Assembly (NCBI GenBank): GCA_902780935.1
Contig: CACZHP010000025.1
Span: 1 to 50,681, forward strand
Reading direction: 5' to 3'
DNA length: 50,681 nt
From: an uncultured Bacteroidia bacterium
Lineage (GTDB): Bacteria; Bacteroidota; Bacteroidia; Bacteroidales; UBA932
A program made the position numbers and the translations under genes. Below, in pieces: positions 1-50,681 of the stretch (position 1 is the first letter of the stretch; each line of letters starts with the position of its first letter). Under the pieces are notes generated by a model, which saw only the letters and a program-made list of their open reading frames with translations, did not search any database and was not told the origin of the DNA.

Positions 1-92
1 GGTCCCACCTCTTCCCATCCCGAACAGAGCCGTTAAGCTCATCCGCGCCGATGGTACTGGCCCACCAGCTGGGAGAGTAGGTCGCCGCCGTT
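1..92 (+). rRNA. rrf: 5S ribosomal RNA, 3' part (truncated by window start)
   Basis: The first ~92 bases match the conserved body and 3' half of bacterial 5S rRNA: the CCCATCCCGAACAGAG loop (positions ~16-31), then the conserved GATGGTACTGG segment and the GGGAGAGTAGGTCGCCGCC 3' end. The 5' end lies outside the window. It would be the last gene of an rRNA operon transcribed into the window. The exact 3' end is judged by eye. Confidence 0.93.
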
Positions 93-96
93 CTTC

Positions 97-132
97 GGAG
101 CCCCCCTCAGGACACGATCCTGAGGGGGGCTC
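97..132 (+). terminator. Strong hairpin after 5S rRNA, probable rrn terminator
   Basis: A perfect 15-bp inverted repeat (98-112 with 118-132, loop CACGA) rich in G/C starts a few bases after the 5S end. It is not followed by a clean T-run (TCTCATTCC follows), so it is a hairpin-type terminator or processing signal without a classic U tract. Position and strength favour termination of the rRNA operon. Confidence 0.7.
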
Positions 133-134
133 TC

Positions 135-590
135 TCATTCCGGCGGCGACCGTCACCCCCCGCCGCCACGCGGCTGCCCCCCGGGGGGCGCCACCCACCA
201 CCGCCTCCCTCGCCGGGAGGCCCTGTCGGCCTGACGGCCTCCGACAAGCCACCGTGGGGCGTACCCTTTTCTCTGTCATGCCCGGCCTGACTGGGCATCC
301 CTTTCCCCTCCGCCGCGACCTGTGTGCCGTCCAATGTGCCACAGGTGCAGGAGGGAAGATGCTCATTTACCCAAACAAATGGCCCAATACAAAGCGCCGC
401 TGGTCTGTGTAGTGGGCGAGTTGTTGAGATTTTACAAACCAAGAGCGTGGTGATACGCCCTGCATAGGCCTGCAGGGGCGATTTGGTTGCGGAGACCCCT
501 GCTTTGAGGCGGGGGTTCACGGGCGGATGTGGCCCACAGGGGGCTGAGGGGCACTTCGGCCTGCTTCTGGTTTGTAGATTTTTCGCTTCT
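135..590. other. Gene-free structured region between rRNA operon and rsgA
   Basis: No credible gene is visible. The stretch is unusually GC-rich in its first half and full of inverted repeats: 142-148 with 161-167, a perfect palindrome of six C and six G at 176-189, 224-229 with 241-246, and 472-478 with 496-502. A minus-strand reading frame across it (107-631) has low-complexity composition (Pro, Gly, Arg) and ends in the well known spurious VILREAKNL-type translation of an intergenic repeat, so I do not call it a gene. It may be a transcribed spacer or a composite of palindromic repeats. Confidence 0.5.
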
Positions 591-680
591 CTCAGAATGA
601 CAGCAAAAGTGACAGCGCAGAATGACAGCAAAAGTGGTTCCTCAGAATGACAGCGAAAGTGACAGCTCAGAATGACTGCG
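591..680. repeat. 25-bp tandem repeat, about 3.5 copies
   Basis: The word CAGAATGA recurs at 593, 618, 643 and 668, exactly 25 bp apart, each followed by CAGC(A/G)AAAGT in the first three units; the fourth unit is incomplete. The core (CGCTTCTCTCAGAATGACA) resembles a dispersed repeat seen between genes in many bacterial genomes. There are no spacers, so it is not a CRISPR. It lies about 90 bp upstream of rsgA. Confidence 0.75.
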
Positions 681-765
681 TCGTGGTTACTGACATTGGT
701 AGTATTTAATCCAAACTTATGGTAGATAATAAAGCATCTGTCTGTTTTTTCGTAAATTCGCGGCG

Positions 766-1719
766 ATGAAAGGCAAAGCTACTGTCGTGAAGAATGCGGG
801 AAGTCATTTCCTGCTGTCGAGGCTCCCTGAATGGGCCCCGTTCCCGGCTGTACTCAAAGGCAAGATCCGTCTCTCCGGCAGTGAGGCGACCAATCCGGTC
901 GCTGTCGGCGACATTGTCACATATGAATATTCAGAGGAAGCATCGCTGACTCATCCTGCCAGCATTGTGGAAATCGCTGACAGAAAGAACTATGTGATCC
1001 GCAAGTCCACCAATCTTTCAAGGCAGTCCCATGTGATTGCCGCCAATCTCGACCGCGCCTTCATCGTGGTTACACTCTTTTTTCCCGAGATTAAGCTTCC
1101 TTTTCTGGACAGGATCCTTCTGACTTGTGAGGTTTATGGTATTCCCGCGACGATAGTCCTCAATAAAGTTGATATATTCAGAAAGGAATTCCCTGAGGAA
1201 CTGGCTGATTTTCATAGGATTTATGAGAGCGCAGGGTACCCGGTCATAGAGACATCCGCTTTGACCGGGGAAGGAATTGAGTCGTTGCGGGAGGCGGTCG
1301 GTGTCGGAGACAATGGAGGAGTCTGTCTTTTCACCGGCGAGTCCGGAGTGGGGAAGTCTTCCATTATCAAGGCATTGGATCCTTCCCTAAACCCGAAGGT
1401 CGGCGACATATCCCTCGCTCATCTTCAGGGCAAGCACACAACCTCCCTTTATGAGATGTATCCATTGTCTTCAGGCGGATACATCATCGATTCTCCGGGC
1501 TTGAGGGGGTTCGGTCTGGTCGATCTCAAGAAAGAGGAGATAGGCCTGTATTTCCCGGAGATGTTGCGGGAGATGAAAAATTGCCGTTTCACCCCTTGTA
1601 CCCATACCCACGAGCCTGGATGCGCCGTCAAACAGGCCGTCGAGCAGGGCAGAATCTCTCAAGAGCGGTACAATTCATATCTCGGAATGCTGGAGGAAGA
1701 TAAGAAATTCCGTGGCTGA
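766..1719 (+). CDS. rsgA: Ribosome small-subunit biogenesis GTPase RsgA
   Basis: RsgA (YjeQ) is a circularly permuted GTPase that helps late maturation of the 30S subunit and is stimulated by the ribosome. The 317-residue protein has the family's domain order: N-terminal OB fold (~1-75), then the permuted G motifs with G4 NKVD at 133-136 and G5 SAL at ~164 before the P-loop GESGVGKSS at 191-199 and G3 DSPG at 242-245. A C-terminal zinc knuckle follows (C273, C278, H280, C286). Length is normal. A possible -7 element (TAAATTCG, 753-760) sits only six bases before the ATG, which would give a very short leader; no good -33 box is seen there. A MarR gene with its own promoter follows 61 bp downstream. 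Confidence 0.96.
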   Translation: MKGKATVVKNAGSHFLLSRLPEWAPFPAVLKGKIRLSGSEATNPVAVGDIVTYEYSEEASLTHPASIVEIADRKNYVIRKSTNLSRQSHVIAANLDRAFIVVTLFFPEIKLPFLDRILLTCEVYGIPATIVLNKVDIFRKEFPEELADFHRIYESAGYPVIETSALTGEGIESLREAVGVGDNGGVCLFTGESGVGKSSIIKALDPSLNPKVGDISLAHLQGKHTTSLYEMYPLSSGGYIIDSPGLRGFGLVDLKKEEIGLYFPEMLREMKNCRFTPCTHTHEPGCAVKQAVEQGRISQERYNSYLGMLEEDKKFRG

Positions 1720-1752
1720 TTTGGAGAATATCTGCCTTTGAATTATATTCGC
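1720..1752 (+). promoter_or_regulatory. Bacteroidota-type promoter of the marR-hdr cluster
   Basis: TTTG at 1720-1723 and TATATTCG at 1745-1752 are separated by 21 bases, matching the TTTG-N19/21-TAnnTTTG sigma consensus of the phylum. The TTTG starts right after the rsgA stop codon. The MarR start codon is at 1781, giving a leader of roughly 20 bases. Confidence 0.6.
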
Positions 1753-1780
1753 GAATTAGTAAAAGGTGTTACAATAAAAC

Positions 1781-2266
1781 ATGGTACTAGAGAAACAGGT
1801 CTTCCTGTTCCTGAACATCGCGCATAACAGCATGAAGCAGAAGTTGACGGAAACTTTCCGGGAGGGCGGTTTCCAGCTTTCTCCTGAGCAGTTTCTGGTC
1901 ATGGATACCTTATGGGACGAGGGTGTCCTTACCCAGCAGCAGATCGCTGACATCACGATGAGGGACAAGAACTCGATTGTGAAGCTGATAGACGGCTTGG
2001 AGAGCCGCGACCTCGTAAGACGGGTCTCAAATCCGGAGGACAGGAGGCAGAACCTTATCGAGGTCACTCCATATTCTCTCTCCGTCAGGGAAAAGATTAA
2101 TTCCCTGGCCTATGAGTCAGTCTGTGGAATCCTTGGGGATATCCCCCAAAATGATCTCGCCACTTTCGTCAAGGTACTTGCCATGATGGAAAAGAATATG
2201 GATCCGGCCTCTGATCTGGAGGCTTTGGCTGAGAAATATCCAACTAAAAAGAATAATAATGGGTAA
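1781..2266 (+). CDS. MarR-family winged-helix transcriptional regulator
   Basis: A 161-residue protein with MarR architecture: N-terminal dimerisation helix (VFLFLNIAHNSMKQKL), winged helix-turn-helix at ~45-100 (LTQQQIADIT, then the recognition helix MRDKNSIVKLIDGLESRDLV and the wing containing RRVSNPEDRRQ) and a C-terminal helix. MarR proteins usually repress their own operon and are released by small ligands or oxidation. It overlaps the HdrC-like gene by 8 bp and is the first gene of the cluster, so it very probably controls the redox genes behind it. The ligand is unknown, and no cysteine at a typical redox-sensing position stands out. Confidence 0.88.
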   Translation: MVLEKQVFLFLNIAHNSMKQKLTETFREGGFQLSPEQFLVMDTLWDEGVLTQQQIADITMRDKNSIVKLIDGLESRDLVRRVSNPEDRRQNLIEVTPYSLSVREKINSLAYESVCGILGDIPQNDLATFVKVLAMMEKNMDPASDLEALAEKYPTKKNNNG

Positions 2267-2954
2267 ACTATACGACCTTCTGATGAAGGACTATCGCCTG
2301 AAGGAAGGGCTCAACGCCTGCATCAACTGCGGGACCTGCACGGCGATCTGCCCGGCGGCCGAGTTCTATCGTTACGACCCCCGCCGGATCGTGGACATTG
2401 TCCAGAGCAAGGACGAGGAGGAGATTGAGAAACTGCTGAAGAGCGACACTATCTGGTACTGCGGGGAGTGCATGAGTTGCGTGACCCGCTGCCCGAGGAA
2501 GAATGCCGCCGGGTTGATTATCATGTCTCTAAGGAACCTCTCCATCGAGTTAGGGTATTTCATTGAGTCTGAAAAAGGACGTCAGCAGTTTCTTCTCACA
2601 AAAGACCTGTGTTCCAATGTTTTGGACTATGGCTACTGTGTCTATCCCCGTCGGTTCGACTATGCCGGCCATCCGGAAGCAGGAAGAGTCTGGGAATGGG
2701 AGGAGAAGCACCTTGATGATGTGTTCGAACGCCTTGGCGGCAATCTTGACGGAAAGGGGCCAGGGGCAATGAGGCGTATCCCTCAAGAAGACCTTGACCA
2801 ACTTAAGGCGATATTCGACATCACAGGAGCGACAGCGAGGATGGAGAAAGTCCAGGCGGCCGGCGAGAAGAAAGCCTCGGAACTTGGAATGACCATGGAA
2901 GAGTTTGTCAAGATGGTTTACACAACCAGCGATCCAAAACACTTGAACCATTAG
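2259..2954 (+). CDS. hdrC: HdrC-like 4Fe-4S ferredoxin subunit
   Basis: A 231-residue soluble iron-sulfur protein with two classical 4Fe-4S binding motifs: C21-x2-C24-x2-C27-x3-C31-P and C68-x2-C71-x2-C74-x3-C78-P. This pair, about 37 residues apart, is the signature of heterodisulfide reductase subunit C and relatives such as GlpC and QmoC, which pass electrons between HdrA flavin and HdrB clusters. The C-terminal ~130 residues are an alpha-helical extension without further cysteine motifs, longer than in methanogen HdrC. It overlaps marR by 8 bp and lies 4 bp before the HdrB gene. The name reflects family resemblance; coenzyme M/B heterodisulfide is not expected to be the substrate in this organism. 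Confidence 0.85.
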   Translation: MGKLYDLLMKDYRLKEGLNACINCGTCTAICPAAEFYRYDPRRIVDIVQSKDEEEIEKLLKSDTIWYCGECMSCVTRCPRKNAAGLIIMSLRNLSIELGYFIESEKGRQQFLLTKDLCSNVLDYGYCVYPRRFDYAGHPEAGRVWEWEEKHLDDVFERLGGNLDGKGPGAMRRIPQEDLDQLKAIFDITGATARMEKVQAAGEKKASELGMTMEEFVKMVYTTSDPKHLNH

Positions 2955-2958
2955 GATC

Positions 2959-4023
2959 ATGATTTACGAAGGAAAACAGAAGATCTGGTCAGACTACCAG
3001 AAAGATATACCGGACGATCACTATTTCTATGTCCGCAGCTGCATCAGGCAGAGTTTTTTCCCCGCTTCAGAGGCGACATTCCTCGACATAACGAGGAATC
3101 GTCTTGGGAAGGATATCTTTGAGACGGAGCACCATACGACTTGCGGAGGAATAGCCTACCACAGCGATACCATCCCGCAGGAGACTGTAATGACCATCAT
3201 CGCCAGACAGTTCGCCTTGATGGCGAAGAATGGTTATGAGAACTATGTCTGTTCCTGCATCACGTCTTTCGGCCTCTATTGCGAGACCATGGAGACATGG
3301 AGGGAGTTCCCGGAGCTGGAGGCCAAGATAAGGGAGAACCTGTGGAAGTCATGCAAACTCGAGTTCGCCAAACCGAAGTTCCTGATCCATGCCAGCGACC
3401 TTATCTATAAGTATAGGAACCAGATCGCCGCTCAGGCGGTCCGGAAGCTGGTCAATGTCCACACCGGAGAGCCGCTCAGGGTCGTGGAACATATTGGTTG
3501 TCATTACTCTAAGATGTTTCCTTCAAAAGGTGTCGGAGGAGCTGAGTATCCTTATGTCCTCGTCGGTATGATCGAGGCCTGGGGAGGGGAGATCGTTGAC
3601 TATCCGGAGCGTCGCCACTGTTGTGGATTCGGCTTCAGGCAGTATTTCATAAAGGGCAACAGGGGATATTCCCTCTCCAACACCCACAAGAAATTCGAGA
3701 GCATGGAGCCTTTCAAGCCGGATCTCATCATCACCAATTGTCCGGGTTGCCCTTACTTCCTCGACAGGTGGCAGTATGTCATAGCGGAGTCAACCGGCAA
3801 GACTTACGGCCAGGACGGTCATGGAATCCCCGCCCTGACTTATGAGGAGGTCGCTGGACTTGTGATGGGGTATGACCCCTGGGATCTCGGATTGCAGACC
3901 CATCAGGTTAGTGTTGAGCCACTTCTGGACAAGATGGGCGTTGAATATGATCCTGCGAAGAAGTATCTCGGTAAAAACGGCAAGGATCTGGGCGCTCCCG
4001 CTCCTTGCGCTTGTTTGAAATAA
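2959..4023 (+). CDS. hdrB: HdrB-like CCG-domain subunit
   Basis: A 354-residue protein with two cysteine-rich (CCG) modules as in HdrB, the site of disulfide reduction on noncubane 4Fe-4S clusters in methanogens. The second module is complete: C181-x39-C221-C222-G-x38-C261-x2-C264. The first is degenerate: C28-x33-C62 preceded by Thr instead of Cys, then C98-x-C100 in place of CxxC. It may therefore bind a single noncubane cluster, or a different one in the N-terminal half. It sits between HdrC- and HdrA-like genes (gaps of 4 and 7 bp), so the three presumably form one complex. The natural substrate is unknown. Confidence 0.85.
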   Translation: MIYEGKQKIWSDYQKDIPDDHYFYVRSCIRQSFFPASEATFLDITRNRLGKDIFETEHHTTCGGIAYHSDTIPQETVMTIIARQFALMAKNGYENYVCSCITSFGLYCETMETWREFPELEAKIRENLWKSCKLEFAKPKFLIHASDLIYKYRNQIAAQAVRKLVNVHTGEPLRVVEHIGCHYSKMFPSKGVGGAEYPYVLVGMIEAWGGEIVDYPERRHCCGFGFRQYFIKGNRGYSLSNTHKKFESMEPFKPDLIITNCPGCPYFLDRWQYVIAESTGKTYGQDGHGIPALTYEEVAGLVMGYDPWDLGLQTHQVSVEPLLDKMGVEYDPAKKYLGKNGKDLGAPAPCACLK

Positions 4024-4030
4024 TTCTGAT

Positions 4031-5086
4031 ATGAAGAACAATATATTGATTATAGGAGGTGGGCCTGCCGGGCTCGAGGCCTCTGCCCAGCTCCAGCGGA
4101 TGGGCTATAATGTCATTTTGATCGAGAAGTCCCCGAAACTCGGGGGACATCTCGCCAAGTGGGACAGGCTTTTCCCCGACAGCGTCCCCGCTGACGAGGT
4201 CCTTGGTAGCCTCCTCAGGGGGGCGGAAGGCGTGAAATGCTTCACCGACACAGACGTGAGGGCGATCAACCGCCTGGACAAGTCCTACAATGTGAGACTG
4301 ACCAATGGCATCACTGTTCTCTCGGACGCAGTCCTGGTGGCTTCAGGTTTCGACCTTTTCGATGCCGTCAAAAAGGAAGAATATGGCTATGGAATATATG
4401 ACCAGGTCATGACCAACGCCGACCTGGAGGCGTATTTCAAGACGGGATCTGACCCGAGGATCGAGCATCCGGGGAGGATCGGCTTCGCCCACTGCGTCGG
4501 CTCCAGGGACGAGAAGGCGGGTTGCAGGTCCTGCTCCAAGGTATGCTGCGCCACGGCTGTCAAGCAGGCGATCGAGGTGAAGCAGGCTTTCCCGAAGGCC
4601 GAGGTATATTGCTTCTATATGGATTTGCGCCTTTTCGGCCGTCATTATGAGGACATCTACCTGAAAGCACAGAAAGAATATGGAGTCCGATTCATCCGCG
4701 GACGAGTTGCGGAAGTGTCTGAGAACTATGATGGTACGCTCTTGGTAAAAGCAGAGGACACTGTGGCCGGCAAGCCTTTGAAGGTGACACTTGACCTTTT
4801 GGTCCTGATGGCCGGCATGCGCCCTTCCGCCTCCGGAAAGGCCATAGGGGACCTTCTTGAGATGCAGGTGGAGGAAGACGGTTATTTCGCCGTTCGCGGT
4901 GGCATTGCGGCCGGTCAGAGAAGCCCTATCCCGGGAATATTCCTGGCCGGTGCCGCTACAGGCCCTAAGACCCTGCCGGAGACGCTCGCTGACGCGAGGG
5001 CCGCGGCCATGGAGGTGGACAGGTATCTCACTGAGATATTCCCGGACGCCAAGAATTACAAGCAACTAGTCAAGGAGAGATGGTAG
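4031..5086 (+). CDS. hdrA: HdrA-like FAD-binding iron-sulfur subunit
   Basis: A 351-residue flavoprotein. It opens directly with a Rossmann dinucleotide fold (IIGGGPAGLEASAQL, ~7-21, and LIEKSPKLGGHLA) and has the HdrA-type cysteine block CVGSRD...GCRSCSKVCC at ~156-176 that binds a 4Fe-4S cluster. The C-terminal FAD motif (GIFLAGAATGPKTLPETL) is also present. It is much shorter than methanogen HdrA (about 650 residues) and lacks the extra N- and C-terminal ferredoxin domains, closer to the short HdrA/QmoA-like proteins of bacteria. It overlaps the following small ferredoxin gene by 7 bp. Inferred role: flavin hub that splits or relays electrons within the complex. Confidence 0.85.
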   Translation: MKNNILIIGGGPAGLEASAQLQRMGYNVILIEKSPKLGGHLAKWDRLFPDSVPADEVLGSLLRGAEGVKCFTDTDVRAINRLDKSYNVRLTNGITVLSDAVLVASGFDLFDAVKKEEYGYGIYDQVMTNADLEAYFKTGSDPRIEHPGRIGFAHCVGSRDEKAGCRSCSKVCCATAVKQAIEVKQAFPKAEVYCFYMDLRLFGRHYEDIYLKAQKEYGVRFIRGRVAEVSENYDGTLLVKAEDTVAGKPLKVTLDLLVLMAGMRPSASGKAIGDLLEMQVEEDGYFAVRGGIAAGQRSPIPGIFLAGAATGPKTLPETLADARAAAMEVDRYLTEIFPDAKNYKQLVKERW

Positions 5087-5409
5087 ATTTCGGTTTCACT
5101 CTGGTCCCCAGTTCCAGGATCAATTTGGATCTCTTCGACAAGGAGAAGTACGAGGAGCTCGTGTCGATGGAGCCCGATGTACGGATTTGCATGGCGTGCG
5201 GAAGTTGCACGGCCGTGTGCACGGCCGGGAAGTTCGTCCATACGAGCCTGCGGGAGGCGATGGAGGACATATTCAACGCCAAGACGGACAATGCTTTGGA
5301 ATCTCTCCGGGCTTGCCAGCTTTGCGGGAAATGCGCCATGGTCTGTCCCCGGGGAATCAACACCAGGCATCTTATCATGTCGATAACTAAAGTATATTCA
5401 AAGAAATGA
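5080..5409 (+). CDS. Small second HdrC-like ferredoxin
   Basis: A 109-residue protein with two 4Fe-4S motifs (CMACGSCTAVC at ~37-47 and CQLCGKCAMVCP at ~76-87) and little else; it lacks the C-terminal extension of the larger HdrC-like gene upstream. It overlaps the HdrA gene by 7 bp and the next gene by 4 bp (ATGA junction), so translation is coupled. It probably docks the soluble Hdr module to the membrane fusion protein encoded next. Confidence 0.85.
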   Translation: MVDFGFTLVPSSRINLDLFDKEKYEELVSMEPDVRICMACGSCTAVCTAGKFVHTSLREAMEDIFNAKTDNALESLRACQLCGKCAMVCPRGINTRHLIMSITKVYSKK

Positions 5410-7424
5410 CACCTCTGGCGTATATCCTCGCGGCCCAGGCCGCCGATCCGGAGGTGATCGACAGGATACCTTCCGGTTTCAGCGCTTTCGTCCTTCCGTT
5501 CACCATTGGGGTGGCGTTCATGTTCAGTTGGATAGGAGTCGGCCTCATCAGGCTGCTCGCGGCTATTCCTAAGTCGGACCGCATCAAGTTCGCCAAGTCG
5601 CTTTTCATCCCCAAAACGGCTCTCAAGAATATCAAGGACCTTTTCTGCGACTGTCTGTTCCACACCAAAATATGGCAGCGCAAACCCCTTCTGGGCTATA
5701 TGCATTCGGCCATAGCCTTCGGCTGGTTCATGATCATAATCCTCGGACATATCGAGGTCGCCTTGTTTGTGCCGGCCAGACTCAATGTCGCGAGGGGAGG
5801 TCTGTTCTACCCCATTTTCTACCGGTATTTTGTCTGGATGAACCCAGGCCATACAACCTTGAGAGGAGCGTTCTTCTTCTTCCTGATGGACTTCTTCCTG
5901 TTGTACATACTCTCCGGCATCGCCCTGGCTATATTCAAGAGGTTCCGGTCCATAGTCCTTGGGATGAGGCACACCACAAAGCCTTCGTTGGCCGACCGTG
6001 TCGCCCTGTACAGCCTTTGGCTGATATTCCCCCTGAGACTTCTGGCTGAGAGTTTCACGGCTGACCTCAGCGGCGGTAGTTTCCTGACCGTCCCGGTCAA
6101 CCACTTCTGGCATTTCCTTTTCGGAGACAAGCTCTGGTTCATGCCATGCTGGTGGGCATATTCGATCTGCCTCGGACTTTTCTTCGCGGCCATGCCTTTC
6201 AGCCGTTACATGCACATCCTGACGGAGGTCTTGTGGATCCTGCTCCGCAATGCCGGAGTGGAGCCGCACCATCCCCGGAAGGGTGTCGCCGAGGCTGAGA
6301 TTTACGCTTGCTCGAGTTGCGGGTTGTGCCTGGACGCTTGTCCGATGAATGTGCAGAAAAAGAATCTCAAGTATTCGTCGGTGTATTTCATCAGGTTCTT
6401 GAGGAGACATAACGAGAAGAAAATCAACGCTATAGCGGACAAGTGCCTGATGTGCGACAAGTGTCACGCCCTTTGTCCGGTCGGAGTCAATGCCCCGTCT
6501 CTGCGCCGTGCCCAGCGAGCCACCGTCAACAACGCCCTCCCGTACGACTATTCCTACCTTTCGACTGTGGGTGCGACAGCTACCTCCGCCAGCACCCTTG
6601 GCCGCGCGACCGCCTCGCTTCGCTCGGCCCCACCGCTCGCTTCGCAAAGCGAAGCTCCGGTCCCCCCTCTTACAGTGCCGAGGGTGGCATGGGTCGCGCC
6701 GGCCAAGGTGCTGCCGGAGGCCACAAATAAGGTTCTTTATTTCGCGGGTTGCATGACGCATCTTACTCCGAGGATAATCAAGTCGGTGGAAAAGGTGTTC
6801 AAGACGGCGGGGGTGGATTATGTCTTCGCCGACAGGGATGGTGGAATCTGCTGCGGGCGGCCGTTGATGCTTGCCGGAAAGACAGAAGCTGCGGCAGCTG
6901 TAATCGAGGCAAACAAGAAGATGATCGAGGAATCCGGATGCGATACCCTTGTCCTTTCCTGCCCGATTTGCTACAAGATATTCAAGGAAGAATATCACCT
7001 TGAGGGGATCAAGGTGGTCCATTACACCCAGTTCATCAACGACCTCATCATCTCCGGCAAGCTTCCTGTCCAGGAGACGGACCGGAAACTTGTCTATCAC
7101 GATCCTTGTGAACTTGGAAGGGGATGCGGGGTGTATTATGAGCCCCGGGCCGCCCTGAAGCGGTGCGGCACTCTTGTAAAGGCTTCCAAGGAATATGACG
7201 AGAGCATCTGCTGCGGTGGCAGCCTGGGCAGTCTCACGCTGGACACCAAGGACCGCTCCAAGATTTCGGAAGCTTCGCTTGACAGCCTCCTGGCGAATGA
7301 TCCCCAGACCATCGTGACAGCCTGTCCTCTCTGCCTGAAGACCTTCTCGGAAGCTGTCTCCAACTCCAAAAATAGAGATATTAACGTTACAGTGAAAGAT
7401 TTTGCCGAGGTCGTTTGCCCATAG
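5406..7424 (+). CDS. Membrane cytochrome b / ferredoxin / HdrD-like fusion protein
   Basis: A 672-residue fusion. The first ~285 residues hold about five membrane segments with histidines suited to b-heme ligation (MHSAIAFGWF, NHFWHF, SRYMHILTE), like the NarI/DsrM/HdrE group. Two 4Fe-4S motifs follow (CSSCGLCLDACP near 302-313 and CLMCDKCHALCP near 347-358). The last ~225 residues are two complete CCG modules: C449, CCG near 482, CPIC near 519, then DPC near 568, CCG near 602 and CPLC near 640. The architecture equals DsrM+DsrK or HdrE+HdrD in one chain, so electrons could run between the quinone pool and a noncubane cluster. Odd: residues ~388-440 are an Ala/Ser/Pro-rich segment encoded by a palindromic repeat element (see 6583-6720), located in the linker between ferredoxin and CCG domains. 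Confidence 0.85.
   Translation: MTPLAYILAAQAADPEVIDRIPSGFSAFVLPFTIGVAFMFSWIGVGLIRLLAAIPKSDRIKFAKSLFIPKTALKNIKDLFCDCLFHTKIWQRKPLLGYMHSAIAFGWFMIIILGHIEVALFVPARLNVARGGLFYPIFYRYFVWMNPGHTTLRGAFFFFLMDFFLLYILSGIALAIFKRFRSIVLGMRHTTKPSLADRVALYSLWLIFPLRLLAESFTADLSGGSFLTVPVNHFWHFLFGDKLWFMPCWWAYSICLGLFFAAMPFSRYMHILTEVLWILLRNAGVEPHHPRKGVAEAEIYACSSCGLCLDACPMNVQKKNLKYSSVYFIRFLRRHNEKKINAIADKCLMCDKCHALCPVGVNAPSLRRAQRATVNNALPYDYSYLSTVGATATSASTLGRATASLRSAPPLASQSEAPVPPLTVPRVAWVAPAKVLPEATNKVLYFAGCMTHLTPRIIKSVEKVFKTAGVDYVFADRDGGICCGRPLMLAGKTEAAAAVIEANKKMIEESGCDTLVLSCPICYKIFKEEYHLEGIKVVHYTQFINDLIISGKLPVQETDRKLVYHDPCELGRGCGVYYEPRAALKRCGTLVKASKEYDESICCGGSLGSLTLDTKDRSKISEASLDSLLANDPQTIVTACPLCLKTFSEAVSNSKNRDINVTVKDFAEVVCP
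6583..6720. repeat. In-frame palindromic repeat element inside the Hdr fusion gene
   Basis: Imperfect 29-base inverted arms at 6583-6611 and 6692-6720 (one mismatch plus a compensating one-base gap on each side) flank an inner hairpin (7-bp stem 6639-6645 with 6649-6655, loop AAA). The right part, 6669-6718, recurs with 48 of 50 matching bases at 14167-14216 in the unrelated MATE gene. The element keeps the reading frame open and adds roughly 45-50 low-complexity residues to a linker. No transposase is linked. It behaves like a small non-autonomous palindromic element tolerated inside coding sequence. Confidence 0.8.
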
Positions 7425-7470
7425 TTCGGGAATATTCATTATATTCACCGAAACTTGACAAATGACAGGT

Positions 7471-9918
7471 ATGAAAAGAATCATTATCACTCTCGTCGCT
7501 ATCATGATGGCGATGTCTGCAAATTCCTTGGCTCAGCCCAAGGGCGGCCGTCCCGGGGCCGGGAAACCTGATGCCGAGAAAAAAGAAGAAGCCGAGAAGC
7601 CGGCTCCCGAGCTGACTGTGACTCCAGGCATGTTCGGAGTCGCTCATCACGAGAAGGATTGGTATTTCGAGGTTCCTGACAACCTTCTTGGAAGAAGGAT
7701 TCTCGCCGTGACTCGCTATGTTAGCAACACTCCCGGAGCCTCCCAGTACGGAGGTGAGGAAGTTACTGAGAATATGATTTACTGGGAGAAAGCCTCCAAC
7801 GGCAATCTATTGCTCAGGGTCGATGCCCTCACGATCCAGGCCGATAAAGGGCAGGACATCGAGAAGGCCGTGAAAGTCAGCTCGGAGAATCCTATAATAG
7901 CCTCGATCAAGCCGGAGAAGACCTCTTCCCCCGGTACGACAAGGGTGAAGGTCACCAACCTGTTCGAGGGAGACCTTCAGGCGTTCTCGCTTAGCTCCGC
8001 TTCGAAGAGGCAGATGAATCTCGGAGGAGTCAAAGGCGACGCGAGTTTCATCGAGAGCGTCCGGACATATCCGATCAATACGGAAGTCACTGTCACAAAG
8101 ACCTTCACATATAACCAGCCCACGCCGAACTTCGGTGGCGGCGGGCAGAGCCCGATGCGTACCCAATCCCTTCCTGCCGGTCGCGAGGCCGGGACTGTCA
8201 CTCTCGTGCTGAACACTTCTATGGTGCTTCTGCCGGAGACCCCCATGCAGCCCAGGCTCTTCGACGCCCGCGTCGGCTATTTCGCTGACGGCTACAGCAA
8301 GTTCTCGGATGAGCAGCAAGGCGTCGAGAACGTCAGGTTCATCACCCGCTGGCGTCTTGAGGCGCGTCCGGAGGATGTCGAGAAGCAGAAGAGGGGAGAG
8401 CTCGTAGAGCCCGTGAAGCCGATCATCTACTACATCGATCCCGCCACCCCGAAGCAGTGGAGGAAATACCTGATCGCCGGAGTTAATGACTGGCAGAAAG
8501 CCTTCGAGCAGGCTGGGTGGAAGAACGCCATCAGAGGCGAGGAGTGGCCGGAGGACAATCCGGACATGAGCCTTGAGGACGCCCGTTTCTCAGTGATCCG
8601 TTATCTCGCTTCTCCTACCGCCAACGCTTACGGTCCCAATGTGCATGATCCACGGTCCGGGGAGATCCTCGAGAGCCACATTGGCTGGTATCACAACGTC
8701 ATGACCCTTGTCCATGACTGGTACCAGATCCAGGTCGGCGCTGTCGATCCTAGGGCCCGCGCTTTCAAATATGACGAGGAGCTTATGGGAGACCTGATCC
8801 GTTTCGTCTCTTCCCACGAGGTGGGCCATACCTTGGGACTCCGTCATAACAAAGGTTCAAGCTTCATGACCCCCGTGGAGAAACTCCGCGACAAGGAATG
8901 GGTCGAGAAGAACGGTCACACGGTCAGTATCATGGACTATGCCCGTTTCAACTATGTCGCCCAGCCGGAGGACAATATCGGTAAGGCCGGACTCTATCCC
9001 AGGATCAACGATTATGACAAGTGGGCTATTGAATACGGTTATAAGGCTACTCCTTACAAGACTCCCAAGGAGGATCACCTTTACTGGAACAAGGTCATAA
9101 TCGAAAGATTGGCCGCCAACCCGAAGCTTTGGTTCGGAGGTGAGGGATATGATTCCGATCCCAGGGCCCAGAGTGAGGATCTCGGCGACAACTCTGTCAC
9201 CGCGAGCGAATACGGTATCAAGAATCTCAAGCGTATTATCAATCAGATTCCCGAGTGGAACGCTGAGGAAGGCGACCAGTACAGGAATGTCAGCCGTATG
9301 TATTCAGCCCTGACCGGGCAGTACAACCGCTACCTCGGTCATGTCGCTTCCAACATCGGAGGTCGTTACATCACCTACAAGAGCATCGAGCAGCCTGGTC
9401 CCGTGTACGAGGCCGTTCCCAAAGAGCGTCAGAAGGATGCCTTGGATTTCCTGAACAGGAACCTGTTCCAGAAGCCTTCATGGCTGATTGACGTTCCTTA
9501 CATGGATAAACTCACCGATAGCCCTGACTCTTATCTTTATTCTATGGTCAACGGAGTAGTTAGCTCCGGGAACCTCTTGAGTGTCAGCAAGCTTGACAGA
9601 CTTGGCCAGTTCGCCCAGAAAGATGCTTCGAATTACAAGCCCGAAGAGTATCTGAATGACCTGAAAGATATGGTGTTCACTGAACTCTATAAAGGAAAGG
9701 CCACGGACAGCTATCGTCGTTATCTCCAGCGTCGTTTCGTGAGTGCCGCTATCGAGGTGATCAACGACAGAGGAGGAGAATCTTCTGACGGTCGCGCTCT
9801 GATTCTCGCCACTCTGACAGATATCCAGAAGAAGGCTGCCAAAGCCAAGTCTTCAGATACCGCCACCCAGGCCCACTGGCAGGATATCGCCAAGACTATT
9901 GAGAAAGCTCTTAAATAG
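7471..9918 (+). CDS. Exported zinc metalloprotease, DUF5117/DUF4953 (metzincin-like)
   Basis: About 815 residues with a signal peptide (MKRIIITLVAIMMAMSANSLAQ). I prefer the ATG at 7471 over one nine bases upstream because the n-region then begins MKR. The zinc site HEVGHTLGLRH is at 449-459 (H449, E450, H453, H459), and a downstream SIMDYARF (M488) fits a metzincin Met-turn. The surrounding sequence matches the DUF5118-DUF5117-DUF4953 proteins that are abundant in Bacteroidota and predicted to act in the periplasm or outside the cell. A basic-acidic low-complexity stretch (~27-47) follows the signal peptide. It begins 46 bp after the Hdr cluster; a separate transcript is likely. Substrate unknown. 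Confidence 0.88.
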   Translation: MKRIIITLVAIMMAMSANSLAQPKGGRPGAGKPDAEKKEEAEKPAPELTVTPGMFGVAHHEKDWYFEVPDNLLGRRILAVTRYVSNTPGASQYGGEEVTENMIYWEKASNGNLLLRVDALTIQADKGQDIEKAVKVSSENPIIASIKPEKTSSPGTTRVKVTNLFEGDLQAFSLSSASKRQMNLGGVKGDASFIESVRTYPINTEVTVTKTFTYNQPTPNFGGGGQSPMRTQSLPAGREAGTVTLVLNTSMVLLPETPMQPRLFDARVGYFADGYSKFSDEQQGVENVRFITRWRLEARPEDVEKQKRGELVEPVKPIIYYIDPATPKQWRKYLIAGVNDWQKAFEQAGWKNAIRGEEWPEDNPDMSLEDARFSVIRYLASPTANAYGPNVHDPRSGEILESHIGWYHNVMTLVHDWYQIQVGAVDPRARAFKYDEELMGDLIRFVSSHEVGHTLGLRHNKGSSFMTPVEKLRDKEWVEKNGHTVSIMDYARFNYVAQPEDNIGKAGLYPRINDYDKWAIEYGYKATPYKTPKEDHLYWNKVIIERLAANPKLWFGGEGYDSDPRAQSEDLGDNSVTASEYGIKNLKRIINQIPEWNAEEGDQYRNVSRMYSALTGQYNRYLGHVASNIGGRYITYKSIEQPGPVYEAVPKERQKDALDFLNRNLFQKPSWLIDVPYMDKLTDSPDSYLYSMVNGVVSSGNLLSVSKLDRLGQFAQKDASNYKPEEYLNDLKDMVFTELYKGKATDSYRRYLQRRFVSAAIEVINDRGGESSDGRALILATLTDIQKKAAKAKSSDTATQAHWQDIAKTIEKALK

Positions 9919-9938
9919 TTTGTCACTTGCTGACGGCT

Positions 9939-10511
9939 ATGACTGAAAAAGAAAAAAGGGATGCCGGACTTTTGTATAACGCTGGCAATGACGAGGAACT
10001 GATCGCGGAGGTCCGAAAGGCAAAAGACCTTTGCCACCAGTACAACCAGCTGGCTCCGATGGATTTCGAGGGGCATAGGGATATCCTCTCAAAACTTTTC
10101 GGGAAGATAGGGGAGCGGATCAATATCTATCCCCCGTTCTGGTGCGACTATGGATATAATATCGAAGTCGGGGAGGAGTTCTTCGCCAATCACGGCGTGA
10201 CTATCCTGGACGGAGGAAAGGTCATATTCGGGAATCATGTTTTGATCGGTCCCGGTTGCGGCTTCCATACCGCCGGCCATCCCTTGGTCGCCGATCAGCG
10301 GAACCGTTGGCTCGTATTCAACAAGCCAATAACAGTCGGTAATAACGTCTGGTTTGGAGCTGGGGTACAGGTGCTACCCGGAGTCAGCATAGGCGACAAT
10401 GTCGTCGTGGCCGCCGGAAGCGTGGTAACCCATGACCTGCCGTCAGGATGTGTCGCGGCTGGTAATCCTTGCCGGGTGCTTCGGGAAATAACTGATGATG
10501 ATAGGATATGA
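9939..10511 (+). CDS. Maltose/galactoside-type sugar O-acetyltransferase
   Basis: A 190-residue left-handed beta-helix acetyltransferase of the LacA/Maa/NodL group, which moves acetyl from acetyl-CoA to a sugar hydroxyl. The N-terminal MAC domain (EKEKRDAGLLYNAGNDEEL), the conserved NINPPFWCDYG-like segment (NIYPPFWCDYGYNIEVG), the loop histidine (GFHTAGHP) and hexapeptide repeats (NNVWFGAGVQVLPGVSIGD) are all visible. The start at ATG 9939 is chosen because it gives the normal family N-terminus; an in-frame TTG lies 12 bp upstream. It overlaps the glycoside hydrolase gene by 4 bp, suggesting the two are co-translated and that acetylated glycans may be involved. Confidence 0.92.
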   Translation: MTEKEKRDAGLLYNAGNDEELIAEVRKAKDLCHQYNQLAPMDFEGHRDILSKLFGKIGERINIYPPFWCDYGYNIEVGEEFFANHGVTILDGGKVIFGNHVLIGPGCGFHTAGHPLVADQRNRWLVFNKPITVGNNVWFGAGVQVLPGVSIGDNVVVAAGSVVTHDLPSGCVAAGNPCRVLREITDDDRI

Positions 10512-13507
10512 GACGGATTCTGTTGTTTTTGGCCATACTCTCCACCATTGTCTCTTGTGAGGAGCGGGCGAGTCGCGTGACTGTTACTTTCAAGGAGGTT
10601 GAGAAATCCTTCGCCGAGCCAGGGAAAGAGTTCAGGCCGGCGCCGCTGTGGACATGGAATGCCCGTGTGAACCGTGGGGACATTGACTCGGGCCTGCGCT
10701 TTTTCAAGGAGCAGGGCTTCGGAGGAGCGTTCATCCATCCTCGTCCGGGACTTGAGACAGATTATCTGTCCGAAGAATGGTTCGAACTCTACCGCTACAG
10801 TGTCGAGAAAGCGAAGGAACTGGGACTGGACATCTGGATATATGACGAGAATTCCTATCCGAGTGGTTTCGCCGGTGGCCATGTACAGCGGGAAATGCCT
10901 GAGTCATGGGATCATACAATCCGGCTGCGGCCGCACCGTTTTGAGTCTCTCCCGGAAGACCTGTCCGGGTATTCATATTTCCTGAGGCAGGAAGGCGAGG
11001 ACTTTGTCGACATCTCCTCCAATCTTGATTATTATAAAGGAAAGCCGGGAGTATATTACCTCTATACCGCCGAGAATGGAGAGGCTGTGCATGGCATGTC
11101 GGCCTGGACCGGAGGTTATCCTTATGTCGATCTGCTCTATCCCGGTGTGACTGGGAAATTCCTTGAGATAACGATGAGCGGCTACGAGAAGGAGTTCGGG
11201 GAGGACCTCGCTCCACTCCTTCACGGATCATTCTCCGATGAGCCCTGGTGCCCTTTCTTCACCCCCGCCATGTTCGAGGAATTCAAAAATGACTGGGGAT
11301 ATGACCTCTTGCCAAACCTTCCGAAACTGGCCGAGGAAGTCGGTGACTGGAAGAAGGTCCGCAGGGACTACGCCCAGACCAGACTTCGCCTTTTCGAGGA
11401 GCATTGGTCCGTCCCTTATTCCAAGTATTGCGAGGATCATGGGATGATCTGGACGGGACACTATTGGGAACATGATTGGCCAAGGACAGCCATGGGGCCC
11501 GATAACATGGCCATGTACCGTTACCATCAGATGCCAGCTATCGACATGCTTTTCAATGATTTCAACGAGAAATCTGTCGATGCCCAGTTCGGCAATATCA
11601 GGTCCGTGAAAGAAGTCAGGAGTGTGGCTAACCAATGCGGCCGCCAGCGTGTCTTGTGCGAGACTTATGGCGGTGCGGGATGGGACTTGACCTTCGAAGA
11701 CATGAAGCGTCTGGCTGACTGGGAATATGCGCTCGGCATCAACTTCATGAACCAGCATTATTCGAATGTGACGGTTGAGGGCGCCAGGAAGATGGACTAC
11801 CCTGATTATTTCACTCGCTATTCTCCTTGGGGAGAAGACTACAAGCTTCTCAACGACCATGTCGGCCGCCTCTCACTGGTGCTCAGCCAAGGCGAGCAGC
11901 TGAATGATATTCTCGTGATCGAGCCGACCAACACCGTCTGGCAATATGATTCCGAGTGGTATAACAATCCTGAAGTTCAGCGGATTGGGAATGCTTTCCA
12001 AGCGTTTGTGACTTCATTGGAGAAGGATCAGTATGAATATGACCTCGGATCGGAAGACATCATCAAAGATTTGGGAAAGGCCGAGGATGGCAAGTTCATC
12101 GTCGGGCGGAGGGCCTATTCGGTGGTCGTGATTCCGGAGCAGGTTGAGGTCCTTTATCCGGAGACAGAAGCGCTGCTGGCTGCTTTTGAAAGTCAAGGTG
12201 GTGAGGCCGTTTGGATGAACAAGGGAGAGAAGATGACAGATGTCCCGAAAGGGGGAGCCGTTTTCGGGGACCTTGAAGGAACGGGACTATACCACCATCG
12301 CCGGGAGTACAGAGACGGGGAATTGATCTTCCTCGCAAATTCCTCATTGACAGAAGTTTCCAGAGGTACTCTCACAATCGCGGGCTCCTGTCTGATCGAA
12401 TATGACACGATGACTGGCGAGAAGTTCTCCTACCCATCCGAGCCCGCCGGCAAGGGGGAGGTCAAGGCTTCTTTTTCTCTTCCTCCGGCGGGCCATCTGC
12501 TTCTTTTCGCGTCCCGGAAGAGGGTCTCGCTTGGGGGAAAGCCTTCAGTGCCTTCCGAGAAGGGTCCCGTTCTACAGCCTGATTCCGGACTAAGAGTCAG
12601 AAGGTTGTCCGACAATTACCTGACTCTTGATGCCTGCGACATCTATATTGACGGAACTCTTTTCCGGAAAGATGATTACGTTGTCAAGGCAAGCAGGGAC
12701 CTGTATGCCAGGTTCGGGATGGAAAACCCTTGGGAGAGCGCTGTCCAGTACAGGCAGGAAGCCATTGAGGCTGATACCATCAAGGTCGGGGATATCCATG
12801 TCCGGTACTATTTCCAGATTGCTCCAGGTACCGATCGGTCAACTCTCAAACTGGTATGCGAGAAACCGTGGCTCTGGAAAGTCACGGTCAATGGAGGAAC
12901 TCCGGTACTGATGGAGGATGTTCACCCGCTGGATGCCCGGACCGGTTGCTTCGACATTTCCGTCCTCGCCAAGGAAGGCAGGAACATCGTCGACCTGCAC
13001 ATTCCTCACATGAGCGTGTTCGCTGAGATTTCCGACGCGTTCATCTGCGGTGATTTCTCCGTAGTCCCCGGCTCGGACGGGTGGACGATCGCGCCACCTT
13101 CCACATTGGGTAAAGGCTGGTGGAGCGGGCAGGGAATGCCATTCTACTCCTGGACTGTCTCGTATTCAAGAGATTATATGGTTGAGGACCCTTCAAGGCA
13201 CTACCTTCTGGCGCTGGACGAACTTCATGGCACGGTGGCTGAAGTCCTGGTCAATGGGGAGAAAGCCGGGATCATCGGCTGGAAGCCTTTGGAAATCGAT
13301 TTGTCGGGGCTTCTCAAAAAAGGCAAGAACGAGGTGGATGTACGCGTCATCGGATCGCTTCACAACCTTTATGGCCCTCACCATGTCGGTCATACCACTA
13401 TGGTAGGCCCCGGCCACTGGAACGAAGTCGCGGGTAAGATGGATTGTTCTCAATACATTTTCCGCCAATACGGACTGGCTGGTGATTTCGAGATCCGGGA
13501 ATATTGA
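10508..13507 (+). CDS. Lipoprotein glycoside hydrolase, GH106-like
   Basis: A 999-residue protein with a lipoprotein signal (MRRILLFLAILSTIVSC, Cys17) followed by Glu-Glu, resembling the acidic surface-export signal of Bacteroidota lipoproteins, so it may sit on the cell surface. The early segment PLWTWNARVNRGDIDSGLR, FGGAFIHPRPGL and LGLDIWIYDENSYPSGFAGG resemble the TIM-barrel start of large GH106/alpha-L-rhamnosidase-type and related proteins. The C-terminal ~170 residues (AEVLVNGEKAGIIGWKPLEI) look like a GH2-type galactose-binding beta-sandwich. Acidic candidates for catalysis (e.g. SDEPW, ~240) are present, but I cannot assign them. It overlaps the acetyltransferase by 4 bp and is convergent with the MATE gene, one base away. 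Family assignment is by resemblance; the exact sugar is unknown. Confidence 0.72.
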   Translation: MRRILLFLAILSTIVSCEERASRVTVTFKEVEKSFAEPGKEFRPAPLWTWNARVNRGDIDSGLRFFKEQGFGGAFIHPRPGLETDYLSEEWFELYRYSVEKAKELGLDIWIYDENSYPSGFAGGHVQREMPESWDHTIRLRPHRFESLPEDLSGYSYFLRQEGEDFVDISSNLDYYKGKPGVYYLYTAENGEAVHGMSAWTGGYPYVDLLYPGVTGKFLEITMSGYEKEFGEDLAPLLHGSFSDEPWCPFFTPAMFEEFKNDWGYDLLPNLPKLAEEVGDWKKVRRDYAQTRLRLFEEHWSVPYSKYCEDHGMIWTGHYWEHDWPRTAMGPDNMAMYRYHQMPAIDMLFNDFNEKSVDAQFGNIRSVKEVRSVANQCGRQRVLCETYGGAGWDLTFEDMKRLADWEYALGINFMNQHYSNVTVEGARKMDYPDYFTRYSPWGEDYKLLNDHVGRLSLVLSQGEQLNDILVIEPTNTVWQYDSEWYNNPEVQRIGNAFQAFVTSLEKDQYEYDLGSEDIIKDLGKAEDGKFIVGRRAYSVVVIPEQVEVLYPETEALLAAFESQGGEAVWMNKGEKMTDVPKGGAVFGDLEGTGLYHHRREYRDGELIFLANSSLTEVSRGTLTIAGSCLIEYDTMTGEKFSYPSEPAGKGEVKASFSLPPAGHLLLFASRKRVSLGGKPSVPSEKGPVLQPDSGLRVRRLSDNYLTLDACDIYIDGTLFRKDDYVVKASRDLYARFGMENPWESAVQYRQEAIEADTIKVGDIHVRYYFQIAPGTDRSTLKLVCEKPWLWKVTVNGGTPVLMEDVHPLDARTGCFDISVLAKEGRNIVDLHIPHMSVFAEISDAFICGDFSVVPGSDGWTIAPPSTLGKGWWSGQGMPFYSWTVSYSRDYMVEDPSRHYLLALDELHGTVAEVLVNGEKAGIIGWKPLEIDLSGLLKKGKNEVDVRVIGSLHNLYGPHHVGHTTMVGPGHWNEVAGKMDCSQYIFRQYGLAGDFEIREY

Positions 13508-13508
13508 C

Positions 13509-14897
13509 TCATGCCCTGCCCAGAATCGCGGTCTTGTATTTAAGTGTCTGATAGGCTGATCTGTAGATTAGGTGTGCGTAGTAGGCGGCGAAGAGCAGGT
13601 GCACTTTGGCGTCCAGGCTTAACTGGGAGCCTGTCGTCCGGGAGATGAGGATCCCGCCGAACCAGATGATGAAAAAGGCGATAAGGCATCCTATATTGGC
13701 GTCCCGCATGTCTTTGGTCGCTGTGGCGCCAATATATATTCCGTCCCAGGTGAATGCCGGGCAGCCAAGGAGAGGCATGATGACAAGCCAGGGCAGATAG
13801 GCTTTGGCGGCTTGGATGACCGTGTTGTCCGAGGTCATCAGGCGAAACATCGGCGTCCCTGCCGCGGCGTATAGGAACACGAAAAGCATCCCGATGCCCA
13901 TGCTCCAGATAAAGGTCCATTTGACTGTCTTGGAGACGGCATATTTGTCCCTGCGACCGACAAAACGGCCTGTGAGCGCCTCGCCGGCGAATGCGAAACC
14001 GTCCGTGAAGTAGGAGAATATCATCATGAGTTTCATCATGATGGAGCACATGGCGAGGAGGGTGTCGCCGAAGCGGGCCGAGATGGCGGTGAACGCCAGG
14101 TACACGGCCATCAGGCACAGCGACCGCACGAACAGGTCCCCGTTCACGCTGAAGAACTCCCTCATACTTACAGTGCCGAGGGTGGCATGGGTCGCGCTGG
14201 CCAAGGTGCTGTCGGACGCAGCACCATGCCGCAGAAGTAGGCGGTATTTAAGCGTGAAGATGATGGCGGCGGTGAGGAGGCCGGAGTACTGGGCTATGAA
14301 AGTGCCCCAGGCGATTCCGGTGAAACCGATCCCGGAAAAGGATGTGCCGGGCACTCCGAGGGCTAGCAGGATGCTGGCGACGATATTCATCCCGTTGACC
14401 ATTATGTCGGTCAGCATCGAGGAAAAAGTGTCCTGCATCCCGATGAACCACCCTCTCATCACCATCAGGCACAAAGTGGCCGGAGCTGCCCATATCCTGA
14501 TATAGAAGTACTTGAGAGCCAGCTCCATGACTTCATCAGAGCACTGCACGAACACGAACATCAGCTTTTGGAATGGCCACTGTACCGCTATCAGGACAAG
14601 CGCTGAGACAAGAGCCGCTCCAATCGCATGCCGGAGATTCTGAAGACAAGCTTCCCAATCTTCCCTGCCATAGGCTTGTGCAGTTAGCCCTCCTGTACCA
14701 GCCCGCAGGAAGCCGAAGTTCCAGTACAGCATATCGAACATCAGCGAGCCTACCGATATGCCCCCGATCAAGGCCGCGGCGGAGGTCTCCAGATGCCCGG
14801 CTACGGCGATATCGACCAGACCGACCAGCGGAACGGTCAGGTTCGCCAGGATGCTCGGTAGGGCGAGTCTCAATATCTCCTTGTTCAGATGTCTCAC
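13509..14897 (-). CDS. MATE-family efflux transporter
   Basis: A 462-residue polytopic membrane protein with about 12 hydrophobic segments. The start (EILRLALPSILANLTVPLVGLVDIAVAGHL) and the symmetric second half beginning MREFFSVNGDLFVRSLCL are typical of the NorM/DinF MATE family, which exports drugs or metabolites using a Na+ or H+ gradient. Residues ~225-245 (SDSTLASATHATLGTVS) are an unusual insertion in the loop between the halves, just before MREFF; the DNA for it is the antisense reading of the 50-bp repeat also found at 6669-6718. It overlaps the flippase gene by 4 bp and is the last gene of the minus-strand operon starting at ftsE. The substrate is unknown. Confidence 0.93.
   Translation of the reverse strand: MRHLNKEILRLALPSILANLTVPLVGLVDIAVAGHLETSAAALIGGISVGSLMFDMLYWNFGFLRAGTGGLTAQAYGREDWEACLQNLRHAIGAALVSALVLIAVQWPFQKLMFVFVQCSDEVMELALKYFYIRIWAAPATLCLMVMRGWFIGMQDTFSSMLTDIMVNGMNIVASILLALGVPGTSFSGIGFTGIAWGTFIAQYSGLLTAAIIFTLKYRLLLRHGAASDSTLASATHATLGTVSMREFFSVNGDLFVRSLCLMAVYLAFTAISARFGDTLLAMCSIMMKLMMIFSYFTDGFAFAGEALTGRFVGRRDKYAVSKTVKWTFIWSMGIGMLFVFLYAAAGTPMFRLMTSDNTVIQAAKAYLPWLVIMPLLGCPAFTWDGIYIGATATKDMRDANIGCLIAFFIIWFGGILISRTTGSQLSLDAKVHLLFAAYYAHLIYRSAYQTLKYKTAILGRA
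14167..14230. repeat. Second copy of the in-frame 50-bp repeat, in the MATE gene
   Basis: Bases 14167-14216 match 6669-6718 at 48 of 50 positions (both differences are C/T). The copy here ends in a compact hairpin, 14205-14211 with 14219-14225. The gene is on the minus strand, so this copy is translated in the opposite orientation from the one in the Hdr fusion, and both readings are open. It adds roughly 20 residues at the interdomain loop of the transporter. Confidence 0.85.
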
Positions 14898-16372
14898 TTG
14901 AAATACTTTCCGATGACCGGTAGGGAGGAGAGGGGAAAGTCACGCCATACTATCAAAGCGCAGAAGGCGAGGATCATCACCACATTGGCGCACAAAGCCG
15001 CCCAGGTGCCGAGGTGATTGTTGGCCATGACCATGCCGGCGTAAAGGGCAGAGGCCGCGAGGCAGTAGAGGAATATGTCCTTGAGAGGATAGTCAATAGG
15101 ATATTTCTTCTGCCCGACGAAATAAGAGAGCAGGGTGGCGGTGCCGTAGCCTCCGACTCCGGCCCAGGCGCAGGCCATGTATCCGATTTTAGGGATGAAT
15201 ATGATGTTGATGGCGAACAGGACCAGGCATCCTATTCCCGAGAAAAGAGCGCCCCAGAGCGTCTGGTCGGTGAGTTTATACCAGAAAGACAGGTTGAAAT
15301 ACACTCCCATCAGGATCTCGGCGGCCATGACGATCGGCACTACTTTAAGTCCAACCCTGTAATCCTCTCCGATTATGTATTTCAGGATATCCATGAACCC
15401 TATCACGCAGAGGAAAGCCAGCAGCGTGAATATTATGAAATACTTCATGGCCTTCGCATAAGTCTCCTTACTGTCTCTTTCTGAGGAGCTTCCAAACACA
15501 AAAGGCTCGTAGGCATAACGGAAGGCCTGGGTTATCATAGCCATTATCATCGCAATCTTGATGCATGCGCCGTATATTCCGAGCTGGGCCGCTCCGTCCT
15601 CGCCTTTATAGACATAAGGGAATAGAATCTGGGATGCTGTCTGGTTGAGGATTCCAGCTATTCCGAGCACCAGGATCGGCCAGCTGTAGGAGAGCATCCT
15701 TTTCATGAGGCTCCAGTCGAACCCGTACTTGAACCCCTTGAGTTCACCGGCGAAGAACAACGTCATGAATGCCGTGCAGAAGAGGTTGATATAGAACACC
15801 CAACCCACTTGGATGCCGTTGTCGTAAATGCCGAACGGGTTGAGGCCGAGCTTCGGCAGGAAGACAAAGTACAGAAGGTTCAGGAAGATATTCAGGAATA
15901 TGAATCCGAGCTTAAGGGCCGCGAACTTCAGGGGACGTTTCTTGTGCCTGAGATAAGCGTACGGGATGCACTGGAAGGCGTCTATCGCCACTGTCAGAGC
16001 CATCGTCCAGATGTAGTCCGGGTGGTCAGGATAGCCCATGGCCTTGGATATCGGGCCGAGAAAGCCTATCACCAGCGCCATGAAGAGGGCCGAAGTGGTC
16101 AGCACCGAAGTCAGGATCGTGGAATAGACCTTGTCCGGGTTTTCCCCCTCCTTGTTGGAGAACCTGAAGAAGGTGGTCTCCATCCCGTAGGTCAGGATCA
16201 CCAGTAGCAGGGCGGTGTAGGCATAGAGATTCGTGACTACTCCATAACCTCCGCTGGAAGCGTTTATGACATAAGTATATAGGGGAACCAGAAGATAGTT
16301 CAGGAACCTCCCGACAATGCTGCTCAGGCCATATATGGCCGTGTCCTTCGCCAAAGACTTCAGATTAGCCAT
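14894..16372 (-). CDS. Polysaccharide flippase (Wzx/MATE-like, MOP superfamily)
   Basis: A 492-residue integral membrane protein with ~14 predicted hydrophobic segments, starting KDTAIYGLSSIVGRFLNYLLVPLYTYV, typical of Bacteroidota O-antigen/lipid-linked oligosaccharide translocases. Members flip undecaprenyl-linked glycans across the inner membrane. It lacks an adjacent glycosyltransferase cluster, so its glycan is not revealed by the neighbours. The gene sits in a housekeeping operon between the aminotransferase (20 bp gap) and MATE (4 bp overlap). Confidence 0.9.
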   Translation of the reverse strand: MANLKSLAKDTAIYGLSSIVGRFLNYLLVPLYTYVINASSGGYGVVTNLYAYTALLLVILTYGMETTFFRFSNKEGENPDKVYSTILTSVLTTSALFMALVIGFLGPISKAMGYPDHPDYIWTMALTVAIDAFQCIPYAYLRHKKRPLKFAALKLGFIFLNIFLNLLYFVFLPKLGLNPFGIYDNGIQVGWVFYINLFCTAFMTLFFAGELKGFKYGFDWSLMKRMLSYSWPILVLGIAGILNQTASQILFPYVYKGEDGAAQLGIYGACIKIAMIMAMITQAFRYAYEPFVFGSSSERDSKETYAKAMKYFIIFTLLAFLCVIGFMDILKYIIGEDYRVGLKVVPIVMAAEILMGVYFNLSFWYKLTDQTLWGALFSGIGCLVLFAINIIFIPKIGYMACAWAGVGGYGTATLLSYFVGQKKYPIDYPLKDIFLYCLAASALYAGMVMANNHLGTWAALCANVVMILAFCALIVWRDFPLSSLPVIGKYFK

Positions 16373-16392
16373 ATCTCTTGATTATGACAAAT

Positions 16393-17610
16393 TTATCCGT
16401 TGTAGGCTTCGAGAGCTTTCTCCAGAACGAGCAGCGCCCTCGCCAGATCGTCCTTCTTGAGGACGTAAGCCATCCTGACCTGGTTCTTGCCCAGGCCCGG
16501 GGTGCTGTAGAATCCCGCTGCGGGTGCCATCATCACGGTTTCTCCGGAGAATCCTTCCGGAGTGCCCTCGCCCTTGTAGCTGAATTCCGAAAGGCACCAC
16601 TTGCAGAAGTCCTCCGCATCCTCGACAGGAAGTGACGCGACAGTATAGAAAGCTCCTTTTGGCATTGGAGAAAAGACTCCGGGGATTTTGTTGAGCCCGT
16701 CGATGAAGAAGTCCCTTCTCCCGAGATATTCCTCGAAACACTCCCTGGAGTACTCCTCGGTTCCCTCGATGGAAGCCTCGGCGACAATCTGTCCCAGAAG
16801 GGGAGGGCTGAGCCTGGCCTGGCAGAATTTCATCACAGTGCCGAGGAATGTGCTGTTGTGGCTCACGATCATGCCGACCCGGATCCCGCATTCGGAATAT
16901 CTCTTTGAGACAGAATCCACCACGATGACATTTTCCTCGATCTCAGGAAGGCAAAGCGCGGAGAGATAGGGCTCATCGGTGTATCGGAACTCCCGGTACA
17001 CCTCATCGGAAATAAGGAACAGGTCATGCTTCTTGACGATGTCCCTCAGCCTGTACAGCTCCTCTTTGGAATAGAGGTAGCCGGTAGGGTTGTTGGGGTT
17101 GCAGATCAGGATCGCCTTCGTCCTGTCCGTGATGGCTCTCTCGAAGTCATCAACGCCGGGCAGGGCGAAGCCGTCCTCTATCTTTGATGTGACGGTCTTG
17201 ATCGTCACACCTGCCGAGACTGCGAACGAGATGTAGTTGGCATATCCCGGCTCGGTCATTATTATCTCGTCGCCCGGATCCATGCAGCTCATGAATGTCA
17301 GCAGCAGGGCTTCCGAGCCGCCGCTTGTGACAATGATCTCCTTCTCCGTGACATCGATCCCGAACTTGGCGTAGTAGCCGGTGAGGGTGTCTCTCAATGG
17401 TTTGATGCCATTGCTAGGACTGTATTCGAGTGTCGTCCTGTCAATCCTCCTGAGGGCGTCAAGCGCCTTCTTTGGAGTAGGCAGGTCCGGCTGCCCGATA
17501 TTCAGATGGTACACTTTCATTCCGCGCGACTTGGCATCGTCGGCGAAAGGGGTGAGCTTCCTGATCGGAGAGGCGGGAACCTTTATCCCGCGGATGGAAA
17601 CGCCGGGCAT
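16393..17610 (-). CDS. PLP-dependent aminotransferase, aspartate aminotransferase family
   Basis: A 405-residue fold-type I aminotransferase (class I/II). Key motifs are TSGGSEALLLTFMSCMDPGDE (co-factor loop start), NPNNPTGYLYSKEEL (substrate carboxylate and PLP contacts), LISDEVYREF (PLP ring Asp) and VDSVSKRYSECGIRVG, in which the lysine is the Schiff-base residue. Length and motifs fit AspC/AlaT-type enzymes that transfer amino groups to 2-oxoglutarate. Substrate preference cannot be read from the sequence. It lies 12 bp after gpmA in the same operon. Confidence 0.92.
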   Translation of the reverse strand: MPGVSIRGIKVPASPIRKLTPFADDAKSRGMKVYHLNIGQPDLPTPKKALDALRRIDRTTLEYSPSNGIKPLRDTLTGYYAKFGIDVTEKEIIVTSGGSEALLLTFMSCMDPGDEIIMTEPGYANYISFAVSAGVTIKTVTSKIEDGFALPGVDDFERAITDRTKAILICNPNNPTGYLYSKEELYRLRDIVKKHDLFLISDEVYREFRYTDEPYLSALCLPEIEENVIVVDSVSKRYSECGIRVGMIVSHNSTFLGTVMKFCQARLSPPLLGQIVAEASIEGTEEYSRECFEEYLGRRDFFIDGLNKIPGVFSPMPKGAFYTVASLPVEDAEDFCKWCLSEFSYKGEGTPEGFSGETVMMAPAAGFYSTPGLGKNQVRMAYVLKKDDLARALLVLEKALEAYNG

Positions 17611-17622
17611 GACGAGGAAAAA

Positions 17623-18369
17623 TTATTTGGCCTTACCCTGGTTCGCTACCGCTTCCTGCTTGCGCTTGAGTTCCTCGGGATCAGCGAGGTAATAGTCATT
17701 CACGAGGTTGAGGTTGTCATCAAACTCGAATACGTAGGGCGTGGCCGTAGGGATGTTCAGCTTCACGATGTCGGCATCGGAGATGCCTTTGAGATGCTTC
17801 ACGACACCGCGGAGGCTGTTGCCGTGGGCGACGACGACGATGCTGTCATGCTCCTTGAGGGCGGGGAATATCTCGCACTCCCAGTAAGGCATGACCCTTT
17901 CGATGCACTCCTTGAGGGCCTCGGTGCGGGGGATGTACTGGTCGGGAACACCGGCATAGCGGGGATCCCTGGTGGCGCTGTTCGGGTCGTCCTCGGGAAG
18001 GTTGTGGGGGGCGATGTCGAAGCTGCGGCGCCAGATCAGCACCTGCTCGTCGCCGTATTTCTGGGCTGTCTCGGCCTTGTTGAGGCCCTGAAGCATTCCA
18101 TAGTGCTTTTCGTTGAGCCTCCAAGTCTTCTTGACGGGAATCCAGTCGAGATCCATCGAGTCGAGGACGTTGTTCAGGGTCTTGATGGCCCTCTTGAGGT
18201 ATGATGTGTAAGCCACCTCGAAGGTGAAACCGTTCTCTTTCAGGATTTTGCCGGCATCGAAAGCTTCCTGGACACCCTTCTCGCTCAAATCAACATTGGT
18301 CCACCCCGTGAACCTGTTCTCCTTGTTCCACTGGCTTTCGCCGTGACGGATAAGTACAATTCTCTTCAT
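17623..18369 (-). CDS. gpmA: 2,3-bisphosphoglycerate-dependent phosphoglycerate mutase
   Basis: A 248-residue glycolytic enzyme interconverting 3- and 2-phosphoglycerate. The phosphohistidine motif [10 protein letters not shown] places the catalytic His at residue 9; [37 protein letters not shown] and [10 protein letters not shown] (second catalytic His) complete the dPGM signature. Length is standard. It is the third gene of the minus-strand operon, 10 bp after nth. Confidence 0.97.
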
Positions 18370-18379
18370 GTTCTAAAAA

Positions 18380-19033
18380 TTAAAGTGATTTATTTTGTTT
18401 GTTATCGGTTTCGTATTTTTCGCACCATTCCTTAAGGCCGCAATCCCCGCACCTGGGCTTCCTGGCCACGCAAGTGTAGCGGCCGTGCAGGATCAGCCAA
18501 TGGTGGGATCTCGCCCTCAGGTTCTCGGGGATGTTCTTCTCCAAGTCCTTCCTTACGGAGTCCACGGTCTTCCCTTTTGACAGTCCAAGCCTTCTTGAAA
18601 CCCTGAACACATGGGTGTCCACGGCGATCACCGGCTTGTCGTAAACTATCGAGGCTATGACGTTCGCTGTCTTCCTTCCCACTCCGGGGAGAGTCATCAG
18701 CTGATCTATGTCCGCGGGGACCTCTGAGCCGAAGTCCGAGACCAGTTTTTCCGCCATGGCGATCAGGTGTCCGGTCTTGGAATTGGGGTATGAAACGCTT
18801 CTGACAAAAGGATATACCTCCTCGAAGGTCGCGGCGGCGAGATCCTTCGGCTCGGGGAAGCGCTCAAACAGCGGGGGAACTACCATGTTGACCCTTTTGT
18901 CAGTACACTGCGCGCTGAGGATGACGGCTACGAGCAGGTGGAAAGGCGAGTCGTAATGGAGCTCGGTCGCCGGCATGGGCTGGTTCTCCTCGAACCAGGC
19001 AAGTATTCTGGAATATCGCTCAGTTTTCCTCAT
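18380..19033 (-). CDS. nth: Endonuclease III, DNA glycosylase/AP lyase
   Basis: A 217-residue base-excision repair enzyme that removes oxidised pyrimidines. The helix-hairpin-helix [12 protein letters not shown] contains the catalytic lysine, [13 protein letters not shown] contains the catalytic Asp, and the C-terminal C-x6-C-x2-C-x5-C ([17 protein letters not shown]) binds a 4Fe-4S cluster. It starts one base after the ftsE stop codon. Confidence 0.97.
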
Positions 19034-19034
19034 C

Positions 19035-19769
19035 TCAAATTGTCAAGGCGAGATCGATGACCTCGTCATCGACACTTTCCTCGCATTTCTCGTCCTTGCA
19101 GACGAATATCCTGCCGTGGTATTTCTCGAATATTCCCCGGTTGTGCGTGACCATCACTATCGCCGTCCCGTCCTCTTTGTTGATTCCGGTGAGAAGACGC
19201 ATGATTCCGTCGGCTGTCTCGTTGTCAAGGTTGCCCGTGGGCTCGTCGGCTATGATCAGGCCTGGCTTGTTCAGCAGGGACCTCGCTATCGCCACCCTCT
19301 GCTGCTCTCCACCAGAGAGTTGGTGGGGCATCTTGTGGGCCTTGTGGGTCATGCCAACGTCCTCGAGGACTTCGCGGATGCGCTTGTCAGCGGCATTCCG
19401 GTCTTTCCAGCCAGTGGCCCGGAGGACAAACTCGAGGTTATCCTCGACAGTCCTGTCCATGAGCAGCTGGAAATCCTGGAAGACCACCCCGATCTTTCTC
19501 CGAAGATAGGGTATGTCCTTTTCCCTCAAACCATTGAGCTTGTACCCGCAAACCTCGCCGAACCCTTTTCGGAGAGGATTCTCGCCGATCATGGTACGGA
19601 TGATGGAGGTCTTGCCTGTACCGACCTTACCGACGATGTACACGAAATCTCCAGGGTTGATGCTCATGTCCAAACCGTAGATGACTACATTGTCGCCACC
19701 TTGGATGTCCGCCTTCTTGAAAGAGACAATCGGCTCGTTTTTTGTTGATCGCGTAGTTTTGTCTTCCAT
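19035..19769 (-). CDS. ftsE: Cell-division ABC transporter ATPase FtsE
   Basis: A 244-residue ABC ATPase with Walker [11 protein letters not shown]-loop VVFQDFQLL, signature LSGGEQQR, Walker [13 protein letters not shown] and the switch His (VMVTHNRG). The sequence and size fit FtsE, which works with FtsX at the divisome to activate cell-wall hydrolases. No ftsX is adjacent. It is the first gene of the operon ftsE-nth-gpmA-aminotransferase-flippase-MATE and is divergent from the TPR gene. A LolD-type or MacB-type ATPase is a less likely alternative. Confidence 0.85.
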
Positions 19770-19776
19770 GATTCTA

Positions 19777-19784
19777 CAAATATA
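19777..19784 (-). promoter_or_regulatory. -7 element of the ftsE operon promoter
   Basis: On the minus strand this reads TATATTTG, a perfect match to the Bacteroidota -7 box TAnnTTTG, eight bases before the ftsE ATG. No clear TTTG -33 box lies at the expected distance. Confidence 0.45.
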
Positions 19785-19812
19785 CTTCTTTTTTTTAAGT
19801 ATAATGAGTAAA

Positions 19813-19846
19813 TTTGTGGATTGTAGATTTGAACTATAAACTTTCG
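19813..19846 (+). promoter_or_regulatory. Probable promoter of the TPR/outer-membrane gene pair
   Basis: TTTG at 19813-19816 is followed after 20 bases by TAAACTTTCG (19837-19846), a slightly expanded version of TAnnTTCG. The ATG is at 19859. Divergent from the ftsE promoter. Confidence 0.4.
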
Positions 19847-19858
19847 CAAGATATCGTT

Positions 19859-22846
19859 ATGAAAAGAAAACTCACCGCGGCTCTGCTTTCCGCCACGGTC
19901 CTGCTCGGGGGACTCGCGCTCCGGGCGCAAGACCGGACTTCCGGCAGCTACCGCCATGCCCTCGACCTCTACAACCATGGCATGTTCGAGAGGGCGGGAA
20001 CCATCTTCGACCAGATTTCCTCCGAAAAAGGCGATCTGCTGGCTGAGGGTTACAGGACCCTCTGCGCCGTCCGTCTCCAGGAGAACGGTTACGAGACGAT
20101 GGTTGCCAATTACCTGGGGACTTACCCTTACTCGAAGCTAGTGCCCCAGATCCGTTTCTACCATGGCCTGAACCTTTTCGACCGTGAGGACTACAGCGCC
20201 GCCGCGGGGGAATTCGGTCTCATTGATCCAAAGTTCCTGGACAAGGGGCAGATCGCCGAATACATGTTCAAGCATGGGTACGCCCTGTTCGAGGAGGGAG
20301 ACCTGGATGGAGCGAGGGATATATTCGCGAGAAGCGAGAAGATGCCTTATTCGGACTACACCGCTCCCTCAAGGTATTCCATGGGCTACATCGACTACAC
20401 CAGGAAGGATTTCAAGGAAGCCTACAACTGGTTCGAGAAAGCCGGGAAGGACGCCAGGTTCACTGACATATCGAATTACTACATGACCGAGTGCCGTTTC
20501 ATGCAGAAGGATTACGCTTATGTCCTGAAGAACGGCGTCAAGATGTATGACGAGGTCCCGGCAGACCGTAAGTCTCACCTCGCGAGGATCATTTCCGAGT
20601 CTTACCTCGCGACCGGCGATTCCGGCAAGGCCAAGGAGTTCTACGACAAGATCGAGAGCGACAGGATCGACATGGACAGGGACGACTGGTTCTACGCCGG
20701 GACCGTCCTTTATTCCAACGGGGACTTCAAGGGGGCCATCGACAATTTCACCAGGATGTCGAGCAGGACGGACTCGATCGGCCAGATCGCCAACTACCAG
20801 CTCGGTTACAGTTACATCCAGACCGGGAACAAGGTCGCCGCCCTGGACGCTTTCAGGGATGCCTCCGTACTTGGTTTCAACCCGGACATCCGTGAGGACG
20901 CCCATTTCAATTACGCCAAGCTCTCTTTCGACCTGAACCACAACCCCAAGGTCTTCGACGACTACATGGCCAAGTATCCGGGCAAAGAGAAAGGCGACCA
21001 GATCTATAGCTATATGGCCCTGGCCTCGCTGTACAATCATGATTACGCCGGAGCCGTTGACGCATACGCCAATATCGACAACCTGGACAATAACCAGAGG
21101 GCCAACTACATGCGGGCCAATTACTTGAGAGCCAACCAGCTGATTCAGAACGGCTCGTGGAGGGACGCGGTGCCGCTGCTGAAGGCCGCTGGGTATTACT
21201 CCGACAAGAGGGAACCTTTCAACCAGCTCACGAGATACTGGCTGGGTGAGTCGTATTATCGGGGCGACCAGTTCGACAAGGCCGTGGAGACTTTCCAGGA
21301 TCTTTACAACAACTCCGCCCTCGACGGCAAGCCGGAAGGTAAGCTGATCCCTTTTGATCTGGCATACAGTTATTTCCGTATGGGAGATTACGAGAATGCG
21401 GCCAAATGGTTTGACGAGTATCTCCAGGAAAGGAATCCTTCAGAGGGAGAGGACGCCGCCTCGAGACGGGCCGACTGCGATTTCATAAAGAAAGACTATA
21501 AGACCGCCGTCAAGGGATATGAGGATGCCATGAGAAGGTTCGACTATTCTTCCAATCTCTACCCTGCGTACAAGGCGGGTATAGCCTATGGTCTTCTTGG
21601 CGACAAGAAAGGTAAGGTCGATGTCCTGTCAAGGGCGCTGAAGTACAATCCTTCAGCTGATTATTATTCGGAGGCCATGTACGAGCTCGGGCGGGCTTAT
21701 GTCGCTTCCGGGAACAATGACGCCGCTGTCAAGGCATTCGATAAGCTGCGGGTTAATACGGATGACAAGACTATAGCGGCCAGGGCCCTGATCGAACTTG
21801 GAATGATCTACAGGAACATGTCCGAGTACGAAAAGTCCCTCGGCTACTACAAGAGGGTCGTCGAGGACATGCCTGGCACCGAGTATGCGAGTGATGCCCT
21901 CGCCGCGATCGAGTCCATCTACCAGACTGACGGCAGGACTGACGAGTTCATCGACTACGCCGACAAAGTGGGAGCTATCAAGGACAAGAGCGCAGGGGAG
22001 AAGGAAAGCATGTATTTCGCCGCTGCGGAGCAGCTTTACCTTTCTGAGAACTGGAATAAGGCCCTGGCATCCCTGCAGAACTACCTCGAGCGTTATCCAT
22101 CGGGCTCTGATGCCGGCAAAGCTGTATTCTACACGGCCGAGTGCTATCGCAATCTGGGCAAGAAAGAGCAGGCTTGCGACTGGTACAAGAAGGCAGTTTC
22201 GGGTGGGACTGGTTCCTCTTACGCGGAGGCCGCGATGCTTAATTTCTCAAGGCTCTCTTACGAGATGCAGCGTTACAAGGATGCCTATGGCGGATTCAGC
22301 TCTTTGCTTGGCGCCGCCAAGATCGAGGGGAACAAGCACACCGCGAGGGTCGGCATGACCCGCTCGGCTTACCGGGCCGGAGACTACTCCTCAGCCATCT
22401 CCTGCGCCGACAAGGTAAAGGCGGATTCCAAGAGCACCGAGGCTGAGCTCAGGGAAGCGGACTACATCAAGGCCAAGTCTTTGCTGTCCACCAATGAGAG
22501 AAGCCGGGCGTTCGAGATATTCAATGTCCTGGCTGCCAAGCCTTCCACCGATGAGGGCGCCGAGGCGGCTTACATGCTGATCCAGGATGCCTACGACCAA
22601 GGCAAGTACGATACGGTCGAGAAGAAGGTTTACGACTTCTCCTCCAAGGCTGCTGGTCAGAACTATTGGCTCGCCAAGGCTTTCATCGTACTGGGCGACT
22701 CTTTCGCCGAGCAGGACAACTACACCCAGGCAAAGGCCACTTTCGAGAGTGTGCTCAATGGCTACCAGCCGGTGACCGGAACCTCCGACGATGTGCTGGA
22801 CAACGTCCGCATGAGACTCTCAAAACTGAATAACCTGATGAACTAG
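19859..22846 (+). CDS. Large exported tetratricopeptide-repeat protein
   Basis: About 995 residues. A signal peptide (MKRKLTAALLSATVLLGGLALRAQ) decides the start; an in-frame ATG 45 bp upstream would bury it behind polar residues. The whole mature chain is a solenoid of TPR-like units, seen as repeated patterns such as YSMGYIDYTRKDFKEAYNWF, YQLGYSYIQTGNKVAALDAF, YELGRAYVASGNNDAAVKAF and YTAECYRNLGKKEQACDWYK. Such proteins act as periplasmic scaffolds. It lies 9 bp before an outer-membrane barrel gene, so the two probably work together, perhaps in envelope assembly or transport. Function beyond that is not recognisable. Confidence 0.88.
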   Translation: MKRKLTAALLSATVLLGGLALRAQDRTSGSYRHALDLYNHGMFERAGTIFDQISSEKGDLLAEGYRTLCAVRLQENGYETMVANYLGTYPYSKLVPQIRFYHGLNLFDREDYSAAAGEFGLIDPKFLDKGQIAEYMFKHGYALFEEGDLDGARDIFARSEKMPYSDYTAPSRYSMGYIDYTRKDFKEAYNWFEKAGKDARFTDISNYYMTECRFMQKDYAYVLKNGVKMYDEVPADRKSHLARIISESYLATGDSGKAKEFYDKIESDRIDMDRDDWFYAGTVLYSNGDFKGAIDNFTRMSSRTDSIGQIANYQLGYSYIQTGNKVAALDAFRDASVLGFNPDIREDAHFNYAKLSFDLNHNPKVFDDYMAKYPGKEKGDQIYSYMALASLYNHDYAGAVDAYANIDNLDNNQRANYMRANYLRANQLIQNGSWRDAVPLLKAAGYYSDKREPFNQLTRYWLGESYYRGDQFDKAVETFQDLYNNSALDGKPEGKLIPFDLAYSYFRMGDYENAAKWFDEYLQERNPSEGEDAASRRADCDFIKKDYKTAVKGYEDAMRRFDYSSNLYPAYKAGIAYGLLGDKKGKVDVLSRALKYNPSADYYSEAMYELGRAYVASGNNDAAVKAFDKLRVNTDDKTIAARALIELGMIYRNMSEYEKSLGYYKRVVEDMPGTEYASDALAAIESIYQTDGRTDEFIDYADKVGAIKDKSAGEKESMYFAAAEQLYLSENWNKALASLQNYLERYPSGSDAGKAVFYTAECYRNLGKKEQACDWYKKAVSGGTGSSYAEAAMLNFSRLSYEMQRYKDAYGGFSSLLGAAKIEGNKHTARVGMTRSAYRAGDYSSAISCADKVKADSKSTEAELREADYIKAKSLLSTNERSRAFEIFNVLAAKPSTDEGAEAAYMLIQDAYDQGKYDTVEKKVYDFSSKAAGQNYWLAKAFIVLGDSFAEQDNYTQAKATFESVLNGYQPVTGTSDDVLDNVRMRLSKLNNLMN

Positions 22847-22855
22847 AGAAGAGAG

Positions 22856-24619
22856 ATGGACATGAGAAAGAATATATTGGCGGTTGCCGCGGCGCTTTTC
22901 TGCGCGGTCTCTTTCGCCCAGAACAATATCAATCCGACCGTCGAGGTTACCAACACCTATCAAGGCGACCCTTCCGAGGTCCACAAACCCCAGATTGGGA
23001 TGGCGATCCCGGATTCCCTGCTCAGGTTCGACATGGATTTCGGTTACGAGGTCTTCGAGAAGCCGTACCAGGGAGCCTATAATTTCAAGCCTTACATGCT
23101 TGCCATGAAGCCTGACAAGAACGCGTATCAGGGCAAGGAACTGTACTTGAGAGCCGGTGCGGGCTACTCGCTTCATCCGCAGCTGGATTTCGTGTTCAGC
23201 CCTGAGAGGAAGGGCCCCTTCCAGATGAGCGTTTACGCGGGACACAAATCCTACTTCGGAAAGTATAACTCGCTCAAAACTGAGAAGGAAGGCGATTGGC
23301 TCAAGGTTGATAAGGTTCCGGGCAAGTCGTTCAATGGCTACGACGCCCTTTCCTCCTTGGGGATCGAGGGCAGTTATAATTTCGCCAAGACAATCGTTTC
23401 CTTCGGTGCCGGTTATGAGTGGCTGTTGACTCGGGACACCTTGTTCAAACGCTCCCTCAACGCTGCCAATCTCAATTTGCGGATCCGCTCCAACCGGGAC
23501 GATGAGAAGTATGTCTTCTATGACATCAGGCTCAACGGGAGGTTCGGAGGCGACAGCTGGGCTGGAAAGAAGCTGAGCGGGAGTGCGGTGACCCTCGCCG
23601 GAGAGGCCGGCCCTGTATTCGACGCCACCAAGGCGGCCCTCCTGGGGTTCGAGGCCCAGACCCTGTCATACGGCAACTTCTATGACACCAATGCCGGTAA
23701 GCTTGCCCTTATCCCGAAATACAGGATGACTTACGGGAAGATCGACATGAGTCTCGGTGTCAGGTTCGAGGTGCTTCTCAGGGGAAAGGTCAGCGAGTCC
23801 GCGCGGATGGGCTCGTCCATGTTCCAGACCAAGGGAGGAATCATATTCCCGGACCTCCATTTCAGGTATAATCCTACCAATAACCTTAGCCTGTTCGCCG
23901 AAGCTACCGGAGGGAACACGCTGAACACATATTCCTCGATCATCTCAAGACACCACTTCATCGATCCGATGAGCATGACCACCCCGCTGATGGACAACTC
24001 TGTGGAGAAGGTGAATGCCAGGATCGGTATTGAGGGGAATGCGGGCGAGAGGCTTCAGGTCGGTGTGTCCGGAGGTTTCGCCCTTGTGGGCAACGGCTTG
24101 ATGGACTGCGGAATGGGTCTCCCGTCCATAAATGCCGATCCTTCCGTTTTCCTTCCTTCCGTATCTTACGCTGACTACAGCATGGTTTACGCCGACGCCC
24201 TGGTCGATTATAAAGCCGGAGGATTCCATTTCGACGGTGCGCTTCACCTTCGAAAAACGGCTATGAAATATGCTGCCGACTTCGGCCTTGCCCTTCCGAG
24301 GGTGTCCTATGACGCGAGAGCCATCTATGACATCACGTCCAGGATTTATGCCGGTGTCCGGGTCTCCGGCGCGGGTGCCCGTCTCGGCAGATGCTGGGGG
24401 ATTCCGGTCTGGATAAACAGCAGCGATGATGAGATGCTTTCTTACGATGTGAAAGTGCCAGGATGGTTCGATGTCGGCCTTATGGGAGGGTGGCAATTCA
24501 ACCGCAAGATCGGCTTCTGGCTTGAGTCCGGCAACCTCCTTTGCGAGTCGATCCAACGATCGCCGTTTTATTCCGAAAAAGACCTGTGGATAACGGCCGG
24601 AATCACCTTAAATATCTAG
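22856..24619 (+). CDS. Outer-membrane beta-barrel protein (TonB-receptor-like barrel)
   Basis: A 587-residue protein with signal peptide MRKNILAVAAALFCAVSFAQ (the second Met, six bases in, could also be the start). The body is a succession of amphipathic beta-strands with aromatic girdles and Gly-rich turns (e.g. ELYLRAGAGYSLHPQLDFVF, IVSFGAGYEWLL, YAGVRVSGAGARLGRCW), ending TAGITLNI. There is no plug domain, so it is too short for a full TonB-dependent receptor. It directly follows the TPR gene and precedes gyrB. A porin-like or assembly role is possible; the substrate is unknown. Confidence 0.78.
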   Translation: MDMRKNILAVAAALFCAVSFAQNNINPTVEVTNTYQGDPSEVHKPQIGMAIPDSLLRFDMDFGYEVFEKPYQGAYNFKPYMLAMKPDKNAYQGKELYLRAGAGYSLHPQLDFVFSPERKGPFQMSVYAGHKSYFGKYNSLKTEKEGDWLKVDKVPGKSFNGYDALSSLGIEGSYNFAKTIVSFGAGYEWLLTRDTLFKRSLNAANLNLRIRSNRDDEKYVFYDIRLNGRFGGDSWAGKKLSGSAVTLAGEAGPVFDATKAALLGFEAQTLSYGNFYDTNAGKLALIPKYRMTYGKIDMSLGVRFEVLLRGKVSESARMGSSMFQTKGGIIFPDLHFRYNPTNNLSLFAEATGGNTLNTYSSIISRHHFIDPMSMTTPLMDNSVEKVNARIGIEGNAGERLQVGVSGGFALVGNGLMDCGMGLPSINADPSVFLPSVSYADYSMVYADALVDYKAGGFHFDGALHLRKTAMKYAADFGLALPRVSYDARAIYDITSRIYAGVRVSGAGARLGRCWGIPVWINSSDDEMLSYDVKVPGWFDVGLMGGWQFNRKIGFWLESGNLLCESIQRSPFYSEKDLWITAGITLNI

Positions 24620-26695
<2,076 letters not shown>

Positions 26696-26728
26696 TTTAA
26701 TAATTAATCTGAATATAAACACTTTAGT

Positions 26729-27994
26729 ATGTACAGCGATATTTTTGACAGGATCGAAAAAGATTCCGGCGGCCCTATAGGGCAGTACTTTGAGCAAGGT
26801 TTCGGCTATTACATGTACCCGAGGCTCGAGGGCGAGCTTGGCCCTCACATGACCTTCAACGGTATTCCCGTCTTGAACTGGTCCCTTAACAACTATCTTG
26901 GACTCGCCAACCATCCGGAGGTCCGCAAGGCGGACGCCCAGGCGGCGGCAGACTGGGGACTGGCTTATCCTATGGGAGCCAGAATGATGTCCGGCCACAC
27001 CCGTTATCACGAGAAACTGGAGAAGATATTCGCTGATTTCGAGAAGAAAGAGGACGCGTTCCTTTACAATTTCGGCTACCAGGGTATCGTCTCCACGATT
27101 GATGCCTTGACAGGCCGTCACGATGTCATCGTCTATGACGCCGAGTGCCACGCTTGCCTGCTTGACGGTATCCGTCTCCATATCGGCAGCAAATACAAGT
27201 ACCGCCACAACAACATGGAGGATTGCGAGAAGGTTCTTGCCCGCGCTTGTAAGGAAGCTGATGAGAACGGTGGAGGTGTCCTGCTTATCACCGAGGGTGT
27301 TTACGGCATGACCGGAGCGCTCGGAAAGCTGGATGAGATCGTCGCTCTCAAGAAGAAATATCCTTTCCGCATCCTTATCGACGACGCTCATGGATTCGGT
27401 CTGCTCGGTCCTCACGGTAGGGGAACCTCAGAGCATTTCGGTGTTATGGATGAGATTGACCTTTACATCGGCGCTTTCGCGAAGAGCATGGCCTCGATCG
27501 GAGGTTTTGTCGCCGGTCCCCACGCCATCATCAATTTCCTGAGGGCCAATATGCGTTCCCAGATGTATGCGAAGTCTCTTCCTATGCCTTTTGTCCTGGG
27601 TAACATCAAGAGAATGGAAATAATTGATTCTCCGGAAGGTGACGAGCTCAGGGCCAAGTGCTGGAAGGTCACGAGGGCTATTCAGGAAGGATTCAAGGCT
27701 GAAGGTTTCGACATCGGCGAGGCCCAGGCTTGCGTCACTCCTGTCCACATCAAGGGAGGAATCGCCCAGGCCACTAAGATGGCGAAGGATCTCCGTGAGA
27801 ACTACCGCATCTTCTGCTCGATGGTTATCTATCCCGTCATCCCTAAGGGCATGATCATATTCCGTATTGTCTGCACCGCGGCCCACACCATGGAAGATGT
27901 TGAATATACCCTCAAGACTTTCAAGGAGATCAAGGCCAAACTCGATGCCGGCCTGTATGACGGAGACGACATAGCCGCCATGACAGTGAAATAA
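26729..27994 (+). CDS. Alpha-oxoamine synthase family enzyme (serine palmitoyltransferase-like)
   Basis: A 421-residue PLP enzyme of the family that includes serine palmitoyltransferase (SPT), KBL, BioF and HemA, which condense an amino acid with an acyl-CoA. Visible motifs are LNNYLGLANHPEV, GARMMSGHTRYHEKLE, the His of YDAECHACLLDG, LIDDAHGFGLLG and the Schiff-base lysine in GAFAKSMASIGG (K252). The N-terminal ~55 residues (GPIGQYFEQGFGYYMYPRLE) are like SPT-type proteins rather than short BioF. Its stop codon overlaps the start of an SDR gene by one base, and SPT plus a ketoreductase would make the first two steps of sphingoid-base synthesis. KBL or another oxoamine synthase cannot be excluded. 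Confidence 0.75.
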   Translation: MYSDIFDRIEKDSGGPIGQYFEQGFGYYMYPRLEGELGPHMTFNGIPVLNWSLNNYLGLANHPEVRKADAQAAADWGLAYPMGARMMSGHTRYHEKLEKIFADFEKKEDAFLYNFGYQGIVSTIDALTGRHDVIVYDAECHACLLDGIRLHIGSKYKYRHNNMEDCEKVLARACKEADENGGGVLLITEGVYGMTGALGKLDEIVALKKKYPFRILIDDAHGFGLLGPHGRGTSEHFGVMDEIDLYIGAFAKSMASIGGFVAGPHAIINFLRANMRSQMYAKSLPMPFVLGNIKRMEIIDSPEGDELRAKCWKVTRAIQEGFKAEGFDIGEAQACVTPVHIKGGIAQATKMAKDLRENYRIFCSMVIYPVIPKGMIIFRIVCTAAHTMEDVEYTLKTFKEIKAKLDAGLYDGDDIAAMTVK

Positions 27995-28815
27995 TGGATA
28001 AAGAATACTTTACAGGCAAGGTCATCATCGTGACGGGAGCCAGCTCGGGAATCGGGTTGGCTTCCGCCCGCTTGTTCGCGTCCCGCGGGGCGAAGGTCGT
28101 GATGGCCGCAAGGTCCTATGACAAGCTCCTGGAACTTGCTCCCACCCTCTGCCCGGATCCTGAGCGTGTGCTTTGTGTGAAGACTGATGTCAGCAAGGAG
28201 GAAGACTGCAGGAACCTTATCGAAGAGACTGTCAGGAAGTTCGGCCGGATCGACATTCTCGTGAATAACGCCGGTATCTCCATGAGGGCCATGTTCAAGG
28301 ATCTTGATCTGAGTGTGATCCGCTCCCTTATGGATGTCAACTTCTGGGGTACGGTCCAGTGTACCAAATATGCCCTTCCTTATCTTCTTGAGTCCAAAGG
28401 TCAGGTCGTGGGAGTGATATCCATCGCCGGGTTCTCTGCCTTGCCTGCCAGGACAGGGTACTCCGCTTCGAAATACGCCGTCCGGGGATTCCTCGACACG
28501 ATTAGGATAGAGCATCTCAAGGATGGCCTGAATGTGCTTGTGTTCGCTCCAGGGTACACTGAGTCCAATGTGCGCAAAGCCGCTTTGACGGCGGACGGTT
28601 CCCCGCAGGGTGAGACCCCTTTGAAGGAGGAGAAACTCATGAGTGCGGAAGAGTGTGCCATTCATCTCGCAAAAGGCCTTGAGAAAAGGAAGTCGCAGGT
28701 TGTCCTGACCGGCCTTGGGAAGGCTACAGTGTTGGCTCACAATCTTTTCCCTCGGCTGACCGACAAACTCACATACGGTTATATCGCCAAGGAGGCGGGG
28801 AGTCCATTTAAATAG
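27994..28815 (+). CDS. Short-chain dehydrogenase/reductase
   Basis: A 273-residue NAD(P)-dependent Rossmann reductase: TGASSGIG at 14-21, LVNNAGIS, and the catalytic set with a Ser in VISIAGFS and Y156-x3-K160 (YSASK). A C-terminal hydrophobic/helical tail (VVLTGLGKATVLAHNLF) could associate with membrane. It overlaps the oxoamine synthase gene by one base (TAATG), indicating translational coupling. Inferred role: reduce the 3-keto product of that enzyme, as 3-ketodihydrosphingosine reductase does; this is a context argument only. Confidence 0.85.
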   Translation: MDKEYFTGKVIIVTGASSGIGLASARLFASRGAKVVMAARSYDKLLELAPTLCPDPERVLCVKTDVSKEEDCRNLIEETVRKFGRIDILVNNAGISMRAMFKDLDLSVIRSLMDVNFWGTVQCTKYALPYLLESKGQVVGVISIAGFSALPARTGYSASKYAVRGFLDTIRIEHLKDGLNVLVFAPGYTESNVRKAALTADGSPQGETPLKEEKLMSAEECAIHLAKGLEKRKSQVVLTGLGKATVLAHNLFPRLTDKLTYGYIAKEAGSPFK

Positions 28816-28822
28816 GCAAGAC

Positions 28823-30865
28823 ATGAACAAGTCGGAAGTGAGAATCAATTACAGGGTGGTGGTACCGTTGGTTTTGATCTTCGTGGTCCTTACGCTGGTT
28901 TTCCCGAGGAGTGCGAAGTTCGCTTATGACTACAGGAAGGGATCTCCCTGGACCCATGAGACGCTTCTGGCTCAGTTCGATTTCCCGATTTTGAAAAGCG
29001 AGGAGCAGATCAGGGAGGAAAGGAGCAAGAACAAACAGGTGGTGGTGCCTTACTATCGCTATCGTCAGGATGTTGTGGACAACAGCTTGAAAGCGGCGTA
29101 TTCCCTCGATCTTGGCGGTTATTCCTCCATTCGGCCGCAGGTGGTCGCTTCCCTCGAGAATATCTACTCCCACGGGGTAGTCACTGACGAGGGTGTCAAA
29201 CTGGACAAGGGAGAGGATCCCAGCGCCGCGGTGGTATATGTCCAGAAGGACAAACGGGCAGCTAAAAGGCCCGCTTCTGAAGTCTATAAAGAGTCGGATG
29301 CCAGGACAAGGATGCTTTCGGATGTCTCGTCCAAGCATACCAAATTCAATGTCGACTCGGTGCTGCGGGCCCATGGGGTCTATGAACTCATCACTCCCAA
29401 TCTCGAATATGACTCAAGGACTACGGATCTGGTCAACTCGGAGTCTTCCCCCCGTCTGTCAACTACCCAGGGCTTTGTCAGCGCCGGTCAGCTGATTGTC
29501 TCGGAAGGGGAGATCGTCACCGCGGAGATAGCCCAGATGCTTGATTCTTATAAGGTTGAGTATGAGGATAACATGGGATATGGCGGCCCGAAGATCCTAT
29601 TCTGGCTCGGCAACGCCTTGCTCGCCCTCGTACTGACCCTCCTTTTCTTCCTTGTCATTTATTTCCTCAACAAGAGGATATTCAGCGACACCAGGCGGTT
29701 CTGGTACCTTGTGCTCATCTTCCTGATAGCGGTCCTGACTACGATGATAGTCAACAAGTTCGCTCCGAAGTTCATGTACATGGTGCCGTTTACCCTCACA
29801 GCGCTGTACCTGGAGGCTTTCTTTAAGAACAAGATGAACCTGCCGATTTGCGTCGTCTCGTTCATGCCTCTGCTCATATTCCCAGCCAACGGAGTCCCAC
29901 TTTATGTGATGTTCACCGTGGCGAGCGTGGTGGCGGTCTTCGCCTTTAAGTTTTTCAACCAGGGCTGGCAGCAGTTCATCACCGCGATTATTGTTTTCTT
30001 CAGCCTCGTTGTCACATATTTCGCCTTCCGCTTCATCGGGATGATCAGTGACGACCCTTACCAGGCTGTCCTGTTCATGTTTATAGGGTCCATGCTCAAC
30101 GTCGCCGGCTATCCCCTTATATATCTCTTCGAGAAGATGTTCGGCCTGGTGTCCAACTCCCGTCTGCGTGAGCTTTGCGACACGAACAACCCTCTGCTTC
30201 GTGAGCTGGAGCGGAAAGCCCCCGGTACTTTCCAGCATTCCTTGCAGGTCATGAACATGGCCGATGCCGCCGCGAGGGCGATTGAGGCGAACTCACTCCT
30301 GGTGCGTGCGGGAGCGCTTTACCACGACATCGGCAAGATGCTGAACCCGACGTGCTTCATTGAGAATGACAGCCTCTCCGGCAACGGCCCCCATTATCAC
30401 GACGGCCTGTCTCCGAAGGAGAGCGCCAAAGCCATCATCAAGCATGTCCCTGACGGTGTCGAGCTGGCGAAGGAGAACAACCTGCCTGAGCTTATCATTG
30501 ATTTCATCCGTACCCATCACGGCACGTCAAATACGAGGTATTTCTACAACAAGTACCTTAACGAGGGAGGGGATCCCTCAGACGCGGACTGCTTCTTCTA
30601 CAAGGGTGTGAAGCCCCGCACGAAGGAGCAGGTCATCCTCATGCTCTGCGACAGCATCGAGGCTGCCGCCCGCACTTTGAAAGACAATTCGCCCGAGACG
30701 TTCTCCGAATTCGTCGAGAACATCGTGGAGGGCAAGATCATAATAGGACAGCTGGATGAGGCCGATGTCTCGATCCGGCAGCTCAACACTATCAAGGAGG
30801 TTCTGAAGGGATATCTCTCACAGATTTACCATGAAAGGGTAGTGTATCCCAACAGAACCAATTGA
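28823..30865 (+). CDS. pgpH: 7TM-HD family phosphohydrolase (PgpH-like)
   Basis: A 680-residue membrane protein with an N-terminal anchor (~9-28), an extracytoplasmic domain (~30-250), seven membrane helices (~255-450) and a cytosolic HD domain (~470-660) containing LYHDIGKM (H501, D502). This is the 7TMR-HD architecture of PgpH, which hydrolyses cyclic di-AMP in Firmicutes. The family is conserved in Bacteroidota, where the same substrate is plausible but not shown by the sequence. It starts 7 bp after the SDR gene and lies 30 bp before tig. Confidence 0.9.
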   Translation: MNKSEVRINYRVVVPLVLIFVVLTLVFPRSAKFAYDYRKGSPWTHETLLAQFDFPILKSEEQIREERSKNKQVVVPYYRYRQDVVDNSLKAAYSLDLGGYSSIRPQVVASLENIYSHGVVTDEGVKLDKGEDPSAAVVYVQKDKRAAKRPASEVYKESDARTRMLSDVSSKHTKFNVDSVLRAHGVYELITPNLEYDSRTTDLVNSESSPRLSTTQGFVSAGQLIVSEGEIVTAEIAQMLDSYKVEYEDNMGYGGPKILFWLGNALLALVLTLLFFLVIYFLNKRIFSDTRRFWYLVLIFLIAVLTTMIVNKFAPKFMYMVPFTLTALYLEAFFKNKMNLPICVVSFMPLLIFPANGVPLYVMFTVASVVAVFAFKFFNQGWQQFITAIIVFFSLVVTYFAFRFIGMISDDPYQAVLFMFIGSMLNVAGYPLIYLFEKMFGLVSNSRLRELCDTNNPLLRELERKAPGTFQHSLQVMNMADAAARAIEANSLLVRAGALYHDIGKMLNPTCFIENDSLSGNGPHYHDGLSPKESAKAIIKHVPDGVELAKENNLPELIIDFIRTHHGTSNTRYFYNKYLNEGGDPSDADCFFYKGVKPRTKEQVILMLCDSIEAAARTLKDNSPETFSEFVENIVEGKIIIGQLDEADVSIRQLNTIKEVLKGYLSQIYHERVVYPNRTN

Positions 30866-30895
30866 AAATGAATATTATAATTTAAAGAATACATC

Positions 30896-32209
30896 ATGGA
30901 AGTTATCAAGAATCAGGTCGATGACCTCAACGTCGAAGTGACGATCAACCTCAAGGCAGAGGATTACGCTGAGCAGGAGAAGAAGAGACTGGCCGCCTAC
31001 AGAAGGAACGCCGACTTCAAGGGTTTCCGCAAAGGAATGGTCCCTGCTCAGCTGGTGAAGAAAATTTATGGGGACCAGGCTTTGTACGAGTCGATCAACT
31101 CCATCATCTCGGAGCAGCTCGACAAGTTCATCAAGGACAATGATCTCCACATCCTCGGTGAGCCGATCGGAAGCGAGTCACAGAAGGAGAACGAGTGGGT
31201 TGACGGGGCTGATTTCGAGTTCAAGTTCGACCTTGGCCTTTCCCCTAAGATTGATTTCGAAGTGTCCAAGGAGGATAAGCTGCCTTATTACAAGATCACT
31301 GTCACTGAGGAGGCCAAGGCCAAGATGAAGGAGAACATCCTTAGGCAGTACGGCCAGCTCGAGGAAGGGCAGGCAGCCGGCGAGGATGACTATGTGGTCG
31401 TGGATTTCAAGCAGGGCGAGAAAGTTGTCGAGGGCGCTTATGTCGCCGTCAACAAGGTTGAGGGTACAGCCAAGAAGAAGTTTGTCGGCGCCAAGGTTGA
31501 CGACAAGTTCAACGTCGATGTCAACAAGGCTTTCACCAATGAGACCGACCGTGCCTCCATGCTCAAGATGAAGAAGGAGGAGCTTGCCGAGATGGATCCC
31601 AAGTGGGAGGCTACCGTAGTGAATGTCAAGACGTTCGTCCCTGCTTCCGAGAATCAGGAGACTTACGACAAGGTCTTCGGTAAGGATACCGTGAAGACTC
31701 CCGAGGAGTTCGACGCCAAGATAGCCGAGAGGCTTGAGAACGAGTACAAGCAGGAGGCTGACTACAAGCTCTCACGCGACCTGCGCAAGTACCTTGTCGA
31801 CAAGGCAGGTGTCCAGGTTCCCGAGGCTTTCCTCAAGAGATGGCTCTATGAGAGCAACAAGGAGAAACTCTCCAAGGAAGAGGTTGACAAGGAGTTCGAC
31901 TCCTTCCTCGAGGACTTCCGCTGGCAGCTTGTCAGGGGTTACCTGATGAAGAAGCTCGACCTCAAGATCGAGGATAAGGACATGCTCGACGCCGCGAAGG
32001 CATACGCTTCATACCAGTATGCCATGTACGGGATGGGCAATGTCCCTGAGCAGTTCATCACTGATGCGGCCATGAATATCCTCAAGGATGAGCGCCAGAT
32101 CCGCAACATCGAGGAAAGCGTTGAGAACGAGAAGGTTGTGGCTGCTGTCAAGGGACTTATCTCTTTCCAGAACAAGAAGATTTCCGAGGAGAAATTCCGC
32201 GCTCTGTAA
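30896..32209 (+). CDS. tig: Trigger factor, ribosome-associated chaperone
   Basis: A 437-residue protein: N-terminal ribosome-binding domain (start MEVIKNQVDDLNVEVTINLK, with the FKGFRKGMVPAQLVKKIYG signature), a middle segment equivalent to the peptidyl-prolyl isomerase domain (EDDYVVVDF) and a long helical C-terminal domain. Trigger factor meets nascent chains at the ribosome exit tunnel. It is very acidic and basic, as expected. clpP starts one base after its stop codon; tig-clpP-clpX is a classic gene order. Confidence 0.95.
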   Translation: MEVIKNQVDDLNVEVTINLKAEDYAEQEKKRLAAYRRNADFKGFRKGMVPAQLVKKIYGDQALYESINSIISEQLDKFIKDNDLHILGEPIGSESQKENEWVDGADFEFKFDLGLSPKIDFEVSKEDKLPYYKITVTEEAKAKMKENILRQYGQLEEGQAAGEDDYVVVDFKQGEKVVEGAYVAVNKVEGTAKKKFVGAKVDDKFNVDVNKAFTNETDRASMLKMKKEELAEMDPKWEATVVNVKTFVPASENQETYDKVFGKDTVKTPEEFDAKIAERLENEYKQEADYKLSRDLRKYLVDKAGVQVPEAFLKRWLYESNKEKLSKEEVDKEFDSFLEDFRWQLVRGYLMKKLDLKIEDKDMLDAAKAYASYQYAMYGMGNVPEQFITDAAMNILKDERQIRNIEESVENEKVVAAVKGLISFQNKKISEEKFRAL

Positions 32210-32210
32210 T

Positions 32211-32879
32211 ATGGACGAGTTCAAGAAATATGCAGTCAAGTGTCATGGTCTGAGTTCCATGACTCTGGATCGTTACCAGAGAGCTACCGACGCTTACATC
32301 AACCCTACCATCATCGAGGAGAGGAAGCTCAATGTAGCCTCCATGGACGTGTTCAGCCGTCTGATGATGGACAGGATAATCTTCCTGGGCGTTCCGATTG
32401 ACGACGATGTCGCAAATATCATCCAAGCCCAGCTCCTGTTCCTGGCCTCCACCGATCCGAGTGCGGATATATCCTTGTATATCAATACCCCCGGTGGCCA
32501 GGTGACCTCCGGTCTGGCGATTTACGACACCATGCAGCTGGTGGAGCCCGATGTGGCCACCATTTGCACTGGGATGGCCGCATCCATGGGTTCCGTCCTC
32601 CTTTGCGCCGGTGCCAAGGGCAAGCGTTCCTGCCTGCCCCACTCCAGGGTCCTGATCCATCAGCCCCTTGGAGGCGCCCAGGGCCAGGCCTCGGACATCA
32701 TGATCGCCGCCAAGGAGATCGAGAAGACCCGTAAGGAACTCTACGACATCATTTCCCAGCATTCCGGCCAGCCTTATGATAAGGTTTTCGCTGATGCTGA
32801 CCGTGACTTCTGGATGACAGCCCAGGAGGCTCTCGATTACGGAATGGTGGACGAGATCCTTTCCAAGAAAGCCAAGTAA
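32211..32879 (+). CDS. clpP: ATP-dependent Clp protease proteolytic subunit ClpP
   Basis: The ATG at 32211, immediately after the trigger-factor stop, gives 222 residues with a normal ClpP N-terminus ([13 protein letters not shown]); a longer in-frame reading inside tig is spurious. The catalytic triad is S125 (GMAASMG), H150 (LIHQP) and D199 (DRDFW). Conserved motifs [14 protein letters not shown] and [11 protein letters not shown] are also present. The tetradecameric serine protease works with ClpX, whose gene overlaps by one base (TAATG). Confidence 0.97.
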
Positions 32880-34105
32880 TGGCCCAGAAAGGTTCTTCAC
32901 AAAGACATTGCATGTTCTGTGGCAGGAAGGAATCTGAGGTTCCCTTCCTGCTTCAAGGCATGGATGGTTTCATCTGCAGCGACTGTGTCGAACTGGCGCA
33001 TGAGTATATCACTGACTCAATCCAGAAAACGGCTGCGAAAAGCTCCTCTGAGCGAATCGAGGACAATAACAAGCCAGCGGACATTAAAGCCTTTCTCGAT
33101 CAGTACGTGATCGGTCAGGACAGGGCGAAAAAGATGCTCGCTGTCGCTGTGTATAACCACTACAAGAGGATCAATCACAACCTTGTCGATCGCCCTGACG
33201 ACGGTGTGGAACTCGAGAAGTCCAACATTCTTCTGGTCGGCCCGACTGGTACGGGTAAGACATTGCTGGCCAAGACTATAGCTAAGATGCTCGGCGTCCC
33301 CTTCACTATCGTGGACGCGACCGTCCTGACGGAGGCCGGTTATGTCGGAGAAGATGTGGAGAGCATCCTCACCAGGCTTCTCCAGGAGGCTGATTTCGAT
33401 GTCTCTAAAGCAGAGAGGGGAATAGTCTTCATCGACGAGATCGATAAGATCGCCCGCAAGAGCGACAATCCGTCGATCACCCGCGACGTGTCCGGCGAGG
33501 GAGTCCAGCAAGCCATGCTCAAGCTCTTGGAAGGCAATGTGATAAACGTCCCGCCGAAAGGAGGAAGGAAGCATCCGGAGCAAGAGTTCATACATGTCAA
33601 TACCCAGAATATCCTCTTTATCTGCGGCGGTGCTTTCGAGGGTATCGAAAGGCGTATCGCCCAAAGGCTCAACACCCAGGTGATTGGTTTTGGAGCCTCC
33701 AAGAAGCAAAAGATCGATAAGGAGAACCTCCTTAAGTATGTCGATGCCCAGGACATGAGGGCCTATGGCCTGATCCCTGAGATCATCGGCCGTCTTCCGG
33801 TAATAACCTATCTCGACGCCCTCGACAGGGACGCACTTTTACGCATCCTCACTGAACCCAAGAACGCTGTTCTGAAGCAGTATGCCAAACTGTTCGAAAT
33901 GGACGGTATGACTCTCAAGATAGGGGAGGGCGTCAAAGAATTGATTGTGGATACGGCTATTAAGAACAAGTTGGGAGCCAGAGGCTTACGCTCTATCTGC
34001 GAGCAGATTTTCGACGATGCGATGTATGACGCTCCCTCCTCCGGCAAAAAGACCTTCACCGTCACCCTTGCATATGCCAAGGAAAAACTCTCCAATATAG
34101 TGTGA
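32879..34105 (+). CDS. clpX: ATP-dependent Clp protease ATP-binding subunit ClpX
   Basis: A 408-residue AAA+ unfoldase. The N-terminal zinc-binding domain has CMFCG and CSDC, the Walker A is [12 protein letters not shown], Walker B is [10 protein letters not shown], and the pore loop GYVGED is present. It feeds unfolded substrates to ClpP. The stop codon overlaps the GTG start of the next gene by three bases, so the GH43 lipoprotein is translated from the same mRNA. Confidence 0.97.
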
Positions 34106-35181
34106 AGCGTTTATTGTGGGTTTTCCTTTTAGTTATTTGTGGTTGTCGTGGCGAGGTCTCGTATTACGACAATCCTGTGATGGCAAGTGACTGTCCCGAT
34201 CCTTCGATATTGGATAACCGGGGACGGGACGGTTTTTTTTACGCCTATTCCACCAGAATCCGGTTGGGAGACGATCTGTGCCAGATACCGGTTTACAGGA
34301 GTGCCAATCTTGTTGACTGGGGATTGGTAGGAGAAGCTTTCCCGTCGGGAACCTGTCCTTCATGGGAGCCTGAAGGCGTTCTCTGGGCACCGGATATCAA
34401 TTATATTGACGGGAAATATGTCCTCTATTACGCCATGGGCGTTTGGGGAGATCATGACAAGAGCGCTTCCGGGGTTGCGGTCTCGGATTCTCCTGTAGGT
34501 CCGTTCGAAGATAGGGGGATGCTGGTGTCAATGGCCAATACAGGTGTTGGTAACTCCATCGATCCCAATTACTTCGAGGACACCGACGGACGGAAGTATC
34601 TTTACTGGGGGAGCCTTCGGCATCCCACAGACAAGGAGGTCGGGCGGAAGTCGGGAATATATGTGGTGGAGCTTTCCAACGATGGTCTGTCGGTGAAGCC
34701 TGGCAGCGAGCCCATCAAGGTCGCCGGTGACCTGATGGAGGGAGTATATGTCCACAAGAGAGGAAAGTATTACTATCTTTTCGCTTCTGAGGGCTCCTGT
34801 TGTGAGGGCTCCGGGAGCACATATCATATCATCGTGGGCCGCTCCAAAAGCCATCTGGGGCCTTTTGTGAGCCGTTCCGGAATGTCCATGATCGCCGGTG
34901 ATGACGGCGTTTACGATGAGGTTATTCTTTCCGGCGATACCGCCAAGATATTCTGTGGACCAGGACACGACTCCGAGATAGTGACTGATGATAAAGGGCA
35001 TGATTGGATGGCATATCATGCCTATTGGGCGGGGAATGACTATAAAGGCCGCTGCATGAACCTTGAGAGGGTTTATTGGAAAAAGGGCTGGCCCTATTTC
35101 GAGGGCGGTGTCCCATCCTCACCTGCTCCCGCACCGACATTTAAGAAGAGTCACTCCAGTAGTGTGGCTCATTCTGAATAA
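34102..35181 (+). CDS. GH43-family glycoside hydrolase, lipoprotein
   Basis: A 359-residue five-bladed beta-propeller hydrolase of the GH43 type (arabinan/xylan side-chain enzymes). The blade-I motif [12 protein letters not shown] (D30/D33 region, nucleophile-activating Asp), [10 protein letters not shown] (second acidic residue region) and [20 protein letters not shown] (general acid Glu) are the usual landmarks. A short hydrophobic signal with ICGC (Cys15) predicts a lipoprotein. It begins with GTG inside the clpX stop codon, unusual for a sugar-degrading enzyme. The C-terminus ([19 protein letters not shown]) is low complexity. The exact sugar is not predictable. Confidence 0.88.
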
Positions 35182-35186
35182 TAGTG

Positions 35187-35194
35187 TATATTTG
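35187..35194 (+). promoter_or_regulatory. -7 element upstream of the methylase gene
   Basis: TATATTTG, a perfect Bacteroidota -7 box, lies just after the GH43 stop codon and about 21 bases before the methylase ATG. The -33 region (near 35163) shows only TGTG in place of TTTG. Confidence 0.45.
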
Positions 35195-35215
35195 TTGGAG
35201 GTTCAATAATCCATT

Positions 35216-36475
35216 ATGAAGAAGTCCAGCGGTAGCCAGGTTTTAAGAATGCTCAGTTTGTTCTCCGGGTGCGGGGGAATGGATCTGGGCTTTGAAGGGG
35301 AATTTGTCTGTCATAGGAAATCTGTCCCCTCCGATTCTGGATGGATTGAGAAGGCCATTGACGGGGATTGGGTGATGCTGAAAAAGAACAGGTTCGAGAC
35401 GGTTTTCGCCAATGATATTCTCGAGGAGGCCTGCCTGACATGGAATCAATACATGAGCCGTTTCGGGAAGGATCCGTCCATCTATCATCTTGAAAGTATA
35501 GTTGATCTTGTCAAACGCCACCGGGCTGGTGAAAAGGTGTTCCCTGAGGGAATCGATTTAGTCACAGGCGGTTTCCCTTGTCAAGACTTCAGTGTTGCGG
35601 GCAAAAGGTTGGGCTTTGAGTCGCATACTTCGCATGATGGCACAAAACTTCCACAGGAAGTGCCTTCGGAGGAGAACCGCGGGAAGCTTTATTTCTGGAT
35701 GAAGCAGGTGATAGACATCGTCAAGCCTAAAATCTTTATCGCTGAGAATGTCAAAGGCTTGACCAATCTTGGGAATGTGAAGGAAATCATCCAGCGGGAT
35801 TTCGCCCAGGCGGACGGCGATGGTTATATTGTCTTGCCTCCAAGGGTCCTTCACGCTGGTAACTATGGAGTGCCGGAAACCCGCGAGAGGGTGATTTTCA
35901 TTGGAATACGACGCTCGGCTTTGAAGAGAGAGGTCTGCGCTGCCATGGAAAATGGCGATATTCCTGCCGAATATGACCCTTATCCCGCGCAGACGCATAA
36001 ATACACAAAAGACTCAACGGGGGACCTTCCGTTTGTCACTTGCAGGGATGTGTTCGAAGGCCTTAAAGAGCCGGAAGAATCAGACGATCTTTCACAGCGT
36101 TTCTATTCCAAGGCCAAGTACATGGGTAAGCACTGCCAAGGCCAGGCGGAGATCCATCTCGACGGCCTCGGACCCACTATCCGTTCGGAGCATCACGGGA
36201 ACATCGAGTACCGTAGGTTGTCAGCCCAGCATGGTGGCAAGATGACGGAGGAATTGGAAGCAGGACTTCCCGAGCGTCGTCTCACTCCGAGGGAATGCGC
36301 TCTGATCCAGACATTTCCGCCAGATTATCCCTTTGTCTCCCACAAAGAAAACAGCAAGCGTTTCAAAGTCTCCCAGTCCGGAGCCTACAAAGTCATCGGC
36401 AACGCCGTGCCTCCGCTCCTCGCCTACAACATAGCCCGCCGCCTCCAGACCCTCTGGCCTATCTATTTTGGATGA
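35216..36475 (+). CDS. dcm: DNA (cytosine-5)-methyltransferase
   Basis: A 419-residue C5-methyltransferase. Motif I is LFSGCGGMDLGF (SAM binding, ~15-26), motif IV is GGFPCQDFS with catalytic C122, motif VI is ENV (E177), motif VIII is QxRxR-like (NYGVPETRERVIFIGIR), and motif X lies in YKVIGNAVPPLLA. The region between motifs I and IV carries a longer insertion (~28-75). With the nuclease and Vsr genes downstream it forms a type II restriction-modification system, in which it protects the host site; the recognition sequence cannot be read from the protein. Confidence 0.95.
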   Translation: MKKSSGSQVLRMLSLFSGCGGMDLGFEGEFVCHRKSVPSDSGWIEKAIDGDWVMLKKNRFETVFANDILEEACLTWNQYMSRFGKDPSIYHLESIVDLVKRHRAGEKVFPEGIDLVTGGFPCQDFSVAGKRLGFESHTSHDGTKLPQEVPSEENRGKLYFWMKQVIDIVKPKIFIAENVKGLTNLGNVKEIIQRDFAQADGDGYIVLPPRVLHAGNYGVPETRERVIFIGIRRSALKREVCAAMENGDIPAEYDPYPAQTHKYTKDSTGDLPFVTCRDVFEGLKEPEESDDLSQRFYSKAKYMGKHCQGQAEIHLDGLGPTIRSEHHGNIEYRRLSAQHGGKMTEELEAGLPERRLTPRECALIQTFPPDYPFVSHKENSKRFKVSQSGAYKVIGNAVPPLLAYNIARRLQTLWPIYFG

Positions 36476-36593
36476 TCTTTCAAATTGAGTTGATAGTGCG
36501 TTTGGGAAATTGTTTGAGTATGAATATGTTATGTTAATCTGTTGCGAAAATGTCCGCTTTTTAATGCCGTTGTTTTCGTGGTGTGTTTTTATA

Positions 36594-36607
36594 GATTGTT
36601 GACAATC
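36594..36607. promoter_or_regulatory. 14-bp palindrome upstream of the restriction nuclease gene
   Basis: GATTGT-TG-ACAATC is a perfect 6-bp inverted repeat with a 2-base centre, in the 172-base gap between methylase and nuclease. The half-site TTGACAAT recurs at 36638-36645, next to the nuclease start. It could be an operator for timing nuclease expression, but no control-protein gene is present here. Confidence 0.3.
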
Positions 36608-36647
36608 AAACTATTGGGTTAATTGAGCATCTTTCGGTTTGACAATT

Positions 36648-37697
36648 ATGGTTGGTGATATAGAATTAAGAGCTTTTCAGCAATTGATTGACTCAGTGTT
36701 AGTAACTCTTAATGAGAAGGCGGCCAAGGAGATAAAGAGATTCAAAGGGATGTCTCCTTCAGACTTGGAAGTCGAAGTGTTTCAGACTATAAAAGACGCT
36801 TGTGGTGAGGAATCTTTTTTCCAGAAAGATGAAGTAAAGTTGGTCTCCGGGATGAGATTTCCCGATATTCTTGTAGGGAGAAACTTCGGGATTGAAGTAA
36901 AATCGACAAATAAAGACCATTGGACTTCGACCGGAAGCAGTATCGTTGAGAGCACAAGGGATAAAGATGTCGAATGTATTTATTTGTTGTTTGGTAAACT
37001 TGGCGGTGACATTCCGGAGTTTCGCTGCCGGCCATATCCAGATGTCCTGTCTGAAGTGGCTGTGACGCATTCTCCAAGGTATCGGATAGATATGACACTC
37101 GGGGCAGGTGAGACTATCTTCGATAAGATGGGAGTTTCTTATGAGGACCTTCGCTCCTCAAAAAACCAGATAGCAGCTGTCCAAAACTATTATCGGAAAA
37201 TGGCGTTAGTTGAGGGCCATCAGATGCCATGGTGGATATCGGATGATAAATCGGCTGATTCGTCGGTGGGCATGAACATCCGTTCTTGGAGAATCCTTTC
37301 AGCCAATGAAAAATCCAATTTGGTCGCTCAACTTCTTGTGTTATTTCCTGAGGTAATATTCGGTGATTATGAGAATGCGGCCATGTGGTTGGTAAGCGTC
37401 CAGGGAGTCGTTTGCACAAATCTTAGGGATCCTTTTTCGGCTGGAGGACAAGTAAGACAGTTGAATGGTGTGATGTTGGATTCCCCAATGCCGCATATTG
37501 TAAAAACCATTTCTGACAAATATCCTCTGATCGTTTCTCTGCTGAAAGACAAGGACTTCCTTGATCAAATCTCAGCGTTTAATCCAGGTTTGCTTCCTGA
37601 CGTGACCAGTAGGTGGATTGAACAAGTCCAGTCATCACTAAGTCGTGTCGGTGTCAACATACCTGTCAAGTGTTTGTTCGAAGAAGGTTTAATGTAA
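36648..37697 (+). CDS. Type II restriction endonuclease, PD-(D/E)xK fold
   Basis: About 349 residues from ATG 36648 (a TTG nine bases upstream is the alternative start). The nuclease core is clear near residues 72-85: FPDILVGRNFGIEVKST gives P-D-x9-E-x-K. The remainder has no recognised domain. The gene is distinctly AT-rich compared with its neighbours and lies between a C5-methylase and a Vsr endonuclease, so it is the restriction partner of that methylase. The AT-rich composition and insertion among housekeeping genes suggest acquisition by transfer. I do not recognise the subfamily or cut site. Confidence 0.8.
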   Translation: MVGDIELRAFQQLIDSVLVTLNEKAAKEIKRFKGMSPSDLEVEVFQTIKDACGEESFFQKDEVKLVSGMRFPDILVGRNFGIEVKSTNKDHWTSTGSSIVESTRDKDVECIYLLFGKLGGDIPEFRCRPYPDVLSEVAVTHSPRYRIDMTLGAGETIFDKMGVSYEDLRSSKNQIAAVQNYYRKMALVEGHQMPWWISDDKSADSSVGMNIRSWRILSANEKSNLVAQLLVLFPEVIFGDYENAAMWLVSVQGVVCTNLRDPFSAGGQVRQLNGVMLDSPMPHIVKTISDKYPLIVSLLKDKDFLDQISAFNPGLLPDVTSRWIEQVQSSLSRVGVNIPVKCLFEEGLM

Positions 37698-37704
37698 AGG
37701 TTAC

Positions 37705-38196
37705 ATGGCGGACAGGATGACTCCGGAGCAGCGGCATCGCTGCATGGCCAGCATCAAGGGGATTGACACACGACCCGAGATGAAGGTCAGGCGTTATCTC
37801 CATGGGTTAGGTTTTCGCTATTCGCTTCATTCAAAACGACTTCCAGGTAAACCGGATATTGTGCTTCGGAAGTATCATTCGGTGATATTCGTTCATGGAT
37901 GTTTTTGGCATGGGCATCCTGGCGAGTCCTGCTACAGGAAACCCAGCACAAACGTGGAGTTTTGGGAGGAGAAAATCCGGCGCAACAAGGAGCGTGACGC
38001 CGCGGACGTGGCCGCCCTTGAGGCTCTTGGATGGCATGTCATAATTGTCTGGGAGTGTGAAGTTTCCAAGAAGCGGTTCGAGGAAACCATGAGCGGTGTG
38101 GTCAAAGATCTCCATAACTATCTTGAAGTGGAGCACATTCACCATATTCCTCCATCAGTCAGGAGATTGTCTAATCAGGATTCCTCTGAAATGTAG
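37705..38196 (+). CDS. vsr: Very short patch repair endonuclease Vsr
   Basis: A 163-residue mismatch endonuclease that nicks next to T:G mismatches left when 5-methylcytosine deaminates, protecting the genome from the linked C5-methylase. The signature start MTPEQRHRCMASIKGIDTRPE, the active-site GKPDIVLRKYHSVIFVHGCF with the WHGH zinc-binding region and the C-terminal WHVIIVWECEV are all present. It starts 7 bp after the nuclease gene. Confidence 0.96.
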   Translation: MADRMTPEQRHRCMASIKGIDTRPEMKVRRYLHGLGFRYSLHSKRLPGKPDIVLRKYHSVIFVHGCFWHGHPGESCYRKPSTNVEFWEEKIRRNKERDAADVAALEALGWHVIIVWECEVSKKRFEETMSGVVKDLHNYLEVEHIHHIPPSVRRLSNQDSSEM

Positions 38197-38208
38197 TATA
38201 TTCCCAAT

Positions 38209-39402
38209 ATGAGACTTCAAAACAAACAATTTATATGGTGGATAGGAGCGCTCGCTCTTGGAGCGGTCCTCGGCCTGCTCCGGATTGGCTGGATAGACGC
38301 CAGTTGCGGCTTTGTCGCCACGGTATATACCCGCCTTTTCCAGTTTCTTGCCGTCCCGACGGTCGCCTTGGCCATCACGACGACCCTTATTTCTTTCGGT
38401 CGTCAGAGAGGCACACGTAAAGTGTTCGCCCACACGATCACCTACACCCTGTTGACAACCTTCGCTGCCGCTCTGGTCGGGATGGGAATGTATCTGTTGA
38501 TAAGTCCCCAGAATCTACCTTCTGGGATGCTTTCTTCCGCTGGAGAAGTGGCGAAGGAAGGCTCGTCTTTTTATGAGCATATAGTCTCAGTCATTCCCAA
38601 CAATGTGATCGCCCCATTCCTGTCCGGAAATGTCCTTTCAATTTTACTTATCGCCATAGCGGTTGGATTGGCGCTGGCCTGGATGCCGGACACCGAGGGA
38701 AAAAGTGTTGTCGTGAAAGGTATCTCAGGACTGCAGGAACTGTTTTTCACCTTGATCAAGGCTCTCATTTGGACATTGCCTATAGGAATCGTGGCCTTCT
38801 CCGCCCAACTGGTGGGACAGCTCAGTGGAGGTATTATAGTAGGCTCACTTGGCAAATACACCGCAGTTATTCTCGCAGGAAACGCGATCCAATTCTTCAT
38901 CGTGTTGCCGTTGTTCCTTCTGGTAAGGGGAATAAATCCTCTTAAAGTTTTCAAGGCGATGGCTCCAGCCGTTGTGATGGCGCTATTCACCAAGAGTTCA
39001 GCCGCGACCCTTCCCGTGACTCTGTCCTCCGCGGAGAACAGGCTTGGAGTAGATCCCAAGGTATCCCGATTCGTGCTCCCTATCTGCACCACGATCAACA
39101 TGAATGGTTGCGCCGCTTTCATCCTTGTGAGCTCACTGTTCGTGATGCAGAACGGAGGAATGACCCTCGGACTTGGAACAATGCTCCTATGGGTCTTGAT
39201 ATCAGTGATTTCCGCTGTTGGTAACGCAGGAGTTCCAATGGGTTGCTTCTTCCTTACGGTATCCCTGATGACAGGAATAGGAGCCCCAGTCGAAGTGATG
39301 GGACTGATCTTGCCGATCTATACCATTATCGACATGGTTGAGACCGCCGAGAATGTTTGGTCAGACTCCTGCGTATGCGCGATGACGGATAAGGATCAAT
39401 AA
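38209..39402 (+). CDS. Dicarboxylate/amino acid:cation symporter (SLC1/DAACS)
   Basis: A 397-residue membrane protein of the GltP/DctA family (glutamate, aspartate or C4-dicarboxylate uptake with Na+ or H+). It shows about eight membrane segments, the serine-rich HP1-like loop (FTKSSAATLPVTL) and the TM7 motif CTTINMNGCAAFIL, with HP2 GNAGVPMG. It begins 12 bp after vsr and is convergent with pyrF, with the stop codons overlapping by 7 bp. Substrate not determinable by eye. Confidence 0.93.
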   Translation: MRLQNKQFIWWIGALALGAVLGLLRIGWIDASCGFVATVYTRLFQFLAVPTVALAITTTLISFGRQRGTRKVFAHTITYTLLTTFAAALVGMGMYLLISPQNLPSGMLSSAGEVAKEGSSFYEHIVSVIPNNVIAPFLSGNVLSILLIAIAVGLALAWMPDTEGKSVVVKGISGLQELFFTLIKALIWTLPIGIVAFSAQLVGQLSGGIIVGSLGKYTAVILAGNAIQFFIVLPLFLLVRGINPLKVFKAMAPAVVMALFTKSSAATLPVTLSSAENRLGVDPKVSRFVLPICTTINMNGCAAFILVSSLFVMQNGGMTLGLGTMLLWVLISVISAVGNAGVPMGCFFLTVSLMTGIGAPVEVMGLILPIYTIIDMVETAENVWSDSCVCAMTDKDQ

Positions 39403-40199
39403 ACGGCAGTCGTTTTTGCTGCGGCTGCTGACGCCTCCGCGAAATCTGGTCCTTGGGAGGCGTAGATTATTCCTCTGGAGGAGTTGATCAGGAGACCTCC
39501 TTTGGCGTTGGCTCCATTGGCGATAACTTCCTCCGCGCTCCCGCCTTGGGCTCCTACTCCAGGGACCAGGAAGAAATTGTCAGGACAGAAGCTCCTGATT
39601 TCCTTTAGTTTATCGGCTTTGGTCGCCCCGACCACGAACATCATGTTCTCAGGAGTCGAGATTTCCATCATGCGTTCCATAACGATCTGGTAAAGAGGTT
39701 TCCCGTCTTTGACCGCAGTTTGGAAATCGACCGAGGTGGGGTTCGAGGAAAGAGCCACGACTATCGCGAATTTCCCGGGATATTCCAGGAAAGGAGTTAC
39801 GGTCTCGCTGCCCATGTAGGGGGAGAGGGTCACCGCATCGAAGTCAAAGGCCTCGAAATAACTTTTGGCGTACATCCTGGCCGTGTTGCCAATATCCCCG
39901 CGTTTAGCGTCTGCGATTATGAATTGTCCGGGGTGGTTGAGCCGGATGTGTTCCACTGTTTTCTCAAGGACTGTAAGCCCCTCGGTGCCAAGACATTCGT
40001 AAAATGCGAGGTTGGGCTTGAAGGCTACGCAGTGGGGCGCCGTGGCGTCGATGATCCGTTTGTTGAATTCCAGGACAGCCTCGGATACGCTTCGTCCAGA
40101 CTTTACACATTCCGGAATCTTGGCGTAGTCAGTGTCCAGCCCGACGCAAAGCATCGATCCCTTCTTCCTTATCTCTGAATATATCTGGTCTGTTGTCAT
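39396..40199 (-). CDS. pyrF: Orotidine 5'-phosphate decarboxylase (type 2 PyrF)
   Basis: A TIM-barrel enzyme making UMP from OMP, the last step of de novo pyrimidine synthesis. The motifs LCVGLDTDYAKIP, FKPNLAFYE and the active-site IIADAKRGDIGNTA are typical of the larger type 2 subfamily (about 267-273 residues). I place the start at ATG 40199 (MTTDQIYSEIRKKGSML), which begins one base past the M20 peptidase stop; an ATG 18 bp upstream would overlap that gene. Confidence 0.95.
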   Translation of the reverse strand: MTTDQIYSEIRKKGSMLCVGLDTDYAKIPECVKSGRSVSEAVLEFNKRIIDATAPHCVAFKPNLAFYECLGTEGLTVLEKTVEHIRLNHPGQFIIADAKRGDIGNTARMYAKSYFEAFDFDAVTLSPYMGSETVTPFLEYPGKFAIVVALSSNPTSVDFQTAVKDGKPLYQIVMERMMEISTPENMMFVVGATKADKLKEIRSFCPDNFFLVPGVGAQGGSAEEVIANGANAKGGLLINSSRGIIYASQGPDFAEASAAAAKTTAVY

Positions 40200-40200
40200 G

Positions 40201-41565
40201 TTAGTCGTAATATTCATAGAATTTGGCGATGGACTCCATTCCGGCGAAGAACTGGCTCAGAAGGTAGCTCTCGTTGGGGGAGTGGATAGTGTCCCGCTCC
40301 AGGCCGAAGCCCATAAGAAGCGGATCCGTCCCGAGAATCTTCTTCATGTCCGCAAGGACCGCGATGCTGCCGCCTCCACGGCTCGGAACAGGCTCAATGC
40401 CATAGACTTCCGTCATAGCCTTTGACGCCGCTTTAAAAGCCGGTGAGGAGATCGGGATCAGGAATCCCTCGCCACCCTCGCAAAGCTTCACATCTATGGA
40501 ACAATACTTCGGGGCGATCTTCTCCAGATGCTTCTTAAGAAGCTTTGAGATCTTAGCGCTGGATTGGTTGGGCACAAGGCGCATGGATATCTTCGCGTGA
40601 GCGACTGAAGGAAGGACAGTCTTGGCTCCCTCGCCGATGTAGCCACCCCAGATCCCGCACACATCCAGGCATGGCCTGATGCCGATCCTCTCAAGAGGGG
40701 TGTAACCTTTCTCACCCCGTAGAGCCTTGACACCAACCGACTCCTTGAACTCATTCATGTCAAAAGGAGCCCTGGCGAGCATCGCTCTGTCGGCCTTTGA
40801 AAGCTCGACAACATCATCGTAAAAACCTGGAATAGTGACTCTTCCGTCTTTGTCAATAAGACTTGAGATCAGGTCGCATAGAGTCTGGATAGGGTTGGCT
40901 ACAGTCCCGCCATAATGACCCGAATGAAGGTCGTGGTCCGGGCCTGTCACAGTGACCTCGACGTACGCCATCCCCCTCATCCCGCAGTTGATAGAAGGAA
41001 CCTTCTCGGAAATCATCGTGGTGTCAGAGACGAGAATGACGTCTGATTTCAGCCAGCCTTTGTTCTGCTTCACCCAAGCGGGCAGGGAAGGGCTGCTGAT
41101 CTCCTCCTCGCCCTCGAAGATGAACTTGACATTATGCCTGAGTTTTCCGGTCCGGACAAGATATTCAAAGGCCTTTATGTGCATGAATAACTGGCCCTTG
41201 TCGTCGTTCGCACCCCGGGCATAGATCGCGTCACGTCCGGTGGGATCCTTCTTGATCACCGGTTCGAAAGGATCGGTGTCCCACTTCTCGAGAGGCTCCG
41301 GAGGCTGCACGTCATAATGGCCATAGACCATCACGGTCTTCAGTTTCGGATCGATTATCTTCTTCCCGAACACGACCGGGTTGCCGTCGCTGGGATAGAC
41401 TCCAGCCTCGTCCGCACCGGCCTCGACCAGTAAGGCCGCCAACCTTTCGGCGCAGCGGATCATGTCTTCCTTATGCTCTTTCTTGGCGCTGATTGAGGGA
41501 ATCCTCAGCAGCGAGAACAGCTCCTCATAGAAGCGTTCTTTATTGTCCTGAATATATTGTCTCAT
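40201..41565 (-). CDS. M20-family dipeptidase/peptidase
   Basis: A 454-residue metallopeptidase (ArgE/CPG2 superfamily). The catalytic core is visible: VMVYGHYDVQPPEPLEKW (zinc His and Asp), RGANDDKGQLFMH (bridging Asp), FEGEEEISSP (catalytic Glu pair) and the C-terminal SPNESYLLS. The lid domain lies around 190-310. It likely cleaves dipeptides in the cytosol. Directly upstream of pyrF in the same operon. Confidence 0.94.
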   Translation of the reverse strand: MRQYIQDNKERFYEELFSLLRIPSISAKKEHKEDMIRCAERLAALLVEAGADEAGVYPSDGNPVVFGKKIIDPKLKTVMVYGHYDVQPPEPLEKWDTDPFEPVIKKDPTGRDAIYARGANDDKGQLFMHIKAFEYLVRTGKLRHNVKFIFEGEEEISSPSLPAWVKQNKGWLKSDVILVSDTTMISEKVPSINCGMRGMAYVEVTVTGPDHDLHSGHYGGTVANPIQTLCDLISSLIDKDGRVTIPGFYDDVVELSKADRAMLARAPFDMNEFKESVGVKALRGEKGYTPLERIGIRPCLDVCGIWGGYIGEGAKTVLPSVAHAKISMRLVPNQSSAKISKLLKKHLEKIAPKYCSIDVKLCEGGEGFLIPISSPAFKAASKAMTEVYGIEPVPSRGGGSIAVLADMKKILGTDPLLMGFGLERDTIHSPNESYLLSQFFAGMESIAKFYEYYD

Positions 41566-41587
41566 AACCGGTTCCTATGATAGTCCC

Positions 41588-42166
41588 TTATTGGAGAGAG
41601 GCTACCCAAGTCTTGATGTCTTCCTCGGAAGCGCCGTTAAGGGTCTTGCCGGCCTTCCAATTGATCTTGGGATATGCCGCCTTGAACTCCTCATTGGCCT
41701 TGTCAATCGTGCTGCCTCCGGAGGTCGCGAAGAAGATGACTGTCTTTCCTGAGAAGTCGTAAGCCTCTAGGAATGTGTTGATTATGGTTGGGGCCGTGTA
41801 CCACCAGACCGGGAAGCCGATGTAGATGGTGTCGTATTTCGAGACATCCTCGAGGTCTTTCACTATCGCTGGGCGGGAGCTCTTGTCCTGCATCTCAACA
41901 GTGCTTCGGGAAGTCTTTACGGTCCAGTCGAGATCCTCGGCGGTGTACTTCACCTCTGGCTTGATCTCGTAGAGGGTTCCACCGGTAACGCCAGCCAAAG
42001 TTTTGGCGATGGCCTCAGTCGTTCCCGTGGCCGAGAAATAAGCCACAAGTGTCTTGCTGTCAGTTGTTTCCGCATTCTTCTCGCTCTTCTTGCCACTCTG
42101 TCCGCAGCTTGCCGCCAGAATCATCGAGGCCGCAGCCGCAATCATCAAACTCAATGCTCTCATCAT
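41588..42166 (-). CDS. Flavodoxin-domain lipoprotein
   Basis: A 192-residue protein with a lipoprotein signal (MRALSLMIAAAASMILAASC; GQSGKKSEKNAE linker) and a flavodoxin fold. LVAYFSATGTTEAIAKTLA is the FMN phosphate loop, followed by YDTIYIGFPVWWYTAP and VIFFATSGGSTID. Flavodoxins are single-electron carriers; an exported one suggests a periplasmic redox role. Two ATG codons in tandem make the exact start ambiguous by three bases. 22 bp separate it from the M20 gene. Confidence 0.92.
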   Translation of the reverse strand: MMRALSLMIAAAASMILAASCGQSGKKSEKNAETTDSKTLVAYFSATGTTEAIAKTLAGVTGGTLYEIKPEVKYTAEDLDWTVKTSRSTVEMQDKSSRPAIVKDLEDVSKYDTIYIGFPVWWYTAPTIINTFLEAYDFSGKTVIFFATSGGSTIDKANEEFKAAYPKINWKAGKTLNGASEEDIKTWVASLQ

Positions 42167-42188
42167 TTTAATATTTTAATATTTTAAT
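42165..42188. repeat. 8-bp tandem repeat at the flavodoxin start
   Basis: ATTTTAAT is repeated three times (with a partial fourth) and touches the flavodoxin start codon on the minus strand, so it forms the last part of the mRNA leader. Changes in copy number would alter leader length and AT content. Confidence 0.7.
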
Positions 42189-42212
42189 ATTTCCAATATT
42201 GCCTCAATTATA

Positions 42213-42220
42213 CAAATATA
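42213..42220 (-). promoter_or_regulatory. -7 element of the flavodoxin gene promoter
   Basis: Reads TATATTTG on the minus strand, 46 bases upstream of the flavodoxin ATG, leaving a short AT-rich leader that contains the 8-bp repeat. No TTTG -33 box is obvious. Confidence 0.45.
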
Positions 42221-42253
42221 ACTAAATATAGCCATATCCCGTTTCGTGTGAGG

Positions 42254-42385
42254 CTAAAAGATTGCCGCCATTACTTTCTCTCTGTCGTAAAACCACATAG
42301 CGCATCAATTATAGCAACGGCCGCTACTGTAACAAATGTCACGATTCTATGTGAAGATAAAGATTCGTTTTGAATAAATCGACTA
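42254..42385 (-). pseudogene. Relic of a DUF234 ATPase gene: promoter, leader and first codons
   Basis: Read on the minus strand, this stretch aligns without gaps over about 110 bases with 45531-45641, the promoter, leader and start of the intact ATPase gene; by hand count roughly three quarters of bases agree. The relic ATG (42298) starts MWFYDREKVMAAIF then TAG, against MKFYDREKEMAAL in the intact gene. The -7 box TATCTTTG has become TATCTTCA. Nothing recognisable of the rest of the gene remains. It occupies most of the 322-base gap between the flavodoxin and BACON-like genes. Confidence 0.85.
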
Positions 42386-42433
42386 AGAATATGTAATGTT
42401 TATTGCCTAAAATGTCTTGTTCATGCTAAATGT

Positions 42434-42464
42434 ATTTAATACTTAAATGTTATATTATAAATTT
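42434..42464 (+). promoter_or_regulatory. Weak promoter of the BACON-like lipoprotein
   Basis: TTTA at 42434-42437 and TAAATTTA at 42457-42464, 19 bases apart, are one-mismatch versions of both Bacteroidota promoter boxes, 24 bases before the ATG. Confidence 0.3.
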
Positions 42465-42488
42465 ACGCCATAAATACATTTTTCGGAT

Positions 42489-42908
42489 ATGAGGAAAATT
42501 ATTCTTTTCGGTTTAATGGTTTGTTCTCTGCTGTCTTGCACTTGCACTGATATGGATAATGGCTTTGAGTTTTATCCTTCAAGCCTCGAGTTTGACAGCA
42601 ACGGTGGCGTCTCTGTCCTTTCAATGAAAGGAAACGCGGCGTCGTCAACGGACTTCTGTGGGTTTTACGGGGTGTCAGAGAATGGGGTTTTCCATTATTG
42701 TTCCACAGAAGAACAGGTGCGTCAGAATAGGCCCGATGGCTCATTAATCTCGGTGTCATGCCATGGTTTAACGGTAAGCGCTTCTGAAAATGGCGCTAAG
42801 GAATACGTCGTCGAAGCATCAAGCAACAATACAGGGAGTCCGAAAGAATATCATCTACTGTTCTCGAGCGGAAACAGAATGGTAACATATATTGTCAAAC
42901 AGAAATAA
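42489..42908 (+). CDS. Small lipoprotein with BACON-like domain
   Basis: A 139-residue lipoprotein (signal MRKIILFGLMVCSLLSC, Cys17). The mature part resembles a single BACON-type beta-sandwich: FYPSSLEFDSNGGVSVLSMKG at the start and a C-terminal strand pair NNTGSPKEYHLLFSSGNRMVTYIVKQ. BACON domains are Bacteroidota carbohydrate- or mucin-binding modules, usually part of larger proteins, so a free-standing one is less common. The next gene is convergent, 10 bp away. Function uncertain. Confidence 0.6.
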   Translation: MRKIILFGLMVCSLLSCTCTDMDNGFEFYPSSLEFDSNGGVSVLSMKGNAASSTDFCGFYGVSENGVFHYCSTEEQVRQNRPDGSLISVSCHGLTVSASENGAKEYVVEASSNNTGSPKEYHLLFSSGNRMVTYIVKQK

Positions 42909-42918
42909 GGTTTAGTCC

Positions 42919-43683
42919 TTAAATAGATGAGAGCAATCCCATCAGGTACTTCCTGGTTTCTTGGGTTATCTTAAGTTGAACACTGTCAAAAGGTGCTTTC
43001 AAGCAGACGAATGACTCCCGCCCCAATCCATGGGTTATCTTGTCTATTCGATTGATATTCACGATAGCCTGGCGGTTGATGCGGTAGAAAACGTTCGGCG
43101 GAAGGCTGTTGATGATGTCGATAAGCGAGTTGTCAATGCTTCCCCATGTCCCGTCCGAGACGAAAACACGGGTGTTGCCTTTCTCTGAATGGATATAGCA
43201 AATATCCGCCACATCACGGATGATTGTCTCACGGCCTATTTCCAGAAAGACCTTGCTTCTATATTTAATATCCTTATTAATAATGGATTCCGAGGTTGAC
43301 CTTATCGTCTCTTTATCCATCCTGGGTCTGAATGACTCACATTTGGTCAAGGCCCGCTGGAGCGCTTCCTCAGAAACAGGCTTGAGCAGGTAATCAACGC
43401 AATTGTAGTCAAAAGCCTTTAACGCGTACTCATCGTAGGCTGTCGTGAAAACCACCATCGCCTCGGTATCGACCTTGTCAAACACTGAAAAGGAAAGGCC
43501 GTCATCTATTTTTATGTCCGAAAAGATGATGTCCAGATCGGGGTTCGCGGAGATGGCGGCGACTGAATCCTTAATATTCGTCGTGACCCCAACTATCTCA
43601 ATCTCAGGCCTTAGGGAGAGCAGGGATTCCCTTAAAGCCTCGGCGATCGGCCGTTCATCCTCAATGATTAATGCTTTCATCAT
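42919..43683 (-). CDS. LytTR-family response regulator
   Basis: A 254-residue regulator. The N-terminal receiver domain has acidic pocket E8-D9-E10, phospho-acceptor D56 (IIFSDIKIDD), Thr in VVFTTAYDEYA and Lys in LLKP. The C-terminal LytTR DNA-binding domain (~160-250) contains ICYIHSEKGNTRVFV and FYRINRQAIVNINRI. Such regulators control envelope or secreted factors. It overlaps the histidine kinase gene by 23 bp and is its obvious partner. Confidence 0.95.
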   Translation of the reverse strand: MMKALIIEDERPIAEALRESLLSLRPEIEIVGVTTNIKDSVAAISANPDLDIIFSDIKIDDGLSFSVFDKVDTEAMVVFTTAYDEYALKAFDYNCVDYLLKPVSEEALQRALTKCESFRPRMDKETIRSTSESIINKDIKYRSKVFLEIGRETIIRDVADICYIHSEKGNTRVFVSDGTWGSIDNSLIDIINSLPPNVFYRINRQAIVNINRIDKITHGLGRESFVCLKAPFDSVQLKITQETRKYLMGLLSSI

Positions 43684-44737
43684 CTAAATCCTCCAAGTAT
43701 AAAACGGGGACACGAACCTCGAATGTCTTCCCGTCATTCATCACTGACACTTCCTTATCCGTCAGCAAAGAATAGCGTTCCTTCAAAGTCTTCAGTCCTT
43801 TCCCGGTTCCGTTCGCCTTCTCCTCACGAGGCAGAATATTATTCGCCATGCGGATCCACTCACCGTCGAGGGATATATCAATAGACAGGAGGTCGCTTTT
43901 TCCGTGACGGTTGTGCTTTATGGCATTCTCCACGAGACTCTGGAGAGAGACTGGGCAGATGAACGCGTCAAGTTGATTCAGTTCTTCGTCAATCGCTATC
44001 TCCACTCCGGAGAACCTGTAACTGACAAGTTTTGAATAATCATTCACAAAAGAAATCTCATCCTTAAGGGGAACAAGTTTCTTCCCTCCGCTGGCGGTAA
44101 GGTAACGATATACTCTTGAAAGCCCCTGGAGAAACACTTTCGCATCTGAGGACGAAGTGCTCATCAATCCGGAAAGTGTACTGAAACAGTTGAAGATGAA
44201 ATGGTTATCGGTTTGAAGTGCCAGATTGTCCAACTTTGCCCTGAGCAGGAGGTTCTCCTCCTGTTCGAGCCGCTTCTCTGCTTCCAGATGCGCTTCGGTT
44301 TCATCCCTATAACGGTTGAGAAGGAAGGCTACAAGATAGGCGGTGGTCAATACCGAAAGGTTGATACAATCCGTGTAAACGATCCTCGCGAAAAGGTGCT
44401 CCTCATCCGGGAATATGTGTCTGTAAGCAAGGCCCATGCCAAAAGATGAGAGACCGTTCAGAACTGCGAGTGTCATCACCTGGATCAGGACGCTCTTCAT
44501 GTTATGGGGAGAGATCCAGAAGGCCTTGACGATTACCCGGATGTAAAGAAGAGACAACTCAAGCAAGATAGTTGTCTCAATAACTTGCTCCGCAAAGTCC
44601 TCGAGGATTTCGAACACAAGCGCCTTCCCATTCAACTGGGCATATACCTCAAGGTTGACGATGGTCCAAAGAACCCAACTGAACACAATCGCGATAACCA
44701 GCAGCGCGATGTGGCGCATATGCATCTCCTTCTCCAT
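43661..44737 (-). CDS. LytS-type sensor histidine kinase
   Basis: A 358-residue membrane kinase: about five hydrophobic segments in the first ~140 residues, a short coiled linker (RDETEAHLEAEKRLEQEEN), then a His_kinase domain with phospho-acceptor DNHFIFNCFSTLSG (His next to F-x-F-N) and an ATP-binding N-box VENAIKHN plus GTGKGLKTLKERY. It pairs with the LytTR regulator it overlaps. The usual PHF motif has Asn instead of Pro (NHF), a mild deviation. The signal sensed is unknown; the divergent outer-membrane gene is a candidate target. Confidence 0.93.
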   Translation of the reverse strand: MEKEMHMRHIALLVIAIVFSWVLWTIVNLEVYAQLNGKALVFEILEDFAEQVIETTILLELSLLYIRVIVKAFWISPHNMKSVLIQVMTLAVLNGLSSFGMGLAYRHIFPDEEHLFARIVYTDCINLSVLTTAYLVAFLLNRYRDETEAHLEAEKRLEQEENLLLRAKLDNLALQTDNHFIFNCFSTLSGLMSTSSSDAKVFLQGLSRVYRYLTASGGKKLVPLKDEISFVNDYSKLVSYRFSGVEIAIDEELNQLDAFICPVSLQSLVENAIKHNRHGKSDLLSIDISLDGEWIRMANNILPREEKANGTGKGLKTLKERYSLLTDKEVSVMNDGKTFEVRVPVLYLEDLDDESINH

Positions 44738-44759
44738 TCATTTACCAGATAGTTGCGCG

Positions 44760-44767
44760 AAGTTAGC
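44760..44767 (-). promoter_or_regulatory. -7 element of the kinase/regulator operon
   Basis: Reads TAACTTCG on the minus strand, 22 bases upstream of the kinase ATG, fitting TAnnTTCG. No matching -33 box is seen. Confidence 0.4.
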
Positions 44768-44827
44768 CTTTTTTGTGGATGAGGGAGTCTTGTTTATGGC
44801 CTATTTTGTCTGCTTCATGGATTTTCT

Positions 44828-44859
44828 TTTGAGATTCCCTCTTTTAACCATTATTTTCG
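44828..44859 (+). promoter_or_regulatory. Promoter of the outer-membrane barrel gene
   Basis: TTTG at 44828-44831 and TATTTTCG at 44852-44859 are 20 bases apart, an excellent match to the Bacteroidota consensus; the ATG is 36 bases further. It lies back to back with the kinase promoter. Confidence 0.55.
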
Positions 44860-44895
44860 CAAAGTTTCGTTAAAGAACCTTTAAAGCATTGAACA

Positions 44896-45456
44896 ATGAA
44901 AAAGACAATTGTATTCATTCGGTCCTTGTGCATAGTGATAGCTATCTGCTCTGTCAGTATTCCAGTGTCCTCGCAGAGTCGTTCGCATGGCAGGAGTATC
45001 TATGGTGAATTGCTTGGACCCTCACAAGGCCTTGGTATTAGTTATGACGCTCGCTTCAAGAAGGAGTCTTCCGAAGGATTCGGCTGGAGGACTGGTGCCG
45101 GAGTTGGTTATGCATATTCCTCAATTACCGCCATTTACAATATTGACGGAAATTATGTCGATACTTATAACCAAATGTTCCGCTTGGCCATACCAATCGA
45201 GGTAAACTACCTCCTTGGCAAGGGGCGTTCTAAATTTGAGTCCGGTGCCGGGGGGGCCATGTGCGTGGACCTCTATAGATCAGCTTCTGGAGCGAAACCT
45301 AAAAGCGCGGTCGGAGTCATCCCTTATGTGAACATAGGCTATCGTTATGTGGCTGACAAAGGATTCATGTTCCGTATCGGTGTGTCGTCATCCTATAGCT
45401 TCAATGGTGACAGAGTCGTTTTCTACCCTTATATAGGATTCGGTAAAGAGCTTTAA
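44896..45456 (+). CDS. Small outer-membrane beta-barrel protein
   Basis: A 186-residue protein with a signal peptide (ending VSIPVSSQ near 27) and amphipathic strands typical of an eight-stranded barrel: SYDARFKKESSEGFGWRTGAGVGYA, FRLAIPIEVNYLL, VIPYVNIGYRYV, FMFRIGVSSSYSF and a final VFYPYIGFG. It is divergent from a LytS/LytTR system, which may regulate it. No specific family is recognised. Confidence 0.75.
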   Translation: MKKTIVFIRSLCIVIAICSVSIPVSSQSRSHGRSIYGELLGPSQGLGISYDARFKKESSEGFGWRTGAGVGYAYSSITAIYNIDGNYVDTYNQMFRLAIPIEVNYLLGKGRSKFESGAGGAMCVDLYRSASGAKPKSAVGVIPYVNIGYRYVADKGFMFRIGVSSSYSFNGDRVVFYPYIGFGKEL

Positions 45457-45538
45457 CACACAACCTTGCCCTGATAAAAAGTGGATAGCATCTGCTTGTC
45501 TAGTGGACTATAACGTTATTTTTTTTAAAACTAATCCT

Positions 45539-45546
45539 TATCTTTG
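45539..45546 (+). promoter_or_regulatory. -7 element of the ATPase gene promoter
   Basis: TATCTTTG, a perfect -7 box, lies 53 bases before the ATG at 45600. The leader contains an inverted repeat (GCAAC at 45556-45560 with GTTGC at 45580-45584). The same region is duplicated, in decayed form, at 42299-42385. Confidence 0.5.
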
Positions 45547-45599
45547 CGTAGAATTGCAACATGCATTACAGTAACGGCTGTTGCTAAAATTTATGCACC

Positions 45600-46910
45600 A
45601 TGAAGTTTTACGACAGGGAAAAGGAAATGGCGGCGCTCAGGAAGATTGAAGCGTTGTCAGGTCAACATGCACAGATGACGGTAATAACCGGTCGTCGTCG
45701 TATCGGCAAAACCACGCTCATCAAAAAATCTTTCACGGACATACCGTTTGTGTATTTCTTCGTAGGGAAGAAGAGTGAAACGCTGCTCTGTGGTGAACTG
45801 GCAGAGATCGTCAGGGAGACCCTTGGCGAAGATTTGGGTTCTTTCAGTGACTTTCCCCGCCTGTTGGGAGCGATTATGGGCATTGCCAAGCATCGGAATT
45901 TTACTCTGGTGCTAGATGAGTTCCAGAACCTTTCTCATTCGCGTGAATCCATTTTTTCCGACATACAGAACGTCTGGGACGCAAACAAGGAGGACAGCCG
46001 GATCAATCTGGTGGTCTGCGGTTCCATCTACTCCAAGATGAAGAAGATATTCGATGATAAGGAAGAACCTTTGTACGGAAGGGCCACCGCCCGATTCAAG
46101 ATTCGTCCTTTTACCATCGAAACCTTGAAAGAGATTATGCGTGACAACAATCCCGACTACACAAACGAGGACCTGCTGGTTATGTATATGATTACCGGGG
46201 GCGTCGCAAAGTATGTAGAACAATTGGTGACACGAGGAGCGCTCACCAAGGACGGGATCATCCGGGACGTCTTGTCGGTAGGTTCCTATTTCCTGGATGA
46301 AGGTCAGGAAATGCTCCGAGATGAATTCGGAAAGGATTATGGTAACTACTTTTCCATCCTTTCGGCTTTGGCGACTGGTGAGACTTCCCGAGGAGAAATC
46401 AAGAGCTATACGGGAGTTGAAGCTGGTGGATATCTGGACAAACTCGAAAACGATTATGGCATCATTGACCGCAGGCGTCCCTACCTGGCAGGAGAGAAGT
46501 CCAAGAACGTGGAATACTCCATAGCCGATAATTTCCTCAATTTCTGGTTCCGATTCATCTACCGATACCGTAGTGCCGTGGAAGTCGGCAATCTAGACTG
46601 GCTCACTGCCAAGGTAATGGCCGACTATGATTCATATTCCGGTCTGGTACTTGAGCGCTATTTTCGGCAGTCGTATGCAGAGACCGGTCGATACAATCTG
46701 GTTACCAACTATTGGAAGAAGAAGGATGGGAAGGACGAAATCGATCTCATTGCCGTCAATGAGGCAGACAAGGAACTCGTCCTGGGTGAGATTAAACGCA
46801 ACCCAGAGAAGATAAACTTGAACGAGGTTAAAGAGAAAGCCAAAGGGATTGTCCTGCATCATAAGAAGTGGGACATTCGTTACATTGGCCTGTCATTGGA
46901 GGATATGTAG
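45600..46910 (+). CDS. DUF234-type AAA ATPase with nuclease-like C-terminus
   Basis: A 436-residue archaeal-type ATPase widespread in Bacteroidota. The P-loop is ITGRRRIGKTTLIKK (~29-43), Walker B is FTLVLDEFQN, and a sensor follows in VVCGSIYSKM. A winged-helix linker (~240-290) leads to the C-terminal DUF234 domain, whose DEIDLIAVN and VLGEIKR look like a PD-(D/E)xK nuclease core (D...ExK). These genes are often scattered as multiple, accessory copies; cellular role unknown, possibly DNA- or defence-related. A second, decayed copy of its 5' end is at 42254-42385. It ends with TAG, followed in frame by 27 more codons (see 46911-46994). Confidence 0.88.
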   Translation: MKFYDREKEMAALRKIEALSGQHAQMTVITGRRRIGKTTLIKKSFTDIPFVYFFVGKKSETLLCGELAEIVRETLGEDLGSFSDFPRLLGAIMGIAKHRNFTLVLDEFQNLSHSRESIFSDIQNVWDANKEDSRINLVVCGSIYSKMKKIFDDKEEPLYGRATARFKIRPFTIETLKEIMRDNNPDYTNEDLLVMYMITGGVAKYVEQLVTRGALTKDGIIRDVLSVGSYFLDEGQEMLRDEFGKDYGNYFSILSALATGETSRGEIKSYTGVEAGGYLDKLENDYGIIDRRRPYLAGEKSKNVEYSIADNFLNFWFRFIYRYRSAVEVGNLDWLTAKVMADYDSYSGLVLERYFRQSYAETGRYNLVTNYWKKKDGKDEIDLIAVNEADKELVLGEIKRNPEKINLNEVKEKAKGIVLHHKKWDIRYIGLSLEDM

Positions 46911-46994
46911 TATCACAAGGATCCCTCAAAGGCCAAACAACAACTCAAATATACCAAGGCTATCCTCAAGAAGCGTAAGAAAGAATTGAAATAA
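46911..46994 (+). other. In-frame lysine-rich tail after the ATPase stop codon
   Basis: Directly after the ATPase TAG (46908-46910) the same frame stays open for 27 codons (YHKDPSKAKQQLKYTKAI, then a run rich in Lys ending KKELK) and closes with TAA at 46992-46994. The composition looks protein-like rather than random. It may be an extension lost by a nonsense mutation or the end of a deleted gene. Confidence 0.4.
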
Positions 46995-47035
46995 ACAACA
47001 GATTCAACTTAGACTAGCGACTTATAAACTGACTG

Positions 47036-48129
47036 TCACTTCGCCTTGCTAACCATAATTATCGGATTCGAATCCTCTTCTATTCCCGGTATGCCGTGAT
47101 TCTTGAAAAAGTCAAATGCCTTTCGCGAATCCTCTGGGGTAATGTCTTTATGGTAGGTGTAATTGAGGGTTGCCGGATCAAATAAGTCGATCAGGAGGTC
47201 TCCATACTGCCAACGAGGGCTGAACTCTGTGTTAAAGTCATCTGAAATCCGATAATGCGCGCGATGGATTTCACCGGAACGCTTTCTCATTATATATTGT
47301 TTGTAATCCCAATCCCTGTCGAAAATGGTTAGATATAGGTTTTTATCATCCTCTGAATAGTCCATTATGAACTGGGTGTCAATCATGTATTTGTTGAAAT
47401 CCTTCAATTCACTGGCGGTGACTGGATGTGTGAAATCTACTATATACTTTGGCTCTAAATTACCGGTTGAATATGAATAAATCGTGTCGCAGCATGCAGG
47501 ATTGAAGAGTAATCCATTCTTATTGGATTTGAATGAGGGATGCATTGGGAGGAAGAACGCATTCTCACAATCGAATACGCGATGATTGGAGGCAGAGAAT
47601 AGAGTGTCCTTCTGAGGAGTCATCTCAATCAGGGAATACTTCTCTTTCCCAAGCATATTGAGATTATTGATGATTAAAGTGCCTGAATTGGAAACATGGA
47701 GCCGCCTGTTTTTCACTTTCAAAGGTATGGTTGAATCATAGGAACCATCAGCGTTATATTTGATAATACCCTTGACGGCATCGTCGATGTAAAGCATCTT
47801 TTCTGAATCACTGTAATAAATGTCAGATAAAACCAGATATTCTCCTTCAGATCTTCCTTCCCGTGAGATATTAGAAATGAAGTTCCCGTCTCGATCAAAT
47901 TTGCTGATTTTGTATGGATTAACAGACAGGATGTAAAACGAATCCTCTTTGATACGATTGAGGAATCGTTACTCTGAAGGGGAATATATGTGATGGGTTC
48001 GAATACTTCTTCAAGCGAAACAGGCGGTAATGAATCAAAGGTGTCGTATGAAAGGCTGTCGCTATTATTTTTACAGGAGCAAGCAAAGAATAACAAGAAA
48101 AGAAAAATACAGATATATAACCGTTTCAT
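47036..48129 (-). pseudogene. Six-bladed beta-propeller lipoprotein (BF3164-like), frameshifted
   Basis: The N-terminal part (48129 downward) has a lipoprotein signal, MKRLYICIFLFLLFFACSC, and reads correctly for ~58 residues to LQSNDSSI. One base appears to be missing at about 47955/47956; in the next frame the protein continues as IKEDSFYILSVNPYKISKFD, then a propeller-like blade (REGRSEGEYLVLSDIYY) and runs to the stop at 47036. The reconstructed protein would be ~364 residues, normal for BF3164-type surface lipoproteins with NHL-like blades. It lies 25 bp after the TlpA-like pseudogene on the same strand, evidently one operon. A sequencing or assembly error is the main alternative to true decay. 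Confidence 0.85.
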
Positions 48130-48154
48130 TTCAAGAGTTGTTTGGCTTCAATTA

Positions 48155-49549
48155 TCACTCATTCAACAATCCAGTCATCAAACTACTAATATCATCAGCT
48201 GATGGCCTTGGAGCGTTTGTGTTGATTAGATTCCCTTTACGATCAAAGATTATATAACGTGGGATATATCTCAAATTGATATCTTGTAAAAACTTAGAGT
48301 CTGGATTGAGAATCCTATAAGATGATCTCGTCATTCCTTCTTCTTGTGTAGCCTTTTTCCAAGCCTTATTATCCGAATCTGTGCTGATGAACACAAAGGC
48401 AATGTCCTTATTCTCGAATTGTCTCATCAGTTCCTTTGTGTAAGGAGTTTGAGCGCGGCATGGCCCACACCAAGATGCCTAAAAATCCACATAGACTATC
48501 TTCCCTTCATTTTCTTCCAGTACAGATGAAAAATCGGTTCTTGTTCCATCGGCATCTTCAAGGATCAGATCATATTTATAATCATAAGCACCAGCTACTT
48601 TTGGTATACTGTCTGAAGTGTTGTTTTTCAGGGTATCCTTGGTTATCTCAGTGTAGCGTTTTGAATAATACTCAATTGTTTTTTGATCATATGGATGCCA
48701 CCCATATTCTCCATTTTGGATATTGGTTAATGCTCTTTTGAGAACCTCGCGCCTGGCGATAGGCGCCATTGACGTGTCATTAGCGGCAGCCTCAAAAGTG
48801 TCTGTCGAATTGTTCCTCTTATGATAGTCTTGCGCGATCACATAAGAAGAGATGTAATGCATCAGGCTGTCAGAAGAGACAACTTCCTGTGGTGAATAAT
48901 CTCCTATCCCCAACAACATCTTCTTATAGTAATTGCCATATATCTCCGATATTGAGGAAACGGTGTCTAATCTGTTTAGTATTATCGGCTTATAACAATC
49001 AAACACATTTGACAGGGAGTCAAGGTCTACGGCATATTTCTTAAAACCCTCAGACAAACCCTTATACTGCTTCTGAAGTTGAGGCGATTTTAAATACCTG
49101 TATGCACTGATGAAATATGGATGACTTAATATAGTTTTGATAGAAAAACCATTGTTATGGATAGTATACTGCTGATCAACGGGATTATACAAGGAAGTGT
49201 TTAGTGATGATACCAAACTATTGAAGCATGGACGTAAGCGCTGATCATAAGTCACAAGGACAGTGTCCCCTCCTTTTAGAAGGACAAATATCTTTTCAGT
49301 GGCTTGGTACATATGTAGAATCTCAGCATATCCGTTATATGTCGGTATGCTTAATGTGTCTCTTCCGTATCTTCTGGGAGAGAACCCTCTATATGCTCCG
49401 GAAGTGTCCAGATATGATACCGTTTCATATCCTAAAAAACTCTTTTTCCCGGCAAACCTGTCAGTAGTGGTTTGATCAGGAGCGTTCTCGAAAATCAGGA
49501 CTACGGAGGAGTTATCTTGCCGGCAGATCCGACCATCGGCTACTCGCAT
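48155..49549 (-). pseudogene. TlpA/thioredoxin-like protein interrupted by an amber codon
   Basis: Translated through one TAG (plus-strand 48479-48481), this is a 464-residue protein: an N-terminal alpha-helical region of ~330 residues and a C-terminal thioredoxin domain. The break falls at the most conserved spot: KIVYVDF-stop-ASWCGPCRAQTP, where family members have WASWCGPC, so TGG became TAG. The redox cysteines would be C361 and C364 and the cis-Pro region is LRYIPRYIIFD. No signal peptide precedes the first ATG (MRVADGRICRQDN), although such proteins are normally exported, so the 5' end may be damaged too. It is divergent from the propeller gene at 49630. Confidence 0.88.
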
Positions 49550-49568
49550 GTTTTTAACAAAAAGTCAA

Positions 49569-49576
49569 CAAATTTA
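49569..49576 (-). promoter_or_regulatory. -7 element of the TlpA-like/propeller operon
   Basis: Reads TAAATTTG on the minus strand, 19 bases upstream of the TlpA-like ATG. The AT-rich 80-base gap is shared with the divergent propeller gene; no -33 box is clear. Confidence 0.35.
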
Positions 49577-49629
49577 TTTAATTTAAATTGTATATTTATC
49601 ATCGAATAGTGGAATTGATTCTGAACACG

Positions 49630-50681
49630 ATGTATAACCGTTCTTTTCATTTACGTATAGGCTTACTGATTCTCTTCTTGATGTGCTCCTGCTCTTCGAC
49701 GAGTCAAAAGGATCAGATTGTGTTTCTTGATGATAAAACCGATTCTCTTCAGTTGGGAACTCCTGATTTGGTATTGCCCCTCGATGGGAGTGTAGAAAGC
49801 CTGGGAGATAGAGCATTACTATCGTTAAAAGAAAGAAATGGAATGTTTTACCTTCTTGATGGACAATCAAAGAAATTGTATTCGATTAATGCTGGCGGAA
49901 ATACGGAATACGTGATTGACAGAGTCGGAAGAGGGCCGGGGGAATACTTGAATATCCTTGACTTTGATGTCTCAAAAGATGGTTCAGTTTATCTTCTAAC
50001 TGGCGGGGGAGATGAAGTGATGCTTTTCTCGGAAGGAAGGTTCATTAATATGTTCCAGATTGGATTTTGCGCAAGTTCCATGGCATTTATGTACGATAAT
50101 GATATCGCCTTTTTTAAGCAACGCTATGAGGATGATCATCTTGGTAAGAATGTTATAGTCATCACTGACCCACAGTTCAAAGTGAAAAACGCCTTCTTAG
50201 AAGAATCAAATACCATATTAACTGGTTCTGGTGAGCATCTCGCCTCTGGAACTGGCAACTCGATATTGTGTTACCAGCAATATGAAAATAACCTGTACTG
50301 GTTCGACAGAGATGGAATTCTATCGAGACAAACGATAGATTTTGGAGAGAAAGTATTTCCTGAATCCTTTTTGGCGGTAGAGGACTTCGGTGAAATGTTC
50401 CCATTATTATCTGAGATGTCAGCTTATTACATCAACTCTTGCTTCGAGAATAAGCACCACATCTTATTGAATATCACTCACTGTGATCATATGAATGAGA
50501 ACGATAGATATATCTGTCTATACAATAAGAAAGACCAAAAGACGTTTGTCAAAAGCGTAGAACGTGATAGCGATGAATATGAGATGAAAGGTCTTCCTAT
50601 CCATCTAACACAAGATAATAAGATGGTTTTCCTTTTTGATGGAGACAAGACATCCTTAAATGAGTCTAAGTATTCATTAGT
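49630..50681 (+). CDS. Six-bladed beta-propeller lipoprotein (BF3164-like), 3' end outside window
   Basis: Open from ATG 49630 to the window edge (about 350 codons, no stop). The start MYNRSFHLRIGLLILFLMCSC is a lipoprotein signal (Cys20 or 22). The mature sequence shows propeller features: FYLLDGQSKKLYSIN, then the family hallmark DRVGRGPGEYLNILDFDVS, then GSVYLLTGGGDEVMLF and LYWFDRDGILSR, matching the blade pattern of BF3164-like surface lipoproteins. It is related to, but clearly different from, the broken propeller gene at 47036-48129. It is divergent from that operon. Confidence 0.82.
   Translation, partial: MYNRSFHLRIGLLILFLMCSCSSTSQKDQIVFLDDKTDSLQLGTPDLVLPLDGSVESLGDRALLSLKERNGMFYLLDGQSKKLYSINAGGNTEYVIDRVGRGPGEYLNILDFDVSKDGSVYLLTGGGDEVMLFSEGRFINMFQIGFCASSMAFMYDNDIAFFKQRYEDDHLGKNVIVITDPQFKVKNAFLEESNTILTGSGEHLASGTGNSILCYQQYENNLYWFDRDGILSRQTIDFGEKVFPESFLAVEDFGEMFPLLSEMSAYYINSCFENKHHILLNITHCDHMNENDRYICLYNKKDQKTFVKSVERDSDEYEMKGLPIHLTQDNKMVFLFDGDKTSLNESKYSL

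Follow-up and report, generated by a model that had tools for sequence, protein, structure and literature searches.

A palindrome lying in frame within a gene of the Bacteroidales genome studied here probably belongs to a family of non-autonomous, hairpin-forming elements of ~120-145 bp, restricted to one genus, which spread through these genomes, are tolerated in coding sequence, and have their arms rewritten and their core flipped by template switching. Copies of the element are dispersed and inserted in frame, sister genomes are free of it at orthologous sites, and each copy carries private, self-complementary arms. We also observed concerted change of the paired arms at an orthologous site, an inverted palindrome at the same site in a relative, and partial losses.

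The window copy and its host gene

In the window (the whole stretch of 50,681 nucleotides that was analyzed), positions 6583-6720 form a 138-bp imperfect palindrome, in which 29-bp arms surround an 80-bp core within one open frame. The inverted arms placed at 6583-6611 and 6692-6720 by an earlier note on this DNA were recovered exactly (29 nt, 83% complementary, 80 nt apart), and the inner hairpin that it described, CGCTTCGCAAAGCGAAG, was located at 6638-6654, the sole match in the window at up to two mismatches (0.00 expected by chance). The continuous reading frame claimed there is a single frame of 672 aa (5406-7424) that spans the element. The described position between the ferredoxin and CCG domains also holds, with the element lying between the Fer4 (residues 299-361) and CCG (443-524) Pfam matches, and the Ala/Ser/Pro-rich stretch is seen in the translation. 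The host gene is presumably an Hdr gene, as both the earlier reader and we have labeled it. The features are as follows.

5406..7424, + strand: host gene, a membrane / 4Fe-4S ferredoxin / CCG-domain (HdrD-like) fusion of 672 aa (ORF; Pfam Fer4_8 299-361, CCG 443-524)
6583..6720, + strand: entire palindromic element, 138 bp, in frame (arm pairing, fold, dispersed copies; orthologues without the element)
6583..6611, + strand: left arm, private, with ~24 bp in common (by eye) with the copy in a MatE-family gene (arm comparison)
6612..6691, + strand: conserved 80-nt core (genome matches; 80/80 identical in G058)
6638..6654, no strand assigned: inner hairpin of the core (motif search, fold)
6666..6688, + strand: part of the core retained by weaker matches in relatives, CCTCTTA-N4-GCCGAGGGTGGC, used as scan pattern (relatives' matches)
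6692..6720, + strand: right arm, complementary to the left arm (arm pairing)
14167..14219, + strand: remnant of a second copy, comprising the 3' part of the core and the right arm, within a MatE-family gene at 13509-14897 on the - strand (genome search; the G017 orthologue holds a full copy)

Folding of positions 6575-6728 was compared with dinucleotide shuffles, and none of 200 shuffles was as good in any of three settings: RNA on the + strand (z -5.64), DNA on the - strand (z -6.75) and RNA on the - strand (z -5.74). The half copy at 14167-14219 was absent from the earlier note. Among the copies compared, and outside orthologues, the arm of the Hdr copy was common to this MatE-family gene copy ~7.4 kb away, which is half deleted in the window. 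Elsewhere in the window (35216-38196), genes for a C-5 cytosine DNA methylase and a Vsr endonuclease stand in a row with an ORF lacking a Pfam match between them, and are likely a restriction-modification unit.

Copies dispersed through the genome

A search of the organism's own genome (G000; 3.05 Mb in 82 contigs; other G numbers denote the other genomes compared) with window positions 6560-6740 as query returned 45 matches. At E <= 1e-3 there were 33, which correspond to 31 distinct places (the query and the window's half copy among them), as two copies were each split over two rows. The core, whose recurrence the earlier note had made a check on its reading, was conserved across these copies and the flanks were not. 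The earlier note had called the element mobile and non-autonomous. Dispersed copies without an element-encoded protein fit that description, but mobility itself is something we infer, because no mobilizing enzyme was identified.

Nineteen of the 31 places lie inside Pfam-matched reading frames. There were 25 candidate host frames, 20 of whose proteins were scanned with Pfam, all with matches; the element lies inside the frame in 19, and the 20th, a RecQ-like gene, overlaps it only at the gene's end. The hosts include PurH, chorismate synthase (AroC), IspH (LytB), a GHMP kinase, B12-dependent methionine synthase (MetH), a KsgA-type dimethylase, RsmF, TrmO, QueH, FtsK, a 2-oxoacid dehydrogenase acyltransferase, an LptF/G-formyltransferase frame and two GH3 enzymes. 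In alignments to solved structures, AroC shows a break at the insert, from residue 238 to residue 289, and PurH is covered along its whole length, with extra query residues at the insert.

The remaining two + frames of the window copy are open too, so stop codons do not dictate which frame is used. Even so, in the organism's own genome all ten + copies in Pfam-matched genes read one frame, giving sequence of the TASLRSAPPLAS..VPRVAW type, and seven of nine - copies in such genes share one frame index, giving sequence of the HATLGTVRGG.. type; the other two belong to a divergent subfamily. A wider set of 104 named loci contained 106 matches, with 62 in a spanning ORF, 40 not and 4 at edges. With the edge matches set aside, the linker frame was used by 22 of 33 + copies and 17 of 29 - copies within ORFs, a count made with a simple ORF rule; some off-frame ORFs may be spurious. 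The frame preference is thus clear and not absolute, and is weaker in the named loci than in the organism's own genome. The element is probably tolerated in coding sequence because a stop-free frame in either orientation encodes a flexible Ala/Ser/Gly/Pro-rich linker suited to the variable loops of proteins.

Intergenic copies in this genome (L025-L027, L030-L032) often have shorter cores of 58-77 nt with GCCGCTTCGCGGC as first hairpin, and the in-gene type usually has 80 nt, which suggests separate intergenic and gene-dwelling subfamilies. Other repeats were also encountered. A third short repeat around TCGCTTCGCTCCGAGT (L010:2751-3626, L021:1604-3901 and the L013 region) lies in frame inside or adjoining other inserts and encodes, for example, SERSDAGSLRGTPLSPP or STPLHPLGGLRGVPLR. 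The insert loop of the LptF/G-formyltransferase frame (L016:744-3347) also holds the peptide PVILSEAKDL, and the sequence that codes for it, CCTGTCATCCTGAGCGAAGCGAAGGATCTC, looks like yet another repeat.

Distribution among genomes

The element matched 12 of 41 genomes, its own included, at E <= 1e-3, and none of the 16 from other families. At E <= 1e-6 it matched 41 of 151 sampled genomes of the genus, again counting its own. In a sample of 393 genomes from across the order, which included two or more further members of the genus, the sole match was the own genome (0 of 392 others). An exact-pattern scan of genome contigs found at least 117 stretches. All 80 of the matches listed were titled Bacteroidales or Bacteroidia, many as ruminant metagenome-assembled genomes, and no Rickettsiales origin was met among them. 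An assembly artifact was ruled out, because the family recurs with different arms and at different sites in many separately assembled genomes.

Orthologous sites and partial losses

The segment is absent from orthologues of the Hdr gene, RsmF, TrmO, QueH, PurH and IspH, so that this check named in the earlier note, like that on the recurrence of the core, came out in favor of its reading. The loop of the Hdr gene has 55 residues in the own genome and 19 and 17 in G013 and G008, and in G017 and G049 a different palindromic repeat occupies that place. For TrmO, the loop spans 63 residues in G000 and 1-3 in eight of ten other genomes, with the exceptions of G058 (9 residues, a scar) and G106 (48, filled). 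The QueH loop has 45 residues in G000, 3-4 in eight of nine others and 11 in G088. The RsmF loop has 53 residues in five genomes including G000 and 10-18 in four, with longer inserts in G049 and G088; G008 gave no pair in this comparison. The sites are variable loops, several of which have been hit repeatedly, and copies occur in several species at RsmF, AroC, IspE, MetH, an aldehyde dehydrogenase-like gene and the Hdr gene.

Remnants of the element were also found. The MatE-family gene holds a half copy both in the window and in G058, and in G058 a 21-bp palindromic scar lies in TrmO, a single arm is left in IspH and the 3' half in IspE. Coreless sister sites that resemble deletion scars (TrmO and IspH in G058, MetH in G106) cannot prove the state of a site before insertion.

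TrmO in G058 and, less exactly, MetH in G106 have coreless palindromes, which would also be seen if the core homed into the loops of pre-existing hairpins, so that the private arms were host palindromes. We consider this very improbable and already disfavored, since most element-free sister genomes show no palindrome at the examined sites (by eye). Furthermore, the TrmO palindrome includes arm sequence common to element copies elsewhere, and is therefore more likely a scar of the element.

Arms private to each copy

To describe the arms, each left arm was scored against its own right arm and against the right arms of other copies, using copies with the conserved 3' motif and dropping identical ones and those near a locus end. 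Mean pairing with self versus cross was 22.4 vs 6.9 in G000, 21.7 vs 6.3 in G017 and 23.3 vs 6.7 in the named loci, a set drawn from the 104 loci that includes records of G017, G058 and G106. The 95% level of cross-copy pairings was reached by 29 of 29, 15 of 15 and 101 of 103 copies, respectively. Unlike the conserved core, the arms are private: they pair with their partner in the same copy and not with those of other copies, so each copy seems to have its arms rewritten separately. A fixed arm length (a "ruler" of ~29 nt) was rejected, as lenient scoring gave means of 35-38 with standard deviations above 8.

A second palindromic repeat served as control. At 12 loci its self and cross means were 12.05 and 12.18, with 0 of 12 above the cross 95% level; its arms are common to its copies, so private arms are not general in this genome. 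This repeat has 22 matches in the own genome (for example L011:3150-3260 and L076), arms of the form GCCGGA..TCCGGC and peptides like EPGRVHSRFAAAEYGL or YSAAAKREWTRPGS. It also occurs in frame in ksgA, and is found at the same loop of the G017 Hdr gene.

The arms at the RsmF site changed in step. Among five orthologues, related sequences for which the structure was taken from one member, 95% of arm cells pair. Five pairs were altered on both sides, a number reached in 4 of 500 shuffles, and 8 cells were doubly changed against a shuffled mean of 2.8 (0 of 500 shuffles). Sliding the partner by 1-3 columns lowered pairing to 31-54%. Further pair types were not above shuffles in this set (7 vs 6.2; 185 of 500), and one doubly changed pair, in G106, had not retained pairing. 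In addition, one intergenic copy occupies a matching position in G000 and G017 (L030 vs L155), with two differences in the core and with arms that have changed and are still paired (by eye).

Inversion in place

The Hdr palindromes of G000 and G058 match at 134 of 136 bases in reverse orientation only, with a core identical at 80 of 80, and the host flanks align in direct orientation, with matches at 144 of 167 bases on one side and 163 of 180 on the other. IspE, IspH, AroC, CitG, LptF and PurH also have a site that is occupied in opposite orientations, which may reflect independent insertion instead of inversion.

A core that is 80/80 identical between G000 and G058, next to aligned host flanks differing by 9-14%, together with the strong fold z-scores on both strands and the paired changes of the arms, could indicate a structured regulatory element in RNA or DNA, the compensatory changes resulting from selection for an mRNA or DNA hairpin. 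This explanation is quite unlikely. The copies lie in unrelated genes, in both orientations and even in opposite orientations at the same site, and sister genomes manage without the element. A known structured RNA was likewise rejected: no Rfam family matched any of 8 loci at the gathering threshold, and three sub-threshold matches fell around the window copy only.

Probable template switching and the origin of the arms

Spread followed by template switching is the reading that we prefer. After insertion, and perhaps during it, the stable hairpin would make the replication fork switch templates between the arms. Such a switch would copy each arm onto its partner, may extend the arms by a few bases taken from the host flank, and would occasionally flip the core, which may be kept as the part needed for spreading. 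Arms would therefore drift as pairs while the core is kept. Template switching at imperfect palindromes is described as homogenizing inverted-repeat arms and inverting the spacer, coding DNA included (PMC8604942), and reportedly gives rise to RNA hairpins and maintains them (PMC8794818). Both hallmarks, arm homogenization and spacer inversion, are present here as patterns, and it is from these patterns that we infer the process; no transposition was observed and no mobilizing enzyme found. Selection on RNA or DNA structure would give paired changes too, and G000 and G017 have other arms at the IspE site, which also counts against the preferred reading.

Some features of the arms could instead date from insertion itself. 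In an alternative that is possible but not probable, the private arms would be built as the element inserts, the hairpin end being extended by copying of the host flank into an inverted target duplication, and template switching would only polish them later. At IspE, which also counts in favor of the preferred reading, the left-arm sequence GGGGGTACTACTGCCCCG is present in coreless G162 and, with changes, in coreless G106, G065 carries a near reverse complement of GGGGGTACTACTGCCCCG on the opposite side, and the right arm is nearly the reverse complement of its own left arm in the filled G065, G049 and G088. In CitG, one arm aligns with coreless G000. In AroC, G000 is set apart from G058 by the insert and by a short stretch of flank repeated in inverted orientation, with microhomology of TTGGT (by eye). 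Some copies share a common inner arm of ~21 bp and differ in the outer 6-9 bp (by eye). At seven sites, 4-24 nt of the palindrome are not accounted for by the inserted length, which would be expected had the host already contained a short stretch of it; genomes with other inserts or scars were excluded from the sister mean in this comparison, and the length of the G106 TrmO palindrome was taken by eye.

However, at most of these seven sites sister genomes are missing nearly all of the palindrome, and the genomes compared are more distant than a near-isogenic pair with and without the element would be. At the intergenic copies L023, L024 and L026 (G000 vs G017), neither arm is found in the coreless genome. 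Coreless CitG in G000 and coreless AroC in G058 may be deletion relics, because more distant genomes have shorter loops. With these outgroups, neither can be relied on as a clean ancestral empty site, and the copying of flanks was demoted to a rival explanation. The stronger form of the proposal, in which a mobile core makes its terminal repeats anew at each site by inverted copying of the target flank, as a private inverted target duplication that is not inherited from the donor, appears doubtful. If it were true, terminal repeats made anew would represent an insertion chemistry unlike that of known insertion sequences, MITEs and REP elements.

Y1 transposases

The earlier note had seen no transposase nearby, and none was recognized in 39 ORFs of the window scanned with Pfam (the ones that we took for genes out of 75 with 130 aa or more; 6 had no Pfam match). 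A genome-wide search for transposases covered the Y1 family (PF01797), which bears on the idea that the element is hairpin DNA mobilized in trans by a resident Y1 HUH transposase of the RAYT/TIRYT type. Hairpin DNA is a known type of substrate for these enzymes (PMC3733652). Y1 matches (E <= 0.01) were present in 17 of 20 genomes of the genus, 15 of them over the Pfam cut-off, and the three genomes without any match (G013, G018 and G022) were also without a core match. Presence of Y1 did not clearly track the core in the groups as we chose them, being found in 10 of 10 genomes with clear core matches but also in 7 of 10 with few, weak or none. Only one of 23 Y1 loci holds a core copy, inside the neighboring ksgA, and three of 16 loci with a Y1 ORF of at least 150 aa (L343, L349 and L358) have matching hairpins on either side that bear no relation to the element. 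Given the unclear tracking, and Y1 genes with hairpins of their own, the Y1 transposase is not supported as owner of the element, and mobilization of this kind is unlikely.

A Y1 transposase gene of ~315 aa adjoins ksgA in the own genome (L037) and lies within ~4 kb of ksgA in G106, G049, G088 and G017. Hairpins with GGTAGAnTCTACC flank this gene, upstream in G000 and on both sides in G017 (L343). The ksgA-linked gene may be a vertically kept RAYT/TIRYT.

Relation to known elements

Selfish palindromes inserted in frame are best known from Rickettsia, and coding palindromes in Wolbachia are reportedly a comparable case. The Rickettsia palindromic elements (RPEs) are described as dispersed palindromes of 100-150 bp, in frame in many unrelated conserved genes (PMC10969869, PMC2229807). 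The element described here resembles them as a 138-bp long stem-loop in frame in many unrelated conserved genes, but differs, in a comparison made by description and not with RPE sequence, in its phylum (Bacteroidota), its inversion in place and, as far as the descriptions go, its private arms. Furthermore, its arms change jointly and stay paired, in contrast to the loss of repeat identity over time that is reported for Rickettsia elements (PMC6649704). By analogy, the element appears to work like the RPEs, and we do not class it as one. No report of such elements in Bacteroidota was found in listings of open-licence papers.

REP/REPIN sequences and TIR repeats with RAYT/TIRYT are likewise dispersed hairpin DNA, REPs inside genes have been reported (PMC3733652), and Y1 transposases are present in the genus. 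In this case, however, the element is ~138 bp long and the Y1 genes examined carry other hairpins. The window core has no GTAG/CTAC tag of the REP type, the aligned copies share no tetranucleotide at the arm ends, and flanking of a RAYT gene as in REP/REPIN was not seen, the core copy at one of 23 Y1 loci being the one in ksgA. Like MITEs (ERIC, Correia and RUP), which are described as making occasional in-frame fusions (PMC10969869, PMC2229807), the element is small and non-autonomous with inverted arms, but these arms are not a common terminal repeat, as they pair within and not between copies. Target sites showed short microhomologies only (for example TGGT at AroC), with no consistent duplication by eye. 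Template switching at quasi-palindromes shares with our case the homogenization of arms and inversion of spacers in coding DNA (PMC8604942), and the coding palindromes of Nematomorpha mitochondria share the presence of palindromes within translated genes (PMC6649704). The text available from these two sources describes no dispersed element with a conserved core.

A lifestyle like that of the RPEs appears here in a species-rich genus of Bacteroidales. The element occupies core enzymes, its copies number in the dozens, and many sister genomes are available to compare. The private, co-changing arms and the inversion in place provide a natural system in which the rewriting of arms by template switching could be measured directly, and the same system would allow the growth of protein loops by selfish DNA to be measured. 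It also carries a warning, in that an odd Ala/Ser/Gly-rich protein insertion in these genomes can come from dispersed repeat DNA and should not be assumed to be a functional domain.
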